In this document: positions 1-48,595 of the stretch, in pieces
Layout of the letters: each line of letters starts with the position of its first letter
Position numbering within the stretch: position 1 is the first letter of the stretch
DNA from: a virus
IMG/VR virus record: IMGVR_UViG_3300031463_000011
Coordinates: 1 to 48,595 of that record
Length of the DNA: 48,595 nucleotides
Direction: 5' to 3' (one strand)
Position numbers and translations under genes: made by a program
Notes under the pieces: generated by a model
What the model saw: the letters and a program-made list of their open reading frames with translations, nothing else
What the model was told of the DNA's origin: nothing
Database searches by the model: none

Positions 1-322
1 TTCAACCTGATTATAGTTTAGAGATTGTTACTGAACAGTTACTGTTATTACAAACAACAAAATTACTTGATGCAGCTAGTTATGTACAAATCAATGTTAA
101 CGGAACAAAACCAGATGTAATTGCAGTTGCATCAATTTTACCGCCTAACGCTAAGATAATGTATATTTGGCATGGTGACCGTGCTGTAACTGAATTACCA
201 ACATTAAAATTGTTACGTGAAAGAGCGTTAACTACAGACAGTTACATTTTGTATTTTCACAGTAAAGGTGTATCTACACCCGGTAAACAAATTAATTGGC
301 GTCGGCGCATGGAATTGTACTT
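1..322. repeat. Terminal redundancy, left copy
   Basis: Bases 1-322 match 48274-48595 base for base except at 79 (g here, c in the other copy) and 195 (t here, a in the other copy). Both differences change an amino acid of the same glycosyltransferase (Ser/Thr and Leu/Ile). This is the signature of a circular or terminally redundant phage genome assembled with overlapping ends; the mismatches suggest strain mixture or read errors near contig ends. Confidence 0.95.
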
Positions 323-593
323 AATTAAAAATTCATGGGCTGAATGTGTACTTTTCTTAACAAAAGGATATGATACAGTTGGTTGCCACTGGTTAACACC
401 GGAACAGTTCCCAGCTCAAATTAAAACACCATTTTATGGCGGTAACTTTTGGTGGGCACGATCAAGTTACATTGCAACGTTACCTGAATTACCACCTGAT
501 AAATGGAACAATAGATATGAGGCTGAACATTGGATTGGGTTAAATAACCCTACAGCACTTGATCTATGTCCAGGTTGGCCAACTGCCGATTAA
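3..593 (+). CDS. Glycosyltransferase-like protein, 5' end at the other contig end
   Basis: The reading frame is open from the first bases and continues from the ATG at 48213, giving a complete product of about 217 residues once the genome is circularised. The central YFHSKG motif, a GGNFWWARSSYI segment and the RYEAEHWIG segment resemble small phage glycosyltransferase-like proteins of the GT-A type. It probably transfers a sugar to a virion or cell-surface target, but donor and acceptor cannot be read from the sequence. It follows another glycosyltransferase-like gene (47568-48209) by 3 bp and precedes a third (619-1290), so the three form one operon ahead of the portal. No Shine-Dalgarno is visible. 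Starting at the internal ATG at 159 would remove the N-terminal part of the fold and is unlikely. Confidence 0.7.
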   Translation, partial: QPDYSLEIVTEQLLLLQTTKLLDAASYVQINVNGTKPDVIAVASILPPNAKIMYIWHGDRAVTELPTLKLLRERALTTDSYILYFHSKGVSTPGKQINWRRRMELYLIKNSWAECVLFLTKGYDTVGCHWLTPEQFPAQIKTPFYGGNFWWARSSYIATLPELPPDKWNNRYEAEHWIGLNNPTALDLCPGWPTAD

Positions 594-618
594 TCCTATG
601 GCAATGTAACTCTGTAGT

Positions 619-1290
619 ATGAAAATTAGTGTAGTATGTTGTTATTACAAAGAAACATTTTTAATCCCAATTTTCATGGAACATTATGAATCGTGGGTAG
701 ATGAAGTCATCTTAATCACACAACGGTTCCCAGATAATAAAATGAATGATCAGCTTAAAGCTGATTTAATTAATGATACAGTGCGTCGGCTTAAGTCAGA
801 TTGGGCAATTGTAGTTGATGCAGATGAATTTGTGTTACCTAACCCTAGCCGCGGTCAACCACGCCAAATTCTTGAACATGAACAACATACAGATGCTATC
901 CGGGTACAGTTCTGGCGTGTATGGCGCCATAAAACTGAACCTGACATTGACAGAATGAAACCGCCTTACGGCCAACGTCGGTACGGTGAACCTGACCATG
1001 TTAAACCGTGCATATTTAACCTGTCTATACAATGGCATTGTCATATCGGTATGCACGGGTTAAATCGGTTAGATAATAAACCGATTAAATGGGGGCAACC
1101 ATGGGTAGGGTTACATTGGTCAAATGCAGACCCATGTTTCAGCTTAACTCGTACACGTAACGATAGATTAAATCGGTTAAGTACAGAAAATATAGCTAAT
1201 TGCTGGGGGTTTAAGCATGAATGGTTTACTCCAGGTTACCTTGAACAGTTATACACTAAACACATTGAAGATCAACCTATACCGTTCTAG
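619..1290 (+). CDS. Glycosyltransferase family 2-like protein
   Basis: This 223-residue protein starts MKISVVCCYYKE, a beta strand followed by a polar loop typical of GT-A glycosyltransferases. It has a DADEF motif near residue 73, matching the DxD/DxDE metal and nucleotide-sugar site of the family 2/92-like 'Glyco_tranf_2_4' group. The segment WVDEVILITQ near residue 26 fits the second strand. It probably acts in the cytoplasm on a phage-specified or host glycan. It lies between a glycosyltransferase-like gene and the portal gene, separated from the portal by only 8 bp. The family assignment rests on motif recognition; substrate is unknown. Confidence 0.7.
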   Translation: MKISVVCCYYKETFLIPIFMEHYESWVDEVILITQRFPDNKMNDQLKADLINDTVRRLKSDWAIVVDADEFVLPNPSRGQPRQILEHEQHTDAIRVQFWRVWRHKTEPDIDRMKPPYGQRRYGEPDHVKPCIFNLSIQWHCHIGMHGLNRLDNKPIKWGQPWVGLHWSNADPCFSLTRTRNDRLNRLSTENIANCWGFKHEWFTPGYLEQLYTKHIEDQPIPF

Positions 1291-1298
1291 ATTTAATT

Positions 1299-3605
1299 AT
1301 GCAATTTGATCAGCCTGAAGAAATTGACATGATCTGTTACCAGATGCGGTTAGCAGATTTACCACGGTCAGCTAACCGAGCGAAAATAAATGAACTGTTT
1401 AATGGTGTACCGCCTTACACACCTGAAGACGTTGAACGTAACAATATTAAAGTAAACGTAAATTGGTTACGCGGTACGACATTAGCCCATGAAGCACGAT
1501 CAACATTTACAGATGCATTTCTTAATGTACCACGGTTATTTCGTTGTATAACAGATTTCGGCCCAATTCAAAAACGTGCTGAATACAGTGAAATTGTCAC
1601 ACAAGAAATTAATAAAATTGTACGACGTAGTTTGCCCTACTTAGAAACTGTTCGGTCTAAAGTTGCTCAAGACATTTTACATGGCATAAGTCCAATTGTT
1701 TGGCGTACACCAGACGATTGGTGTCCAGAAGCAATTGGTGTTGAAGATGTCATGGTACCAGCTAATACACTCTTAACAATGGTTAACCTACCGTACTTTG
1801 CTATCTGGCGCCAATTTACTGGCCCTGAATTAATCCGAATAACGCGCCTAAAGAAAAATCCAGGTTGGAACATGGACTTAGTAAAACGTTGTTTAGAGTG
1901 GATAGATGAACAAGCAATGATGTTATTCGGATCGAATTGGACAGAAATTTGGAACCCAGAAAAGGCATCTGAACGTGTTAAATGTGACGGCGGTTTTTAT
2001 GCAGGTGACATGGTACCAACTGTTAATGTATGGGACTTTTATTTTTGGGATGATTCAGGTCGTAAATCCGGTTGGAAACGACGTATGATACTTGATTATT
2101 GGTCTACACCGGATCAACCGACTAGTTCAGTTAGTTCAGGTCAATTAACTGCAAATAACGCGTTAGATTTCGGTCGAAACCAGTTTTTGTACACGAGCGG
2201 TGACAGGCTAATTGCACGTGACAGATTAAACATAATCGCATTTCAATTTGCAGATTTAAGTGCAGTTGCACCGTTCAGGTACCATTCAGTACGTAGTTTA
2301 GGTTTTTTGTTGTATGCAGCTTTACAGATTGAAAACAGGTTACGATGTCGGTTTACAGAAGCGATCTTTGAAAATTTAATGCAGTATTTACGTGTTCGTA
2401 ACATAGACGAAGTTGAAGCAGCAATGAAAATTGAACTGCATAATTTCGGTGTTATACCGGATTCAGTTCAATTCGTTACTCAAGGTGAACGGTTTCAGTG
2501 TAATCCAACGTTAGTCGAACTCGGTTTACAAGATATTGACCGACTTGTTACACAACACATGACAAGTTGGCGTCCGCGTACTGAATACAGCGGAACAGGC
2601 GTTGAAAAGACGCGGTTACAAGTGTTAGCTGAAATGCAATCTCAAACCAGCTTGATTTCATCTGCATTAACACAAGCGTATAATTATCAACGATTTGAAT
2701 ATATCGAAATTTTCAGGCGCTTTTGTAATTCTAACTCGAATAATACAGATGTTAAACGGTTTCGTGCTGCATGTGCACAACGTGGTGTACCACTAGATTT
2801 ACTTAAACCTGAATATTGGACAATTGAACCTGAACGTGTGTTAGGTGGCGGTAATCGCACACTTGAAATGGGAATTTGGCAACAGTTAATGGCTGTTCGC
2901 CAGTTGTACGATCCTGAACCGCAACGCGAAATTTTGCGTGGATTTACCTTTGCAATGACAGCCGATCCAGATCGAGCTGAACAACTTGTACCGCGTACAC
3001 CGCACATATCAGATTCGCGTTATGAAGCCCAACTTGCCTTTGGCACATTAATGGCAGGTGGTGTGTTACCGCTTAAATCGGGTATTAACCGACGCGACAT
3101 AATTGAAGGGTTACTCACATGCGCAATGGCAGTTGTGATGCGTATAGATCAAACTGATCGGATGGGTTCAAAAGAAGAAATATTCGGGTTACTTAATGTG
3201 CTTAATCATGTACGGCAACATATAGATCAGTTACGACAAAGTAAGACTGAAAAGGCTTATGTAGCACAATACGATAATATCGTTCGTGCATTAACAAAAC
3301 AGATAGATGGATTTGCGCATCGGTTAGCAGAACATTTACGTGCACAAGGGCCAGGACCAGACGGTCAAAATGAAGCTGTTGCAAAACAGCTTGAAACAAT
3401 GAGTAAAATTCAAGCGCAACAAACTATTGCACAAGCTAAAGCGCAAATTATGCGTGAAACACATGCCCAACGTACAGCGCAACGGCATTTGCAATGGCAA
3501 CTTGAACAACAACGCGAAGAAAAAGAACATCAAGCTAAGTTACGGCACGAAGCTGAAAAGGCTGCAATTAAACTAGCCGAAAAACGGTTAAGTGCAGTTG
3601 TATGA
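1299..3605 (+). CDS. Portal protein
   Basis: The 768-residue product is a mixed alpha/beta protein with a long, charged, Gln-rich helical C-terminus (about residues 700-768) likely to form a coiled coil. Size, composition, the N-terminal NELFNGVPPYTPEDVERNNI segment and position upstream of scaffold and capsid genes fit the dodecameric portal of short-tailed phages, through which DNA is packaged and ejected. Similar portals have an N-terminal wing, a clip near mid-protein and a C-terminal barrel helix. It overlaps the next gene by 4 bp (ATGA), implying translational coupling. No Shine-Dalgarno precedes the ATG. I do not see another portal candidate. The assignment is by gestalt and synteny, not a diagnostic motif. 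Confidence 0.7.
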   Translation: MQFDQPEEIDMICYQMRLADLPRSANRAKINELFNGVPPYTPEDVERNNIKVNVNWLRGTTLAHEARSTFTDAFLNVPRLFRCITDFGPIQKRAEYSEIVTQEINKIVRRSLPYLETVRSKVAQDILHGISPIVWRTPDDWCPEAIGVEDVMVPANTLLTMVNLPYFAIWRQFTGPELIRITRLKKNPGWNMDLVKRCLEWIDEQAMMLFGSNWTEIWNPEKASERVKCDGGFYAGDMVPTVNVWDFYFWDDSGRKSGWKRRMILDYWSTPDQPTSSVSSGQLTANNALDFGRNQFLYTSGDRLIARDRLNIIAFQFADLSAVAPFRYHSVRSLGFLLYAALQIENRLRCRFTEAIFENLMQYLRVRNIDEVEAAMKIELHNFGVIPDSVQFVTQGERFQCNPTLVELGLQDIDRLVTQHMTSWRPRTEYSGTGVEKTRLQVLAEMQSQTSLISSALTQAYNYQRFEYIEIFRRFCNSNSNNTDVKRFRAACAQRGVPLDLLKPEYWTIEPERVLGGGNRTLEMGIWQQLMAVRQLYDPEPQREILRGFTFAMTADPDRAEQLVPRTPHISDSRYEAQLAFGTLMAGGVLPLKSGINRRDIIEGLLTCAMAVVMRIDQTDRMGSKEEIFGLLNVLNHVRQHIDQLRQSKTEKAYVAQYDNIVRALTKQIDGFAHRLAEHLRAQGPGPDGQNEAVAKQLETMSKIQAQQTIAQAKAQIMRETHAQRTAQRHLQWQLEQQREEKEHQAKLRHEAEKAAIKLAEKRLSAVV

Positions 3606-4879
3606 AATACGATATTAATGTATGCGTTGTTGATAATGGGTTGTTCCCCGAATTAGCACTTCGACTCGCACGTGATTTTGCTAAAGTTTATTACTTTACA
3701 CCGTGGGAAGATGCATTTCCTGTAATTGAAAAACGGTTAATAGGCGATAATGTACCTGGCATAATTCGTGTTCAAGAACCGTTTCAAAAACAGTTTAGGC
3801 AACAAGTTCAATTATACGTTTTCCCTGACATATTTCATTCCGGCATACAACAGATGCTTGAAGAACTTGGGTATGATGTCTGGGGTAGTCGTGCCGGTGA
3901 TGAACTTGAAACAAACCGTGTATTTTGGAAACAAAAACAAACTGAGCTAGGGTTACCAACAGGTAATTACACAATTATTTACGGGTTAACTGACCTAACC
4001 AATTATCTTAAGGAACGGCCAACTGAATCTTGTTATATCAAAACTACATCACGGTTACGTGGTACAATGGAAACATGGGAACATCGCGGTTGGCCGGAAA
4101 GCATGTATAAAATCCGTGATTTATACATTAAATTTGGTCCTGCAGCCGAAGAAGCAATTTTTGTTGTTGAAGAACCGATTAAAACTGAATTTGAACCTGG
4201 GTTTGATACATATTGTATAGACGGTCAATTTCCTACCCTACCAATTCAAGGCTATGAAGTTAAAAGTCGTGGCATGCTCTATTCAGCACAAACACGAACT
4301 AACACACCGGATTTATTCGATGATGTAATGCGTAAACTCGGTCCTGTACTAGCTGAATATAACTATCGTAACTTTTTTAGTGCTGAATTTAGGCAAAAGA
4401 TATTGATTGATCCATGTTGCCGTGCACCTAACCCAGGTCTCGGGTTACAACTTGAGATGATTGAAAATTTAAGTGACATCATTTTGTACGGTGCAAAAGG
4501 CAGATTAATTGAACCGAAATTTGTTGCTGAATACGGATTTCAAATTGCATTTACTGCGCATGAAATTGAATCAGGCTGGATACGACTTAAAATAGACCCT
4601 GCACAACGCCAATGGTACAAATTTGTTGAATTTTGTGCTGACGGTGAATACATTGATGTAACAGTTAAACCAGGTGCAAATCGAATAGGTTGGGTACTTG
4701 GTTTAGGTGATACAGTTCAAGATGCATTTGAACATCTTAAACATAACGCAGAACTATTACCTAAAGGATGCCAAGTTGATCTTGAAGCAGCCGAACAAGC
4801 TGTTGATACTGTTATTGCGGCTGAAAAAGCCGGATTAGAATTTGCTGCAGAAACTGTTAAACCAGTAGACGCATCATGA
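3602..4879 (+). CDS. ATP-grasp superfamily protein
   Basis: The 425-residue protein has a Rossmann-like N-terminal third, then YDVWGSRAGDELETNR leading into an ATP-grasp core: a substrate-lid segment near residue 120 (TELGLPTGNYTII), a nucleotide-contacting SCYIKTTSRLRGTMETW near 145, the acidic strand IFVVEEPIKTEFEPGFD near 190, and an FSAEFRQKI...CCRAPNPG stretch with the expected acidic and basic residues near 260-280. ATP-grasp enzymes form amide or peptide bonds through an acyl phosphate. The sequence resembles GARS/carboxylate-amine ligase-type folds, but the substrate is unknown. It is embedded between portal and scaffold and coupled to both neighbours by ATGA overlaps, so it is probably made late and may act on a virion or surface component. 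Confidence 0.65.
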   Translation: MKYDINVCVVDNGLFPELALRLARDFAKVYYFTPWEDAFPVIEKRLIGDNVPGIIRVQEPFQKQFRQQVQLYVFPDIFHSGIQQMLEELGYDVWGSRAGDELETNRVFWKQKQTELGLPTGNYTIIYGLTDLTNYLKERPTESCYIKTTSRLRGTMETWEHRGWPESMYKIRDLYIKFGPAAEEAIFVVEEPIKTEFEPGFDTYCIDGQFPTLPIQGYEVKSRGMLYSAQTRTNTPDLFDDVMRKLGPVLAEYNYRNFFSAEFRQKILIDPCCRAPNPGLGLQLEMIENLSDIILYGAKGRLIEPKFVAEYGFQIAFTAHEIESGWIRLKIDPAQRQWYKFVEFCADGEYIDVTVKPGANRIGWVLGLGDTVQDAFEHLKHNAELLPKGCQVDLEAAEQAVDTVIAAEKAGLEFAAETVKPVDAS

Positions 4880-5115
4880 ATATGCCAGGTCAATTTTTTG
4901 TTAATCAAACACCTGAATGGGATCAGGAAAATAAACCTCGGAAATTACATAATGCAATTGTGTATGATCAAGGCCGCGCACTTGAAAAACCAATTATGAA
5001 AATGATAAATCGCTATTTGAAACGTGACAGCAAAAAGTCTAAACGTAAACGTAAACGTAAAAAATCAACTGCCTCATGGATAGACGATTATTATGAAGAC
5101 ACCAGTTCCGATTAA
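4876..5115 (+). CDS. Small basic protein with a capsid-like N-terminal motif
   Basis: The 79-residue protein begins MNMPGQFFVNQTPEWDQ. It shares a QFFV-x-QTP-xx-DQ motif with the N-terminus of the major capsid protein at 9499. Its C-terminal half carries a KSKRKRKRKKS basic run followed by an acidic tail. The ATG overlaps the upstream stop (ATGA) and its end overlaps the next gene by 23 bp, so it is part of a tightly packed operon. It could be a minor head or DNA-binding protein; I do not recognise a family. The shared motif suggests common interaction with scaffold or portal, which is inference. Confidence 0.6.
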   Translation: MNMPGQFFVNQTPEWDQENKPRKLHNAIVYDQGRALEKPIMKMINRYLKRDSKKSKRKRKRKKSTASWIDDYYEDTSSD

Positions 5116-5383
5116 TTCGCGTCGGTTTACACCTGAACGATTAGTTGCAATACAAAAAATTACAATTGGGTCAAATGACTTTATTGATTTACTTGATTTA
5201 GCTTTCCTTGATTATCAAGAACAACTCTATCAGATTGAACCTGACAATAATGATCATGCACTTGCATTATTGCACATGACACGAGGTGCAGATGAATTTA
5301 AGAAATTTTTAGCTAGGTTAAGTCGCGGGCCGGTGACATTACCGCAAGTTAAGTTATCGGAAAACTTAGACCATAAAGCATGA
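5093..5383 (+). CDS. Hypothetical protein, 96 residues
   Basis: A soluble, mostly helical protein (MKTPVPINSRRF... to ...SENLDHKA). It has no membrane segment, cysteine cluster or motif I recognise. It overlaps the preceding gene by 23 bp and the following gene by 4 bp (ATGA), consistent with a co-translated virion-morphogenesis operon. Acidic stretches around residues 28-55 (LLDLAFLDYQEQLYQIEP) suggest helices that could dimerise. Function unknown; a head-completion or connector role would fit the position but is not shown. Confidence 0.6.
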   Translation: MKTPVPINSRRFTPERLVAIQKITIGSNDFIDLLDLAFLDYQEQLYQIEPDNNDHALALLHMTRGADEFKKFLARLSRGPVTLPQVKLSENLDHKA

Positions 5384-5769
5384 ACGCAGTACAAACAAAT
5401 TTTGAGCTTGAAGAAGATTGTCTAAGTAAGTTGCCGCGTGACTTACTAGACAGCATTGAACTTGTCTTACTAATTGCACTGCATGAAGGTCAAACGATTG
5501 ATTTATCTATGGCAAGTTTAATTGATGAAGCTAAATGTTATGTTCACATGCCGGATACGGTACGGCAAACATTGAAACTGTCAACGTTAAAAGGGTTAAT
5601 CTCAGACAATCTATGCCGTAGACATATTGTTGCCGACATTAGTGGTGATAATCCATCTGAGCATGGTTATACAGGTAAACAGGCATGTGACATGTTGTTC
5701 GATACAAGTTCAGGTTACTTGTGGGTATGGACAGGAACAGATTGGCAACAGGTAGTTACGGCAGCCTGA
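5380..5769 (+). CDS. Paralogous virion-like protein A with W-x-W tail motif
   Basis: The 129-residue protein is a clear paralog of the next gene: both have a LPxxxLxSxExxLLxAL core followed by a CYV(H/Q) segment near residue 50. The C-terminus ends FDTSSGYLWVWTGTDW, a motif shared with the next gene and with the end of the beta-helix protein at 6212. Aromatic W-x-W-x-G-xx-W endings of this kind are common in phage surface and tail proteins. The ATG overlaps the upstream stop (ATGA). Function unknown; it may be a virion decoration or connector protein, or it may carry the C-terminal docking unit of the beta-helix protein. Confidence 0.6.
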   Translation: MNAVQTNFELEEDCLSKLPRDLLDSIELVLLIALHEGQTIDLSMASLIDEAKCYVHMPDTVRQTLKLSTLKGLISDNLCRRHIVADISGDNPSEHGYTGKQACDMLFDTSSGYLWVWTGTDWQQVVTAA

Positions 5770-5770
5770 C

Positions 5771-6142
5771 ATGCTAGCTGAATTAGAAAGTATAGAAACC
5801 TGTTTACCGATTTTACCTGAGAGTGTACTTGAATCGGTCGAGATTACACTGCTCAGAGCTTTAGCAACTGGCGACCAAATCAGTATGGACACAGCTACAT
5901 TGATCAATAATGCACGTTGTTACGTGCAATTAGATAAGGCAACTCGTGACGCTATTCGAATTGAATTCCTCAAACAAATTGTACAGAATGGTATAGGCGG
6001 CGGAACAACAGTTAATTTTGCAATTTACTCAGGTAATTATGGTGGCATTGAACCGCCTTTTACACCGGATAAAAGTGTTGCTATAGCATTCGACACAACT
6101 ACCGGTACACAATGGAATTGGTGGGGCGGCGCATGGCATTAG
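5771..6142 (+). CDS. Paralogous virion-like protein B with W-x-W tail motif
   Basis: The 123-residue protein mirrors the preceding one: LPILPESVLESVEITLLRAL near residues 13-32, a CYVQLD segment near 51, and a final FDTTTGTQWNWWGGAW. The two probably arose by tandem duplication. Its middle holds a Gly-rich GIGGG stretch that the paralog lacks. It starts 1 bp after the upstream stop and has no Shine-Dalgarno, so translation is likely coupled. Role unknown; position and aromatic ending favour a virion component. Confidence 0.6.
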   Translation: MLAELESIETCLPILPESVLESVEITLLRALATGDQISMDTATLINNARCYVQLDKATRDAIRIEFLKQIVQNGIGGGTTVNFAIYSGNYGGIEPPFTPDKSVAIAFDTTTGTQWNWWGGAWH

Positions 6143-6211
6143 TCAGTACCCAGCACACACATGATAAGGCCGCATCGAGACACAACCAACCGACTAAATA
6201 AGAAACGCAAT

Positions 6212-7840
6212 ATGTCAACGGTACGAACGCCATATTCGCTACAGACAGTTGCCGCGTTAACTGTACTGCTATTACTATGCGCTGCCCCCAGTCAGGCTGC
6301 ATGGTATGCAAATGAATTTACAACAAATGCGTCTGGTATAGCACGTCAACTTACAACGAATATAGCGACAAGTGCAGTTGGGCAGTTAACAAATGTTAAA
6401 TTGACTGAATTTACAACGAATAATTGGTGGGCACAGGCAATCGTTAACACAAACATTATTGTTGCACCACTGCCTGTTGGCGCGAATAGCAGTTTGACTT
6501 GGAGTAACTTACAATGGGCACTTGATCAGTTGACTAATACAACTGCAGATGCTAGGCAGGGACGCGGTGTATTGTTTATTCCCGCAGGTACCTATTACGT
6601 AAATAACACACTCGTAATTCGTAACAATGGTGTTAAGATAGTTGGAGCTGGTCCAGAACGCACTTTAATCTTTGCTTCGGTGGATGATAAGAATGTGTTC
6701 GAGTGGCAACCGACAAATTCGTCTTATGGTGGTACGTGGGCGTATTGGCTTACCGTGGAAGACTTGAGCGTACGTAAAAATCAAAAAAATTATACGCAAA
6801 GCCAATCAGCCGCATTTAAGCTCGCGCCGTGGAATCAGAACTACTCTGGGCACGTTTGTTTTCGTAATTTGTACGTTGCAGGGTTTTATTATGGTTTTTA
6901 TGTTAGCAATGCCTGGGATTACATTTTCGAACATGTATATGCGTACGGGTGTAACCATTCATTTTGGTTAAGTAAAGTTGATGCTTGCACACTTATCTCG
7001 TGTGAGGCTGGTGATGCATATAACGTAACGTATCGGACTAACTGGTCAGGTGCACCATATTCGAGTGGCATTGAATACATTAATGGTGGATTCCAGCTTG
7101 TTTTAATTAATTGTGAAGGGCGCCGTGCAGATAACTTTTTACATGTCGGTAGTGGTACAATAGGCGTGTTTATCTCAGGTCTAAACCTTGAAGAGATGTG
7201 GACAGGGCCGCATATGCGATTTGACGGTGGTGAAAGTGTCGTGATCCAAAATGTACGTATGGCGCGCGGTTCGACAAATTATAATCCACGTTTCAAATTT
7301 ACTTACGCAGGTACAACTGCATCAATTATCGGTTTTTTCCCGACAGATAACATTAACGCTTGGCCTGAAATTGAAGTGCCAAATTCAACATTTAACCTGC
7401 ATTACTACGGTAAATATGCTGTTATTGTAACGAACGCTGCTACAGGACAAAAAACTTGGGTACCGCACTATATCTCAACAACAGCCGGTATTAGCTTTAC
7501 CAATACACCACTTTACGCTACACACATAATAAGTACGCAAGGATTTAAGTTACCGCAGCTTTCATCTATACCAACAAATGTAATAGACACTGCAGGTACA
7601 ACAACAAACTGGGTTTTGGCAAATGTAGCTGGTCAACTAAAACTTATTGCAACGAATAAAAGTGCAGCTAGTTCATATTTAATACGTAATTTACCTGCAA
7701 TAACCATTGCAAATTTGGGTGGCAATGGACCGACCTCACCAGGTGCATTTGTAGGTGACATGGTGCTAGACATTTACAATGACTATAACTATTTATGGAT
7801 TTGGGATGGTGAATTGTGGAGAGGCGTTAACAATTATTAA
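6212..7840 (+). CDS. Secreted beta-helix (pectate-lyase-like) tailspike or depolymerase
   Basis: I start at the ATG at 6212 because it opens a classical Sec signal peptide: a short n-region, a hydrophobic core (AALTVLLLLCAAP, residues 14-26) and a likely cleavage after SQA (residue 29). The in-frame ATG at 6161 would add 17 residues before it. The mature 513 residues contain the entry motif GVLFIPAGTYYVNNTLVI followed by repeated short beta strands with 'xGxxxERTLIF', matching Pectate_lyase_3/GlmA-like right-handed beta-helices of tailspikes and polysaccharide lyases. The C-terminus ends YLWIWDGELWRG, the motif shared with the two preceding proteins. A signal peptide is unusual for a virion protein, so it may be exported by the host as a depolymerase. 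TN-rich composition resembles verrucomicrobial secreted proteins. Confidence 0.65.
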   Translation: MSTVRTPYSLQTVAALTVLLLLCAAPSQAAWYANEFTTNASGIARQLTTNIATSAVGQLTNVKLTEFTTNNWWAQAIVNTNIIVAPLPVGANSSLTWSNLQWALDQLTNTTADARQGRGVLFIPAGTYYVNNTLVIRNNGVKIVGAGPERTLIFASVDDKNVFEWQPTNSSYGGTWAYWLTVEDLSVRKNQKNYTQSQSAAFKLAPWNQNYSGHVCFRNLYVAGFYYGFYVSNAWDYIFEHVYAYGCNHSFWLSKVDACTLISCEAGDAYNVTYRTNWSGAPYSSGIEYINGGFQLVLINCEGRRADNFLHVGSGTIGVFISGLNLEEMWTGPHMRFDGGESVVIQNVRMARGSTNYNPRFKFTYAGTTASIIGFFPTDNINAWPEIEVPNSTFNLHYYGKYAVIVTNAATGQKTWVPHYISTTAGISFTNTPLYATHIISTQGFKLPQLSSIPTNVIDTAGTTTNWVLANVAGQLKLIATNKSAASSYLIRNLPAITIANLGGNGPTSPGAFVGDMVLDIYNDYNYLWIWDGELWRGVNNY

Positions 7841-7980
7841 TAGGCTGGCTACCCAATTGAAACCTAAACAAAAATATCAAAATAGCCGGCACTACGGCCG
7901 GTATTGCAGCGCACATGCAACTAGTTGGGACAACGGAACTGGGGAAAACTTGCCGCTTGGGCGGTGAGCTGCCAGCCTAA
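7841..7980 (+). ncRNA. Structured intergenic RNA, closed by a long-range stem
   Basis: The space between the beta-helix gene and the scaffold gene can fold as one domain. An 8-bp closing stem pairs 7842-7849 (aggctggc) with 7971-7978 (gccagcct). Inside, 7852-7858 pairs with 7923-7929, a hairpin sits at 7882-7900 (gccggc loop gccggt), and a short hairpin ccgc-ttgg-gcgg sits at 7953-7964. No U-run follows, so it is not a simple terminator. It could be an RNA processing or stability element, or a small structural RNA. Folding was done by eye. Confidence 0.45.
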
Positions 7981-7994
7981 AAGAAAATTTTAAT

Positions 7995-9263
7995 ATGCCA
8001 ACTGAACCTAAAGTTGCACAGAGTCAACCTGTTGAACCGCGTATTGAAGTTAAGCCCGTGACTGAAAATCCCGATGTAGAAGGTGCATTAAGTAAGCTCG
8101 GGCCGACAGGTAAAAGCATGGTTGACGATCTGATTAAACAGGCGCGTTCAACTACAGGTGCACCTATAAAGACTGAACCTGATGAAGGTGCATCGAAAGA
8201 GATGTTTAGAGATATTGAACCTGAACCTGAAGCTAAACCTGAAGATAAAACAGAACCTAGCCAGGATAAACTTGAGCAGGAACAAAAATCTAAACCTGGT
8301 CAAGCTGAACAGCAAAAGGCAGGTAAGAAAAGTCCATGGAAACTGCTTGATGAAGAACGCAAGTTACGGCTTGAAGCTGAACAACGCGCCATTGAAGCTG
8401 AAAAACGCGCTATACCAAAAGCTGAATGGGAAGCTAAAATTAAAGAGATAGAACAATTACGTGCCCGTAACCAAGAACTTGAAGATAAAATTCGGTACAT
8501 AAGTTACACCTCAAGTAAAGAATTTGATCAAAAGTATAGGCAACCGTTCCGGCAAGCATGTGAACGCGCAATAAAAGAACTTGCTGATATAGAGATAAGT
8601 TTACCAGACGGTACAACACGTAAATTTGCGCCTAACGATTTAATTGAACTTGTACAGATGCCACTTGCTAAAGCGCGTGTAATTGCAACAGAAAAATTTG
8701 GCGATTTAGCTAATGACGTAATGGCGCATCGAAACAAATTACGTGAATTACTAGATCAACAGATTCAGGCTGTTAATGATGCGAAAAAGGCTGCTTCGGA
8801 ACGGTTTAAGCAACATAAAGAACAGATAACTAAAATTCAGGAAGAAGTAGTTCAGACATGGCAAAAGGCTAATGATGCAGTTTATAATGATCCTGACATA
8901 GGCAAATGGTTTAAGCCAGTTGACGGTGATGAACGGATAAATAAAGCACTTGAGAACGGGTTTGCTAAGGTTGATGAAGCATTTAAGCTTAATCCATTAG
9001 ACCCACGTCTTACGCCTGAACAACGCCGTGACATTGTACGTAAACATGCTGCAATACGCAACAGGGCAGCCGCATTTGGTCGGTTAGTTGAAGAGATACG
9101 GCGGCGCGATAAACAGATACAGTCATTAAAACAACAACTCGACCAATATCAAAAGGCTGAACCCGCAATTGAAAGTAATACACGGCAAGCTACTAAACCG
9201 CAAAATGCACGGGCGTGGGACAGTATAATATCAGATTTGACAAATCTTGCCAAATCACGGTAA
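7995..9263 (+). CDS. Capsid scaffolding protein
   Basis: The 422-residue protein is highly charged and almost entirely helical. Its N-terminal 130 residues are disordered, Pro/Glu/Lys-rich, followed by an extended coiled coil (about 135-180, EAEQRAIEAEKRA and following) and further helices to the end. This matches scaffolding proteins, which are placed directly upstream of the major capsid gene, fill the procapsid and leave during maturation. The capsid gene follows after a 235-bp spacer holding structured RNA. It could carry a protease, but no catalytic motif is visible. No Shine-Dalgarno precedes the ATG (AATATG context). Confidence 0.75.
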   Translation: MPTEPKVAQSQPVEPRIEVKPVTENPDVEGALSKLGPTGKSMVDDLIKQARSTTGAPIKTEPDEGASKEMFRDIEPEPEAKPEDKTEPSQDKLEQEQKSKPGQAEQQKAGKKSPWKLLDEERKLRLEAEQRAIEAEKRAIPKAEWEAKIKEIEQLRARNQELEDKIRYISYTSSKEFDQKYRQPFRQACERAIKELADIEISLPDGTTRKFAPNDLIELVQMPLAKARVIATEKFGDLANDVMAHRNKLRELLDQQIQAVNDAKKAASERFKQHKEQITKIQEEVVQTWQKANDAVYNDPDIGKWFKPVDGDERINKALENGFAKVDEAFKLNPLDPRLTPEQRRDIVRKHAAIRNRAAAFGRLVEEIRRRDKQIQSLKQQLDQYQKAEPAIESNTRQATKPQNARAWDSIISDLTNLAKSR

Positions 9264-9490
9264 GAGTATATATTGTTACTGGACAATTAAGTCCGATACT
9301 GTGATTTTGTGGCGGCTACCGACCGCCTAAACAACCGGGACGGCTTAATCCCCGTGGAGGCGGGGGGAGAAGCGTTAAAAACTGCCGTGCTTCTGAATTG
9401 TCTCCGCTAAAACAGGCGTATTGTATCCATATAACGGCGTGGATACAAAAAGCCATGGACAATAACAAACCATTAAACAATTAACGAGTG
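9264..9490 (+). ncRNA. Ornate structured RNA upstream of the capsid gene
   Basis: A 235-bp non-coding spacer separates scaffold and capsid genes. By eye it holds at least five helices: 9265-9269 with 9296-9300 enclosing ggac/gtcc (9281-9284 and 9291-9294); ggcgg/ccgcc (9311-9315 with 9323-9327); ccccg/cgggg around 9350-9365; agaagc/gcttct (9368-9373 with 9389-9394); and a 9-bp hairpin 9421-9429 with 9440-9448. The acggc at 9340-9344 can pair with gccgt at 9384-9388 inside another loop, a possible pseudoknot. The last 10 bases before the capsid ATG (TTGAGTTATG) contain no Shine-Dalgarno. It may control capsid translation or mRNA stability, or may be an independent RNA. Confidence 0.5.
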
Positions 9491-9498
9491 ATTGAGTT

Positions 9499-10977
9499 AT
9501 GGCATGTCCAGATGGTTGGATAAAAGCCTGCGATTTTCCGCAGTTTTTTGTAAGTCAAACACCTAAGTTTGACCAAATCATAATGGAAGATATTCGGCCA
9601 ACTGACGGTTGGCTATTGAACGTCTCAACGGGCACTGTACCTATGGGTACACCGCCTGAAATTACACAAGATCGGTTTCGATCTGTTTGGCCTAATATAA
9701 CGAAACAATGGTCACGTGTACTTAACCCTGGAGTAGGATGTATAGGTAACCCATGCGATCCACCTGAATATCGGATTGGTTGGGGCGCAGACAGGCTAAC
9801 ATATTTTGCGTTGGAACAGACTTGGGCAACACCATTGCTCTGTTACAACCAAGATATGCATGTTACACATGCAGTTGAGCATATAGCACAAATAATCAAT
9901 TCAATACTGCGTCCGGCAACGACAATCATATCCAGTGCATTGTTACGTAAAGTAGCGATATACTGGGCAGGTAAAAAGTTCGCTGCAAACGCGCGCATGG
10001 ACGAGTTTACCTATCAATGGTCTGTTGCGGATACAGACGGAGACGGTGTTGCAGACGAAGAGATTTACTTTGATTGTTCGGTGCCGCCGTCGCGAATATT
10101 CCATCTTGTACCGCAGATGTTGCAAAGGCGGTTTATGCCGTTGATGCAAAAGGGTTACGCTGGTAAAAATCCGTTCAAGGAAACCACACCATTTATTGAG
10201 CTTGTAACTGACATAGACACATGTTGGTTCCTAGACAAGCTCGGTGGCAGTGCGGCTGTTACAGCAGATGTAACACCGAATGTAGCAGCTAACTGGCGCT
10301 TTATTGAATGGGGTGCAGCTAACAAATACTGGCGGTACGGATTTTCGGGTCAACTAGGTAATTTCATGATTCGGGTTGATCCGTTCGGACTTAGGTTTAA
10401 CTATGTAACTGACCTCGGCCCGAGTGCACATGGCGGCAATGGTAACCGGTACAGGTACCAGATTGTGTTGCCGTATGTGAACAATATTACCACAGGTGCA
10501 GGTGGTGCGGCTGGAATAGGCGCAGATGAAAATCCAGATTATCAAGATGCTGAATTTGCAATCTCGATAATCTGGCATAAACGCGCCATGGAACTACTTG
10601 TACCTGACGCTACACCTATCCATCCAGATATGCCATATGGCCATCGTGATTTTGGTGGTAAATGGCGGTTCTTGATGCACGATTTAGGTGCTGATGTTGA
10701 CGGTAAACCGATCAAGAACGATTGGGAAAACAAAGGCAGATTTGGTGCATGGTTTAAGTATTATCCAAGACCATTGTACACTGAATTTGCTGAAGTATTG
10801 CTGCACAAACGTGAACCGATGATAGTGCCTGAGATTGATCGTTGTACGCCGTCACCTGGTTATCCAGCGCAACGGTACAGCAGTGAATTACCAGAGTGTC
10901 CGTTACCAACTGATTACCAAGGACAATGGGGTACAGGTGTACCTTCGGGTGACAATGCCGGGCCATTGAATAGGTGA
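9499..10977 (+). CDS. Major capsid protein
   Basis: The 492-residue protein directly follows the scaffold gene and has the size and composition of an HK97-fold capsid protein. Candidate fold parts are an N-terminal arm (MACPDGWIKACDFPQFFV), a long central helix near residues 130-165 (VEHIAQIINSILRPAT) and several Gly-rich loops with a GNGNRYRYQIVLPY strand. Eight or more cysteines are scattered through the chain, which is many for a capsid protein and could allow disulfide or metal links. The N-terminal QFFV-x-QTP-xx-DQ motif is shared with the small protein at 4876. The gene lies between two structured RNA regions. Assignment is by position, length and overall character. Confidence 0.7.
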   Translation: MACPDGWIKACDFPQFFVSQTPKFDQIIMEDIRPTDGWLLNVSTGTVPMGTPPEITQDRFRSVWPNITKQWSRVLNPGVGCIGNPCDPPEYRIGWGADRLTYFALEQTWATPLLCYNQDMHVTHAVEHIAQIINSILRPATTIISSALLRKVAIYWAGKKFAANARMDEFTYQWSVADTDGDGVADEEIYFDCSVPPSRIFHLVPQMLQRRFMPLMQKGYAGKNPFKETTPFIELVTDIDTCWFLDKLGGSAAVTADVTPNVAANWRFIEWGAANKYWRYGFSGQLGNFMIRVDPFGLRFNYVTDLGPSAHGGNGNRYRYQIVLPYVNNITTGAGGAAGIGADENPDYQDAEFAISIIWHKRAMELLVPDATPIHPDMPYGHRDFGGKWRFLMHDLGADVDGKPIKNDWENKGRFGAWFKYYPRPLYTEFAEVLLHKREPMIVPEIDRCTPSPGYPAQRYSSELPECPLPTDYQGQWGTGVPSGDNAGPLNR

Positions 10978-10994
10978 GGCGATGAGGTAGTTGA

Positions 10995-11074
10995 GTTGTG
11001 CAGCTAAACAGTCGCAGAGCGTAAAACAGAGCGGGGATATAGTGGTTGTATTTACTGTATCCCCGCTCACAACC
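10995..11074 (+). ncRNA. Strong hairpin with possible H-type pseudoknot after the capsid gene
   Basis: A perfect 11-bp stem (11029-11039 with 11058-11068) extends by a wobble pair and agt/act to about 15 bp, with a loop ggttgtattt (11044-11053). The loop bases ggttgt are exactly complementary to acaacc at 11069-11074, directly after the stem, so an H-type pseudoknot is possible. An alternative partner for cacaac is gttgtg at 10995-11000, which would close the whole element. There is no U-run, so intrinsic termination is unlikely. It may protect the capsid mRNA 3' end or control the next gene. Confidence 0.5.
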
Positions 11075-11087
11075 TAAAGATAGATTT

Positions 11088-11435
11088 ATGCCAAATCGAA
11101 CTAGACCTAACATTGGGAATATTGAACCCACTGAAAGAGATTTAGATTTGTACAATGATATTGGGCCTGAAGAACGTTCAGGTGAACCTGAGGCTGAACA
11201 AGAGACAAGTTATAATACAACTGTTATCCCGCGTGAAATACTGCCTGGTGAACATACGGTAGGTGAAACTGTCACATTCAAGATTGTAGGTGTCTACGAA
11301 GACGAATACGAGATTGAACCTGTGACAGAACAACAGACATCACCTGAATCATCTAAATCACGTGAATCAACTGAATACACTGAACCGACTGAAACTGAAT
11401 CTACTGCAATGGAAGGCTTCAGTGCAATAGATTAA
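11088..11435 (+). CDS. Acidic hypothetical protein, 115 residues
   Basis: Translation from the ATG at 11088 (MPNRTRPNIGNIE) gives 115 residues rich in Glu, Thr, Pro and Ser, probably largely disordered. An in-frame ATG at 11046 lies inside the hairpin downstream of the capsid gene and is less plausible. The TTATG start context resembles other rightward genes of this phage. The C-terminal third is a repetitive Ser/Thr/Glu stretch (TEYTEPTETES). It may be a head-associated or scaffold-accessory protein; I recognise no family. Confidence 0.55.
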   Translation: MPNRTRPNIGNIEPTERDLDLYNDIGPEERSGEPEAEQETSYNTTVIPREILPGEHTVGETVTFKIVGVYEDEYEIEPVTEQQTSPESSKSRESTEYTEPTETESTAMEGFSAID

Positions 11436-11443
11436 GGCCGGTT

Positions 11444-11653
11444 ATGGAAATCAATGTTGACGGGCTAATTAACATTGGGGTCTTAATAGTTGTTGTAGGT
11501 TATTTTTTCAGGTTTGAACACCGAGTTGCCGAACTTCAATCTGAATTTGAACATCGGATGACGCGGGTTGAAACTAAACTAGATGTTTTATTGAATGGCC
11601 AGAAAGCAAATGCTGCCGAACTGAAAGATTCAATTAAAAAGTTAGCTCATTAA
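11444..11653 (+). CDS. Small membrane protein with coiled coil
   Basis: The 69-residue protein has a single hydrophobic segment (LINIGVLIVVVGYFF, about residues 8-22) followed by a charged coiled coil of about 45 residues. This N-terminal-anchor plus cytoplasmic or periplasmic coil layout resembles phage accessory lysis proteins and inner spanins, but it is too short for confident assignment. It leads a cluster of small membrane proteins (12202, 12419, 12814), with a leftward gene inserted between. Its 3' end overlaps the 3' end of the leftward TnpB-like gene by 20 bp. Confidence 0.55.
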   Translation: MEINVDGLINIGVLIVVVGYFFRFEHRVAELQSEFEHRMTRVETKLDVLLNGQKANAAELKDSIKKLAH

Positions 11654-12185
11654 CTTTCAGTGGTGCATTAGGGTAAAAGTCACGTAATCTTTTACCGAAA
11701 TTATAGGTATTCTGGTACAATTCAACTAACCAACCAGAATCGTTAAGCCGTAAGATAGCGAATGTAGCTGGGTCACGTCTTAACTTACGAATAATTTCGT
11801 CTGTAAGATCGCATAGTGCTAATACACGACCTGCAATTGTAGCAAGTGAAATTAGCCTATCGTCAGCAAACAGGCTAAAGACCCACATATCATATTCGAT
11901 TGAATCAGGTTTAAACTGGTAATATTCACCGTAACGTTTAAGTGCACCTGCAGCACGTCGAATTGCGGTATCAGCTAAATCGGCTGGTAACTTAAAGATT
12001 TGTCGTATTGGATAATAGACTTGATGATGTAGCCTGATATCATTTGAAATACCCATGTTAACCGCAGTTTCAAAAGCAAACTTTGTAGCTGCACAATAGA
12101 CAAGTACAGTTTGGTACAACAATAAATTATCTTTATACCTGGGCCAGACAGTTAATGTGACAGGCTTGCAAATTGAATCGAACAT
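11634..12185 (-). CDS. Stand-alone TnpB N-terminal-like protein without RuvC domain
   Basis: The 183-residue protein resembles the N-terminal (wedge plus REC-like) half of IS605-family TnpB. In order it has an amphipathic strand with KPVTLTVWPRYKDN; a helix with YCAATKFAFETAVNMGISN; LHHQVYYPIRQIFKLPADL near residues 52-70; AIRRAAGALKR near 74-84; then SIEYDMW, LISLATIAGRV and a final strand near LRLNDSGWLVELYQ, which parallel the beta-strand segment preceding RuvC in TnpB. No RuvC catalytic segment (GxDxG, later Glu and Asp) follows: the gene ends there, and its 3' flank is occupied by the opposite-strand gene 11444. It is uninterrupted and reads in the phage's base composition, so it looks kept rather than decaying. 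In TnpB this part contacts the guide RNA and the DNA. Divergent to the holin-like gene by 16 bp. Function unknown. Confidence 0.6.
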   Translation of the reverse strand: MFDSICKPVTLTVWPRYKDNLLLYQTVLVYCAATKFAFETAVNMGISNDIRLHHQVYYPIRQIFKLPADLADTAIRRAAGALKRYGEYYQFKPDSIEYDMWVFSLFADDRLISLATIAGRVLALCDLTDEIIRKLRRDPATFAILRLNDSGWLVELYQNTYNFGKRLRDFYPNAPLKVNELTF

Positions 12186-12201
12186 GGCGTAATTTTGTAC
12201 T

Positions 12202-12486
12202 ATGATATCGGAAGTTCAAAAGAACGTAAGTTTGTTATGGTTAAACCCGCATTTACGATGGGTATTTGCATTATTAATAATAAGCGAACTAGGGGCGATT
12301 TGGTTTCCACATTTCCAAGAACAGTTCGCTGCAACACAGAAAGTATTTTTATTGTATGGATTAGCAGTTGCGGCTAATTCAGCTCCAGACGATTACAATA
12401 AAATTACTGAACCGAAAAATGAAAAGTCAAATGCACCTGATAAAACTGATCAAGCACCTCGGAATTCCGAGGTGTCCAAAAATTAG
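12202..12486 (+). CDS. Holin-like small membrane protein
   Basis: The 94-residue protein has two hydrophobic segments: WVFALLIISELGAIWF (about residues 19-34) and VFLLYGLAVAANSA (about 48-61), followed by a polar, charged C-terminus. This topology fits a two-segment (class II-type) holin, which permeabilises the inner membrane in lysis. It overlaps the following lipoprotein gene by 68 bp, typical of lysis cassettes. The C-terminal codons contain a perfect 20-bp palindrome (12455-12474) encoding PRNSEV. No endolysin neighbour was recognised, so the holin role is tentative. Confidence 0.55.
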   Translation: MISEVQKNVSLLWLNPHLRWVFALLIISELGAIWFPHFQEQFAATQKVFLLYGLAVAANSAPDDYNKITEPKNEKSNAPDKTDQAPRNSEVSKN

Positions 12487-12817
12487 ACACATAAGCAATA
12501 TTGTAGCGGGGATTATATTGGCCATATTAATTTTAGGCTGTACAACGCAGGGTGCTAAAGTTGTTGCGTACAGGACACTTTGGACGACGCAAACGACTGT
12601 TAATACAGCATTTGACTCATATTTACGGTTAATTGTGATGGGTGAAGCGCCTACAAATTATTTACCGCAGATAAGTCAAGCATATGACAGTTTTCAAGAT
12701 GCATTTAAGCTAGCTGTATTAATAGCTGAGACTGATCCAGCTAACCCATGTTTATCTAATATTACTGTACAAGCTACAGAATTAATCAAAACAATTGAAC
12801 GGGCTAAACAAAAATGA
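12419..12817 (+). CDS. Lipoprotein, spanin candidate
   Basis: I start at the ATG at 12419, giving 132 residues; an upstream in-frame start at 12368 is possible. A hydrophobic stretch (IVAGIILAILILG, about residues 28-40) ends in an ILGC lipobox with Cys41, then TTQGAKVV. This is a bacterial lipoprotein signal, although the 27-residue n-region is unusually long and basic. The mature part is about 92 residues and helical. Its nesting inside the upstream holin-like gene is reminiscent of Rz/Rz1-type outer spanins. A true internal start near the hydrophobic core might give a more typical signal. Membrane-anchored lysis accessory protein is the best guess. Confidence 0.5.
   Translation: MKSQMHLIKLIKHLGIPRCPKIRHISNIVAGIILAILILGCTTQGAKVVAYRTLWTTQTTVNTAFDSYLRLIVMGEAPTNYLPQISQAYDSFQDAFKLAVLIAETDPANPCLSNITVQATELIKTIERAKQK
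12455..12490. promoter_or_regulatory. Palindromic element, copy 1 (in holin-like gene)
   Basis: Bases 12455-12474 are a perfect 20-bp palindrome, cacctcggaattccgaggtg, with an EcoRI site at its centre. It is followed by an imperfect inverted repeat gtgtc-N9-gacac at 12472-12490. The same element occurs at 30523-30557 and 45539-45595. The palindrome lies in the coding region of two overlapping genes, so a regulatory or centromere-like role is more likely than chance. The gene at 32349 encodes a ParB-like protein. Confidence 0.65.
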
Positions 12818-13053
12818 ATTGGAATACACTTGCACTTTTAATAGTTGAATACGGGTTACCTTTTGCTGAAAAGGTATGGGATTTTTATCAGCAAAAAAAA
12901 GAGCCTACACTGGATGATTTTGCGCAGTTACGTGCGTTAGCAAATCAAAATGCAGCGCAACGTATGGCAACAATGATAGCGTTACATGGACAAAATCTTA
13001 ACGAAGAAACAAAGAATATTTTGTTACAGTTAGCTGGTGGCAAAACAGCTTAA
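12814..13053 (+). CDS. Hypothetical protein, 79 residues
   Basis: The ATG overlaps the upstream stop (ATGA). The protein has a short hydrophobic N-terminus (LALLIVEYGLPF, about residues 6-17) and then a helical, polar body. It resembles the many unassigned small proteins found next to phage lysis genes. It could be a peripheral membrane or anti-holin-like factor. The next gene (large terminase) faces it on the other strand, with a 13-bp gap between the two stop codons. Confidence 0.5.
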   Translation: MNWNTLALLIVEYGLPFAEKVWDFYQQKKEPTLDDFAQLRALANQNAAQRMATMIALHGQNLNEETKNILLQLAGGKTA

Positions 13054-13066
13054 AGGTAGACATGGA

Positions 13067-14914
13067 TCAATTCAATTGATAGGTCAACTGACCGCTAGTC
13101 CAGTATTGTCTAGATTTTTCGTGCAATGTCCGCAACCATGTTTGTTCAGTAGACAATTGTTGTTGATTGCCAAGTTTCCTGATCACGAAACCGAGTTTAC
13201 GTGCACCATAAAAACCAACTGCAATTGCATCGGCAATATCAGGTGACCGACCGATTTTTTCTTTCATTTTATGTTTCGGTTCAACTTCAATCTTGTTCCC
13301 GGCAACAATTGTCCATTCGCGATTACAAAATTCTTCAATTACTTCATCGGTAAACCCACGTACTTGCCCGGCTTCAACAGCAAGTCGAACACTAAACCAT
13401 AGTTCAGTGATAAATTTTGAATAGTACTGGTCACACGGAACTTGAATTTCAGCACTGACCATGTCTTGTGACGGTTTACCGCCACAATCTACTGGGTTAA
13501 CACGATTTGACCATAAACGCGCAAATGCAGTTACTAAACTTGTACGCATACCGGCGTCAAAGAAGAAATTTTCAGGTGGAATATTACGATTTTTGCACTG
13601 TTCCATGACAAATTCCACAATTTGATCTTCAGGATCATCTGACACAGCTTTAATTGGTATAACCATGTAATCAATTAATGCTATAATCTGACCTGTATTA
13701 GGCCTATGGACAGATTGACTGATTAAACTTGAGACATTAAAGGTTGAATTATCCGAGGACGCTTCAATACCAAATTGTAACTCGCCAAAGATACATCTGT
13801 CACCACCTACTGCGCGGTACGCAGCATCTAGAAAACCAACTTTAATTCGGTTATTATCTGCCCAATGCGGTTCTTTTGTTGCACCGAATTTAATGCACAT
13901 TTGCCGCGTTAACACACGTCGTGAGCCTTGACCGCGCGGCATACGGCCTTCGTTCATCATGTGAAACCAAAGACTGTCACGACCGTAAAATTCTAAGTCG
14001 CGGTCAATAGCGTCTTTGGTAATTAATGGTGCGCCTAATTTACCATCTAGATTAGGTGAGTCTGATCCCCACAACTGAATACAAATACCGTGCGGCCGTT
14101 TAATTTCCCACGTTTTGGTTCCTGGTTTTTGGTCTATGCCACCGTCCCAACCACCTAAATGTGCAGCAGGTTCAGCTAATATACCGAGAGGATCGTTGAT
14201 ATCTTTGGGGTTACCTAACCCGACAAACTTAAAATCTGGGTTTTTGTCTAGGTTAGACAATCCATCTATAATTGCATGTGGTAAAAGGTGTAATTCATCT
14301 GCTATAAGTCGAATGCGTTTATTTTTTATACCGGCAAATTCGCCTATACCAATAAATGTTTCACCGCGTTTAGCTGCTACACCAACTAAACCGTTACGAA
14401 AATCACGTGCTTCAACGTCACTTGTTTTTGGATCAGAAACAATCCGTTGCCGACCTTCAATTAAATGACCAGGTAACCATGGACAACGCCGTTTAGCTAA
14501 TGTGAAATGATGTTTTATTTCACCCCAAATACGTTCTTCAAGTCGTTCGCGTGTAGTTGAACAGCATAGTACAGTTGTGCATTCAGGCCAACAAAACCAA
14601 TCTGCTAATACATTAGTTGCGGCTGAATGTGTTTTACCACTTGATGCTGGCCCAATCTCAATCACAGTCCGATAGTTAAGGAAACATTCCATTTCTAGCT
14701 GGTTCCATTTATGCCAAATTTTTTCTGGCCAAAGTAATTCTTGTAACCGCCGAAAATGGAAAGCTAATCCTTTGCCCACAATCCGGTTATCGTCTTTAGA
14801 CTGACGCCATTTACCGCCCCTACGAATCATTGCAATTTCAATTGCAACGGGGTTAATACCAACTGGCCATTCTAACCCGTACAATTCAATTTTGCGTTTT
14901 TTAGATTGCGCCAT
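13067..14914 (-). CDS. terL: Terminase large subunit
   Basis: I choose the ATG at 14914 (MAQSKKRK); a TTG four codons upstream is possible. The 615-residue protein has a Walker A GPASSGKT near residues 88-95 and a Walker B IADE near 204-207, forming the packaging ATPase. The C-terminal part keeps nuclease-like features: a GFLDAAY segment near 365, an FFFDAGMR segment and SPDIADAIAVG close to the end, matching RNase H-like terminase nucleases. It works with the portal to drive DNA into the procapsid. It is leftward and converges with the lysis genes, while its neighbours on both sides are rightward. Divergent to 14973 across 58 bp. Confidence 0.9.
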   Translation of the reverse strand: MAQSKKRKIELYGLEWPVGINPVAIEIAMIRRGGKWRQSKDDNRIVGKGLAFHFRRLQELLWPEKIWHKWNQLEMECFLNYRTVIEIGPASSGKTHSAATNVLADWFCWPECTTVLCCSTTRERLEERIWGEIKHHFTLAKRRCPWLPGHLIEGRQRIVSDPKTSDVEARDFRNGLVGVAAKRGETFIGIGEFAGIKNKRIRLIADELHLLPHAIIDGLSNLDKNPDFKFVGLGNPKDINDPLGILAEPAAHLGGWDGGIDQKPGTKTWEIKRPHGICIQLWGSDSPNLDGKLGAPLITKDAIDRDLEFYGRDSLWFHMMNEGRMPRGQGSRRVLTRQMCIKFGATKEPHWADNNRIKVGFLDAAYRAVGGDRCIFGELQFGIEASSDNSTFNVSSLISQSVHRPNTGQIIALIDYMVIPIKAVSDDPEDQIVEFVMEQCKNRNIPPENFFFDAGMRTSLVTAFARLWSNRVNPVDCGGKPSQDMVSAEIQVPCDQYYSKFITELWFSVRLAVEAGQVRGFTDEVIEEFCNREWTIVAGNKIEVEPKHKMKEKIGRSPDIADAIAVGFYGARKLGFVIRKLGNQQQLSTEQTWLRTLHEKSRQYWTSGQLTYQLN

Positions 14915-14972
14915 CGAAACTTGCAAAACTGTTCAGACAAAAATACATTTACTAAAGGCTAATGACAATAAT

Positions 14973-16793
14973 ATGCCTGGGCCGACAGATATAAATGCAG
15001 TTGATGGTAGCCTGGATTTTAGTGGCGGGGTAAATTCAATTAAGGTTACCACTGTGGCTTCTGACTTAAGTCCAGGTGGCCTAAAACGTAACGAACTTGC
15101 ATGGTTAATCAATGGCACAGTTCGCGATGGTGGTATATCACCTCGGTCGGGTTGGAAAAAGATAGTTGAAGTCGGGTTCGACCTCGGTTTTTATCAAGGT
15201 GGTTATTTGTACGAGCCTGACGGTGCTACACCATATATTGTATGTGGATTCGGCGGTAACATATGGAAAATTGATCCTCTATCTTTTGAAGTAACAAATT
15301 TAAGTGATGAATTTGAATTAACAATGCCGCCAGTTCAGCGGCTACATTTTTGTCAGGCTGAAAAATGGTTAATCATTCAAGCTGGTGACAATGTAACATT
15401 ACCATTGTTTTGGGATGGATCAACTTTACGTCAGTCACTAGGTATAATCGGCCGGACTACGCGGCAAGATAATTTAATAAATGAAATACCTGCGGCTGGC
15501 GCGATGGATTATTTCATGGGGCGGTTATGGTACGCGCAAGGCCGTAAATATTGTGCAGGTGACATTGTCGGTAATACAAATTCAGGTACACCTGAATATC
15601 AATACCGTGATTCAGTTTTATGTGTAACAGAAAATCCATTAGCAATTGGTGGTGACGGGTTCACTGTACCGACTAACGCAGGTGATATCAGGGCAATTAA
15701 ACATAATGCAACACTTGATACTGCCTTAGGGGAAGGACGCCTGATGATTTTTACCCGGAAAGAAATTTATTCATTAAGTGTACCTGTTACACGCTCTGCT
15801 TGGATTGAAGCAAATGCAAATAACATGCCGTTACAAACTGTTGTACAGATGGTCAACGGCGCAGTTAATGACAGTTCAATTGTAGCTGTAAATGGCGATT
15901 TGTTTTATCAAAGTCTTGAACCTGGGATACGCTCGTTAATCAATGCAATTCGTTATTTTGATCAATGGGGTAATATGCCCATCAGCGCAGACATGGATAG
16001 GATACTGCGCTTAAATGATAGATCATTACTATTCGCTGCAAGTGGAATAGTATTTAACAACCGAATGTTACAAACTGCATTACCTGAACGCACAGATAAT
16101 GGGATTGTGCATAGGGCATTATGCGTAATGGATTTTTTACCTATTAGTAGTTTTCGTGAACGTCGTGACCCGAATTGGGAAGGTATATACGAAGGCGCAG
16201 ATATTTTACAGCTTTTCAGTGGCGATTACGGTGGGCTAGAACGCGCCTTTATGTTGGTTGTATCACAGGCAACGGGTGGAATTGAACTATGGGAAATTAG
16301 TTACGATGAAACAACAGATTTAGACGATCGCAGGTTACAGTGGTATGTTGAATTTCCCGCATTTACGTGGGGCAGCGAATTTACACGGAAACGACTTACT
16401 GGTGGCGCACTTTGGATTGATAATGTTATTGGTACAGTTGACTTATCTTTTTACTATAGATCAGACGGTTGTCCATGTTGGTTCGATTGGTGGACAGTGC
16501 AAAAATGTTCACCGCGTGACGTAAGTGAAACCCCTCTAGCAGAGTTTCTTAAGGTACCAGAAAATTATCCATTTGAACCGTATGCAGCCGGACATGCAGC
16601 AGCAATTTTGTTACCGCGCCCGAAGGCAAGTTGTATGCCGATGTGCGATGAGGCTGTCCCGTCAAATGTAGGTTACCAATTTCAAGTTGCAATACGAATT
16701 GAAGGGTATTGCCGAATACGAGGGCTTTTATTGTATGCTGAGCCTGTGATTGAAAAGATATACGGTAAGACGCAGACTCCAATAGTCACATGA
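14973..16793 (+). CDS. Beta-propeller tail/stabilisation-type virion protein
   Basis: I start at ATG 14973 (MPGPTDINAV), because the upstream ATG at 14892 overlaps the divergent terminase start. The 606-residue protein begins with a SGGVNSI...LSPGGLKRNELAWLINGTVRDGGI...R-G-W pattern found in short-tailed-phage tail-completion or hub proteins related in style to P22 gp10. The middle is beta-rich with repeated GGxxW/GxLxY blades suggesting a propeller. It overlaps the following gene by 4 bp (ATGA). It probably belongs to the tail hub or the DNA-stabilisation complex below the portal. Seven cysteines cluster in the C-terminal part around 540-610. Confidence 0.6.
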   Translation: MPGPTDINAVDGSLDFSGGVNSIKVTTVASDLSPGGLKRNELAWLINGTVRDGGISPRSGWKKIVEVGFDLGFYQGGYLYEPDGATPYIVCGFGGNIWKIDPLSFEVTNLSDEFELTMPPVQRLHFCQAEKWLIIQAGDNVTLPLFWDGSTLRQSLGIIGRTTRQDNLINEIPAAGAMDYFMGRLWYAQGRKYCAGDIVGNTNSGTPEYQYRDSVLCVTENPLAIGGDGFTVPTNAGDIRAIKHNATLDTALGEGRLMIFTRKEIYSLSVPVTRSAWIEANANNMPLQTVVQMVNGAVNDSSIVAVNGDLFYQSLEPGIRSLINAIRYFDQWGNMPISADMDRILRLNDRSLLFAASGIVFNNRMLQTALPERTDNGIVHRALCVMDFLPISSFRERRDPNWEGIYEGADILQLFSGDYGGLERAFMLVVSQATGGIELWEISYDETTDLDDRRLQWYVEFPAFTWGSEFTRKRLTGGALWIDNVIGTVDLSFYYRSDGCPCWFDWWTVQKCSPRDVSETPLAEFLKVPENYPFEPYAAGHAAAILLPRPKASCMPMCDEAVPSNVGYQFQVAIRIEGYCRIRGLLLYAEPVIEKIYGKTQTPIVT

Positions 16794-18829
16794 AAAGAGA
16801 ATGTTACAATTATCCACCTAATTGTGAACCGCCAGGGCCGCTTCAAAACTTTTCATGTGAAGCACCTGAAGACGAACTGGCACCAATCATTTTCTTAGAT
16901 CAAAAACTTGTTCGGATTGGCCCCGGCTGGCTTGATCCGAATACCGGCTTACCTAACTTTAGAGATATTGATCCAGGTAGCGGCATACCTGAATTTAAAT
17001 TTAAACGATACATCACAATTATAGATCAGAGTCATCCGGAATCGCGTCTGCGTCGTTTGTTGAGGAGGCCTCTCTTTCGAGGAACTTTGTTTGGACAAAC
17101 CTACGGTAACGATGCAGTTATAGGTGTAAGCCGATGTCCTGATGGTACGATATTTGAAGTTACATTGTTACCAAATGTTGTTTATGCAAAAACGAAAAGA
17201 TTAGCTAACCGACTTGCAAAATCTATTGCAGATAGAACCGCACTTCTAAAAAGGATTTGTATTTCTGATCCAAAACCTTCGTTCTGTTGCTTCAATTCAG
17301 ATATCAGTTTCATGATAAGCATTAATTCAGAAGGTGGCATAGCTGATATTAACATTGTCAATTTACCACCCGGGTTTACGTACGAACGTATTGGTGACGC
17401 AGGTGCCAAGTTAAATTACATAAAGATTATCGGCGAACCGCAAGATGCACCTGGTGAAGTTAATGTCACTATAAACGCAGCCAGTTTATGGGCAGGATAT
17501 AATACGAAACAGGTCACTTTACGTTTAATTGGTCTATCTGATCCATATGAGTTACCAGATGCATTTGAAGAGCAAACTTATAATTACGCATTCAATTTTG
17601 TTGGGCCGACACCAGATAAATGGACTATAGGCGGTCAATTACCGAACGGCCTTAACTTTGATGCCAACGCAGGCGGCATAAATGGCAAGCCAATGTCTGA
17701 TACAACAGGCAATTATTATTTCACAATTAAATGTGCCGTTGGCAATCAAGTTTGCAGTCAAGATTTTGCATTAGCTGTCAAGCGAAGAATTGCATGTCCA
17801 AGTAACTTTGCTAGTACATATACACCTGGTTTAACTAATCCATATTTCACGCCTGGCATTTGTTATGCTACACGCGCTTCAACAAGTAGTCCGCATGTTG
17901 CTGTGGCAACTTTAGGCAATATCAGTGTTGGGCCTGGTCTGCCACCACCTATTGATAACCCAGGCGGAATTTGTGTTATAGATACCGATACACGGCGTGT
18001 AATTGCTGCACCAACATACGACAGTTCGTGGGGCATGGCCATGTCAATCATTTATGTACCTCAAAGCAATGCATTTTGTGTATTGTCATTGAAGGCCCTT
18101 CAGGATCAGCGCAACATATGGTTTTTGACTTTTCGTATATTGGCAATAAATGCAGCTACATTAAATCCAATTGGCCAGCTATCCTGGCCGCCTGACGATC
18201 AGCCTTTGTCTTGTGTATGGGCGTTAGCTGTTGATCCAGCTCATGGTGTATTTGTGGGTTTAACGGACGCACAAATAGGAGTTTTTAGTGCAAGTACTTT
18301 ACAGTGCTTAGGTTCGATTAACATAGGTGGAGAGGACCTTAGCTTTTATCCATACATTGCCTGCGATACAGCACGCGGTTATGCATTAGTTGCGGGAAAA
18401 ATGTATATAGACAATTATAGAGTAGGCATATTTTGTCGTTACAACATTACGAATGGCACTGGCGCAGGCAGTATATATTTAGGTGATTACGGAGCGATAC
18501 TTTCAATATGTTATTGTCCAATAGACGATTGTTACTACCTTACGTATATGAACACATCTGGCGGTTGCCTTCTAACAATTATACGCGCTAGTAACCTTTC
18601 AGTTGTAAAGCAGGAAGGGCTACCTGAACTAGCTTGTGCATATTATAACCCACATGACGAACGTATTTATGTTAAAGGCGGTATCACGCTGAAAATATAC
18701 GATCCAAAAAAGCAAGTGTGGGATTGCGCCGTTAACACTGGAGGAACTACCACCATTGCATGTATAGACGATGCCAATAATCAACTGGTGTGTATAGAAT
18801 CTGGTAATTCAGTTAAATTCATATATTAA
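16790..18829 (+). CDS. Adhesin-like tail protein with Ig-like and propeller regions
   Basis: The 679-residue protein has an N-terminal Cys/Pro-rich region, a central region with He_PIG-like immunoglobulin features (PDKWTIGGQLPNGLNFDA... GKPMSDTTGNYYFTIK, about residues 255-330) and a C-terminal half of repeated beta strands such as GGICVIDTDTRRVI and YIACDTARGYALVAG that look like a beta-propeller (YVTN/NHL style). Ig-like domains on phage virions often bind host surface carbohydrate weakly. It overlaps the upstream gene (ATGA) and is 3 bp before the next, so it belongs to the same late operon. Probable receptor or side-fibre role. Confidence 0.55.
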   Translation: MKRECYNYPPNCEPPGPLQNFSCEAPEDELAPIIFLDQKLVRIGPGWLDPNTGLPNFRDIDPGSGIPEFKFKRYITIIDQSHPESRLRRLLRRPLFRGTLFGQTYGNDAVIGVSRCPDGTIFEVTLLPNVVYAKTKRLANRLAKSIADRTALLKRICISDPKPSFCCFNSDISFMISINSEGGIADINIVNLPPGFTYERIGDAGAKLNYIKIIGEPQDAPGEVNVTINAASLWAGYNTKQVTLRLIGLSDPYELPDAFEEQTYNYAFNFVGPTPDKWTIGGQLPNGLNFDANAGGINGKPMSDTTGNYYFTIKCAVGNQVCSQDFALAVKRRIACPSNFASTYTPGLTNPYFTPGICYATRASTSSPHVAVATLGNISVGPGLPPPIDNPGGICVIDTDTRRVIAAPTYDSSWGMAMSIIYVPQSNAFCVLSLKALQDQRNIWFLTFRILAINAATLNPIGQLSWPPDDQPLSCVWALAVDPAHGVFVGLTDAQIGVFSASTLQCLGSINIGGEDLSFYPYIACDTARGYALVAGKMYIDNYRVGIFCRYNITNGTGAGSIYLGDYGAILSICYCPIDDCYYLTYMNTSGGCLLTIIRASNLSVVKQEGLPELACAYYNPHDERIYVKGGITLKIYDPKKQVWDCAVNTGGTTTIACIDDANNQLVCIESGNSVKFIY

Positions 18830-18832
18830 CTT

Positions 18833-19885
18833 ATGCCAAATCGGCTAACATTATACGATGTACGTAAAAGTAGGCTGCCTGATACATTAGGTTTATGCAT
18901 TGAAGATGTAGGTGCTATAGCATATTACGTTAATGCAGCGCAGCAAAGATTGATTTATGCGCCTGAAGCAGGTGATGAAGGTTGGTGGGGTACATGGGCT
19001 GAGATAGCATTTGAACTGAGCCGAACACAGCCTTATATCACGTTACCGCGTGACGTTGCGCGTATTACAAGTGCAGTTGTATGTAATGAACCAATTGCAG
19101 TTCGTAACCAGTGGTACGAATATGTCGAATTTGGAAATGGGCGCTTACCAGAATTTTTCAAGTATAAATATCGTTGTTACAGTCCATTAGAATGTTACAC
19201 GCGCAATAATACGCCTACGTTCAAGGATATAACTAACCCACCTAAACTATTACGTATTTATCCAACAAGTGACAATGATGTTGATTTAACAGTTTTTATA
19301 TCTGGTTACGACCAATACGGTGTACCTGTACGATCAGTTTTTAATGGGATAGAAATAAATGCATTAGCTATTCAACTTGAACAACCGTTTAGTGCAGTTG
19401 AAATACCACTAAATGTTATTACAGGTATTCAAAAAGAAAAAACTTCTGGCCAAGTACATATTCATCAAGTCGATCCGAATACAGGTGAAGAAGAACGGAT
19501 TCATACACTTGAACCGTCTGAAACCAGCAGTTGGTATCGCAGATATTATTTTAATAATTTACCGTACAACTGTTGTTCAATTGATTTACCTGCTACAGTT
19601 CAAGTTCGTGCAATAGCTAAGCTTGATCTTATACCAGTCGAAGTAGATACAGATTATTTACTCATACAAAATCTAGAAGCGATTATTGAAGAATGCATGT
19701 CAATTCGCCTTGGCCAAACAGATTCACAAGCTGCACAGGCATTAGCTGCTGCAGCGCATAGTCGGGCCATACATCTGTTAAAAGGCGAGTTAACACATTA
19801 TTTAGGTAAAAATAAACCTGCAGTGTCATTTGCGCCATTTGGCACTGCGCGACTTGAAAATGCTAGAATAGGAATACTAATATAG
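18833..19885 (+). CDS. Head-tail connector or tail-tube-like virion protein
   Basis: The 350-residue protein begins MPNRLTLYDVRKSRLPDTLG and has an early helix (YVNAAQQRLIYAP, about residues 32-44), followed by beta-rich blocks (YVEFGNGRLPEFF; VDLTVFISGYDQ) and a C-terminal helical region rich in Ala (AAQALAAAAHSRAIHL, about 303-318). The helical start with an N-x-A-QQRLI pattern recalls adaptor or tail-tubular A-type proteins of short-tailed phages. It sits between the adhesin-like gene and the internal virion proteins. Assignment is by synteny plus that weak similarity. Confidence 0.45.
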   Translation: MPNRLTLYDVRKSRLPDTLGLCIEDVGAIAYYVNAAQQRLIYAPEAGDEGWWGTWAEIAFELSRTQPYITLPRDVARITSAVVCNEPIAVRNQWYEYVEFGNGRLPEFFKYKYRCYSPLECYTRNNTPTFKDITNPPKLLRIYPTSDNDVDLTVFISGYDQYGVPVRSVFNGIEINALAIQLEQPFSAVEIPLNVITGIQKEKTSGQVHIHQVDPNTGEEERIHTLEPSETSSWYRRYYFNNLPYNCCSIDLPATVQVRAIAKLDLIPVEVDTDYLLIQNLEAIIEECMSIRLGQTDSQAAQALAAAAHSRAIHLLKGELTHYLGKNKPAVSFAPFGTARLENARIGILI

Positions 19886-19887
19886 TT

Positions 19888-21204
19888 ATGGCTACATATA
19901 GTCTGCTAGACCAGCTTAGAGAATGGAATGCCCTTGGCGGCATATACCCTACTACACCTGACATAAACATTGATATACCGTCAATTGAAACGTTATTGCC
20001 CGGCGCATATGAAACGTTTAGTGGTTCAGCAGGGGAAGCCACTGACATTGCGCAACAAGTCAGTTCCGAACTGTTACGGCAAATACAGGAACAATTAGGT
20101 GCGCAAGTGCCTAATTATCCGGAACTGACTCAGCAGAGGAGTGATATAATTTCAAGTGAGTTACGTGGTGAATTACCTGCTGATGTTGAAAGTCAAATTG
20201 CCCAAGCTGCAGCGGAACGCGGTATTCAAATAGGTGCACCGCTATCGGAAAATGTAAATGCAGAATTATTGCGTGCACTTGGGTTAACATCGTTGCAGAT
20301 GCAACAATCTGGCCTTTCGAATCTGTTACAAGCAATTCAGGGAGCTCGTGTTCAACCATATTTCCCAGAACAAGCTATGATATCGCCTCTTGAATATATC
20401 AATTACGAATCTCAACGAGAGTTAATACCGCAAATCCTTGAGGCATTGCTAAAGACACAAACACAACAGGCACGTGCATTGCAGCAAAGTGCATTAGGAG
20501 CACGCCCTAGCCAGAGACAAAGCACGCCATCTGGACCTAATTTGGGAGATTTATTGAACAATTTAATGGAGGCAATCGCGCGATCCGGGCTGGGTCGTGG
20601 GACTGGCCTTGGCGGGCTGGGCCTTGGCGGGTTAGGCCGAGGCGCGTTGGGTCCTGAAGCGTTTGCCCGTACCACTGGCGCAGGAGGCCCACTAGGTATG
20701 GGTTATCGAGAAGGAGGTCGGGAAGGAGGTCTAGATGAAGCCCTACAACAAGCTCAAGAAGGAGGTCTAGGTTATACATCGCCTTATGAAGATTGGGGGT
20801 TTTTAGACGAGTTATACAATTATTATCCTGACCTTATTTATTTAGTACCTGAACTTCAAGATTGGTACGAGTTGGGTATCCCGCCAACTGGGCAAGACTG
20901 GATATCGGACGTTCTCGACATTGCTCCTGACACATGGTGGCAATTCCCAGAATTATATGACTGGGCCTTTGGCGGGTTAGGCGAGCAATATTGGCAAGAA
21001 TATGGCGCTGATTGGTACACACCTGAAGATTACGGTTGGTCTGATTGGGCCGACTGGTACGCACCTGAAGAATATGAAGATTACGGCTGGTCTGATTGGG
21101 CTGATTGGTATGCACCTGAAGATTATGAAGGTTATGATTGGTCTGATTCGTACGCACCTGAAGAATATGATTGGTCTGATTGGGGCGATTGGTATTGGGA
21201 CTAA
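19888..21204 (+). CDS. Virion protein with Gly-rich hinge and aromatic-acidic repeat tail
   Basis: The 438-residue protein has a helical N-terminal half, a Gly/Leu-rich hinge (GLGGLGLGGLG, about residues 240-258) with three EGG repeats, and a C-terminal 130 residues made almost only of Trp, Tyr, Asp, Glu, Ala and Gly. The final 75 residues are tandem units of about 18-20 residues built on W-S-D-W-A-D-W-Y-A-P-E-(D/E)-Y. The tail is very acidic. It starts 2 bp after the previous gene and precedes the coiled-coil and giant internal proteins, so an ejection or core protein is likely. The acidic aromatic tail might mimic DNA or mediate self-association; this is inference. Confidence 0.5.
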   Translation: MATYSLLDQLREWNALGGIYPTTPDINIDIPSIETLLPGAYETFSGSAGEATDIAQQVSSELLRQIQEQLGAQVPNYPELTQQRSDIISSELRGELPADVESQIAQAAAERGIQIGAPLSENVNAELLRALGLTSLQMQQSGLSNLLQAIQGARVQPYFPEQAMISPLEYINYESQRELIPQILEALLKTQTQQARALQQSALGARPSQRQSTPSGPNLGDLLNNLMEAIARSGLGRGTGLGGLGLGGLGRGALGPEAFARTTGAGGPLGMGYREGGREGGLDEALQQAQEGGLGYTSPYEDWGFLDELYNYYPDLIYLVPELQDWYELGIPPTGQDWISDVLDIAPDTWWQFPELYDWAFGGLGEQYWQEYGADWYTPEDYGWSDWADWYAPEEYEDYGWSDWADWYAPEDYEGYDWSDSYAPEEYDWSDWGDWYWD

Positions 21205-21276
21205 TAGAGTGAAGATTGATTTTTGTACATAGACGAAAATTGGACTTATTAACGTTATGCTAATAGCTAGTCGGTT

Positions 21277-22116
21277 ATGCCAATAAATCTTCTCGGTCAA
21301 ATTCCGTGGAACCTTTTTACAGGGTTACCCGAAGCATATGCGCGTGGTTACCAGCTTAACCTTGAAGCGGCTAGACTAGCGCAACAGGCTCAGCTTGAAC
21401 AGGCGCGGTTAGACGCGCAACTCGCTGAACAACAGTTTCAAAATAACCTTGCACTTGCTGAAACTGCAATTCGTGCGGCGGCGCAAAGGGAAGAAGCCGG
21501 ATTACGCCGTGCGCAAATTGAACCTGAAATTGAACGGCAATTGTTAACTACGCAAAAAATTGCAGATGAAATGGCACGTCAAAGTTCAATTGCAGCGCGT
21601 TATAATGAGTTAATTCAAATGGGTACTGATCCGATTGAAGCTGCTTATCAAGCGACAATGGAATTTGGCGATGTTTCAGCGGCGCGATTTGCTTCACCGT
21701 TAGTTCGTAGTCGGTTAGCTAGCCAAGAACAGCCAAGTTATCAACCGCCAAGTGCAATGCCAGGCATATATTCAACTGGTTTACCTGGCACATTTGCAAT
21801 TGTTACACCTGGCGCTAAAACACCTCATTATGTAAATGTTGAATGGCCAGGTGAATCTGAACTACGTGCAACAGAAGAAACCTTACGCCGACGCGGTATA
21901 TGGCCAAGTGCGCCTAATGCAGCTACAACAGCGCGACAGATGGGGCCTGAGATTGAAGAGTTAGTTAATCGTTACGTAGAATTAACGCGTGAACGTGAAA
22001 AATGGCTTGGTCAATACCCATCCTTATTTACTGCATATACAACACAGACTAATGTTGCACCGGATTTAACTAACCAAGTAGGTAACGCGATATCATATAT
22101 TATTCAAAGAGAATAA
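21277..22116 (+). CDS. Internal virion protein with coiled coil
   Basis: The 279-residue protein has a short hydrophobic start (MPINLLGQIPWNLFTGLP), then a long Ala/Gln/Glu-rich coiled coil (about residues 22-110, with ARLAQQAQLEQARLDAQLAE), and a C-terminal helical part. This is the usual layout of short-tailed-phage internal core or ejection proteins that travel into the cell ahead of DNA. It starts 72 bp after the upstream gene, and the giant internal protein follows after 6 bp. Start context TTATG, with no Shine-Dalgarno. Confidence 0.5.
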   Translation: MPINLLGQIPWNLFTGLPEAYARGYQLNLEAARLAQQAQLEQARLDAQLAEQQFQNNLALAETAIRAAAQREEAGLRRAQIEPEIERQLLTTQKIADEMARQSSIAARYNELIQMGTDPIEAAYQATMEFGDVSAARFASPLVRSRLASQEQPSYQPPSAMPGIYSTGLPGTFAIVTPGAKTPHYVNVEWPGESELRATEETLRRRGIWPSAPNAATTARQMGPEIEELVNRYVELTREREKWLGQYPSLFTAYTTQTNVAPDLTNQVGNAISYIIQRE

Positions 22117-22122
22117 ACCTTT

Positions 22123-25100
22123 ATGCCTGTTTACGAGGTAGGCCTACGCGATGGTCGTGTCTATACAGTACGAGCAGACCGGCCATTGACAGAAGATGAA
22201 TTGCTTGCTGCAATTGAACGGTACCAATCTGGCCCGGTTGAACCTGAACCAGGTCAAAAAGAAACTGGACCGGCTGGGCCAATTTTACCTATTCGCACTG
22301 ATACAGACCAAATTGCGCCAACTGTACCCTACGCTGAACAGTTAAGTGAACTTCGACCTGCTGTTGCGGCTGCATTTGGTACCAATTATGCAGGTCGTCA
22401 ACCAGGCGGTGGATTAAGTGACATCGCAGCCGGATATGAAGCTTTAACAGGAACTGAACGTCGTGCTGCAACTGAACTTGCGCGCGGCTTATTACTTTCA
22501 GCTCTTGGCCCGGTTACACCTTCAGGTGTAGTTGTACCACCGCGTCCTGAGACTGAACAATTTCGTGAATGGGTGCTGAGCCGTAAACCTGAAGAGATTG
22601 AACAATTAACTGAAATTTTCCCGCGACCTGAACAATACCCGACTTATGAAGAGTTTCGTACTGCGCATCCTGAGCTGACAATTAGTAAGACTGGGATTGA
22701 ATGGGCTGTACCGATATCAGTTGCGAAGGTTATTTCAAGTGTAGGTAATTATTTCACTAGTCCACAAGGTATAGTTGAATTATTCGGTGTAGCTGTACCT
22801 GGGGTTAATTTTGCCGTGTTAGGCAAATGGATAACTGACATGGCAAAAGCGGGTTATTTAAGTATTGGAGATTTACAAGATGCAGTTGAAAAAAGGGATT
22901 GGCAACGTGTTTCAGACGACATAATAGGTGGGCTAGCGTCACTTTGGGGTATTCGCGCAGTTAAAGGTGATATAGCTAGACGCGCTGCGCGTGAGGCACC
23001 TAAAACACAACAAGAACTTGTTAAACAAGCCGAAGAAAGGAGTGTACAGGAATATGCCACTGAAAAGAGGTACGAGCCGACAGACATTCGAGCAGAATCT
23101 GAGAGAACTGTTACGGGCAGGGTACCCGATGAGACAGGCCCTCGCGATTTGTTACAACCAACAGAGACGCGCGCGGCCGTCGAAGGCGCGCCGGAGCAGG
23201 CGGCGCCGACAGGACCAATAACTGCGCCGGCGCCTGAGACAGTTCAGGCTGAACTAGAACGTAAAGCGCAAGCTTTAGCTGAACGCGGTCCGGTCAGTGC
23301 TACTGCGCACGAAACTGCAGTTAACATTGACCGGACACAAGATGTCAGTGCTGCAAGCCAATGGCTACGTGCTGTACGCGACTTATCACCTCAGTTATAC
23401 AATACACTTGAACAAATTGCGCGTGGTAAAGGTGTAAGTGCTGAAGCAGCAGAATTATTATCACATGAAGTCGGTGACGATCCTGCCTTATACAATTTAT
23501 ATGAGAAATACGGTTGGAGCAAAGATTTTTGGGCTGACGTCTTTGAACAGGAATCGCATTTACCTCCAGTTTCAGCCGAACCCTTACCTGAAGACATTGC
23601 ATTTGCAACTAAACCAAGTGAACCACCTAAACCTGGCACAGTAGAAATTCGACCTGCCATACGCGCATTTATCGAAACGTCACCAGGCAATAAACGTGCA
23701 GTATATTTTATTGGTGGCGCAACGCATTCTGAGATCATCCTTAAAAATGCAAAAGCTGCGGCTGAACTAGGTGTATTATCCGATCTATGCGCTGAAGAGA
23801 ATCGTGGATTTTTAATCAATGGCCAATGGCACACGCGCGCATCTGTAAAAGAACGGTTTGGTGTTGCAACGTCTGAAGAACTAATTGAACGTGGTTACAT
23901 TGAACCTGAAAACGCTAGGGCTGCTCAACCGTTAGCAACTGAAAAAGATAAACTTGATTTACGGCAACAGACTATACCTGAAGGTGCAGTTGTAACTGAT
24001 GCAGGGTTAATTGCGCGTATTAACAAGTTAATTTCTAAGTTTAGCGCAATTAAATTACCTGAAGCACAAAAAGATGTAGATGCATTATATGACGCATTAG
24101 GCCGACGTCAGGAAGATAATTTAGTGTTTTTAGAGGCGTTATTACCGCGTGGTGAACTTGTTCGTAGCCGGGAAGATACATTATCGGCCTATAATGTAAT
24201 GCGACAGATGAACGAGCGCGGGTTTTTCGGCGATTTACCATGGTTACAACGCCTCGTTGATTCAATGCTTAAGTTAGGTGATCCCGGTACAACAATTTCA
24301 ACTGGTTACTATAGACGGTTAAATTGGCCGAAGAATGTCATTGCATTTTTCTCTAATAGAGCGAACCACATTGCAATTAACCCTGACATATTCGCTGCAC
24401 GTAACCGTGAATGGAGCGCATTACAAATAACATTAGCACATGAATATTTACATGCATTAACACGCAGTGCACGTGTTTGGGGTGCAAATCCAAAATTACG
24501 AGTTGAACTACGCAACATTTTTGAAACGCTCTGGAACGATCCTGATATAGGTACTGTCTTACGATCAATCAATTGCGATAACGAATTTGAGCTTATTTCA
24601 TACGGTTTAACTGATCCGCGCTTACGCGAGATACTTAATCAAAAGACAATTAAACCGCCAACAGCTAAACGTGGTGTTATTCGGACTGCCTTAGAAGAAA
24701 TCTTAAATTTAATAGGCCGTTTACTTGGGTTAAAGGATGTAACCGTCTTAGATAGACTGTATCGGATAACTGAATATTACGGCCGTAAAACAATTGCAAT
24801 TAACGAAACTTCAGTCCGGCGGTTACTAGGTGCAATTGAGAATATTGATCCGACTGATCTACCGCCGCGTGAACAATTGTACGTGGTAGATTTCATGCGG
24901 CGCGCTAAACAGCCTAAAGAAGACGAAAATCAATTGTTATTAGATTTAGCTGATAAAGGTCAAATATCGTTCGGCACGAAACTTGAACCTACAGGCGAAA
25001 AACCTGTTGAACAGATTAACCTTACTGAAGCTAAACCTATTGAACCGCCAGCAGCTACACAGTTAGAACGGGATATTTACAATGAAATTAAAAAGACGGC

Positions 25101-28100
25101 TGAAAGTTCGCATGAACTGCCTACACTTAAGACGATCAATTTTTTAATCGAGACGAAGTATAAAGATATCGAAATTAATCGGTCACAGTTATTTGATGCT
25201 TATGCAAGTGCAGTTTGGAAATATTTAATGGATGCACCGGGTGAAACACTTAAGGCAATTGGCGAAAAATACAATTTATTAGGCTTATTACGGTTAGGCC
25301 GGGCGATTATACCTGATGCACCTGGCCGGTTATCTGAACAGATAGCCAAACTAACTCAAAATCCGGTTATACAACAGTTGTTAGGCCCGATGTTTGAAGA
25401 CCCGGCGCAATTTAGCAAAATCCGAAATAAACGGATTCGACAAATGTTAATTGATTTGTTCGGGCCGATGTCATCTGGGCAACGTCGTAGATTAAGTTTA
25501 ATTCGTCAGATTGGGCTAAAAGTTTTACAGGAAGCTGAACCTGAAATACGTGTACGGACAAGTGGCGCATTATCACCTGAACAAGTTGGTCAACCGATAC
25601 GCAGTAATGTACCTGCCTTTTTCGACATTCGCCCGCAAGATTTACAGACTGTAATTGACACTGGTCAACTTGTTGCAGATGCGCGTGTATCTGGTAAAGC
25701 GCCTAATGTAACACGACGATTAACTGCATTAGTTGATACACGTAGTGAAAAAGCGCCAGTAATTGTAGTTAGTACATGGTACAATGCAGGTGCAGATGCA
25801 ATTTATGTAGCTGAACCTGGATTAACAAGGCCAGGTACACTTAATGTACCTCTTGAATCTGTCATGCAACGCGGTTACAAACCGATTGCATCAATTTTAC
25901 TTGAAGAACCTGTTCGTAATTACCGCTACAAGTTCAATTCATTAACTGATTTTGAACAATCATTTGCAGTTGATGCGCGTGACCGTGCACGGCGTCAACA
26001 GTATTCACCTGAAGTATCAATTTACGGGGCTGAACGGCGTGAAGAATTACCACGTCGGGTTAAGGTTGAACGATTAGAAAGTGCATTAGCACTTGAACAT
26101 ACACCGGGCATACTTGAACGGATGTTAACTGAGCCTATTACGGCTATAACAGACCGTGAAGCACAAGCGATTTGGGACTTTTACAAAGAAACAGCCGGTG
26201 AACGGTTAGACGATTATTCGCGCGTGTTAGCTGCAATGAGCGAGATGGGCCGCACACGCGCATTAAACATAACTGTATTATCCGGGTTCCGTAAGCTTTT
26301 TAAGGAATACGAACGAGCGTATCCATACGCATCCATACAAGAACTCGCCGAACGCGTTTTTCATGATTTATACGATTTACATGTACGCAACGTTAAACCT
26401 GACCAAATCTATGAAGAAATTAAACGAAGGGGTCCTAAAGAGGTTAGTGAAACTGCTCGGGTTAGACCCGAACAGACCGTTATATCCCCATACGAAGAAC
26501 TGGCGAGCCAAGAAACAATTGAAGGGCCAGCCGAAATAAGTCGGCCTAAAGCATTTGAACCTGAACCTGAGCTTGGGCCAATTTCACCTGATGAAGGGAT
26601 AGACCCGAGCTATGAAGGTATAGATTTCATGCAATTACCTGTTCAGGTTCCACCTGCAATTGAAGAACGTGTTAACCGCGCTAATGAAGCAATTACATTT
26701 CGTATTGCTCGGGTTAAACAGCGTATAAACAATTTAGGTGCCGTAATAAAACGTTGGCCGACTATGCAGAATTTACGGCGGTACGCTGATGGTTTGTACA
26801 ATGAAATTGGTGCAGTTGCAAATCAATCTGCAAATGCAATCAGGATATTTGCTGGTGCAGATAAAAATAAACAGAAACGACTTGAAGCTGTTAAAGCTGT
26901 AATTGCTTGTGGTCAAAAGGTAACAGACGAACGTGGTAATCCAACAGTTAAATTCGACAAAAACCGGCTAGATCAACTTAAGTTTTATTGTCAGCAGGCG
27001 ATGACTCAAGCTAAAAAGTTAATTGATAAAGCTGACAAGTCACCAGCCGAAGCTGTCATAGGCCGTGCATGGTACGATAGTGCAGCGCGGTTATTAGACG
27101 AAGTTGAATGGGCTGAAAAGAACTGGGACGATCCAATCTTACAGAATCTAGCCTATAAAGTTTTACAGGAATCACAACGGATTTACGACGTTGAAACCGT
27201 ATTCGGTGCGCAATATTCGCGCCACGTAAATTATTTACCTTTACGATATGAATCTTGGCCGTGGGACGCCAAGTTAATGGCTAATGCAGAACGGTTAATT
27301 GGTGTACGATTTAAGGCGCCTAAAGCATTTGCTAATCCGTATGAAGCAATTAAAGTCGGCCCATACATTTTACGGTCGTACGATGTAGCGGATTTATTCC
27401 AACATAGGTGTAAAGCTGGTATTCGACCCGTAGCAGAACGTGCTTGGGTAAACTTACTTAAAAATGTCAATGATCCGGTGACAATGATGCCAATTGCTAA
27501 GGAACCGGTTATACGGCAAATTGGCAAAACTGAAGCTAAAATGTGGGTTTCACCGGATGAAAAACAGTATTCATTAGTTTACATTCATCCTAACAGTCGT
27601 CCGATAGCAGTTCTTGTCCCGTACGCACGCGCTTTACAGACAATTTTAGCGCGTTCAGTTGTGCCGCGGTTACCTGTTGCAGGTGAAACGTTACGGTTAG
27701 CTAGCATGATTAAACATGGTATCCTGCTGATGTGGGATACATATCATCCATTTCGGATGACATATCTAGCTCTTGCAACACCTGAATTATGGGCAAAAAC
27801 AAAAATGATTAAAGCGCATGAAGCTGGCTGGGCAGCATTAAACATTCGACCTAACCTATTAGATAATGCAGTTAAAAACGGTGTAATATCACAAAAGGCA
27901 GCGGATTGGTGTCGGCAACAACGTGTGTTACGAACGGCTGAAGGTGAACAGCCGATGACAAACCAACGTATTTTACTCGAATTAAATCGGCGCGGGTTAA
28001 ACATAGTTTATTGGCAAGATGCACTTTATCGGCATGTTATTCGTGAGATACCTATCTTAGGTAAAGTACTCGAAGGCACAGTTGGGCGGTACAATGATTG

Positions 28101-29328
28101 GATGTTTAGTCGCTACATTGCAGGTTTATTCGGTACACTTGCAGTTGAATCGTTAGTTAAGTACAGCGCAAAACATCCTAATTTACCGTTTGAAAAGTTA
28201 ATGCGCGATGTTATTACCGATTACAATGCAATCGTAGGTAACATGGGTCGGCAAGGTATTTTCCGTAACCCGAACATACGCGATATTGCATCTATCTTTT
28301 TACTTGCACCGATGTGGCGTGAAGGGTTGTGGCAGAAAGATTTACGTACATTAGGTCGGTTATTAGGCGCAGGCCAAGTTACACGTCGGCTGGGTATGCG
28401 TGCTATTCCAGGGTTAGGGCCGTTAGGTACAACTGTTATACGCGGGTTAGCTGGATGGTTCGTGTTAAGTCAAATTATTAATGCAATCACACGCGGCCAA
28501 AGCACATTTCAAAATCCGGAACCGGGCAAAAAACTTTCAGCTTGGATACCAACTGATGATGAAGGCCACGGTGTATGGTTTGAACCATGGTCAATTTTCG
28601 GTGAAGCACTGGGCCAATTTTTACATTTACTTGAGACGCAACCCAGTGTGTACGCTGCTATACGTAAAACAGGTATAAATACATTGGGGCCATTCGGTCG
28701 GATGGCTTATGTGTTAGGTACGGGCGAAACTGAACGAGGCGAAGTTATTACTTCAACAGGCCGAGTTGCAACTGAAGCACTATCAAATTTAGCGCCGTTA
28801 CCGATTTCTTTAGGTGCACCTGTTAAAGCGTTAGCGCATGAAGTTGCACCTACTAAAGTACAAAAATTACAACCAGGGTTACTAGCCCAACGTATGTTAG
28901 GTACAGTAGGTGTCAAGGTATCACTCGACGAAGGCCCTGAACGTCGTATTCAGACTTTAGCAGATGAATTTGTCCGTGAACATAATTTGAAAAAAGAGAC
29001 AGGCTGGCAACTTGAGCCGACAATTGAACCTAGCTACGCAAAGTTACGTAGTGCATTACGATCGGATGATATTGAAACTGCACGAAAAATTTATAAACAG
29101 TTACGTGCACAACGGCCTATACGATATCTTAAAGACGGATCAATCCATGACCCGATGATATCTGAGATGGAACAGTGGGCGCGTCGGCCTTGGACAGGAT
29201 CAATTGATAATGAACACATGTTTATAATGAGTCTGTCACCTGAATTACTTAAGCAATATAACGAAGCTAACCTAGCGCGCTATCATGTATTTAATAAGTT
29301 TTTGGAACTTGTAGCTGAACAAGATTAG
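22123..29328 (+). CDS. Giant polyvalent internal virion protein with metallopeptidase motif
   Basis: This 2,401-residue protein begins MPVYEVGLRDGRVYTVRA, typical of large injected virion proteins. A linker around residues 300-370 is Pro/Glu-rich and is dual-coded. Residues 773-777 are HEYLH, an HExxH zinc-peptidase signature, followed by NEFELISYGLTDPR (820-833), matching the downstream Glu region of polyvalent-protein zincins. Near 1,900-2,260 there are conserved-looking segments (WDTYHPFRMTYLALATPELW; FRNPNIRDIASIFLLAPMWREG) of the LPD38-like type seen in large polyvalent proteins. It probably forms part of the ejection core, enters the host and may modify or cleave proteins there. Domain boundaries are approximate. 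Confidence 0.65.
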   Translation: MPVYEVGLRDGRVYTVRADRPLTEDELLAAIERYQSGPVEPEPGQKETGPAGPILPIRTDTDQIAPTVPYAEQLSELRPAVAAAFGTNYAGRQPGGGLSDIAAGYEALTGTERRAATELARGLLLSALGPVTPSGVVVPPRPETEQFREWVLSRKPEEIEQLTEIFPRPEQYPTYEEFRTAHPELTISKTGIEWAVPISVAKVISSVGNYFTSPQGIVELFGVAVPGVNFAVLGKWITDMAKAGYLSIGDLQDAVEKRDWQRVSDDIIGGLASLWGIRAVKGDIARRAAREAPKTQQELVKQAEERSVQEYATEKRYEPTDIRAESERTVTGRVPDETGPRDLLQPTETRAAVEGAPEQAAPTGPITAPAPETVQAELERKAQALAERGPVSATAHETAVNIDRTQDVSAASQWLRAVRDLSPQLYNTLEQIARGKGVSAEAAELLSHEVGDDPALYNLYEKYGWSKDFWADVFEQESHLPPVSAEPLPEDIAFATKPSEPPKPGTVEIRPAIRAFIETSPGNKRAVYFIGGATHSEIILKNAKAAAELGVLSDLCAEENRGFLINGQWHTRASVKERFGVATSEELIERGYIEPENARAAQPLATEKDKLDLRQQTIPEGAVVTDAGLIARINKLISKFSAIKLPEAQKDVDALYDALGRRQEDNLVFLEALLPRGELVRSREDTLSAYNVMRQMNERGFFGDLPWLQRLVDSMLKLGDPGTTISTGYYRRLNWPKNVIAFFSNRANHIAINPDIFAARNREWSALQITLAHEYLHALTRSARVWGANPKLRVELRNIFETLWNDPDIGTVLRSINCDNEFELISYGLTDPRLREILNQKTIKPPTAKRGVIRTALEEILNLIGRLLGLKDVTVLDRLYRITEYYGRKTIAINETSVRRLLGAIENIDPTDLPPREQLYVVDFMRRAKQPKEDENQLLLDLADKGQISFGTKLEPTGEKPVEQINLTEAKPIEPPAATQLERDIYNEIKKTAESSHELPTLKTINFLIETKYKDIEINRSQLFDAYASAVWKYLMDAPGETLKAIGEKYNLLGLLRLGRAIIPDAPGRLSEQIAKLTQNPVIQQLLGPMFEDPAQFSKIRNKRIRQMLIDLFGPMSSGQRRRLSLIRQIGLKVLQEAEPEIRVRTSGALSPEQVGQPIRSNVPAFFDIRPQDLQTVIDTGQLVADARVSGKAPNVTRRLTALVDTRSEKAPVIVVSTWYNAGADAIYVAEPGLTRPGTLNVPLESVMQRGYKPIASILLEEPVRNYRYKFNSLTDFEQSFAVDARDRARRQQYSPEVSIYGAERREELPRRVKVERLESALALEHTPGILERMLTEPITAITDREAQAIWDFYKETAGERLDDYSRVLAAMSEMGRTRALNITVLSGFRKLFKEYERAYPYASIQELAERVFHDLYDLHVRNVKPDQIYEEIKRRGPKEVSETARVRPEQTVISPYEELASQETIEGPAEISRPKAFEPEPELGPISPDEGIDPSYEGIDFMQLPVQVPPAIEERVNRANEAITFRIARVKQRINNLGAVIKRWPTMQNLRRYADGLYNEIGAVANQSANAIRIFAGADKNKQKRLEAVKAVIACGQKVTDERGNPTVKFDKNRLDQLKFYCQQAMTQAKKLIDKADKSPAEAVIGRAWYDSAARLLDEVEWAEKNWDDPILQNLAYKVLQESQRIYDVETVFGAQYSRHVNYLPLRYESWPWDAKLMANAERLIGVRFKAPKAFANPYEAIKVGPYILRSYDVADLFQHRCKAGIRPVAERAWVNLLKNVNDPVTMMPIAKEPVIRQIGKTEAKMWVSPDEKQYSLVYIHPNSRPIAVLVPYARALQTILARSVVPRLPVAGETLRLASMIKHGILLMWDTYHPFRMTYLALATPELWAKTKMIKAHEAGWAALNIRPNLLDNAVKNGVISQKAADWCRQQRVLRTAEGEQPMTNQRILLELNRRGLNIVYWQDALYRHVIREIPILGKVLEGTVGRYNDWMFSRYIAGLFGTLAVESLVKYSAKHPNLPFEKLMRDVITDYNAIVGNMGRQGIFRNPNIRDIASIFLLAPMWREGLWQKDLRTLGRLLGAGQVTRRLGMRAIPGLGPLGTTVIRGLAGWFVLSQIINAITRGQSTFQNPEPGKKLSAWIPTDDEGHGVWFEPWSIFGEALGQFLHLLETQPSVYAAIRKTGINTLGPFGRMAYVLGTGETERGEVITSTGRVATEALSNLAPLPISLGAPVKALAHEVAPTKVQKLQPGLLAQRMLGTVGVKVSLDEGPERRIQTLADEFVREHNLKKETGWQLEPTIEPSYAKLRSALRSDDIETARKIYKQLRAQRPIRYLKDGSIHDPMISEMEQWARRPWTGSIDNEHMFIMSLSPELLKQYNEANLARYHVFNKFLELVAEQD
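23054..23221 (+). CDS. Nested small basic protein in an alternative frame of the giant gene
   Basis: A 55-codon gene lies wholly inside the giant virion gene in another frame. It starts at ATG 23054, preceded by AAAGGAG about 11 bases upstream, a good Shine-Dalgarno although most rightward genes here have none. The product reads MPLKRGTSRQTFEQNLREL, then LRAGYPMRQALAICYNQQRR and a very basic tail. It matches the common small phage protein style 'MPLKxGxSxxTxxxNIxELxxxGxPxxQAxAIA'. The host frame here encodes a Pro/Glu linker that tolerates overprinting, and the local DNA is unusually GC-rich. An upstream in-frame ATG at 22991 adds an unrelated-looking stretch. Likely real; function unknown. 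Confidence 0.7.
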   Translation: MPLKRGTSRQTFEQNLRELLRAGYPMRQALAICYNQQRRARPSKARRSRRRRQDQ

Positions 29329-29531
29329 TTAAGTGTTAAATAATGGCTTTGGATCTTACTAAATTCGTCTTCTTCAAGGATAACTGGGTCTAACAAGGTC
29401 CAGTCAGCTAACTTGACAGCTTCACCATTGTGTTTATACACAAACTGCGGCATTTCATACGGGTGCGCTACTCGATCAACTTGTAATTCAACTTCGATTA
29501 GTTCACCTGTAACTTGATTTAGCAGAATCAT
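29325..29531 (-). CDS. Hypothetical protein, 68 residues
   Basis: A small leftward protein (MILLNQVTGELIEVELQVDRV... to ...SHYLTLN) with an alternating strand pattern and an acidic C-terminal half (LLDPVILEEDEFSK). It overlaps the end of the giant gene by 4 bp on the opposite strand and follows the VRR-NUC gene by 5 bp, so it is the last gene of the leftward replication operon. I recognise no family. Confidence 0.5.
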   Translation of the reverse strand: MILLNQVTGELIEVELQVDRVAHPYEMPQFVYKHNGEAVKLADWTLLDPVILEEDEFSKIQSHYLTLN

Positions 29532-29536
29532 ATCTC

Positions 29537-29902
29537 TTAACTAGTTTGAATTAACTGTTGAAAATCCTTAAATGACCGTATGACATGTACGGTATGGCCA
29601 AGTTTATTAGCCCAGGCTATAAAAGCTTGTTGTTCAGGACGCAGTTTACCTCGACTAGTCTTACATTCGATAAATAACACCTTGCCGTTTTCAGCTAATA
29701 TGACAAAGTCAGGTGTACCAACTTCAATTGTACTTGGCCGGTCTAACCGCGCATGAATTGTTAACCAACCGCGCCGTTTACATTCAGCTAAGATTAAATT
29801 GTGCAATTCTTTCTCGTGCGATACACCGTGCACATCAGAATTTATCGGCGTTTGACGCGCTAACCATTGACTGTACCACGTAGTTGTAAAGCGCGGACTC
29901 AT
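29537..29902 (-). CDS. VRR-NUC domain nuclease
   Basis: The 121-residue protein carries the VRR-NUC pattern: a helix with EKELHNLILAECKRRGW near residue 33, the strand EVGTPDFVILAENGKVLFIECKT near 64-85 (Asp68 and E-x-K at the active site), and GKLRPEQQAFI near 89. VRR-NUC enzymes are PD-(D/E)XK-fold nucleases that cut branched or junction DNA. I choose the ATG that overlaps the primase stop (ATGA at 29902-29899); another ATG lies at 29911. It probably processes replication or recombination intermediates. Confidence 0.85.
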   Translation of the reverse strand: MSPRFTTTWYSQWLARQTPINSDVHGVSHEKELHNLILAECKRRGWLTIHARLDRPSTIEVGTPDFVILAENGKVLFIECKTSRGKLRPEQQAFIAWANKLGHTVHVIRSFKDFQQLIQTS

Positions 29903-30705
29903 ACAATCCATTGTTGAGTTGATACAATCTGTTGTATGCCATGTGCTGTTCCGCCATGCGCAACGTAATCACGCATATCTTTGTCAGGTAACACAATTAT
30001 TACATGTGGCACATGTAATTGCGGACTTAGCTTAAGTGCACCTGAAATACCTGGTTTATCATTATCAGCTACAATAACTACGCGACTGATGTTAAGACGT
30101 TTAATTGTACTGAGTAAAATCTCTGTACCGCTTAAACATGACGGTCGCCCAATTGCATATAACTTAATTGATAATGCAGCCGCAGTATCAGTTGGCCCTT
30201 CAACGATATACACTGTTCGGTCTGGATTTGTATCAGGCAAAAAAATTCCTTCATGTGACCCTTTCACAGTCCATTTACGACCTGTCATTGACCGTAGGCG
30301 AATACCGCATAGTTGGCCATTACCATCTCGCATCGGGAATGCTAATGCGCCATATTCAGGTGCCCAACAACAATGTAACTTCTTAAGCGCTGACACTTTC
30401 ACATTCAAAAAGCTAGCTACACGTCCATAAATTTCGTCTGTAGTGTCATTTTCCCAACGGTTTATTAACGCACGTAATTTATCTACCGTTAACGGTTTAT
30501 CTTTATCAGGTTTAACAAGTGTCACCTCGGAATTCCGAGGTGTCCAGTTTTTGGACAGTCTATGTAACCAGCCGCCATTACGTAATGGGCGGTCTGACTG
30601 TATGCGCATGCAACATGCGCCTAATACACTGTATGTGCACCAGTCAGGTTTACCGCAAACCTGGCAAGGCTGGCGTTTGTTGACTCTGTACCATTGCACT
30701 TGCAT
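29899..30705 (-). CDS. Toprim-domain primase-like protein
   Basis: The 268-residue protein has an N-terminal zinc-binding region (C14, C17, C23 and C31/C32), a middle segment, and a Toprim domain: the VYIVEGPTDTAAAL strand near residue 166 carries the catalytic Glu and VVIVADNDKPG near 209 carries the Asp-x-Asp motif. This fits short DnaG-like or P4-type primase or Toprim proteins that make or handle primers. The helicase region usually fused to them is in the upstream gene, overlapping by 56 bp, so the pair may work as primase and helicase. A perfect palindrome (30523-30542) is inside the coding sequence and encodes PRNSEV. Confidence 0.8.
   Translation of the reverse strand: MQVQWYRVNKRQPCQVCGKPDWCTYSVLGACCMRIQSDRPLRNGGWLHRLSKNWTPRNSEVTLVKPDKDKPLTVDKLRALINRWENDTTDEIYGRVASFLNVKVSALKKLHCCWAPEYGALAFPMRDGNGQLCGIRLRSMTGRKWTVKGSHEGIFLPDTNPDRTVYIVEGPTDTAAALSIKLYAIGRPSCLSGTEILLSTIKRLNISRVVIVADNDKPGISGALKLSPQLHVPHVIIVLPDKDMRDYVAHGGTAHGIQQIVSTQQWIV
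30523..30557. promoter_or_regulatory. Palindromic element, copy 2 (in primase gene)
   Basis: The same 20-bp palindrome as at 12455 lies at 30523-30542, followed by a 17-bp inverted repeat tgtcc-N7-ggaca at 30541-30557. It is inside the coding sequence of the Toprim gene. In both genes where it occurs, the palindrome is read in the frame giving PRNSEV, although the two genes are on opposite strands; a palindrome permits that. Binding partner unknown. Confidence 0.65.
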
Positions 30706-32356
30706 GTTTTATCGGGCGCCAGTTGTTACGTTGTAACATAGTTATAATTTGGGTTGCTTCATCACGTGTCATGTTCGTGTTATAACCGAACCGCCCAAGT
30801 AAGGCTGCCTGTCGAATTGTGCATAGGTTGTTACGCCAACGCCGAAATAGTTCACGAATAATTCGTTGTGCCTGGTCAAATGTTAAACCAGCCGGATCAA
30901 TTCCTTGCCGTAACAATAGTTCACGTTGCCGCGCAGTAATCTGTCGTTCTGAATCGCGCCAGCCAGATAACCCGCGGTCAAATACATCTGTTAATGTGAA
31001 TGGATCAACTAACCGCGTTTTATATTTTGCAGATGCAATTAACCCTGCGCGACGTGCTGCACGACGCGCTTTTTCTTCTTCAATACGTTTCTTTTCTTTT
31101 TCGACATCAACTGCTTCACGTTCAAGTACAACTGCTACAGGTAACGCTTTACCGGATTCCTTAATCTTTTTAACGGCCCGTTCGACTATTTCAGGTGTCC
31201 AACCACCAAGTATATCTGCGCTACAGACAAGCTTGTGCCGACCTGAATTACCAACAAAATCAAGTATTAAACAGTACGGTTTAGCACTGTGCATGATTGC
31301 AGTACGACGTTCTTCAGCCGTTTCAAGCTTTTCAACTATCCCAGGTAACGGACGCATTGACCGACCTGCCATTTGCGCATATAAAGCGCGACTTTTTGTC
31401 GGACGCGCCATTACAATTACTTCAACACCAGGATGATCGTACCCTTCAGTTAACACATTACAGTTAACTACAACTTGAATTTCTTTAGACCGAAACCGTT
31501 GTAATATCATGCGCCGTTCTTTTAATGGTGTTGCACCGCATATCCAAGCTGACATGCCTGGCTGCGCGCGGTTAAATATCTCACAAAGCCATTCAGCTTG
31601 TTTAACACTTGCAGTGAATACGATCGCTTTCCTTGTACCGATAATGTTTATTGTAGCTGCTGCAACACCTTGCAGGTTACGTTCACGTTCCATTACCTCA
31701 GCTAGTTCAGTTGCCTTAAGGTCACCTGCAACAGTTTTAATATGCGAAAAATCTAATCCTTCAATTGTGACAAACTGTTGTTGGATATCAACTAACCAGC
31801 CGTCACGTATTGCATCTAAAATTTCGTATCGGTCAGCTACAGTATCGAATACTTGGCCTAAAGCGCGTTGATCGTACCGATCCGGTGTAGCTGTTACACC
31901 TAACACACGTAGTTTATCGTTTTGTTTGAACCATTCGATGATTTCTAAGTAACTGTTGGCAACTGCATGATGACATTCGTCTATAACTAATAGATCGAAA
32001 TCAGTCGGGTTAAACCGATGTAACCGTTTACGTTCTGTACCAATAGACGAAATTAAAGTTTGTACAGTAGATAAAACAACCGGTGCACGGCCAAATAAGG
32101 ATTGCGCAGCGTGTAAATCGGCCATCTCAATATCACATGGTAACCCTGTCAATGACTCAATTTGAGCGCGGCCCTGCCATATTAATTCTTCACGATGCGC
32201 GATGAAGAGCGTGCGGCCAGGTCGCGTGCGCTTGATCAATTCTGCGCACACAATTGTTTTACCGCATCCGGTTGGATATACTACTAAAGCTGACCTGTGC
32301 CGCCTAAACGCGTCTTCGACCGCTTCAACTGTACGTAGCTGATACGGCCTAAGCAT
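30650..32356 (-). CDS. Superfamily 2 DEAD/DEAH-like helicase
   Basis: The 568-residue protein has Walker A PTGCGKT (residues 28-34), DECHH (126-130), a TATP motif III, and a C-terminal helicase domain with VNCNVLTEGYDHPGV and an arginine-rich QMAGRSMRP motif VI. This is the SSL2/UvrB-like SF2 family found in phages, where it unwinds DNA in replication or repair. A long charged helix (about 420-450, KEKKRIEEEKARRAARR) follows the core. It overlaps the ParB-like stop by 8 bp and its 3' end overlaps the primase gene, so the three are co-expressed. Might serve as replicative helicase. Confidence 0.9.
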   Translation of the reverse strand: MLRPYQLRTVEAVEDAFRRHRSALVVYPTGCGKTIVCAELIKRTRPGRTLFIAHREELIWQGRAQIESLTGLPCDIEMADLHAAQSLFGRAPVVLSTVQTLISSIGTERKRLHRFNPTDFDLLVIDECHHAVANSYLEIIEWFKQNDKLRVLGVTATPDRYDQRALGQVFDTVADRYEILDAIRDGWLVDIQQQFVTIEGLDFSHIKTVAGDLKATELAEVMERERNLQGVAAATINIIGTRKAIVFTASVKQAEWLCEIFNRAQPGMSAWICGATPLKERRMILQRFRSKEIQVVVNCNVLTEGYDHPGVEVIVMARPTKSRALYAQMAGRSMRPLPGIVEKLETAEERRTAIMHSAKPYCLILDFVGNSGRHKLVCSADILGGWTPEIVERAVKKIKESGKALPVAVVLEREAVDVEKEKKRIEEEKARRAARRAGLIASAKYKTRLVDPFTLTDVFDRGLSGWRDSERQITARQRELLLRQGIDPAGLTFDQAQRIIRELFRRWRNNLCTIRQAALLGRFGYNTNMTRDEATQIITMLQRNNWRPIKHASAMVQSQQTPALPGLR

Positions 32357-33308
32357 ATTTTTTGCGTTTCATTTCTGACGGTACAGCATGATCCCAGCGA
32401 AACTTACTTATCAGACCCGTGCTAGCGCAAAAATCGCATTTGGTCAGTGCAAGTGCATTACAAAATGGACAAACAACCCACGGCATACACGACCGTACAG
32501 TTGTAATTAAATTGTTTAAGTCAGTTAACGCTGCTTGAAACATAAATTCGTGCCATAACGGATCGTCTTTAGCCGCCTTCAGTAAGTTTTCAATTTCAAT
32601 TAACCTGTCTATTACAGCTTGAATTTCATGACGCCGATTCCAAATCACAAGCGCAGGATCGGGGATTGGATTGCCCAACCCATCTATCGGTGAGCCAACT
32701 TGCGTAGGCGAAGACTGAACCTCGGTCTTAGCTGCCAACAGCATACATGGCGACTGTATAGTTGGGTTTTTGTCGTGATCGCAGGCTGTAGGGTGCCGCG
32801 TGGGTTGCACTGGCGGCAATAGTCGCCCGTCCTTAGCGATCCTGCGCTTAAAAGATTTAAGTTCACCTGTCCGTTCGAGTAACGCACGAACAGATGCTAC
32901 TGTATGGTCATCTACCTGGACTAGCCTCGCTATATACGCATTTGAATAGTTCGGCCAACGTTTTAATGCGAGTTCAACTGCAACTTGTTTATCTGCACGT
33001 GACCGACGTAACCCATGTTTTGTATTTGCTTGTAGTGCAGCGCATAACGCTGCATCGTAATCTGCATTTGGATAAATAATAGCTAGGATACTTTCACCAC
33101 CATTTCTCTTTACAGCCTGTAACCGGTGTAACCCGTCAGTTAACAATAAATCGTTACCGACTTGATACAGTGTAATTGGTGGATATTTATCACCAGCTAA
33201 CATCCGTGCTGCATATTCAGATACAACTTCAAGGTTAAGTTCAGCACGTGGAATTGGACTTTTACTTAAACAAATGTTTGCAATAGGAATTTCTTGTTCG
33301 TGCGACAT
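32349..33308 (-). CDS. ParB/Srx-like protein with HTH and C-terminal zinc ribbon
   Basis: The 319-residue protein has an N-terminal ParB/Srx domain (residues about 20-90) with LLLTDGLHRLQAVKRNGG, the hallmark [D/T]GxHRxxA motif, then an HTH (SNAYIARLVQVDDHTVASV, about 124-142) and a C-terminal CPFCN...CDFC zinc ribbon. Chromosomal and plasmid ParB proteins bind palindromic parS sites, use CTP and spread; the phage members often act as DNA-binding or nuclease-like regulators. No ParA is present. The 20-bp palindromes at 12455, 30523 and 45553 are candidate targets, which is inference only. Confidence 0.8.
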   Translation of the reverse strand: MSHEQEIPIANICLSKSPIPRAELNLEVVSEYAARMLAGDKYPPITLYQVGNDLLLTDGLHRLQAVKRNGGESILAIIYPNADYDAALCAALQANTKHGLRRSRADKQVAVELALKRWPNYSNAYIARLVQVDDHTVASVRALLERTGELKSFKRRIAKDGRLLPPVQPTRHPTACDHDKNPTIQSPCMLLAAKTEVQSSPTQVGSPIDGLGNPIPDPALVIWNRRHEIQAVIDRLIEIENLLKAAKDDPLWHEFMFQAALTDLNNLITTVRSCMPWVVCPFCNALALTKCDFCASTGLISKFRWDHAVPSEMKRKKYA

Positions 33309-33327
33309 ACAACATGCACACTATAGG

Positions 33328-34512
33328 TTAAACTGTATTGTCAATTGTCTTTTTACCTTTTGCCTTTTCAATCGGTACAAGTATAGGTGCGGTTTCTTTC
33401 TCTTCACTACAACCTTCTAGATATACTTTAACACGCGCCTCTAATTGACGTCCACGCAACCCAGTCAATTCCGCTACAGCGTCAGTAAACTTAGCTTTTT
33501 GTATGGTTACACAAGGCATGAATTGTTCAGGTTTGCCGCCATCTGCACTGAACTTTTCCCATAGTTTAACTGGGTCTGTAATCTGTACGCGTACAGCGCC
33601 TTTCTTTAATGTCCAGCCTGGAACTGCATTAGGATCATTTCGTAATGCTTCAACAATTTCAGCTTTACAGTTTTCCCACCACTTAAATGCAGCCTGGACA
33701 CGTTCGATACTGTCACAAAACTGTTTTTTAACTGCAGGCGGCCAATCTTTCACAGGCAGTTTAACCATCGGTTCAGTTATTAAAGTCGCAACAGGTGTGC
33801 TTTCATCTACTGGTATACCTTCAGCCGCCCAACGTCGGTATTCCTCACAAATTGACCGTGCACGACAATATTTGCATTGTTCAACACCAGGTTTACGCGG
33901 TGCATTTGGATCATTACTTAATGTTACACGGTCAAACATTTCACGTGTTGCACGGCGTAAATCGTCACTGGTGTATATGACAAGCTCAACTTCAGTAGAT
34001 TGTAGCGGTTGTAACAATGCAACACCTACCTCTACAAGCTTATAATACCCTGCAACTAACACTGCATAATCACGTAATTGTTGGTTAACTACTGCATCGG
34101 CTGCACCGACTAATGTCTTGTATTCAAGTACTAACCCGCGGTTACCATGCCAATAAACTACATCCGGTGCACCGCTATGTTCATATCTGTTATGCACCAT
34201 GCACCAGTACCGTTGTTCACGACTTACATTCTTGGCTGCTTCAGGTGCCTGCGGACCGAAATATTGAGTTAAAGCTTTAACCTCCATCTCTTTAAGTTGT
34301 TCATATATCTTTTGGCCCTGCGCGCTTAATCCAGTCGGATCACTTAATCGTAATGCCTCATGCACACGCCGACCAAATGCTTGTTCAGGCGTTTCTTCTT
34401 CTGCGTCAGGTGCAGGCACATTTTTCTGCATTAAATGTCGGCCTGGACATAACAAGTCGTAATACGCGCTACTTGCGCTTGTTGCACCGCGTCTTACATC
34501 TATACTGTTCAT
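33328..34512 (-). CDS. RecB-like PD-(D/E)XK exonuclease
   Basis: The 394-residue protein has a RecB-type nuclease core: GAPDVVYWHGNRGLVLEYKT (Asp and E-x-K of the active site, about residues 114-133), QLRDYAVLVAGYY near 146, and a C-terminal cysteine cluster QCKYCRARSICEEY near 222-235 like the Fe-S clusters of Cas4/AddB-type nucleases. The ATG at 34512 follows a GGAG four bases upstream; an ATG three codons earlier is possible. Immediately downstream of recT, it matches the exonuclease partner of phage RecET/Red-like single-strand annealing systems. Confidence 0.8.
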   Translation of the reverse strand: MNSIDVRRGATSASSAYYDLLCPGRHLMQKNVPAPDAEEETPEQAFGRRVHEALRLSDPTGLSAQGQKIYEQLKEMEVKALTQYFGPQAPEAAKNVSREQRYWCMVHNRYEHSGAPDVVYWHGNRGLVLEYKTLVGAADAVVNQQLRDYAVLVAGYYKLVEVGVALLQPLQSTEVELVIYTSDDLRRATREMFDRVTLSNDPNAPRKPGVEQCKYCRARSICEEYRRWAAEGIPVDESTPVATLITEPMVKLPVKDWPPAVKKQFCDSIERVQAAFKWWENCKAEIVEALRNDPNAVPGWTLKKGAVRVQITDPVKLWEKFSADGGKPEQFMPCVTIQKAKFTDAVAELTGLRGRQLEARVKVYLEGCSEEKETAPILVPIEKAKGKKTIDNTV

Positions 34513-34530
34513 TATCTCCATATGTTGTTA

Positions 34531-35448
34531 TTACTGTTGTTGTTGTTGTTGATCTGTTTCAGTCCAAAATTTACCTTGAATCTCTTGTTCAGGTTGTTTA
34601 TCAACACCGTCACCTTGATCAGATTGTTGATTTTTTACAACTTCAACCGGTGTAAATAACGGCCTTTTAACTGTTTGACTCGGTTCAGTTTCATTCACTA
34701 CGTCATCATCACTGTCAATTGCTGCTGCTAACGCAGGCTCTAAATTCCAACGTTTTCGGTGGCGACGTAACACAGTTTTTTTGGCCATTTCAGAGAAGTC
34801 TGTTACCCACGGCCCACTTTTACTACGTACATATGCTTGGCTACGATTACGAATTTGGATTATTTCATCTACACTCATACATTCGTAATCTGGGTCTTTA
34901 CCTTTTTCACGTACACGCGAATAAACACCAATTAGTTTACCGCGGTCACTAAACGGGTTGTATTCATGTGTGACAATTGTACGGCCTTGCCCGTCATCTT
35001 CAATGTATTCAAATTTATCTTTTTCATACACCAAAACAGCCTTGACATCTAACCCAGCTCGACGGGCAAGTGCAACTAACCCTTTATAATCGTATATGAC
35101 CTGTACCAAAAAACTTTCATTTTTACTGTCATAGTACGGGATTAAATGTGCATGGTAACCGTCTGGCGGTAATCCAATTTGTGCACAACGCAATATCGCA
35201 TTCATTAAGCTTGCACGACCAACCTTTGTACGTGCAGCTTGTAACAGTTTTTCGTCACCAACAATTGTGGTAGCTGCAATTCGTAGAAATGTCTCAACTC
35301 GAATTGCAGATGGTGGTAACGCCTTTTCAACTTCAGCACGGACATTTTGCGACTGTAAAAAGTCTATAAATTCACGTGTTGAAGTTGTGCTAACTGCAGT
35401 TGATTGCTGCTGTTGTTCCTGTTGTTGCTGCTGTTCGTTTTGTGCCAT
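34531..35448 (-). CDS. recT: RecT family single-strand annealing protein
   Basis: The 305-residue protein has the RecT core: IRVETFLRIAATTI near residue 49, SLMNAILRCAQIGLPPDG near 80-97 (the conserved QIGLxPDG-type stretch), VQVIYDYKGLVALARRAG near 115-132, and EMAKKTVLRR near 219. RecT proteins coat and anneal single-stranded DNA. N- and C-termini are Gln repeats (QQQQQEQQQQ and QQQQQ), probably disordered. A strong AAAGAAAGGAGG Shine-Dalgarno precedes the ATG. The exonuclease gene follows directly, so the two make a recombination pair. Confidence 0.9.
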   Translation of the reverse strand: MAQNEQQQQQEQQQQSTAVSTTSTREFIDFLQSQNVRAEVEKALPPSAIRVETFLRIAATTIVGDEKLLQAARTKVGRASLMNAILRCAQIGLPPDGYHAHLIPYYDSKNESFLVQVIYDYKGLVALARRAGLDVKAVLVYEKDKFEYIEDDGQGRTIVTHEYNPFSDRGKLIGVYSRVREKGKDPDYECMSVDEIIQIRNRSQAYVRSKSGPWVTDFSEMAKKTVLRRHRKRWNLEPALAAAIDSDDDVVNETEPSQTVKRPLFTPVEVVKNQQSDQGDGVDKQPEQEIQGKFWTETDQQQQQQ

Positions 35449-35487
35449 GACTTTCCTCCTTTCTTTAGTTTGTTCATTCGTCCGGTA

Positions 35488-35727
35488 CTAAAGCCTAAAA
35501 ACCGCTTTGCACGTTTGACAAAGTGCTTTTGGCTTGATCCAGACAGAATCCCATCCATTTCGGTTCATTATTCGCCTTGCTGTTTTTTCACCAATCCCTG
35601 GTAGTTTAAGGAGTTCATGCGCAAGTTTAGTTGCTAGTATACTATCAGTTGTGATTTGCAATTGTGTCTCAATCTCTGTCAATTGCTTCAGCGTAGATTT
35701 ATCTTGCGGATTCATAACACATTTCAT
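35488..35727 (-). CDS. Small helix-hairpin-helix protein
   Basis: The most conserved-looking part is LLKLPGIGEKTARRIMNRNGWDSVW, a helix-hairpin-helix motif with the Gly-x-Gly hairpin that holds the DNA backbone, followed by a C-x-x-C pair (CQTCK). I give an ATG at 35727 (MKCVMNPQDK, 79 residues); MNPQDK at 35715 or a GTG at 35814, which abuts the upstream stop, are alternatives. A similar free-standing motif protein is encoded at 43683. Probably a DNA-binding accessory factor of recombination or replication. Confidence 0.6.
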   Translation of the reverse strand: MKCVMNPQDKSTLKQLTEIETQLQITTDSILATKLAHELLKLPGIGEKTARRIMNRNGWDSVWIKPKALCQTCKAVFRL

Positions 35728-35813
35728 GCGGGTAAGATCGGGCTTGCCACGCGTTTTAGCCGAAGGACAGGTTGCGGGAGGACCCAACCTTACCCGCAAA
35801 TCATCAGGACGCA

Positions 35814-36623
35814 CTAAAACCTAAAGAACCGCATTGATTCATTTGTTGGCCATAAATCCAACCAAACTGTTCCAGGTGGACTGTCGGGTTTACGTTCTGT
35901 CCAGATATATTGCGCAGTTGGACCGCGACCGATTCGTGTCATTGCGCCATCAGCAAATATGTAACTAACAACTTCGTTCGTTTCCCAATCAACTAAATTT
36001 GTTGTTGTGACTAGGTTAAATTGCACCACGTACATTGCGTCTACCCCTTCGGGTGCAATCCACACATTTACACCTGGAATTTGGCCATCTGCATTCTGTT
36101 CAACATTAACAAGATATGCACTCGGCCGGTTAGTAGGTGGCGCATTTGTACGTGGTGGCGGTGGCGGCGGTGAACCAGGTTCATCATCATCTAACCTAGG
36201 CACACGATTTGTTAATCCGCGTATGCCTTTACAAATCTTGTAAAATGCGTACCCTAACAATGCTGCTGTGCCAACGACAAATATAGCCAACCACGGACAA
36301 GTTGTTACTGCCTGAGTTTGTGTTTCTTCAGGGCTTTGTCCGAGTAATTCAAACGGCGCATTTGTTATTGCATCTGGCGCAGGTGGTGGCATAATTTCGG
36401 TCGGCACATCTTCTTGTGCAGGTGACATACCGGCAATTAAAATCGCTAGCCCAAAACTTAAAAGCCGTTTAGCCCATACACCTGCACATGTTACTGCCAT
36501 TACACTTAACACTATAGCTAGTGTTGCTGTTAAACCCACTATATGCGGTGCAATCAATACAAAAAATGCTACACTGAGATTTATTATGCCCCAGCGTAGC
36601 AGGTCTTTATTTGTATATTTCAT
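35814..36623 (-). CDS. Membrane protein with Pro-rich linker and verrucomicrobial-style C-terminus
   Basis: The 269-residue protein has four hydrophobic stretches: about residues 11-30, 33-50 and 55-65 at the N-terminus, and WLAIFVVGTAALLGYAFY near 109-126. A Pro-rich linker (SPPPPPPRTNAPPTNRP) leads to a C-terminal soluble domain with VVQFNLVTTTNLVDWETNE and the terminal SMRFFRF. That domain style (TTNLVDW...RFFR) is common in secreted Verrucomicrobiota proteins. A perfect AAGGAGGT Shine-Dalgarno precedes the ATG. Possibly a superinfection, lysis or envelope factor; role unknown. Confidence 0.6.
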   Translation of the reverse strand: MKYTNKDLLRWGIINLSVAFFVLIAPHIVGLTATLAIVLSVMAVTCAGVWAKRLLSFGLAILIAGMSPAQEDVPTEIMPPPAPDAITNAPFELLGQSPEETQTQAVTTCPWLAIFVVGTAALLGYAFYKICKGIRGLTNRVPRLDDDEPGSPPPPPPRTNAPPTNRPSAYLVNVEQNADGQIPGVNVWIAPEGVDAMYVVQFNLVTTTNLVDWETNEVVSYIFADGAMTRIGRGPTAQYIWTERKPDSPPGTVWLDLWPTNESMRFFRF

Positions 36624-36624
36624 T

Positions 36625-36846
36625 TTACCTCCTTAACATCCGGCTAAGCTGGTAGTGCCAGATAGTAGGTTGTGCCTTGTGTCGGCTTAACCGACGCAGA
36701 ACATACAACAACAGCATGATTAATATTATGCTTATGCCGATGTTCTGTACCAGCTCAAGGCGGGTTTCAGTTTCATTTAACCGATGTTCACACTCGGCCA
36801 AACGGCCAATGAACACCGAAATGTCAGGTGGTTGATAAGGCAGCAT
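36625..36846 (-). CDS. XhlA-like small membrane protein
   Basis: The 73-residue protein has an N-terminal coiled coil (GRLAECEHRLNETETRLELV, about residues 13-32) followed by one membrane segment (IGISIILIMLLLYVL, about 36-50) and a basic C-terminus. This matches haemolysin XhlA-type lysis accessory proteins. A sigma70-like promoter (36861-36889) places the transcript start only a few bases upstream of the ATG, so the mRNA could be nearly leaderless. Membrane protein gene 35814 follows with 1 bp between. Confidence 0.55.
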   Translation of the reverse strand: MLPYQPPDISVFIGRLAECEHRLNETETRLELVQNIGISIILIMLLLYVLRRLSRHKAQPTIWHYQLSRMLRR

Positions 36847-36860
36847 ACCGAGTTAAGGTT

Positions 36861-36889
36861 ATTTTGTTTACGTTTTACATTTTTGTCAA
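36861..36889 (-). promoter_or_regulatory. Sigma70-like leftward promoter
   Basis: On the minus strand a perfect -35 TTGACA (36889-36884) is followed after 17 bases by CAAAAT (36866-36861), 4 of 6 matches to TATAAT. It overlaps the 3' end of the upstream gene and would start transcription around 36854, just before the ATG at 36846. It probably drives the membrane-protein pair and the downstream recombination genes. Confidence 0.55.
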
Positions 36890-37840
36890 GGGAAAACAGT
36901 AGCATAATAAATCTAACTCATTTTTCATCACTACTTGACCGCGAATTGATTCTGGCCCGGTAATTGTGCGACTGAAAATGTGCCAACCCCTTGTGGTTAC
37001 AGCAATTTTATCAAACGATTTAATGCGGTACCCGCCAGATTCTAAAAGCATTTTACGAGTATCAATCGCTAGGTCTTTAACCGTTTTATCTAAGATTATA
37101 AACTGTGCGGGGACACTGTACTTTCTTGTTAGTGGTATAAATGAGAATCTGTTGATTACAGTCAGTTCAATTTTGTTTTGGTTAAGCATTAAGGTTAACT
37201 CAATTATTTCATTGTTAGTTGCACGGGGCGGTTTCATACCTCTAGCTCGCTTAACTGCGCGTAATTCAGATAATAACGCTTTAATAGTTGATTCAATTAA
37301 TTGTGGTTCAACCTTACACTCAAATCCACGTTCAGCAGTTAAAACATATTTTGCACCCCTTAATGCAACTTCATACTTGGTAAAATCGTCCAGTTCGCCG
37401 AAATCGTCTTCGTTAAATACCCAATATATCGGCTGAGAAAATAAAGGTCGCTGAGACAAACCGACCTGTAATTCTTCATCATTGAAGCGCATATAGATAA
37501 TATCCGCTGGGTACGGTTCAATCTTTCTAAATATGTAGGGTAACGTTTTCCACCTTGCCGGCCACATCGCTAACTTTTGCTTATACAGATATATCCTACT
37601 AGCCTTTGTCCACAGTGACATCTCGTCGTCATCTGAATGAAAATAGATATGGACTAAATTGTGATACACTGCATAAGGACTTTGCGAATGTGGACGTAAT
37701 ATTGCTGGGGGCGGTTTTTTAAGCACGTTATATGCATATGTAGGTTCATACGCGTACAATACTAGTTCGCGAATGACTTGTTTTGGGACCGGTATCCAAG
37801 GTGACCAGTTCAGTTTCATTTGTTGAAATTTAGTTTTCAT
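36875..37840 (-). CDS. Hypothetical protein, 321 residues
   Basis: A soluble protein rich in aromatic residues and proline in its first 130 residues (YAYEPTYAYNVLKKPPP) with an EPYPADIIYMRFN segment, then a helical middle and a strand-rich C-terminus (TTRGWHIFSRTITGP). No catalytic motif is evident. The ATG follows an AGAAAGGAAAAA leader as in several neighbouring leftward genes, and overlaps the end of the repeat-protein gene by 11 bp. A role in host takeover is possible but unshown. Confidence 0.55.
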   Translation of the reverse strand: MKTKFQQMKLNWSPWIPVPKQVIRELVLYAYEPTYAYNVLKKPPPAILRPHSQSPYAVYHNLVHIYFHSDDDEMSLWTKASRIYLYKQKLAMWPARWKTLPYIFRKIEPYPADIIYMRFNDEELQVGLSQRPLFSQPIYWVFNEDDFGELDDFTKYEVALRGAKYVLTAERGFECKVEPQLIESTIKALLSELRAVKRARGMKPPRATNNEIIELTLMLNQNKIELTVINRFSFIPLTRKYSVPAQFIILDKTVKDLAIDTRKMLLESGGYRIKSFDKIAVTTRGWHIFSRTITGPESIRGQVVMKNELDLLCYCFPLTKM

Positions 37841-38282
37841 TTTTTCCTTTCTGTTCAGCTAACAGTTTTGCATTTGCGCATAACGCCGTCACTTTATCTA
37901 ACAGTCCATAATCTTCACTTATCCGATGTTCAGTCCCTTCCAATATGCACAAAAGGTCTGTGCGTAAATCGAAAAGCTCGTTCAACTTTGATGCAGCTAA
38001 CTGGCGTAACTGATCAAGTCGCTCGACTAACTCATCTAATGGCAGGTTTTTATTTCTTTTCTCCTGTTCGGCCAGCAGTTTTGCATTTGCGCATAACGCC
38101 GTTAGCGTATCTAGCAGTTCATAGCCTTCAATTATACGTTGTTCAATTGCTTCCAATGCAGTGCAACAATACGCGCGTAAATTAAAAAGCTCGCGTATAT
38201 TCACTGCAGGTAACTGTGGTAACTGCTCAAGTCGCTTGATTAATTCATCTAATGTCAGGTCGTTATTTATTGTCTTTGTCAT
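37830..38282 (-). CDS. Helical repeat protein with two tandem units
   Basis: The 150-residue protein consists of two copies of a unit of about 65 residues: LTLDELIKRLEQL...ELF-LR...LLDTLTALCANAKLLAEQ and NLPLDELVERLDQL...ELFDLR...LLDKVTALCANAKLLAEQ. The same unit occurs once in the next downstream gene (38311). This is an intragenic duplication plus a gene duplication. The unit is predicted to be a helical coiled bundle, leucine-rich, with one conserved Cys before the final helix. I know no named family; it may be a protein-binding adaptor. Confidence 0.6.
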   Translation of the reverse strand: MTKTINNDLTLDELIKRLEQLPQLPAVNIRELFNLRAYCCTALEAIEQRIIEGYELLDTLTALCANAKLLAEQEKRNKNLPLDELVERLDQLRQLAASKLNELFDLRTDLLCILEGTEHRISEDYGLLDKVTALCANAKLLAEQKGKNEN

Positions 38283-38310
38283 AACACTTAGTTTTATTGA
38301 TGTTTAGTTT

Positions 38311-38541
38311 TTATTTTTTCTCCTGTTCAGCTAATAGCTTTGCCTTTATGTATAGCTCCGTCACTTTATCTAACAGTCCGTAGCCGTCACCTATACGTTC
38401 TTCAATTGTTTGCAATGTGGCTAAACAATCTGCGCGTAATTCGAATAACTCGTTCAGATTTGCCGTAACTAACTGACTCAACTGGTTAAGTCGCTGGGCT
38501 ATCTCGTCTAATGGCAGGTTATCACTAGTTGGCTTTGTCAT
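38311..38541 (-). CDS. Helical repeat protein with one unit
   Basis: The 76-residue protein holds a single copy of the unit duplicated in the gene at 37830: NLPLDEIAQRLNQL, NELFELRADC, GYGLLDKVTELYIKAKLLAEQ. The ATG follows AGGAGGT with about 10 bases spacing. A 47-codon frame upstream ends with ATGA overlapping this ATG. Upstream lie two strong hairpins that may control it. Function unknown. Confidence 0.6.
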   Translation of the reverse strand: MTKPTSDNLPLDEIAQRLNQLSQLVTANLNELFELRADCLATLQTIEERIGDGYGLLDKVTELYIKAKLLAEQEKK

Positions 38542-38567
38542 AATATTATACCTCCTATAAGTGCGGT

Positions 38568-38603
38568 GGCGGAGTCAGTGAGAAAGGCGCACTGTACTCC
38601 GCC
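38568..38603 (-). ncRNA. Hairpin 1 in the leader of the one-unit repeat gene
   Basis: Stem 38568-38580 with 38590-38603: ggcggagt/actccgcc plus cagtg/cactg around a single bulge, with a 9-base loop. It lies between the VWA gene and 38311, 27 bases before that gene's start. No T-run follows on the minus strand, so it is not a simple terminator; an attenuator or leader element fits better. Confidence 0.6.
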
Positions 38604-38608
38604 TAAAG

Positions 38609-38685
38609 AGAAGAGGCCGTATGACACTGAAACCCGTGTAGTTAATATGTTGGACCTACACGGTAAAGCCTCATACGGCATTCTC
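38609..38685 (-). ncRNA. Hairpin 2, composite stem-loop in the same leader
   Basis: A 9-bp stem (38616-38624 with 38671-38679) continues through an internal loop into an inner 8-bp stem (38634-38641 with 38656-38663). The outer gagaa (38609-38613) can also pair with ttctc (38681-38685). The base of this stem lies next to the stop codon of a 9-codon ORF at 38684-38713. This arrangement resembles leader-peptide attenuation. Confidence 0.6.
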
Positions 38686-38713
38686 ACCCGCAAATTGTTC
38701 TTAATTCACGCAT
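38684..38713 (-). CDS. Putative 9-codon leader peptide
   Basis: The short frame reads MRELRTICG and stop. Its ATG (38713-38711) follows an AGAAAGGAAAAAGG Shine-Dalgarno leader like that of full-length neighbouring genes, and its TGA stop abuts hairpin 2. A 47-codon frame starting at 38681 reads on through both hairpins and ends in an ATGA overlap with the gene at 38541. Too short for homology, but the leader-hairpin layout suggests translational control. Confidence 0.4.
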   Translation of the reverse strand: MRELRTICG

Positions 38714-38735
38714 TTACCTTTTTCCTTTCTGTAAA

Positions 38736-40097
38736 TTAACACACATAGTTAATTGGTAAAACGTCACCGAACGGTACATTCTTTGACGCCGGCAATATGC
38801 TGTATTCAGGTGCAATCCAATACACAGGTGCTTTTGGTGGTGTATCCGGGAATACACCTTGTAAATCCGTAAAATACATTATCAAATCTAGATGTTCTTG
38901 AGATTCAACTTCAGCTATCTTCATAAACACCGGTCGAAAATCTGTTCCGCCACCTGATAACACGGGTTCAGGTACAGTAAATTTACCTTCAAACTCATGC
39001 TTTGTCCGGATACAAGCGTCACACGTATAAAAATATGTCTTACGCGGATTAGTTGTATTAACTATTTCTTGTGCACCTTTAATAAACGCTGAGTATAGCA
39101 TGTTGCTAATTGATCCGGATACATCAATTGCAATTGCCAGTGTAGGTCGTTCATTTATGATTGTATCTTCACCCATGACAATTAACCCTGAATCTTCATA
39201 GTATTTATTCGGTTTGTACCAATCATATGTACGTGTTTGTAACATATCAATTAACTGGACATACCACGGAATTTGCAATTTAACGTCCTGCCTGTTACGG
39301 AACATGCCGAGGAACCCGAATGGACTAAAACCTGGTATGCCGAGCTGTTCACAATGCGCTTCTATACCAATTCGTAATATCTCTAACCATTCACGTTCTA
39401 ATGCTTGTTTATCTCTTTCGTCAATTTGAACAAATTTACCTGGTAATCCGCGTTTTAACAGGTCAGTTGACATTAGTTGGCCCATTTCTATACCAACCTG
39501 TTCAGCATCTTCCTTAGCTTTTTCGGCACGTTTATCTATTGAAACGGGTTCGCCACTAGTGTTAGGACTGTTGCCAGATTCAGTTTTACCTCCGGTTCCA
39601 TCTTGAGTTTTACGACCGTCTTGAGATTTCTGACTCAAAAATGCTGCACGTAAGATTTCGTATAACCGTTCTTCACTGATAATTACCTCTTTACTAACAA
39701 CGCGGTTTAAATCTGGCCGCGTCCATGGCGCAGTTATACCCACCTGCCTAAGTTCATCCGCATAGGCGTCTAAGATATCATGTATAACCTGGTCACATGC
39801 TAAGTTCCACAAATCGAATAACGCCGGGTTATTCGCTGTTTCACCTGGTGCACGCCATAGATGACCGGCTATACAATGTGTTAGTTCTTCAAGAAACACA
39901 GCTAATGCACCATATTGACTTAGCGTGGATAAAAAGGTCGGTGACCAATATATTTTACGACCATCCGTTTGGGCAGTGTTAACGTGTGGGTCCAACACAT
40001 TTTCCATCTTATACGCTGCTGCAGCATAAAATGGAAAATAATTTGCGCATTCACTCTGCATCCATTTAACAAGGCCATCGAACTGTTTTTGGTTCAT
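38736..40097 (-). CDS. DUF2201/VWA-like metallopeptidase-type protein
   Basis: I start at the ATG at 40097, which has GAGGTG about five bases upstream; GTG at 40109 is less likely. The 453-residue protein has an N-terminal region resembling DUF2201 peptidase-like proteins: EELTHCIAGHLWR at residues 70-82, where the usual HExxH begins with Glu (E70) instead of His. The C-terminal domain has a VWA-like MIDAS, IAIDVSGSIS near residue 323. A Gln/Gly/Ser-rich disordered linker separates the two. The gene follows a MoxR ATPase, the usual partner of such proteins, and the pair probably forms an AAA-plus chaperone and metal-binding partner complex. Confidence 0.75.
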   Translation of the reverse strand: MNQKQFDGLVKWMQSECANYFPFYAAAAYKMENVLDPHVNTAQTDGRKIYWSPTFLSTLSQYGALAVFLEELTHCIAGHLWRAPGETANNPALFDLWNLACDQVIHDILDAYADELRQVGITAPWTRPDLNRVVSKEVIISEERLYEILRAAFLSQKSQDGRKTQDGTGGKTESGNSPNTSGEPVSIDKRAEKAKEDAEQVGIEMGQLMSTDLLKRGLPGKFVQIDERDKQALEREWLEILRIGIEAHCEQLGIPGFSPFGFLGMFRNRQDVKLQIPWYVQLIDMLQTRTYDWYKPNKYYEDSGLIVMGEDTIINERPTLAIAIDVSGSISNMLYSAFIKGAQEIVNTTNPRKTYFYTCDACIRTKHEFEGKFTVPEPVLSGGGTDFRPVFMKIAEVESQEHLDLIMYFTDLQGVFPDTPPKAPVYWIAPEYSILPASKNVPFGDVLPINYVC

Positions 40098-40128
40098 AAT
40101 ACACCTCACTTTTTACGGGTTCAGTTGG

Positions 40129-41148
40129 TCATTCGAGTTTTTTAAGTATTTCCATTATTGATTGCCCTTCAGTTGTTATCCACGCCTGAAACGCTGGCCA
40201 ATCAACTACCTTATCGTTTTTACGTATCAGCAATCGTACAGCAAATGTTATGTACGCTTCACCTACACGTCTAAGGTAGCGTAATGCATTAGCTATATTT
40301 TGTTCAGTTACTTGCCGTACAATTAATGAACTAAGCATGTAACTTACACTTGGATCATCTGGTAAAGGCGCTTTATCGGGTTGATTAAAGATGTCAGTTA
40401 AGTTCGGCAAACGCCGTTGTAACCGTCGGAAATTATAAAATTCGCGTCCGCGTCCGACACCAACTGCACCTTCAATCGCTTCAGGTTGTGTTATACCAGC
40501 ACGTAACAATGTGCTTACATTTTCCCAGCCGCGTGGTGAGGCATGTTGTACACGCACAGAACGTACATCTTTTTCTTGCCGTTCAAGCACAGCTTCAGGA
40601 AAACATTGTAGATAGGCTAACACTTCAGGTTCCCAATTTTTACGTGCACCGTAATCAATGACGTCTTCAGCGCTTGTTTCGACTGGTATAACGGCATGAA
40701 ACCGTGTTTTAAGTGGTTCAAGGAAGTTAGCTACACCTGATGCACGGTCTACATCATTTGTTGCAGCAGTTATGACTACGTAGTCAGGTAACCGTTGGCC
40801 ATCTAAATACTTAAACTGGATAAGTTGTAAAACAGCTTTTAATGTTGCTTCACCAGCCATGCCTAAATCGTCAAAAAACGCTACAGTTGGCCGTGTAGCA
40901 TTTATTAGCTTGTACAATTTCTCAAACAATAGATGTCGTGCCGGACCGGTTTCAGTTTTAATCGGGTACCCACGAATTGTAGTTGGGTCTTCAATTGGAC
41001 TTGAAAAGTCAACTACATCGTACCCAAGTTTTGTTGCTGCTTGATGTACGGCTGCAGTCTTGCCTATGCCGGGTTCACCGACAGTTAACACCTTTACGTC
41101 ATTTTTAAACGCCTGTTCTAACACGCCAGCTAGTTTACTGATTTTCAT
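40129..41148 (-). CDS. MoxR-like AAA+ ATPase
   Basis: The 339-residue protein has Walker A GEPGIGKT (24-31), the PTTIRGYP element near 55-62 typical of MoxR proteins, Walker B VAFFDD (89-94), and sensor 1 ITAATND near 125. MoxR ATPases work with VWA proteins in complex assembly, metal insertion or stress responses. A hairpin with a 9-bp stem precedes the gene, and a strong AAAGAAAGGAAGG Shine-Dalgarno lies just before the ATG. The VWA gene follows 31 bp later in the same direction, so this is a functional pair. Confidence 0.85.
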   Translation of the reverse strand: MKISKLAGVLEQAFKNDVKVLTVGEPGIGKTAAVHQAATKLGYDVVDFSSPIEDPTTIRGYPIKTETGPARHLLFEKLYKLINATRPTVAFFDDLGMAGEATLKAVLQLIQFKYLDGQRLPDYVVITAATNDVDRASGVANFLEPLKTRFHAVIPVETSAEDVIDYGARKNWEPEVLAYLQCFPEAVLERQEKDVRSVRVQHASPRGWENVSTLLRAGITQPEAIEGAVGVGRGREFYNFRRLQRRLPNLTDIFNQPDKAPLPDDPSVSYMLSSLIVRQVTEQNIANALRYLRRVGEAYITFAVRLLIRKNDKVVDWPAFQAWITTEGQSIMEILKKLE

Positions 41149-41172
41149 TTTTTTCCTTCCTTTCTTTTAACT

Positions 41173-41200
41173 TGTCAGTTGCCGATACTTTCAACTGACA
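41173..41200 (-). other. Hairpin between the 41191 gene and the MoxR gene
   Basis: A perfect 9-bp stem, tgtcagttg at 41173-41181 with caactgaca at 41192-41200, covers the last codons and stop of the upstream gene and lies 25 bases before the MoxR ATG. It might limit read-through translation or stabilise an mRNA end. No T-run on the minus strand. Confidence 0.5.
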
Positions 41201-42096
41201 TTGTTGTTAGCATTTTCTAATTGTTCAACGTTAGTATCGGTTAACGCTGAACTTGACCTGCGTTTGCCACGCCATTCAGCGTAAGTTAACAAACGCAAAA
41301 TCTTGTCTCTAGGTGGGTGTGGACAATATTCAATGAAATCAACTGTTTCTTTATAAACATTGAATAAGTCAGACGGGCTAAGGTTAGGTAAATCTTTAAC
41401 TTTTGTACCTATCTTACGCAGGAATTCATCCAAATACCATCTGTCTCTACCACCCCACAAACAAATTAATGCTGCATACACGAATACACCGCGGATTTTA
41501 TTTGGTACATCCCATTCTCTTTTATAAAAGAGCCGATTTGCTAGGTAGAGTTGTAAAATGCTGGCTGTTACACTTCCATATACTAAAATCGGCTCAAGCT
41601 CAAAATCTTCTTCTTCAACTAAATCGCCTATACCTAAAACAAATTCAGTTAATCGGTGTATTAAATGAGTTACTTGGTCGCGGCTATAAAATGCATTATG
41701 GATAACTTCATTAGGTAATACACGACAATACGATGTATGTGACGAAAATATCTCTTGTGGGTCTATTTGATTCAGGACATTTTCGTGTTCAGCTATTAAT
41801 CTATCTACAACATCACTTTCAGATACACGTATAGGTGTAACAAACCAAACGGGTGATTTAATACGAATTCGACCGACTTGAACTGTAGGCAGGCAATTTC
41901 TTTTAACAGGTGAATTAACTGGACAAAATTTTTCTTTAATGTACTCAAATTCTCTTACACGTTTAGCAAATTTGTTTGGCTCAATTACATCTTGTATAAA
42001 CAAAAAATGTGGCCAAGGCAGCCACATGTCATTAGAGTTACTTTTTGAATTATGGAGATAAAACTCCACTATACCTTCATACGTTTTTACTACCAT
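41191..42096 (-). CDS. Hypothetical protein, 301 residues
   Basis: Translation from the ATG at 42096 (MVVKTYEG) gives 301 residues; a TTG three codons earlier is possible. The protein is soluble with alternating strands and helices, contains WLPWPHFLFIQDVIEPNKFA near residue 25 and a Cys/Pro segment near 80, and ends in a polar Asn-rich tail. No motif or family is recognised. It precedes the MoxR-VWA pair and may be its third component or an unrelated host-takeover protein. Confidence 0.55.
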   Translation of the reverse strand: MVVKTYEGIVEFYLHNSKSNSNDMWLPWPHFLFIQDVIEPNKFAKRVREFEYIKEKFCPVNSPVKRNCLPTVQVGRIRIKSPVWFVTPIRVSESDVVDRLIAEHENVLNQIDPQEIFSSHTSYCRVLPNEVIHNAFYSRDQVTHLIHRLTEFVLGIGDLVEEEDFELEPILVYGSVTASILQLYLANRLFYKREWDVPNKIRGVFVYAALICLWGGRDRWYLDEFLRKIGTKVKDLPNLSPSDLFNVYKETVDFIEYCPHPPRDKILRLLTYAEWRGKRRSSSALTDTNVEQLENANNNVS

Positions 42097-42176
42097 ACGC
42101 GTCAATGTTTACCAGTCTGCGCCACTTAACTGGTCATTCTCGATTTATCCCGTGGCCGGATAAATAAAAATCAGCT

Positions 42177-42569
42177 TTAACGTGTTCGTGTACGGCAAAA
42201 CGTTGTAGTTAACGGGAAATAACCAATTAAATACCAAGTAACCTTACGTTTACCTACACGATACGGACTAAAACAATAGACTGACCCAACAAGTGCAGGT
42301 ATGTCATACCCACAAATCCGAGTTTTTTCACGTAGATACGCTAAAAATGGTACAGGTAATGTGCCGTAGATAGCCTTTGCTTTATGTTGAATAATTATCT
42401 GGCGTAACAGTTGCACAAATTCACGCATATCTTTTTTTCGTCGTATGTTATTACCAAGTGTAACCAACCGACTTATGGTTTCGTCATGGACAAGGTCATA
42501 ACCTTGTCTAGCTAATTGTTGTATTTCAGCCGTAGTTGGCCGTTCAATTGAATACCATATTGCAATCAT
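42177..42569 (-). CDS. Small protein paralogous to the gene at 43995
   Basis: The ATG at 42569 lies just after the upstream stop. The 130-residue product starts MIAIWYSIERPTTAEIQQLA and contains AKAIYGTLPVPFL near residue 74, which aligns with QAIFGTFPVPVL of the protein at 43995; both begin AIW(Y/F). The C-terminal YLIGYFP matches FVGWLLP in the paralog. No motif of known function is seen. Duplication suggests the pair have related but diverged roles in early infection. Confidence 0.55.
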   Translation of the reverse strand: MIAIWYSIERPTTAEIQQLARQGYDLVHDETISRLVTLGNNIRRKKDMREFVQLLRQIIIQHKAKAIYGTLPVPFLAYLREKTRICGYDIPALVGSVYCFSPYRVGKRKVTWYLIGYFPLTTTFCRTRTR

Positions 42570-42570
42570 A

Positions 42571-43668
42571 TTAATCTTTATCAGTTTCAGGTGGTTTATA
42601 ATGGATTTTCCCGCCAACTGATTTTGCTTCAATCCCAATATTAGTTGCCCGAACTCGAATTGTACGGTGGTTTTTATGGCGGATATCAACCCAGCATGGT
42701 TGGTCTTTAAACTCTAAGATGAAAGATGCGTCTGGTGAGGCATAAATTGCTACAGGTGCAGGGTTAAATTCGCATGATTTAACTAAATCCGGCATATGAT
42801 TTAACTGAGTCTCTTTATCTTTAGGCTGGAATATGGCAGGGCCAAAGTATACATCGCCTTGGCGAGTGAAATGCAACGGTGGCACTATCGGGTTTTCTCG
42901 AACTAACGAAAAGCTCGGCCCTAAATCAGACAGTTTAATTTCCCATGCAAACCGTTTACCTGTACGTGTAACCCATTCAGCTTCAACACCCCAAAAACCG
43001 CCATCTACATCATCATACAACGGTACAGCATTAAACTGGCCTTTCCCGGACACTGTACCGGCAGCAATATAGTCACTTGACTTAAATTCGTCTCTATTAT
43101 CGGTCGAGTGCGCAAAATACCGTACAACTCTATACCACGCTGCCGATTTTGGTTCACGTTCAACACTGACTGATACTGCACCATAGGGTGTATCTACCAA
43201 CTTATAAAATGCTTGGTATTGCCTAAATGCGCGTGCACGCCAAAAGATAGGTTGTGTTTCAGGCGGGAACAACGGTGCAAATGCGTCTAATGCATCAATT
43301 AGGTCATTAAACGCATGTTGCGCATTGGCATATTCTTCAGGAAAATACCGTGTCCGTTGTGTATTACGTAATCTCAGAGCGCGGTACGCCTCGCGATACA
43401 ACGATATCGCTAGGCCTAAATCGGTCGAATTTTGCGGGTTTAATTTGCGTGCATATGCAGCTAATTGCTGCACATAATCGCTAATTGCACCGTTTAACAA
43501 TCTTTGGTCGAGTGAATCACTCTGTAAGAGGGCCTTTTCCGGCCCAATTGCCTTCATGATACGTAAAGGCTCATCAACTTGGTTTAAGACACTTAAAAAA
43601 AGAGCCGTTCTTTCAAACGGCTCAATACGGACATTACTCATATTATTACTCATACTCTCACTACTCAT
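42571..43668 (-). CDS. Hypothetical protein, 365 residues
   Basis: I use the ATG at 43668 (MSSESMSNN), outside the upstream gene; an ATG at 43728 would overlap it. The N-terminal half is helical and Arg/Ala-rich (ALRLRNTQRTRYFPEEYANAQ), the C-terminal half is strand-rich with WKVLE-like segments (KFEFKDQPCWVDIRHKNH-style) that look like an OB or beta-sandwich domain. No motif recognised. Its stop is followed after 1 bp by the next gene's ATG. Unknown early protein. Confidence 0.5.
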   Translation of the reverse strand: MSSESMSNNMSNVRIEPFERTALFLSVLNQVDEPLRIMKAIGPEKALLQSDSLDQRLLNGAISDYVQQLAAYARKLNPQNSTDLGLAISLYREAYRALRLRNTQRTRYFPEEYANAQHAFNDLIDALDAFAPLFPPETQPIFWRARAFRQYQAFYKLVDTPYGAVSVSVEREPKSAAWYRVVRYFAHSTDNRDEFKSSDYIAAGTVSGKGQFNAVPLYDDVDGGFWGVEAEWVTRTGKRFAWEIKLSDLGPSFSLVRENPIVPPLHFTRQGDVYFGPAIFQPKDKETQLNHMPDLVKSCEFNPAPVAIYASPDASFILEFKDQPCWVDIRHKNHRTIRVRATNIGIEAKSVGGKIHYKPPETDKD

Positions 43669-43682
43669 AGCTTTTTCGGGTT

Positions 43683-43871
43683 TCAGGTTTCGGGTTGATT
43701 TGGTTTCTTTACCCAGCCAGGTTGCCATCCAGCTAGGGCCGCTAAATCCAACACTGTACGTCTACCGACACCACGTAAACGTAACAACCGTTTTACAATT
43801 TGCTCGACCTCATCTGAGGTCTGGCATTTCTCAAATTCTTTCACGTAATGCACAACTAACTCAAATTTCAT
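43683..43871 (-). CDS. Small helix-hairpin-helix protein, second copy
   Basis: The 62-residue protein has RLLRLRGVGRRTVLDLAALAGW, a helix-hairpin-helix motif with Gly-x-Gly hairpin, and ends with GWVKKP, similar to the RNGWDSVWIKP of the protein at 35488. It probably binds DNA non-specifically. The ATG follows AAGGAAAAGGAT. An intrinsic terminator and a hairpin lie upstream. Confidence 0.65.
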   Translation of the reverse strand: MKFELVVHYVKEFEKCQTSDEVEQIVKRLLRLRGVGRRTVLDLAALAGWQPGWVKKPNQPET

Positions 43872-43890
43872 AACATCCTTTTCCTTTTTC

Positions 43891-43917
43891 TCCGCCCTTG
43901 CGCCACATCAAGGCGGA
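43891..43917 (-). other. Leader hairpin of the small HhH gene
   Basis: Bases 43891-43900 pair with 43909-43917 (tccgcc-ttg with caa-ggcgga, one bulged c) giving a 9-bp hairpin 20 bases before the start of the HhH gene. Its role is not evident; a leader or processing element. Confidence 0.45.
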
Positions 43918-43945
43918 TATTTGCTCGATTTGCCGTGGCCGCCTT

Positions 43946-43982
43946 AAAAAAATTGCCGGACCCGTAGCTTGTACGGGTCGGC
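43946..43982 (-). terminator. Intrinsic terminator after gene 43995
   Basis: On the minus strand a GC-rich hairpin (43982-43955, gacccgt/acgggtc with gcc/ggc flanks) is followed by a run of seven T (43952-43946). This is a classical intrinsic terminator directly downstream of the leftward 43995 gene. Confidence 0.75.
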
Positions 43983-43994
43983 ATTGCGTTGTTA

Positions 43995-44348
43995 TTACAT
44001 CGGCAATAACCAGCCGACGAAAACCCAATCACGCTGCCAGGGCATGTAACATTCACACGCCCTGAACAGCTCGAACCCGTCCCTTTCAACCCGACGGGTC
44101 CCGTTACAAATGTGCCCTAAAACGGGCACCGGAAACGTCCCAAATATCGCTTGGGGCCGCGCATTTTCTATCATCCGGTTCATTATCCGAATGAACCGGT
44201 TGATTTCTTGCTTTGTCTTTGCCCTAGACGCCTCTAGGGCAAGGCGAGCAATGCCTTGGCTGTGTACAACAGCCAAGCCACGCTGCGCCAATTGCACCTT
44301 TTCGGTGTCAGTTGGCGCCGTTTGATTAAACCAAATAGCCTTGTTCAT
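43995..44348 (-). CDS. Small protein paralogous to the gene at 42177
   Basis: The 117-residue product starts MNKAIWFNQTAPTDTEKVQL and has the aligned ARPQAIFGTFPVPVLGHIC segment near residue 88. It follows an AAAGAAAGGAAAAAAG leader. A terminator lies downstream, so it forms its own transcription unit with the gene at 44427 upstream. The sequence is more GC-rich than most of the genome. Function unknown. Confidence 0.6.
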   Translation of the reverse strand: MNKAIWFNQTAPTDTEKVQLAQRGLAVVHSQGIARLALEASRAKTKQEINRFIRIMNRMIENARPQAIFGTFPVPVLGHICNGTRRVERDGFELFRACECYMPWQRDWVFVGWLLPM

Positions 44349-44377
44349 ACTTTTTTCCTTTCTTTTGAGTTTTAACC

Positions 44378-44421
44378 AAAAAAAATGCCTAGGCTAAGCC
44401 GTTGTAGCCTAGCCTAGGCAT
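44378..44421 (-). terminator. Intrinsic terminator after gene 44427
   Basis: On the minus strand a perfect 11-bp stem (44421-44411 with 44395-44385, atgcctaggct/agcctaggcat) is followed by eight T (44385-44378). It separates the 44427 gene from the 43995 gene. Confidence 0.8.
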
Positions 44422-44426
44422 GCATC

Positions 44427-44870
44427 CTATTGCTGCGCCGGCGCCGATTCAGCCGGTACGTCCGTTGCGGGCGGCTCAATGCCCGCAACCGTCCTCAAGA
44501 TTTGCCACTGTTCAGGCGTCAGCGACGCCCTGAGCAGCGCGCTCATCAAAACCTGCCGCTCATCTGCGGCAGGCTTGAGTGTAACGGTGACCCGCCCAGT
44601 GACTGTACGGCGAACTTTGACACAGCCGTACCCGTCGGCAACCAAGGCGGCTGTATATGCAGCCGCACGCCGGCCCAACTCACGCTCGAGCCGCGCGCGA
44701 ACATCCCGCGCCTTTTCGCCGTGTGCGCTCTTCAAGTCATTGCCATTCTTTGAGGCAATCGGTAATGGCCGGATCTCCACCGCCCTAACCTTGCCGGTCT
44801 TGTCTAGCACCTCACGGTGCTGGATGCCGTTCATGCCATCCACAAGTCTTTGCAACTGTTGTGTCTCCAT
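44427..44870 (-). CDS. GC-rich hypothetical protein, 147 residues
   Basis: The first gene of the leftward block. The product is charged and Arg/Ala-rich (ARLERELGRRAAAYTAALV near residue 60) with a strand-rich middle (CVKVRRTVTGRVTVTLKP) and a Pro/Ala C-terminus. Its codon and base composition are more GC-rich than neighbouring genes, suggesting recent acquisition or a different origin. An AAGAAAGGAAAAAG leader precedes the ATG, and a hairpin-rich leader plus a TATAAT box lie upstream. Family not recognised. Confidence 0.5.
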   Translation of the reverse strand: METQQLQRLVDGMNGIQHREVLDKTGKVRAVEIRPLPIASKNGNDLKSAHGEKARDVRARLERELGRRAAAYTAALVADGYGCVKVRRTVTGRVTVTLKPAADERQVLMSALLRASLTPEQWQILRTVAGIEPPATDVPAESAPAQQ

Positions 44871-44933
44871 CGACTTTTTCCTTTCTTATCTCCGTGTGCG
44901 GTCCGGGGATTTAACGGTTTTTAACTTTCTCCA

Positions 44934-44975
44934 GTCTAGCCCGCACCGCTAGACTGTGGGGAAAATCCTTTCCCC
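44934..44975 (-). other. Two leader hairpins upstream of gene 44427
   Basis: On the minus strand ggggaaa pairs with tttcccc (44958-44964 with 44969-44975), and gtctagc pairs with gctagac (44934-44940 with 44948-44954). They lie between the -10 box and the start codon, and may protect the 5' end or control translation of the first early gene. Confidence 0.5.
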
Positions 44976-44976
44976 T

Positions 44977-44982
44977 ATTATA
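44977..44982 (-). promoter_or_regulatory. Possible -10 box of the leftward early promoter
   Basis: A perfect TATAAT occurs on the minus strand at 44982-44977. No convincing TTGACA is found 17 bases upstream, so this is either a weak or activator-dependent promoter or a phage-specific one. It would start transcription near 44970 into the leader hairpins and the leftward block. Confidence 0.4.
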
Positions 44983-45109
44983 AACACCGTGATATCTAGT
45001 CCCTAACCCAAAATTAACATTGGCCTATCCATCCTTGCCTTGCCTTTCCTTGCCCTTGCCTTAAAACCTCATCCTTGCTTTCAATATTAATTTGCCCTAT
45101 CTTCAACCT

Positions 45110-45409
45110 ATGCCGAAATATCCGAAAGCTTATTACACAGCTTGCCAAATACAAAATATCCTAATGCAGAAAATTTCGGACCCGAGAACATCCGCGCTGG
45201 CAGTCGCTCAACTGAGCAGAGCTTGGAATGAAATAGAAGAACGAAAACGCATTTTAGCTGGTAAACCATTGCCTAAATCCGTTGATGTAACCAAGCTAAA
45301 AGAACAAAAACAAACCGCTAAACTCTTGGGTATACTCTACAACCCAACGCAAGCTGATTTAGGCCAGCCTGAAACAATAGATAGACTTGCGCCAGAGAAT
45401 GGTGACTAA
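45110..45409 (+). CDS. Small helical protein, possible terminase small subunit
   Basis: Translation from ATG 45110 (MPKYPKAYYTACQIQ) gives 99 residues, mostly helix with a basic middle (WNEIEERKRILAGKPLP). It is rightward while the gene to its left is leftward. Small terminases are often short helical DNA-binding proteins of this size, but the large terminase is far away and no HTH is clear. Other possibilities are a replication or regulatory protein next to the origin. The stop precedes the origin region. Confidence 0.35.
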   Translation: MPKYPKAYYTACQIQNILMQKISDPRTSALAVAQLSRAWNEIEERKRILAGKPLPKSVDVTKLKEQKQTAKLLGILYNPTQADLGQPETIDRLAPENGD

Positions 45410-45538
45410 CAAAAAACTTTGGGAACTCTAACCAAAAAAATCGTAAACGGACACCCCACGGGATATGGTCAGGCCCTGTGCGGCACCGTGCTTTGAATAA
45501 CACACCCACTTTTCACCGCGTCACAATTTCCCCGGCAC

Positions 45539-45595
45539 TGTCCATTTTTTAGACACCTCGGAATTCCGAGTTGTACATTTTTTAGACACCTCGGA
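45539..45595. promoter_or_regulatory. Palindromic element, composite copy 3 near the origin
   Basis: A tgtcc...gaca inverted repeat (45539-45555), then a near-complete palindrome cctcggaattccgag (45556-45570) with one mismatched flank, then a second tacattttttagaca plus cacctcgg half-unit (to about 45593). The arrangement is a direct repeat of the flank-plus-palindrome module seen at 12455 and 30523. It lies 13 bases before the DnaA boxes. Confidence 0.65.
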
Positions 45596-45607
45596 GAAAG
45601 CGTGGAT

Positions 45608-45649
45608 TGTGAATAAGTTGTGAATAAGCTGTGAATAACTTGTGAATAA
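45608..45649 (-). other. Four tandem DnaA boxes
   Basis: TTATTCACA on the minus strand (tgtgaataa on the plus strand) occurs at 45608-45616, 45619-45627, 45630-45638 and 45641-45649, exactly 11 bp apart. Each fits the DnaA-box consensus TTATNCACA. The 11-bp spacing puts them on one face of the helix. An AT-rich region follows directly, as expected for an origin opened by host DnaA. Confidence 0.8.
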
Positions 45650-45690
45650 CTTCCTCTCTATATATATAGAGATTACTCTAATATATAGAA

Positions 45691-45736
45691 TACTATGTAG
45701 TATAGATAACTCTACTATGTAGTATACTATGTAGTA
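45691..45736. repeat. AT-rich palindromic repeats beside the DnaA boxes
   Basis: Three copies of tactatgtagta (45691-45702, 45713-45724, 45725-45736), each with tacta/tagta arms. Together with ctctatatatatagag at 45655-45670 they form the low-melting part of the origin. They may bind an initiator or simply unwind. Confidence 0.6.
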
Positions 45737-45973
45737 GAGTAGACATAACTGTGAGGAATAGACTACTGAGAACAGCTATAGATATACTATAGGGTAAAGG
45801 TTATTATTATTATAGAGTAAGGAATAGAGAAAAGAAAAGTTAAGGAATCTGGTTAAATTGAAGATTACTTCAATGAAAGTTTTGGGGATTAGAGTTACAT
45901 AAGATTCAGGCGATGTAAGAATTGTTACATTAGGTGGCGAGGTAGTGAAAGTGAGGATAAGGCGAAAGAAGGT

Positions 45974-46441
45974 TTAGGTTAAGGCATAGTGATTTAGGTT
46001 TGGTGAAGGCTGATAGAGTTCGACTGGGATATCTAGGGAAGAGAGCAAGTTAAGCAAGATAGGCTGGAGGAGGTGCCAATTTAACTTACCGAGGCCGCAG
46101 CCGAGGGCTGGGACAGCTAATGAAGAGACATTCCAGAGTTTATAATTAGCGAGTAAGAACTGCAAGCCATTAACGATAGCATTTAAGTTTGCTGGATTAC
46201 GCCAATGGAATTTAGTTGGGAAGACGAGAATCCAGGGTAAGGACGTACGTTTATATAGGTAAGGCTGCCCGAGCTGTATTTGGTGCTGTGCACAACGCAA
46301 GCGATAATCATTGAACATATCTGGGAAACGTTTTTTAAACTCGCGTGCGATACCTTTACCCATGACACCGACACAATTGACTGGGTTAACCCAAGTTTGC
46401 GCATTAGAATTGAACAAGTTACCTGAGACAATTTTGACCAT
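45974..46441 (-). CDS. Macro-domain protein (DarG-like ADP-ribose binding or hydrolase)
   Basis: The 155-residue protein starts MVKIVSGNLFNSNAQTWVNPVNCVGVMGKGIA (residues 1-32), the macro-domain phosphate and ribose loop, with GKGIA conserved; WILVFPTKFHWRNPANL near 69 and VPALGCGLGKLNW near 108 complete the family pattern, closest in style to DarG-type macro domains. Such proteins bind or remove ADP-ribose, including from DNA. No ADP-ribosyltransferase (DarT) toxin is adjacent. It lies next to the origin and probably counters a host ADP-ribosylating defence or controls NAD-derived signals; the role is inference. Confidence 0.85.
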   Translation of the reverse strand: MVKIVSGNLFNSNAQTWVNPVNCVGVMGKGIAREFKKRFPDMFNDYRLRCAQHQIQLGQPYLYKRTSLPWILVFPTKFHWRNPANLNAIVNGLQFLLANYKLWNVSSLAVPALGCGLGKLNWHLLQPILLNLLSSLDIPVELYQPSPNLNHYALT

Positions 46442-46506
46442 ACAGGTAGGGCCTTTATTTGACTTAGGCGTAATTGGCGAGTGGCATTGTACAGGTTTAA
46501 ACGATT

Positions 46507-46812
46507 TTAACGTGTAACAACGGCTGCGATATAGTCATACGGGATAAGGAACAGGTTAGGCAGATCCAATTCATCTGTGATAGAGAAATCTGTAATGACA
46601 CGGTCACCGGGTTTAATTTCAGGTGAAACGGTAATAATTTTCTTTTTACGTTTAATGACGATTTTACTTGGGACAGCAACAACATCGAACACACGGCAAT
46701 GCCATGGTTTAAGGATTTTAGCTGCTGTAGGTAATTGGACAGCGCTAGCTTGATAGGGGTGCACAGGCTTGACTAAGACGAGGTTATTCAACATAGTTTT
46801 GATGTTAACCAT
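46507..46812 (-). CDS. GroES-like co-chaperonin
   Basis: Start ATG 46812 gives 101 residues; a TTG at 46830 is also possible. The pattern LVLVKPVHPYQASAVQLPT near residues 10-28, a long mobile-loop insertion, PEIKPGDRVITDF near 67-79 and YLIPYDYIAAVV-type C-terminus (LFLIPYDYIAAVVTR) matches the GroES/Hsp10 fold. Phage GroES homologues (gp31 type) help the host GroEL fold capsid proteins. The basic KRKKK run sits where the mobile loop or dome would be. Divergent to 46822 by only 9 bp. Confidence 0.65.
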   Translation of the reverse strand: MVNIKTMLNNLVLVKPVHPYQASAVQLPTAAKILKPWHCRVFDVVAVPSKIVIKRKKKIITVSPEIKPGDRVITDFSITDELDLPNLFLIPYDYIAAVVTR

Positions 46813-46821
46813 AGTTAGATT

Positions 46822-47559
46822 ATGGCGCAATTAGCTAGTCACGACAAGCAGATACCGAACGGATTTTTCTTTGTTCAACCTGAGATAAACTGGGATTCAC
46901 GTAATGTTATAGGTCGGTATCCGAGCTGGAACACATTAGTTGAAGCGGTATTAAACATGCGTAGGAGTAATCCGGCAATAACAACTCAATACGGTTGGTC
47001 AACTGACCGTGCGTCAATTGAAGCTGAGATAGACAGATTTTTAACACGTGTTTGTATAAGCATGGGTTGGACAAGTTATGTAATTGGGTTAAGTAACAAC
47101 GAACAGTTACCTGATATAACAGAAGCAAAAAAAGCATTAGGCCTGTCACAGTTAAGCGCGCAACTCGCTGCTGTGGCGGGCCGAGTTAAAACGATTTGGC
47201 AAGGTGCAAAAGTATTAACTGACTGGTTAAACAGTGGTACAGAACCAGTAACAGTTGATATAGCAAATGCACGTGCATTAAAGTGTGTAACCTGTAAATA
47301 TAACGGTAAAGGCGATTTTAGTCGTTGGTTTACACAACCTGCAAGTGACTTAATTAAAAAACAGATTGAACAGGGTCAAGGATACGGTTTACACACAGAT
47401 TACGATAATGACCTTAACATATGCGAACTATGTTTATGTCCATTAAAACTTAAGGTACATACACCTGCAGAATACATTAAAGCAAGTTTAACTGATCAAT
47501 TAATTAAAGAACTTAAAACTAAAGCTGACTGGTGTTGGATATTAGACATATATCGGTAG
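46822..47559 (+). CDS. Cys-rich hypothetical protein, first gene of the glycosyltransferase cluster
   Basis: The 245-residue protein starts MAQLASHDKQIPNGFFFVQPE. Residues about 155-205 hold a CVTCKYN... CELCLCPLKLKVH cluster, likely one zinc site. The N-terminal half is helical. It precedes two glycosyltransferase-like genes in one direction, so it may be a partner or regulator of glycan modification, but no family is recognised. The TTATG start has no Shine-Dalgarno and lies 9 bp from the divergent GroES-like start, which is very tight. Confidence 0.55.
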   Translation: MAQLASHDKQIPNGFFFVQPEINWDSRNVIGRYPSWNTLVEAVLNMRRSNPAITTQYGWSTDRASIEAEIDRFLTRVCISMGWTSYVIGLSNNEQLPDITEAKKALGLSQLSAQLAAVAGRVKTIWQGAKVLTDWLNSGTEPVTVDIANARALKCVTCKYNGKGDFSRWFTQPASDLIKKQIEQGQGYGLHTDYDNDLNICELCLCPLKLKVHTPAEYIKASLTDQLIKELKTKADWCWILDIYR

Positions 47560-47567
47560 GGTAACAG

Positions 47568-48209
47568 ATGTTAACAGTTAATGTTGTATATGTATATCCT
47601 AACCTATTTCGATTTGAACGGTATGTACATCGGTTCGTACGAACATTTAAACAGTTTACACCAGGTAAAACTAAATTTTCTTTAGTAATAGTTGTTAATG
47701 GACTTGACCTATCAGAGAAACAAAAAGAGTTATTTGACGGGTTAAATCCAACCTTTATTAATCACGATAATTCAGGTAAAGACATAGGCGCCTTTATCGC
47801 TGCAGCAAATGCATTTTCAAATACAGCATTACAAGTTTGTTTCGGTACATACATACATTTTCACCAGCCGAATTGGTTAGATCGAATAACAGATGTATAT
47901 GCATCGTACGGGCCGGGCTTATACGGTTGTTGGAGTTATGCTGAACCGCGCTTACACATTCGTACGACAGCATTTTGGTTACCAGCACAATTACTGTTAA
48001 GTTATCCAAGTTATGTCAGTTCAAGTACACGGTACGAATTTGAACATGGTAAAAATTCAATCTTAACTTGGGTACATGATAAACTCGGGTTTAACAGTTA
48101 CATTGTAAGCTGGTCACGTACAGTTGATCCGTATATTGAACCGTATGCACCTAATCTAGATGATAGTTTAGTGTGGGATCAATTTACAGCTAGAACACCT
48201 GCAAGGTAA
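47568..48209 (+). CDS. Glycosyltransferase-like protein
   Basis: The 213-residue protein begins MLTVNVVYVYPNLFRFERYV and continues with LVIVVNGLDLSEKQKELF, then HDNSGKDIGAFIAA near 72-85 and FGTYIHFHQPNWLDRI near 98-113, a pattern shared with the next gene (YFHSKG...). The GDIGAF-type motif replaces the DxD of GT-A enzymes. It is 8 bp after the Cys-rich gene and 3 bp before the wrapped glycosyltransferase gene. It probably acts in the cytoplasm on a phage or host glycan; acceptor unknown. Confidence 0.6.
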   Translation: MLTVNVVYVYPNLFRFERYVHRFVRTFKQFTPGKTKFSLVIVVNGLDLSEKQKELFDGLNPTFINHDNSGKDIGAFIAAANAFSNTALQVCFGTYIHFHQPNWLDRITDVYASYGPGLYGCWSYAEPRLHIRTTAFWLPAQLLLSYPSYVSSSTRYEFEHGKNSILTWVHDKLGFNSYIVSWSRTVDPYIEPYAPNLDDSLVWDQFTARTPAR

Positions 48210-48212
48210 CCA

Positions 48213-48595
48213 ATGTACACTAAACCTATCTTAGTATTCTATCACTGTGCAATATCAGGTGGCCCACGTAATATTCAACCTGATTATAGTTTAGAGATTG
48301 TTACTGAACAGTTACTGTTATTACAAACAACAAAATTACTTGATGCAGCTACTTATGTACAAATCAATGTTAACGGAACAAAACCAGATGTAATTGCAGT
48401 TGCATCAATTTTACCGCCTAACGCTAAGATAATGTATATTTGGCATGGTGACCGTGCTGTAACTGAAATACCAACATTAAAATTGTTACGTGAAAGAGCG
48501 TTAACTACAGACAGTTACATTTTGTATTTTCACAGTAAAGGTGTATCTACACCCGGTAAACAAATTAATTGGCGTCGGCGCATGGAATTGTACTT
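48213..48595 (+). CDS. Glycosyltransferase-like protein, 5' part (continues at base 3)
   Basis: The ATG at 48213 (MYTKPILVFYHCAISGGP) opens the frame that continues at base 3 of the window after the 322-bp overlap. The start is 3 bp after the previous gene. The overlap copy differs from the left end at 48352 and 48468 (Ser/Thr and Leu/Ile). See the entry at 3-593 for domain features. Confidence 0.75.
   Translation, partial: MYTKPILVFYHCAISGGPRNIQPDYSLEIVTEQLLLLQTTKLLDAATYVQINVNGTKPDVIAVASILPPNAKIMYIWHGDRAVTEIPTLKLLRERALTTDSYILYFHSKGVSTPGKQINWRRRMELY
48274..48595. repeat. Terminal redundancy, right copy
   Basis: Matches 1-322 with two substitutions (48352 and 48468). It shows that the contig closes into a circle of about 48,273 bp. 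The overlap lies within one glycosyltransferase gene, so it is an assembly or permutation point rather than a functional att or cos site. Confidence 0.95.

What the first reader, a model, noticed from the sequence alone, without database searches (positions are those of the whole stretch)
11634..12185. Stand-alone TnpB N-terminal domain without RuvC nuclease in a phage lysis region
The 183-residue leftward protein resembles the guide-contacting N-terminal half of IS605 TnpB in order and spacing of segments (YCAATKFAFETAV, LHHQVYYPIRQ, AIRRAAGALKR, SIEYDMW, LISLATIAGRV, GWLVELYQ) and stops where RuvC would begin. The reading frame is intact and the 3' flank is another gene, so this is a small domesticated form rather than a visible remnant. 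Seen: the motifs and missing nuclease. Known: TnpB-derived nuclease-dead proteins (TldR) act as RNA-guided repressors in some phages. Inference: this may be a mini version used for RNA or DNA binding.
Basis: partly seen in the sequence, partly recalled or inferred. Interest (0 to 1): 0.75.

Follow-up and report, generated by a model that had tools for sequence, protein, structure and literature searches.

The report
Phage TnpB front half without nuclease
An uncultured phage carries an intact 183-residue gene that keeps only the front (DNA- and guide-gripping) half of the RNA-guided nuclease TnpB; the cutting half and the guide-RNA gene are gone, and the half that remains keeps its fold but has lost much of its nucleic-acid-binding charge, so it is more likely a repurposed small protein, or else a late remnant, than a working guided system.

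Summary
The ORF at 11634-12185 (-) is intact, and residues ~8-157 are homologous to the WED-REC-WED half of TnpB (tblastn down to E 1e-7 against annotated TnpBs). AlphaFold2 with 35 TnpB relatives gives pLDDT 88, and Foldseek's top hits are Cas12f and TnpB WED-REC. The protein ends where RuvC begins. No RuvC, TNB, TnpA or Rfam RNA was found in the 48.6-kb record. Nearly all relatives are full-length TnpBs; among 29 virus-borne members of the clade none is cut at this point. Thirty-five related phages (same capsid gene; same capsid-terminase order in nearly all) carry no TnpB gene, so this is a recent accessory insertion in a variable slot.

The protein lies on a very long branch (4.2 changes/site; median 0.38). 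It kept the hydrophobic core (39/42 positions) but lost 10 of 16 conserved basic positions, residues otherwise (nearly) invariant in the clade, and most net charge (+1 versus about +13).

Best reading: a TnpB-derived module kept by the phage for a guide-free binding role (0.58). Main rival: a decaying remnant (0.30). The TldR-like, RNA-guided reading is not supported: the guide gene and half the RNA-binding surface are missing. Function needs experiment.

The parts
11634..12185 (-). Stand-alone TnpB-derived WED-REC protein, 183 aa (residues 8-157 homologous to TnpB; residues 158-183 an unmatched, poorly structured tail)
12144..12161 (-). Codons for WED strand beta-1 (residues 9-14 of the model)
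   Evidence: secondary structure
11922..12137 (-). Codons for the REC helices (residues 17-88), including the YxxxR and LPADLADTAIRR segments
11712..11903 (-). Codons for the second part of the WED barrel (residues 95-158), ending at the WED/RuvC boundary
   Evidence: domain limits of ISDra2 TnpB from PMC10097598
11444..11653 (+). [quoted passage not shown] no Pfam or PHROG match
12202..12486 (+). Small divergent ORF (94 aa, membrane-like by reading), 16 bases from the start of the TnpB-derived gene; no family match
9499..10977 (+). Conserved capsid-type gene (60-67% identical in 35 related phage contigs), left anchor of the variable slot; 'major capsid' is inferred
13067..14926 (-). Terminase large subunit (49-61% identical in relatives), right anchor of the variable slot

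Best explanation
The gene is a TnpB that lost its RuvC/TNB half and its guide-RNA region. It then stayed in the phage as a small folded WED-REC protein under selection for its fold but no longer for TnpB function (exaptation). The most likely mode of action is guide-independent: the WED/REC cleft, which in TnpB grips the TAM DNA duplex, or the surrounding surface now binds a partner (duplex DNA, an RNA, or a protein such as a host TnpB/Cas12-type effector), and the protein acts as a small accessory factor of the phage. Shown here: homology, fold, missing nuclease, intact frame, core constraint, loss of basic surface, and absence from related phages. Inferred: that the gene is expressed and useful, and what it binds.
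For: Homology to TnpB residues ~8-157. Confident WED-REC model (pLDDT 88.4, pTM 0.83) with Foldseek hits to AsCas12f WED-REC (E 3.9e-6, TM 0.71) and to ISDra2 TnpB. No RuvC, TNB or TnpA in the record and no Rfam RNA. Intact frame with phage-like codon-position composition and codon usage. Branch 4.2 changes/site against a median of 0.38. In a neutral simulation, under 1% of frames stay open once identity to the parent falls to about 0.38. Hydrophobic core kept at 39/42 columns; 20 of 23 substituted core positions stay hydrophobic (p about 8e-4 against a one-step neutral baseline), while only 6/16 conserved basic positions remain. Net charge +1 against a mean of +13 and a minimum of +5 in non-haloarchaeal relatives. 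N69->D and R101->W, at positions invariant or nearly so in the clade. Among 29 virus-borne clade members no other N-only form (26 full-length, 2 run off a contig, 1 frameshifted RM378).
Against: It is a single instance: none of 35 related phages has it, so dN/dS on orthologues is impossible. Part of the divergence and core conservation may date from when the gene was still full-length. Decayed or truncated TnpBs are common in genomes. The gene was picked out because it is open, which weakens the open-frame argument. Promoter-like matches in the region are no more than chance gives, and no ribosome-binding site is evident by reading.
Confidence: 0.58

Rival explanations
1. It is a decaying remnant: an IS605-type tnpB (or tnpB-only element) landed in the variable slot, lost its 3' half by deletion, and the N-terminal half is still open by chance or because truncation was recent. 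It has no function.
For: Nearly all homologues are full-length, so the gene arose by truncation. Truncated and frameshifted TnpBs are frequent. The gene is absent from all 35 related phages, so it is not old in the phage lineage. A second N-only ORF (L038, 173 aa, 47% identical to a full-length TnpB over 178 residues) exists in an unrelated bacterial contig.
Against: Losses at clade-invariant positions with an open frame and a conserved core are hard to get by brief neutral drift. Codon composition matches the phage genes. The other highly truncated copies checked are mostly 77-85% identical to full-length TnpBs or are frameshifted, unlike this one.
Confidence: 0.3
2. It is a miniature TldR-like RNA-guided repressor that still binds a guide RNA and represses a target without cutting.
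For: TnpB-derived nuclease-dead RNA-guided repressors exist in phages (PMC13418256). The retained half includes the TAM-duplex cleft and part of the RNA-binding surface of TnpB (PMC10097598).
Against: TldRs keep the RuvC fold; here it is missing. The omega-RNA gene overlaps the tnpB 3' end, which is lost. No Rfam RNA in the window. 10 of 16 conserved basic positions and most net charge are lost.
Confidence: 0.05
3. It is a phage counter-defence protein: a nuclease-less decoy that interferes in trans with a host TnpB or Cas12-type effector by competing for guide RNA or TAM sites, or by dimerising with the effector.
For: It is phage-borne, accessory and in a variable slot. The best structural matches include the second protomer of the Cas12f dimer (chains 7wju_B, 8dzj_B), which shows that a WED-REC half can take part in a dimer. 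The phage also carries a DarG-like protein, a possible counter-defence gene.
Against: No direct evidence. The host and its effectors are unknown. Loss of basic surface argues against competition for RNA. This is a sub-case of the best explanation.
Confidence: 0.07

Closest known systems
TnpB of IS200/IS605 elements, the clade with the LSANLAxRAI and PTSxDYDAR motifs (e.g. R. marinus plasmid TnpB, Thermus phage MN1 transposase)
   Same: WED-REC-WED order and fold over about 150 residues; core and several invariant residues (Y57, R61, L66, A68, L70, A74, R77, D99, R120)
   Different: No RuvC, no TNB zinc ribbon, no omega-RNA region, no TnpA partner found; at most about 31% overall identity; N69 and R101 replaced; net charge +1 instead of about +13
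TldR (TnpB-like nuclease-dead repressors)
   Same: TnpB-derived, lacks nuclease activity, phage-borne
   Different: TldR keeps an inactivated RuvC and a guide RNA (PMC13418256); here RuvC and the guide region are missing
Cas12f, second protomer of the dimer
   Same: Best Foldseek matches are WED-REC parts of AsCas12f (TM 0.71)
   Different: Cas12f has RuvC and TNB and acts with a guide RNA; sequence similarity is to TnpB, not Cas12f
IshB-like small proteins of the IscB lineage
   Same: As I recall, small partial derivatives of an OMEGA nuclease that lack RuvC
   Different: A different lineage and different domains; named only as an analogy. PMC12477157 mentions IshB-like proteins; the domain content is from memory
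L038, N-only TnpB ORF in a Blastocatellia metagenome contig
   Same: 173 aa, ends at the WED/RuvC boundary, followed by an unrelated gene
   Different: Much closer to full-length TnpB (47% to the R. marinus copy) and keeps the clade's conserved motifs by reading; low-coverage contig, so truncation is not certain

Membership tests
TnpB (IS200/IS605 RNA-guided nuclease) | N-terminal WED-REC-WED module | tested here: met
TnpB (IS200/IS605 RNA-guided nuclease) | RuvC nuclease domain with D-E-D residues | tested here: not met
   protein ends at the boundary; no PF01385 match in the record, no RuvC similarity by tblastn
TnpB (IS200/IS605 RNA-guided nuclease) | TNB / zinc-ribbon insert | tested here: not met
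   no PF07282 match
TnpB (IS200/IS605 RNA-guided nuclease) | omega-RNA from the tnpB 3' end and right element | tested here: inconclusive
   the 3' end that would encode it is gone and no Rfam match; an RNA elsewhere cannot be excluded
TnpB (IS200/IS605 RNA-guided nuclease) | TnpA (Y1 transposase) in the same record (many tnpB-only elements lack it) | tested here: not met
   no PF01797 match
TldR | RuvC domain present but catalytically inactivated | tested here: not met
   no RuvC domain at all; definition from PMC13418256
TldR | adjacent guide RNA and guided DNA binding | not testable with these tools
   no guide region found by Rfam; needs RNA co-purification
Cas12f | RuvC-TNB half | tested here: not met
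   no RuvC-TNB half
Cas12f | association with a CRISPR array and cas genes | not tested
   CRISPR arrays were not searched for across the whole record

The most novel reading that the evidence does not exclude
A phage has turned the WED-REC half of TnpB into a free-standing, guide-free binding protein, for example a decoy or antagonist of host TnpB/Cas12-type effectors: a third route of TnpB domestication besides Cas12 and TldR.
Probability: 0.12. Interest if true: 0.75.

Novelty: new variant of a known kind. Interest (0 to 1): 0.42.

Why it matters
TnpB is the ancestor of the Cas12 nucleases, and known reuse keeps the whole architecture (Cas12) or an inactivated nuclease plus guide (TldR). 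A stand-alone WED-REC protein kept under selection would show that the DNA/RNA-gripping half can live on its own, and would give a very small module to study. If it blocks host RNA-guided nucleases, it would be a counter-defence route made from the nuclease itself.

Tried and rejected
Family libraries (Pfam, PHROGs, NCBIfam, PADLOC) and a PDB sequence search with the single protein gave no match or a chance match to fibrinogen; the profile A5 also finds nothing in PDB sequences. A single-sequence AlphaFold2 model was poor (pLDDT 36) but gives much the same order of helices and strands. A RuvC/TNB half elsewhere in the window as a trans partner: only noise-level hits and no Pfam match. A search for orthologues with the protein itself, the terminase and the portal as single queries found none; the capsid gene opened up the phage family. 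Apparently short TnpB ORFs in Verrucomicrobiota genomes: of three fetched, two run to or nearly to a contig end and one continues into the RuvC half beyond its short frame. Inverted repeats around the gene do not form a convincing IS605 end pair. IS605 left or right ends were not modelled explicitly.

Full report
What was checked. The ORF at 11634-12185 on the minus strand is intact and 183 codons long. Library searches at family level are empty, but tblastn against phage and plasmid records finds only TnpB-related genes: Thermus phage MN1 transposase (E 3e-6), Rhodothermus phage RM378 (5e-5), R. marinus plasmid TnpB (1e-7), Gloeobacter (4e-7), Allomeiothermus, Thermus and haloarchaeal TnpBs. 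The multiple alignment places residues ~8-157 on the TnpB N-terminal half, with 13 columns invariant in the eight-row set (Y57, R61, L66, A68, L70, A74, R77, Y98, D99, L114, G119, R120, L135).

Fold. AlphaFold2 with an alignment of 35 relatives gives pLDDT 88.4 and pTM 0.83: one strand, REC helices, then a beta-barrel with a helix, and a low-confidence tail from ~residue 160. Foldseek's best hits in the PDB are the WED-REC parts of AsCas12f (E 3.9e-6, TM 0.71), then other Cas12f, a viral Fanzor2 and ISDra2 TnpB. In ISDra2 TnpB the WED domain is residues 1-12 and 117-176, REC 13-116, and RuvC starts at 185 (PMC10097598), so the window protein stops just where RuvC would begin. Caveat: the alignment consists of TnpBs, so the model inherits their fold; the single-sequence model is poor but has much the same order of elements.

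What is missing. There is no RuvC, TNB, TnpA or known structured RNA in the 48.6-kb record (the three Pfam searches rang in their control genomes). The record may be a fragment; many relatives are 52-59 kb, so a few kilobases may be absent.

Relatives. Two collection scans gave 15 virus loci and 76 genome loci; most hold full-length TnpBs, and the shorter ones examined are frameshifted, cut at contig ends, or truncated copies, mostly close to full-length TnpBs. A wider virus scan gave 29 loci: 26 full-length, 2 running off the contig, and RM378, which is frameshifted. One other N-only ORF that ends at the same boundary was found, in a Blastocatellia contig (L038, 173 aa).

The phage. The gene at 9499-10977 is 60-67% identical in 35 phage contigs, and the terminase follows on the opposite strand as in the window in nearly all that reach it. 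None of the 35 carries a TnpB-like gene (the same search rings in three positive controls). The interval between the two genes varies from 1.3 to 7.6 kb. The TnpB-derived gene is therefore a lineage-specific insertion in a variable slot.

Selection or decay? The protein's terminal branch is 4.2 changes per site against a median of 0.38. It keeps only 19 of 31 highly conserved columns, the lowest of 38 rows, and replaces N69 (invariant in the clade) and R101 (R in all but one). Its hydrophobic core is as well kept as in full-length TnpBs (39/42), while 10 of 16 conserved basic positions are gone and net charge falls to +1. Codon-position composition matches the phage genes. In a simple neutral simulation fewer than 1% of frames stay open once identity to the parent falls to ~0.38. 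These points favour a retained fold with changed function. They are not proof: some divergence may predate truncation, and the gene was noticed because it is open.

Mechanism. In TnpB the TAM duplex lies between WED and REC, whereas the RNA scaffold is held mainly by WED plus RuvC, and its gene overlaps the tnpB 3' end (PMC10097598). The retained half could thus at most keep the DNA cleft. With its basic surface reduced, guide-dependent action is unlikely and a guide-free binding role, to DNA or to a protein, is the best guess. TldRs, by comparison, keep an inactivated RuvC and a guide RNA (PMC13418256). I found no published stand-alone WED-REC protein in five searches of the held open-access library, which does not cover most subscription journals.

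Noticed in passing
45974-46441 (-): A 155-aa protein matching DarG (macrodomain antitoxin of DarTG; E 1.8e-56 in PADLOC); no DarT was looked for. A possible counter-defence gene of the phage.
   Followed up: no
L103-L137 (IMG/VR contigs): The window belongs to an uncultured phage family of at least 35 contigs (many about 52-59 kb) with a conserved capsid-type gene and a terminase on the opposite strand; tblastn of the window's capsid-type gene and terminase against the 50,697 INPHARED phage records found nothing.
   Followed up: partly
10977-13067 and the same interval in relatives: The capsid-terminase interval is a variable slot, 1.3-7.6 kb, with different small genes in different phages.
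   Followed up: partly
L038:1408-1929: A second N-only TnpB ORF (173 aa) in a Blastocatellia metagenome contig, ending at the WED/RuvC boundary and followed by a sigma-factor-like gene (by reading).
   Followed up: partly
L003/L020/L179 (Rhodothermus phage RM378, record 44481-45708): The RM378 tnpB is broken by a small deletion that shifts the frame; R. marinus plasmid pRMAR01 carries a 96-98% identical intact copy.
   Followed up: partly
12457-12476: A perfect 20-base palindrome (CACCTCGGAATTCCGAGGTG) near the end of the small ORF at 12202-12486; role unknown.
   Followed up: no
22123-29328 (+): A 2401-aa single ORF; only PADLOC was tried on it, with no match.
   Followed up: no

Follow-up and report, generated by a model that had tools for sequence, protein, structure and literature searches.

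The window, as the whole stretch of 48,595 nucleotides analyzed here is called, harbours three copies of a 20-bp palindrome. Copy 1 (positions 12455-12474) and copy 2 (30523-30542) are perfect CACCTCGGAATTCCGAGGTG sequences located in coding DNA. Copy 1 lies at the 3' end of the ORF 12202-12486, where it is read as APRNSEVSKN followed by the stop codon, and copy 2 lies in a linker (around aa 57, read as TPRNSEV) of a gene encoding a TOPRIM primase-like protein (29899-30705, minus strand). Copy 3 (45554-45573) is intergenic and has one mismatch (CACCTCGGAATTCCGAGTTG), leaving a perfect core of 14 bp (CTCGGAATTCCGAG). A preliminary description of this DNA had reported a perfect 20-bp palindrome at three loci, far beyond chance. 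Its rarity is borne out by an expected CACCTCGGAATTCCGAGGTG count of 0.00 in 100 dinucleotide shuffles, but perfect copies are present at two of the loci only. The GTCC...GGAC-type flank noted there is real and proved to be a second dyad, TGTCYA-N5-TRGACA, found at four positions. This dyad stands beside every CACCTCGGAATTCCGAGGTG copy at a fixed distance (16.5 bp from centre to centre), overlapping the 20-mer by two bases: at 12473-12489 next to copy 1, at 30541-30557 next to copy 2, and on both sides of copy 3, at 45539-45555 on the left and at 45572-45588 (TGTACATTTTTTAGACA) on the right. The order within this composite element (45539-45597) is 17-bp dyad, 20-bp palindrome and 17-bp dyad, an alternation that is continued by half a palindrome (CACCTCGGAG, 45587-45596). 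The half-sites of the dyad are also those of the palindrome of a related phage, G030 (TGTCYA-N6-TRGACA).

Beside the composite site, four TGTGAATAA repeats on the plus strand (45608-45649, starting at 45608, 45619, 45630 and 45641) follow each other at a spacing of exactly 11 bp and are succeeded by AT-rich DNA. These had been taken for DnaA boxes; they look more like iterons, and with the adjoining AT-rich DNA they form a possible replication origin. The termini of the window share a direct repeat of 322 bp, so the window is circular or terminally redundant and represents a complete genome of ~48.27 kb. The three palindromes divide this circle into nearly equal thirds (CV of the gaps 0.087, P=0.009). 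Two other repeats are present elsewhere in the window: a 236-nt unit in three imperfect copies (37836-38543), representing small genes duplicated in tandem (37830-38282 and 38311-38541), and repeats of a 42-nt unit (21002-21212) at the 3' end of the gene 19888-21204. The window furthermore encodes a ParB-like protein (32349-33308, minus strand), the proposed binder of the palindromes. It consists of a ParB/Srx-type N-terminal domain (aa 1-100), a helix-turn-helix (HTH; aa ~120-147, containing VDDHTV), a disordered linker (aa 171-204) and a helical C-terminal domain with a Cys4 zinc-type motif.

The window belongs to a family of uncultured phages with genomes of ~50-59 kb. When viral contigs were scanned for a 17-bp part of the element, two viruses were retrieved, G001 (59,289 bp) and G002 (57,777 bp), both collinear with the window and encoding similar capsid (65 % identity), portal-like (44-46 %), TerL (52 %) and helicase (49-52 %) proteins; in this comparison the ParB-like proteins share 33-35 % identity with that of the window. 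The element alone thus pulled kin out of 2.9 million contigs. An alignment of the capsid protein, blind to the element, yielded 34 contigs with G001 and G002 among them. G001 and G002 were first identified by the motif and the other genomes by capsid or ParB-like protein, the latter route leading to G039. TerL as the sole protein query returned no relatives, whereas the capsid alignment did, and among cultured phages none was found with a capsid similar to that of the window. The exact 24-bp element GACACCTCGGAATTCCGAGGTGTC was absent from the viral contigs searched, and blastn of the palindrome region against phages and plasmids gave no match or a single chance match of 18 bases. Several other hits were discarded: a longer pattern matched a single metagenome-assembled genome (L006) among the genome contigs, which was judged to be a chance coding match, and L015, L016 and L018 each contain one chance copy, in genomes that have 0, 0 and 3 genes, respectively, in common with the family.

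Dispersed palindromes are found in several members of this family, with a sequence of their own in different lineages. Seven relatives carry 8-32 strong copies per genome; the window, with three sites about one third of the genome apart, is a low-copy member. G001 has 13 strong sites resembling CTACCTCGGAATTCCGAGGTAG, G002 has ~32 strong ACCTCGGAnnTCCGAGGT sites and G039 has 15 resembling CTCGGAWTCCGAG; CTCGGAnnTCCGAG is common to these three phages and the window. In the 32 remaining capsid relatives (G001 and G002 apart) CTCGGANNTCCGAG does not occur. De novo searches revealed other palindromes in G015 (TATCGGGGAwTTCCCCGATA), G023 (TCCGGAAwTTCCGGA), G030 (TGTCCACCGCGGTGGACA) and G035 (TGTCAACCGCGGTTGACA). 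In G001, G002, G015, G023, G030 and G035 the number of similar dyads per genome is 8-22, whereas the null reaches 3 at most. Palindromes were also found in the partial contigs G010 (GTCCGGAAATCCGGAC), G024 (TTGGGAAwTCCCAA) and G031 (GTCAACCATGGTTGAC), and the remaining family members showed little or no dispersed palindrome above the null. Absence from related phages had been named beforehand as an observation that would speak against the element; the exact element is indeed absent from most relatives, but several have a diverged equivalent. G030 and G035 have several site positions in common, yet each has its own version of the palindrome (TGTCCACCGCGG and TGTCAACCGCGG, respectively). At the fifth position of the half-site, G030 has C or T in 18 of 18 cases (15 times C) and G035 has A or T in 16 of 16 (14 times A). 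One base thus appears to have been re-tuned at every site, as expected if the sites follow one changing protein. Repeats of a different kind, of the AGAAAGGACAG type, are over-represented in G037 (L094-L096) and also in G009, G011 and G021; these are possibly strong ribosome-binding or leader sequences.

With genes called crudely as the longest ORFs, 89 of 103 strong sites are located within genes, the other 14 being intergenic (expected 8.5, P=0.047). Seven sites are 60 bp or less from a gene start, which is no enrichment over the random expectation of 7.5, and the proposal of a shared operator, taken as a promoter element, is consequently not supported. For gene ends the number is 12 (expected 7.8, P=0.09); some copies lie 10-15 bp past the 3' end of a gene. 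The spacing in G001 is very even, with a site every 3-5.5 kb (CV 0.32, compared to 0.90 for random placement; none of 20,000 simulations was as low, P<5e-5). A moderate tendency to even spacing was observed in G023 (P=0.02) and G002 (P=0.03), and none in G015, of which the genome is incomplete. At copies within conserved protein segments no site-specific insertion is visible (primase of G001, aa 293; scaffold, aa 180 and 419, and TerL, aa 318, of G002; exonuclease of G015, aa 291), indicating that these sites arose through substitutions and were retained. A few of the copies located in protein tails and linkers, such as those in the primase of the window and at 50752 in G035, look like added residues.

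The ParB-like proteins of the family are of two types, which have the Cys4 C-terminal domain in common. Type 1 combines a ParB/Srx N-terminal domain with an HTH; Type 2 has a different, helical N-terminal domain. A Pfam search with the window protein gave no match; it does match the ParB-like phrog_1033 (E 1.5e-10). In an AlphaFold model of Type 1 (pLDDT 80) the N-terminal domain aligns with ParB-CDP and Noc (Z 13.3, rmsd 1.9-2.1 over 96-97 residues), and the model aligns with KorB (Z 12.0, 135 residues). The GxHR nucleotide motif is present, with invariant D58, G59, H61 and R62. The predicted fold, the GxHR motif and the HTH following it place Type 1 in the ParB/Srx superfamily. Folds related to ParB/Srx may also bind NTPs other than CTP (PMC12704722). 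Over 111-113 residues the helical N-terminal domain of Type 2 aligns with Spo0J (Z 10.9) and with Noc-NBS (Z 10.3); the RuBisCO factor Raf1 scores equally and the Foldseek E value is 0.13, making the resemblance of this modelled domain to the DNA-binding domains of these two proteins suggestive only. As Type 2 proteins have no nucleotide-binding N-terminal domain, a CTP clamp could operate in Type 1 members at most. The window was also searched for an additional protein resembling Type 2 that might account for the TGTCYA dyads, and none was found (best E 0.52).

The ParB-like gene itself holds a site in seven of the eight genomes with strong sites, the window being the exception. When the expectation was derived from gene length and number of sites, this family ranked first of 26 shared gene families for site enrichment (P=2.7e-5) with primase next (P=0.016), P values that overstate independence as the genomes are related and have gene positions in common. 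In the primase-like gene, in which the window has palindrome copy 2, G002 has a site at aa 63. The sites in the ParB-like genes are found behind the HTH, in the linker, in G001 (aa 182), G002 (aa 175), G015 (aa 169), G023 (aa 188) and G039 (aa ~171-179), and within or just behind the N-terminal domain in G030 (aa 80) and G035 (aa 84). Mere presence of the gene is not specific to motif-bearing genomes (7 of 7, compared to 10 of 18 motif-less genomes). The type of protein and the type of palindrome do go together: cores of the form GGAA(n)TTCC occur with Type 1 and ACC(GC/AT)GGT with Type 2. The HTH reads VDD[HK]TV in all four phages with CTCGGAnnTCCGAG, despite the low identity (35-37 %) of the window protein to those of G001 and G002, VDNHTV and VTDKTV in the Type 1 proteins of G015 and G023, which have other palindromes, and VGDDLV, VSDSLV, VGVDLV or VSHTFV in motif-less Type 1 phages. 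G027 adjoins G001 in the TerL tree (support 90/85), yet it encodes a Type 2 protein and has no class A sites. The Type 2 genes of G018, G008 and G027, in which no dispersed motif was detected, contain palindromes of 16-18 bp in one and the same region (aa 87, 95 and 94; P 0.003, 0.028 and 0.025, respectively); a further copy, with one mismatch, is present in G018 at 431. When the seven Type 2 genes are taken together, P=6e-5; in the motif-less Type 1 genes of G025, G028, G029, G032 and G038 palindromes occur at chance level. The initial comparison covered seven motif-bearing genomes; of the gene families common to all of them, the ParB-like one is the sole recognisable candidate for sequence-specific DNA binding. 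In a separate group of phages (G040, G041 and G043) palindromes of the CGTTAAwTTwAACG type occur as a cluster of about five (G040 16405-16716, L207; G041 36706-37119, L211; G043 42708-43477, L215) plus one in the linker of the ParB-like gene, which resembles a more classical centromere arrangement.

Taken together, these sequence comparisons make it probable that the palindromes are the binding (loading) sites of the phages' own ParB-like protein across the family, with the palindrome of each lineage matched to the DNA-recognition part of its protein. The link to the protein encoded at 32349-33308, suggested in the preliminary description, is thereby strengthened by the site within the gene in seven of eight genomes, the covariation with the HTH, the correspondence of domain type and motif type and the concerted re-tuning. 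The suggestion of parS-like sites is not supported in the sense of a ParABS centromere: with the PF13614 model no ParA was detected in any of the 10 family genomes, although it scored in all 14 controls, and the sites are distributed across the entire genome. Binding of the palindromes by a different protein, a host factor or another phage protein, with the copy in the ParB-like gene being coincidental or inherited, appears unlikely. It would account for the window, where the ParB-like gene has no site. However, the motif changes between related phages in step with the HTH and domain type of the ParB-like protein, no other sequence-specific DNA-binding family was recognised across all motif-bearing genomes, and in G040, G041 and G043 the ParB-like gene also holds the palindrome that is clustered elsewhere in these genomes. 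The many near-identical copies in coding as well as intergenic DNA, and the tail and linker copies resembling added residues, recall a spreading mobile palindromic element, an REP- or RPE-like insertion. This origin is refuted for the copies within conserved segments and highly improbable in general, as the dyad alone is common to the copies while their flanks differ, and it is at the same base that orthologous sites of G030 and G035 diverge. That the palindromes act as RNA hairpins or transcription terminators is hardly conceivable; the copies just behind gene ends would fit, but no T-run follows those in the window, most copies are deep within genes and the motif covaries with a DNA-binding protein.

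Dispersed transcription-silencing sites, comparable to stoperators and used by the ParB-like protein or another repressor to block transcription, form a possible though doubtful alternative. Cluster A mycobacteriophages carry more than 20 dispersed sites, mostly away from promoters, with a consensus in each phage that tracks its repressor (PMC6550527, PMC9283540), and KorB, a relative of ParB, silences over kilobases (PMC11790492). Stoperators, however, are asymmetric, oriented with transcription and located in short intergenic regions, whereas the sites described here are palindromic and mostly intragenic, without any excess near gene starts. No convincing integrase was found in 10 genomes, hence no sign of lysogeny. 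Partition centromere, promoter operator, oriented stoperator, mobile element and terminator are thus each disfavoured by failed tests. The best explanation is that binding sites of the ParB-like protein would work like KorB operators or Noc sites and not as a ParABS centromere. A dimer of the ParB-like protein would bind each palindrome; Type 1 proteins, with their ParB/Noc-like N-terminal domain, may then, in the manner of KorB and Noc, be loaded as CTP- or NTP-dependent clamps that come to occupy the DNA separating one site from the next. The most likely role would be the formation, independently of ParA, of nucleoprotein complexes all along the phage genome, organising or silencing phage DNA. 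It may be speculated, tentatively, that virulent phages possess here a ParA-independent genome organiser, in which a ParB-like clamp on deliberately spread palindromes covers the replicating genome, and that loading sequence and recognition helix co-diversify so that co-infecting relatives share no sites.

The family offers at least seven naturally diverged pairs of protein and palindrome, of which the binding is predicted. These include related phages differing mainly at one half-site base (G030 and G035) and a case where an N-terminal DNA-binding domain of the other type coincides with disappearance of the sites (G027). Such pairs make the evolution of specificity in ParB-type proteins testable and are candidate orthogonal ParB/parS tools. 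They also raise the question why a phage without detectable ParA marks its whole genome, and does so evenly in G001.

To our knowledge, there are very few systems (KorB, Noc and N15) in which ParB-family proteins are known to have dispersed sites. Plasmid RK2 has about 12 OB sites in 60 kb, Noc works without ParA, and the IR sites of N15 are dispersed on its genome. With ParABS systems the phages share a palindromic site in or next to parB (seven of eight genomes, not the window), unlike these systems no ParA was found. The stoperators of Cluster A mycobacteriophages are similarly dispersed, and their consensus is specific to the genome and follows the protein that binds them (PMC6550527), although this protein is an immunity repressor and the stoperators differ in symmetry, orientation and location as discussed above. 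The plasmid-prophage N15 likewise encodes a ParB-type protein, SopB, acting on four inverted-repeat sites (IR1-4) (PMC7205306); unlike the present family, for which neither ParA nor integrase was found, it has SopA and is maintained as a plasmid prophage. Noc is a ParB-family CTPase with 16-bp sites (NBS) scattered round the chromosome (PMC8429893) and its N-terminal domain matches that of Type 1 (Z 13.3); Noc operates at the host cell membrane, whereas the protein described here is phage-encoded. Compared to KorB and its OB operators on RK2, the phage sites do not precede promoters, every phage has a palindrome of its own and one copy lies in the parB-like gene, and the phage proteins have a Cys4 C-terminal domain while some members have no nucleotide-binding domain. 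KorB does share with the phage system the dispersal of palindromic operators across the replicon. It also has a ParB-family N-terminal domain with an HTH, and its palindromic sites can act from a distance in a replicon of similar size (PMC11790492).

Follow-up and report, generated by a model that had tools for sequence, protein, structure and literature searches.

A small open reading frame of the phrog_2423 family nested in a giant phage gene, and its recurrence in other giants

Tailed phages are described as having few embedded genes beyond examples like those for the spanins (PMC8785237), and such genes often escape gene callers (PMC6139136). The closest described arrangement is that of the two-component spanins of phage lambda, where Rz1 is a complete gene nested in Rz in the +1 frame, on the same strand and with its own start; Rz1-type genes are also found non-nested in other phages (PMC6139136). 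A second point of comparison is formed by the giant polyvalent proteins, in whose review (PMC5512222) the terms "overlap" and "alternative reading frame" appear nowhere. The third is a virion protein of Pseudomonas phage SCUT-S1, ORF22 (S1_022), which belongs to the protein family phrog_2423 (function unknown). Seven peptides of ORF22, covering 77% of the protein, were detected in purified virions by mass spectrometry (PMC6521218, Table 1); this detection concerns the stand-alone homologue ORF22 only. A report of phrog_2423 genes nested in giant genes was not found in the open-licence literature searched.

The window, i.e. the whole stretch of DNA that was analysed, comprises 48,595 nucleotides (positions 1 to 48,595 of IMG/VR virus record IMGVR_UViG_3300031463_000011). 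Most of the phage proteins scanned had no match in PHROGs. A weak match to the terminase large subunit (phrog_2, E 3.9e-5) is located at 13067–14926 on the minus strand, opposite to the neighbouring genes, and a pectate-lyase-like protein, perhaps a tailspike, is encoded at 6161–7840 on the plus strand (Pfam E 6.8e-5, below cut-off).

A giant ORF of 2,401 codons runs from 22123 to 29328 on the plus strand. It probably encodes a large multidomain phage protein of the polyvalent type, and it has no significant relatives: searches for the giant and the terminase in IMG/VR, and for the giant in GenBank phages, returned none. A domain scan gave SprT-like (E 0.078) and MXAN_6640 (E 0.04) similarities, both below the curated cut-offs, and no PLxRFG match. 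A metallopeptidase-like HEYLH (HExxH) sequence, present as a motif only, is encoded at 24439–24453 on the plus strand (giant residue 773). The initial annotation had called the host a virion gene; gene order and the HEYLH motif suggest that this is so, but no significant database match came to its aid.

Upstream of this motif, a second ORF is enclosed entirely by the giant ORF, on the same strand and in the +1 frame. It occupies 23054–23221 on the plus strand (ATG at 23054, TAA at 23219–23221), counts 55 codons and encodes MPLKRGTSRQTFEQNLRELLRAGYPMRQALAICYNQQRRARPSKARRSRRRRQDQ, a product with a predicted pI of 12. A Shine-Dalgarno sequence, AAAGGAG, is located at 23036–23042 (plus strand), 11 nt before the ATG. 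The anti-SD pairing at this start (-9.1 kcal/mol), calculated from the sequence only, ranks first among the 121 ATGs of the giant ORF, giving the small gene a predicted ribosome-binding site of its own. The G + C content across the small gene is 0.61 versus 0.42 for the whole window. In the frame of the giant, the same DNA (23053–23220, plus strand) encodes residues 311–366, an acidic Pro/Glu/Ala-rich linker with a computed pI of 4.6. Where the two genes overlap, codon signal weakens in the giant frame and strengthens in the small one. The frame and its AAAGGAG, its position in a second frame of the 2,401-residue gene, the GC-rich DNA and the Pro/Glu-rich linker were all as the initial annotation had described them.

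The length of the small ORF was rejected as evidence for a gene, since the other forward frames of the giant contain four ATG-initiated ORFs of this length or longer and synonymous-codon shuffles give similar numbers (mostly 0–3). Its similarity to phrog_2423 has an E value of 4.1e-15, with residues 1–49 aligned to positions 1–49 of the 52 positions of the profile; for the other three long alternative-frame ORFs the best family match was only E 0.098. The residues that are invariant in a 60-member alignment of the family (M1, P2, N15, G23, A29 and A31) are all kept, and the window genome contains no other copy. As judged from these matches, the homology of the nested ORF to phrog_2423 is, unlike its length, far beyond chance. 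On the sequence evidence, the ORF at 23054–23221 is real and a member of this family.

The initial annotation had likened the small protein to a widespread, conserved phage protein and had proposed a database search with the 55 residues. Homologues were indeed found: tblastn with the window protein gave matches in 391 phage records, and with the copy from locus L072 in 532. In annotated phages the family gene usually stands by itself as a small gene within the head module or close to it, as in cyanophage KBS-S-2A, Burkholderia phage Bm1, Pbunavirus, phiEap-2, a P22-like phage and MED4-184. In Acinetobacter phage Brutus the family member forms the N-terminus of the prohead protease, and one L201-type copy weakly matches the N-terminus of a head maturation protease family. 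In SP6-like phages there is an overlap of a few codons between the family gene and the tailspike gene. In K1E (NC_007637, from 44635 onward) the end of the tailspike gene is overlapped by a family member that lacks an annotation, while its counterpart in vB_EcoP_ACG-C91 has one. The family also forms the N-terminus of proteins of 171–193 codons in MW202675 (L286, 5001–5582) and MW202545 (L138, 8001–8516); in MW202675 an annotated internal virion protein is encoded two genes further downstream.

The AlphaFold model of the nested protein (mean pLDDT 87) contains two confident helices (residues 9–22 and 26–40) and a less certain basic tail; a search against solved structures and folds gave no significant match. 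Of 60 family members, 16 weakly resemble Pfam DUF6496 (best E 1.4e-6), probably through a QAVAIAL-type motif, and the window protein itself did not match the DUF6496 model.

We scanned 277 loci with the family profile; they came from pattern-based searches and are a sample, not a census. Wherever a family member was fully nested in a giant ORF, it lay in the +1 frame and never in the +2 frame. Such nesting was seen in six groups: the window; the PLxRFG giants (NF032893) of L043 and L044; L072, in a giant of more than 3,300 codons; L114, in a giant of 1,707 codons, with its relative L132 on a truncated contig; the giants of a clade consisting of L201, L202, L154, L164, L156, L195 and L216; and L244, from a bacterial metagenome bin. 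The giants of L201 and L164 are homologous to each other and were counted as one group. Nesting therefore occurs in at least five giant-gene groups besides the window, and the claim of a conserved small gene gains from this recurrence. The giants of the other groups measure 1,700 to 3,300+ codons, and the position of the nested gene varies among giants from residue 310 to residue 1138. A good Shine-Dalgarno sequence precedes the copies of the window, L043/L044, L114/L132 and the L201-type loci, and not those of L072, L164, L156 and L244.

Between groups the giants lack overall homology and share only local domains. Profile comparison across the groups gave no match for the window, L072, L114 or L244 at a probability of at least 60%, and found local domains common to the PLxRFG and L201/L164 groups only; BLASTP added short local matches of L072 with the L201 clade and of L244 with L154. 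None of the PLxRFG and related giants examined from isolated or named phages (F116, Y7, Y11, Vibrio 252E42.2 and MW202426) has a nested copy, and no cultured example of the nesting came to light among them. L030 was rejected as a nested case, its long frame being a chance upstream extension, and L017, L018, L036 and L039, with shorter open frames in GC-rich DNA, were left uncounted. Contig IMGVR_UViG_3300044984_001713 (L289, L318) carries two different giant copies near its two ends, each with a nested gene. In the L201, L202, L154 and L164 giants, similarity often breaks directly downstream of the nested gene, as it would at a module boundary or recombination point.

Selection in the two frames could be compared across related phages, as the initial annotation had proposed. 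With the L201 giant as query, 32 loci were retrieved, and the nested frame is kept in all 30 that cover the site; L316 stops short of the site, and L304, one of the 30, is cut by a contig end, leaving 29 full copies for analysis. None of the 29 has an internal stop in the small frame. The distant L319 (38% identical) shows homology on both sides of the site and has no nested copy. Over codons 2–42 of the 29 loci, the small frame had an omega-like value of 0.27 inside the overlap (p 5.6e-7), against 2.32 in the giant frame; in the upstream flank the order was reversed, with 0.46 in the giant frame (p 5.8e-9) and 1.49 in the false small frame. These values compare distinct changes with all possible changes from the consensus and are not tree-based rates, and the p values are approximate. 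In all five pairs compared (L043/L044, L114/L132, L154/L201, L164/L156 and L202/L195), substitutions inside the nested gene shift from the third codon position of the giant to its first, which is the third position of the small gene. The pooled Fisher p over the five pairs was 3.6e-9, the last three pairs coming from one clade and therefore not being fully independent; taken alone, L114/L132 (p 0.08) and L043/L044 (p 0.03) are weak. Purifying selection acts on the small frame in relatives, and in the L201 clade the overlapped giant segment is unconstrained, the opposite of the giant-only selection that the initial annotation had named as a ground for refutation; it is in relatives only that selection specific to the nested frame was observed.

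Since the window phage itself has no close relatives, its small ORF might be a once-working gene that is now passive and open only through selection on the giant frame. L042, which is 88% identical to L043 in the best segment, shows that such relics form: its ATG is absent, and about 28 giant codons have been deleted in frame within the nested gene. At 11339–11450 the remnant can be seen, with its first codons still recognisable (TLLRPATSRAS versus MPLKRGTSKAT), and the 19 kb contig fragment contains no other copy. L042 most likely lost the nested gene, because the more distant L044 has it. We consider a similar fate unlikely for the window, where the start codon, the strongest Shine-Dalgarno sequence of the giant ORF, the residues invariant in the family and all 55 codons of the frame are preserved, and where the nested copy is the sole copy. 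Moreover, selection on the giant frame would not keep the small protein, and the two frames are decoupled in the L201 clade.

Alternatively, the long frame could be open across the small gene by chance, the true downstream gene beginning after it, so that the giant would in fact be two proteins. The breaks in similarity just downstream of the nested gene in the L201 clade fit this proposal, as does the lack of amino-acid constraint on the overlapped giant segment there. It is nevertheless improbable: the small gene is crossed by an open long frame in 29 of 29 full L201-clade loci versus 38 of 236 stand-alone copies, L043 and L044 align across the site at 69% identity, the deletion in L042 is in frame, and in the window the giant frame gives a positive codon signal both before and after the nested gene.

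The stand-alone copies also bear on the age of the two readings. A +1 frame is open through 38 of the 236 (16%) and a +2 frame through 20, which indicates that a small gene landing in a linker would sometimes be tolerated, with the +1 frame favoured. Because stand-alone members of the family are widespread and some of them have such chance-open frames, the small gene is probably the older reading and the giant linker a younger reading through it. De novo origin of the small protein from the linker of the giant, the textbook case that the arrangement resembles, is scarcely credible, as it is contradicted by the homology to a family with 236 distinct stand-alone copies, and the same protein could not have arisen separately in several giants that lack overall mutual homology. 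The initial annotation had spoken of overprinting; a conserved gene is nested as it supposed, but events probably ran opposite to classical overprinting, with giants coming to enclose an old head-region gene that had stood alone.

Taken as a whole, the observations are very probably explained by a genuine phrog_2423 gene that is nested in the +1 frame of the giant linker, with a predicted internal start. The giant mRNA would be translated twice, in the long frame from the start of the giant and in the small frame from the internal Shine-Dalgarno sequence; copies without a good one (L072, L164, L156 and L244) are perhaps weakly translated or use another route. The predicted product is a highly basic protein of two helices and an Arg/Lys tail. 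It may have its role in the virion or during head assembly, where it might bind DNA or an acidic partner. The nested product is most likely made by internal initiation and, to judge from SCUT-S1 ORF22, most likely a small basic virion or assembly protein. As to its origin, an existing small gene was probably inserted or captured in a linker whose long frame stayed open by chance.

All nested copies seen to date lie in giants; this could reflect a functional link or simply the long, tolerant linkers that giants have on offer. It is conceivable, although we regard it as rather doubtful, that the small protein and the giant are a functional pair, repeatedly and independently fused as a nested unit, which would make them a second embedded class beside Rz/Rz1. 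The giant would then be carried in the virion and injected, and the nested gene would supply a small basic partner for packaging or processing.

A recognisable family nested in several giants without overall homology, together with evidence of selection, means that a simple scan can find cases for testing. The nesting also exemplifies a long gene that reads its linker through a small gene of probably greater age, the unconstrained reading being that of the giant, and the role of a family without a function, present in hundreds of phages, becomes directly testable.

Compared with the described systems, the window protein is directly homologous to phrog_2423 over residues 1–49, but the members inspected in annotated phages are encoded as genes of their own or as the N-terminal portions of longer proteins, none of them nested in a giant. 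The Pbunavirus proteins SCUT-S1 ORF22, the one detected in virions (PMC6521218), and KPP22M2 ORF084 belong to the same family, but are encoded by a stand-alone gene of 68 codons between minor head and structural genes. Like the polyvalent proteins and PLxRFG giants, the hosts of the nested genes are giant, several have an HExxH motif and one group is PLxRFG (NF032893), whereas the giant of the window has no confirmed domain. Finally, while Rz1 shares the nested +1 layout, it is a lysis lipoprotein within a small lysis gene; the phrog_2423 product is an unrelated small basic protein encoded within a giant multidomain gene.
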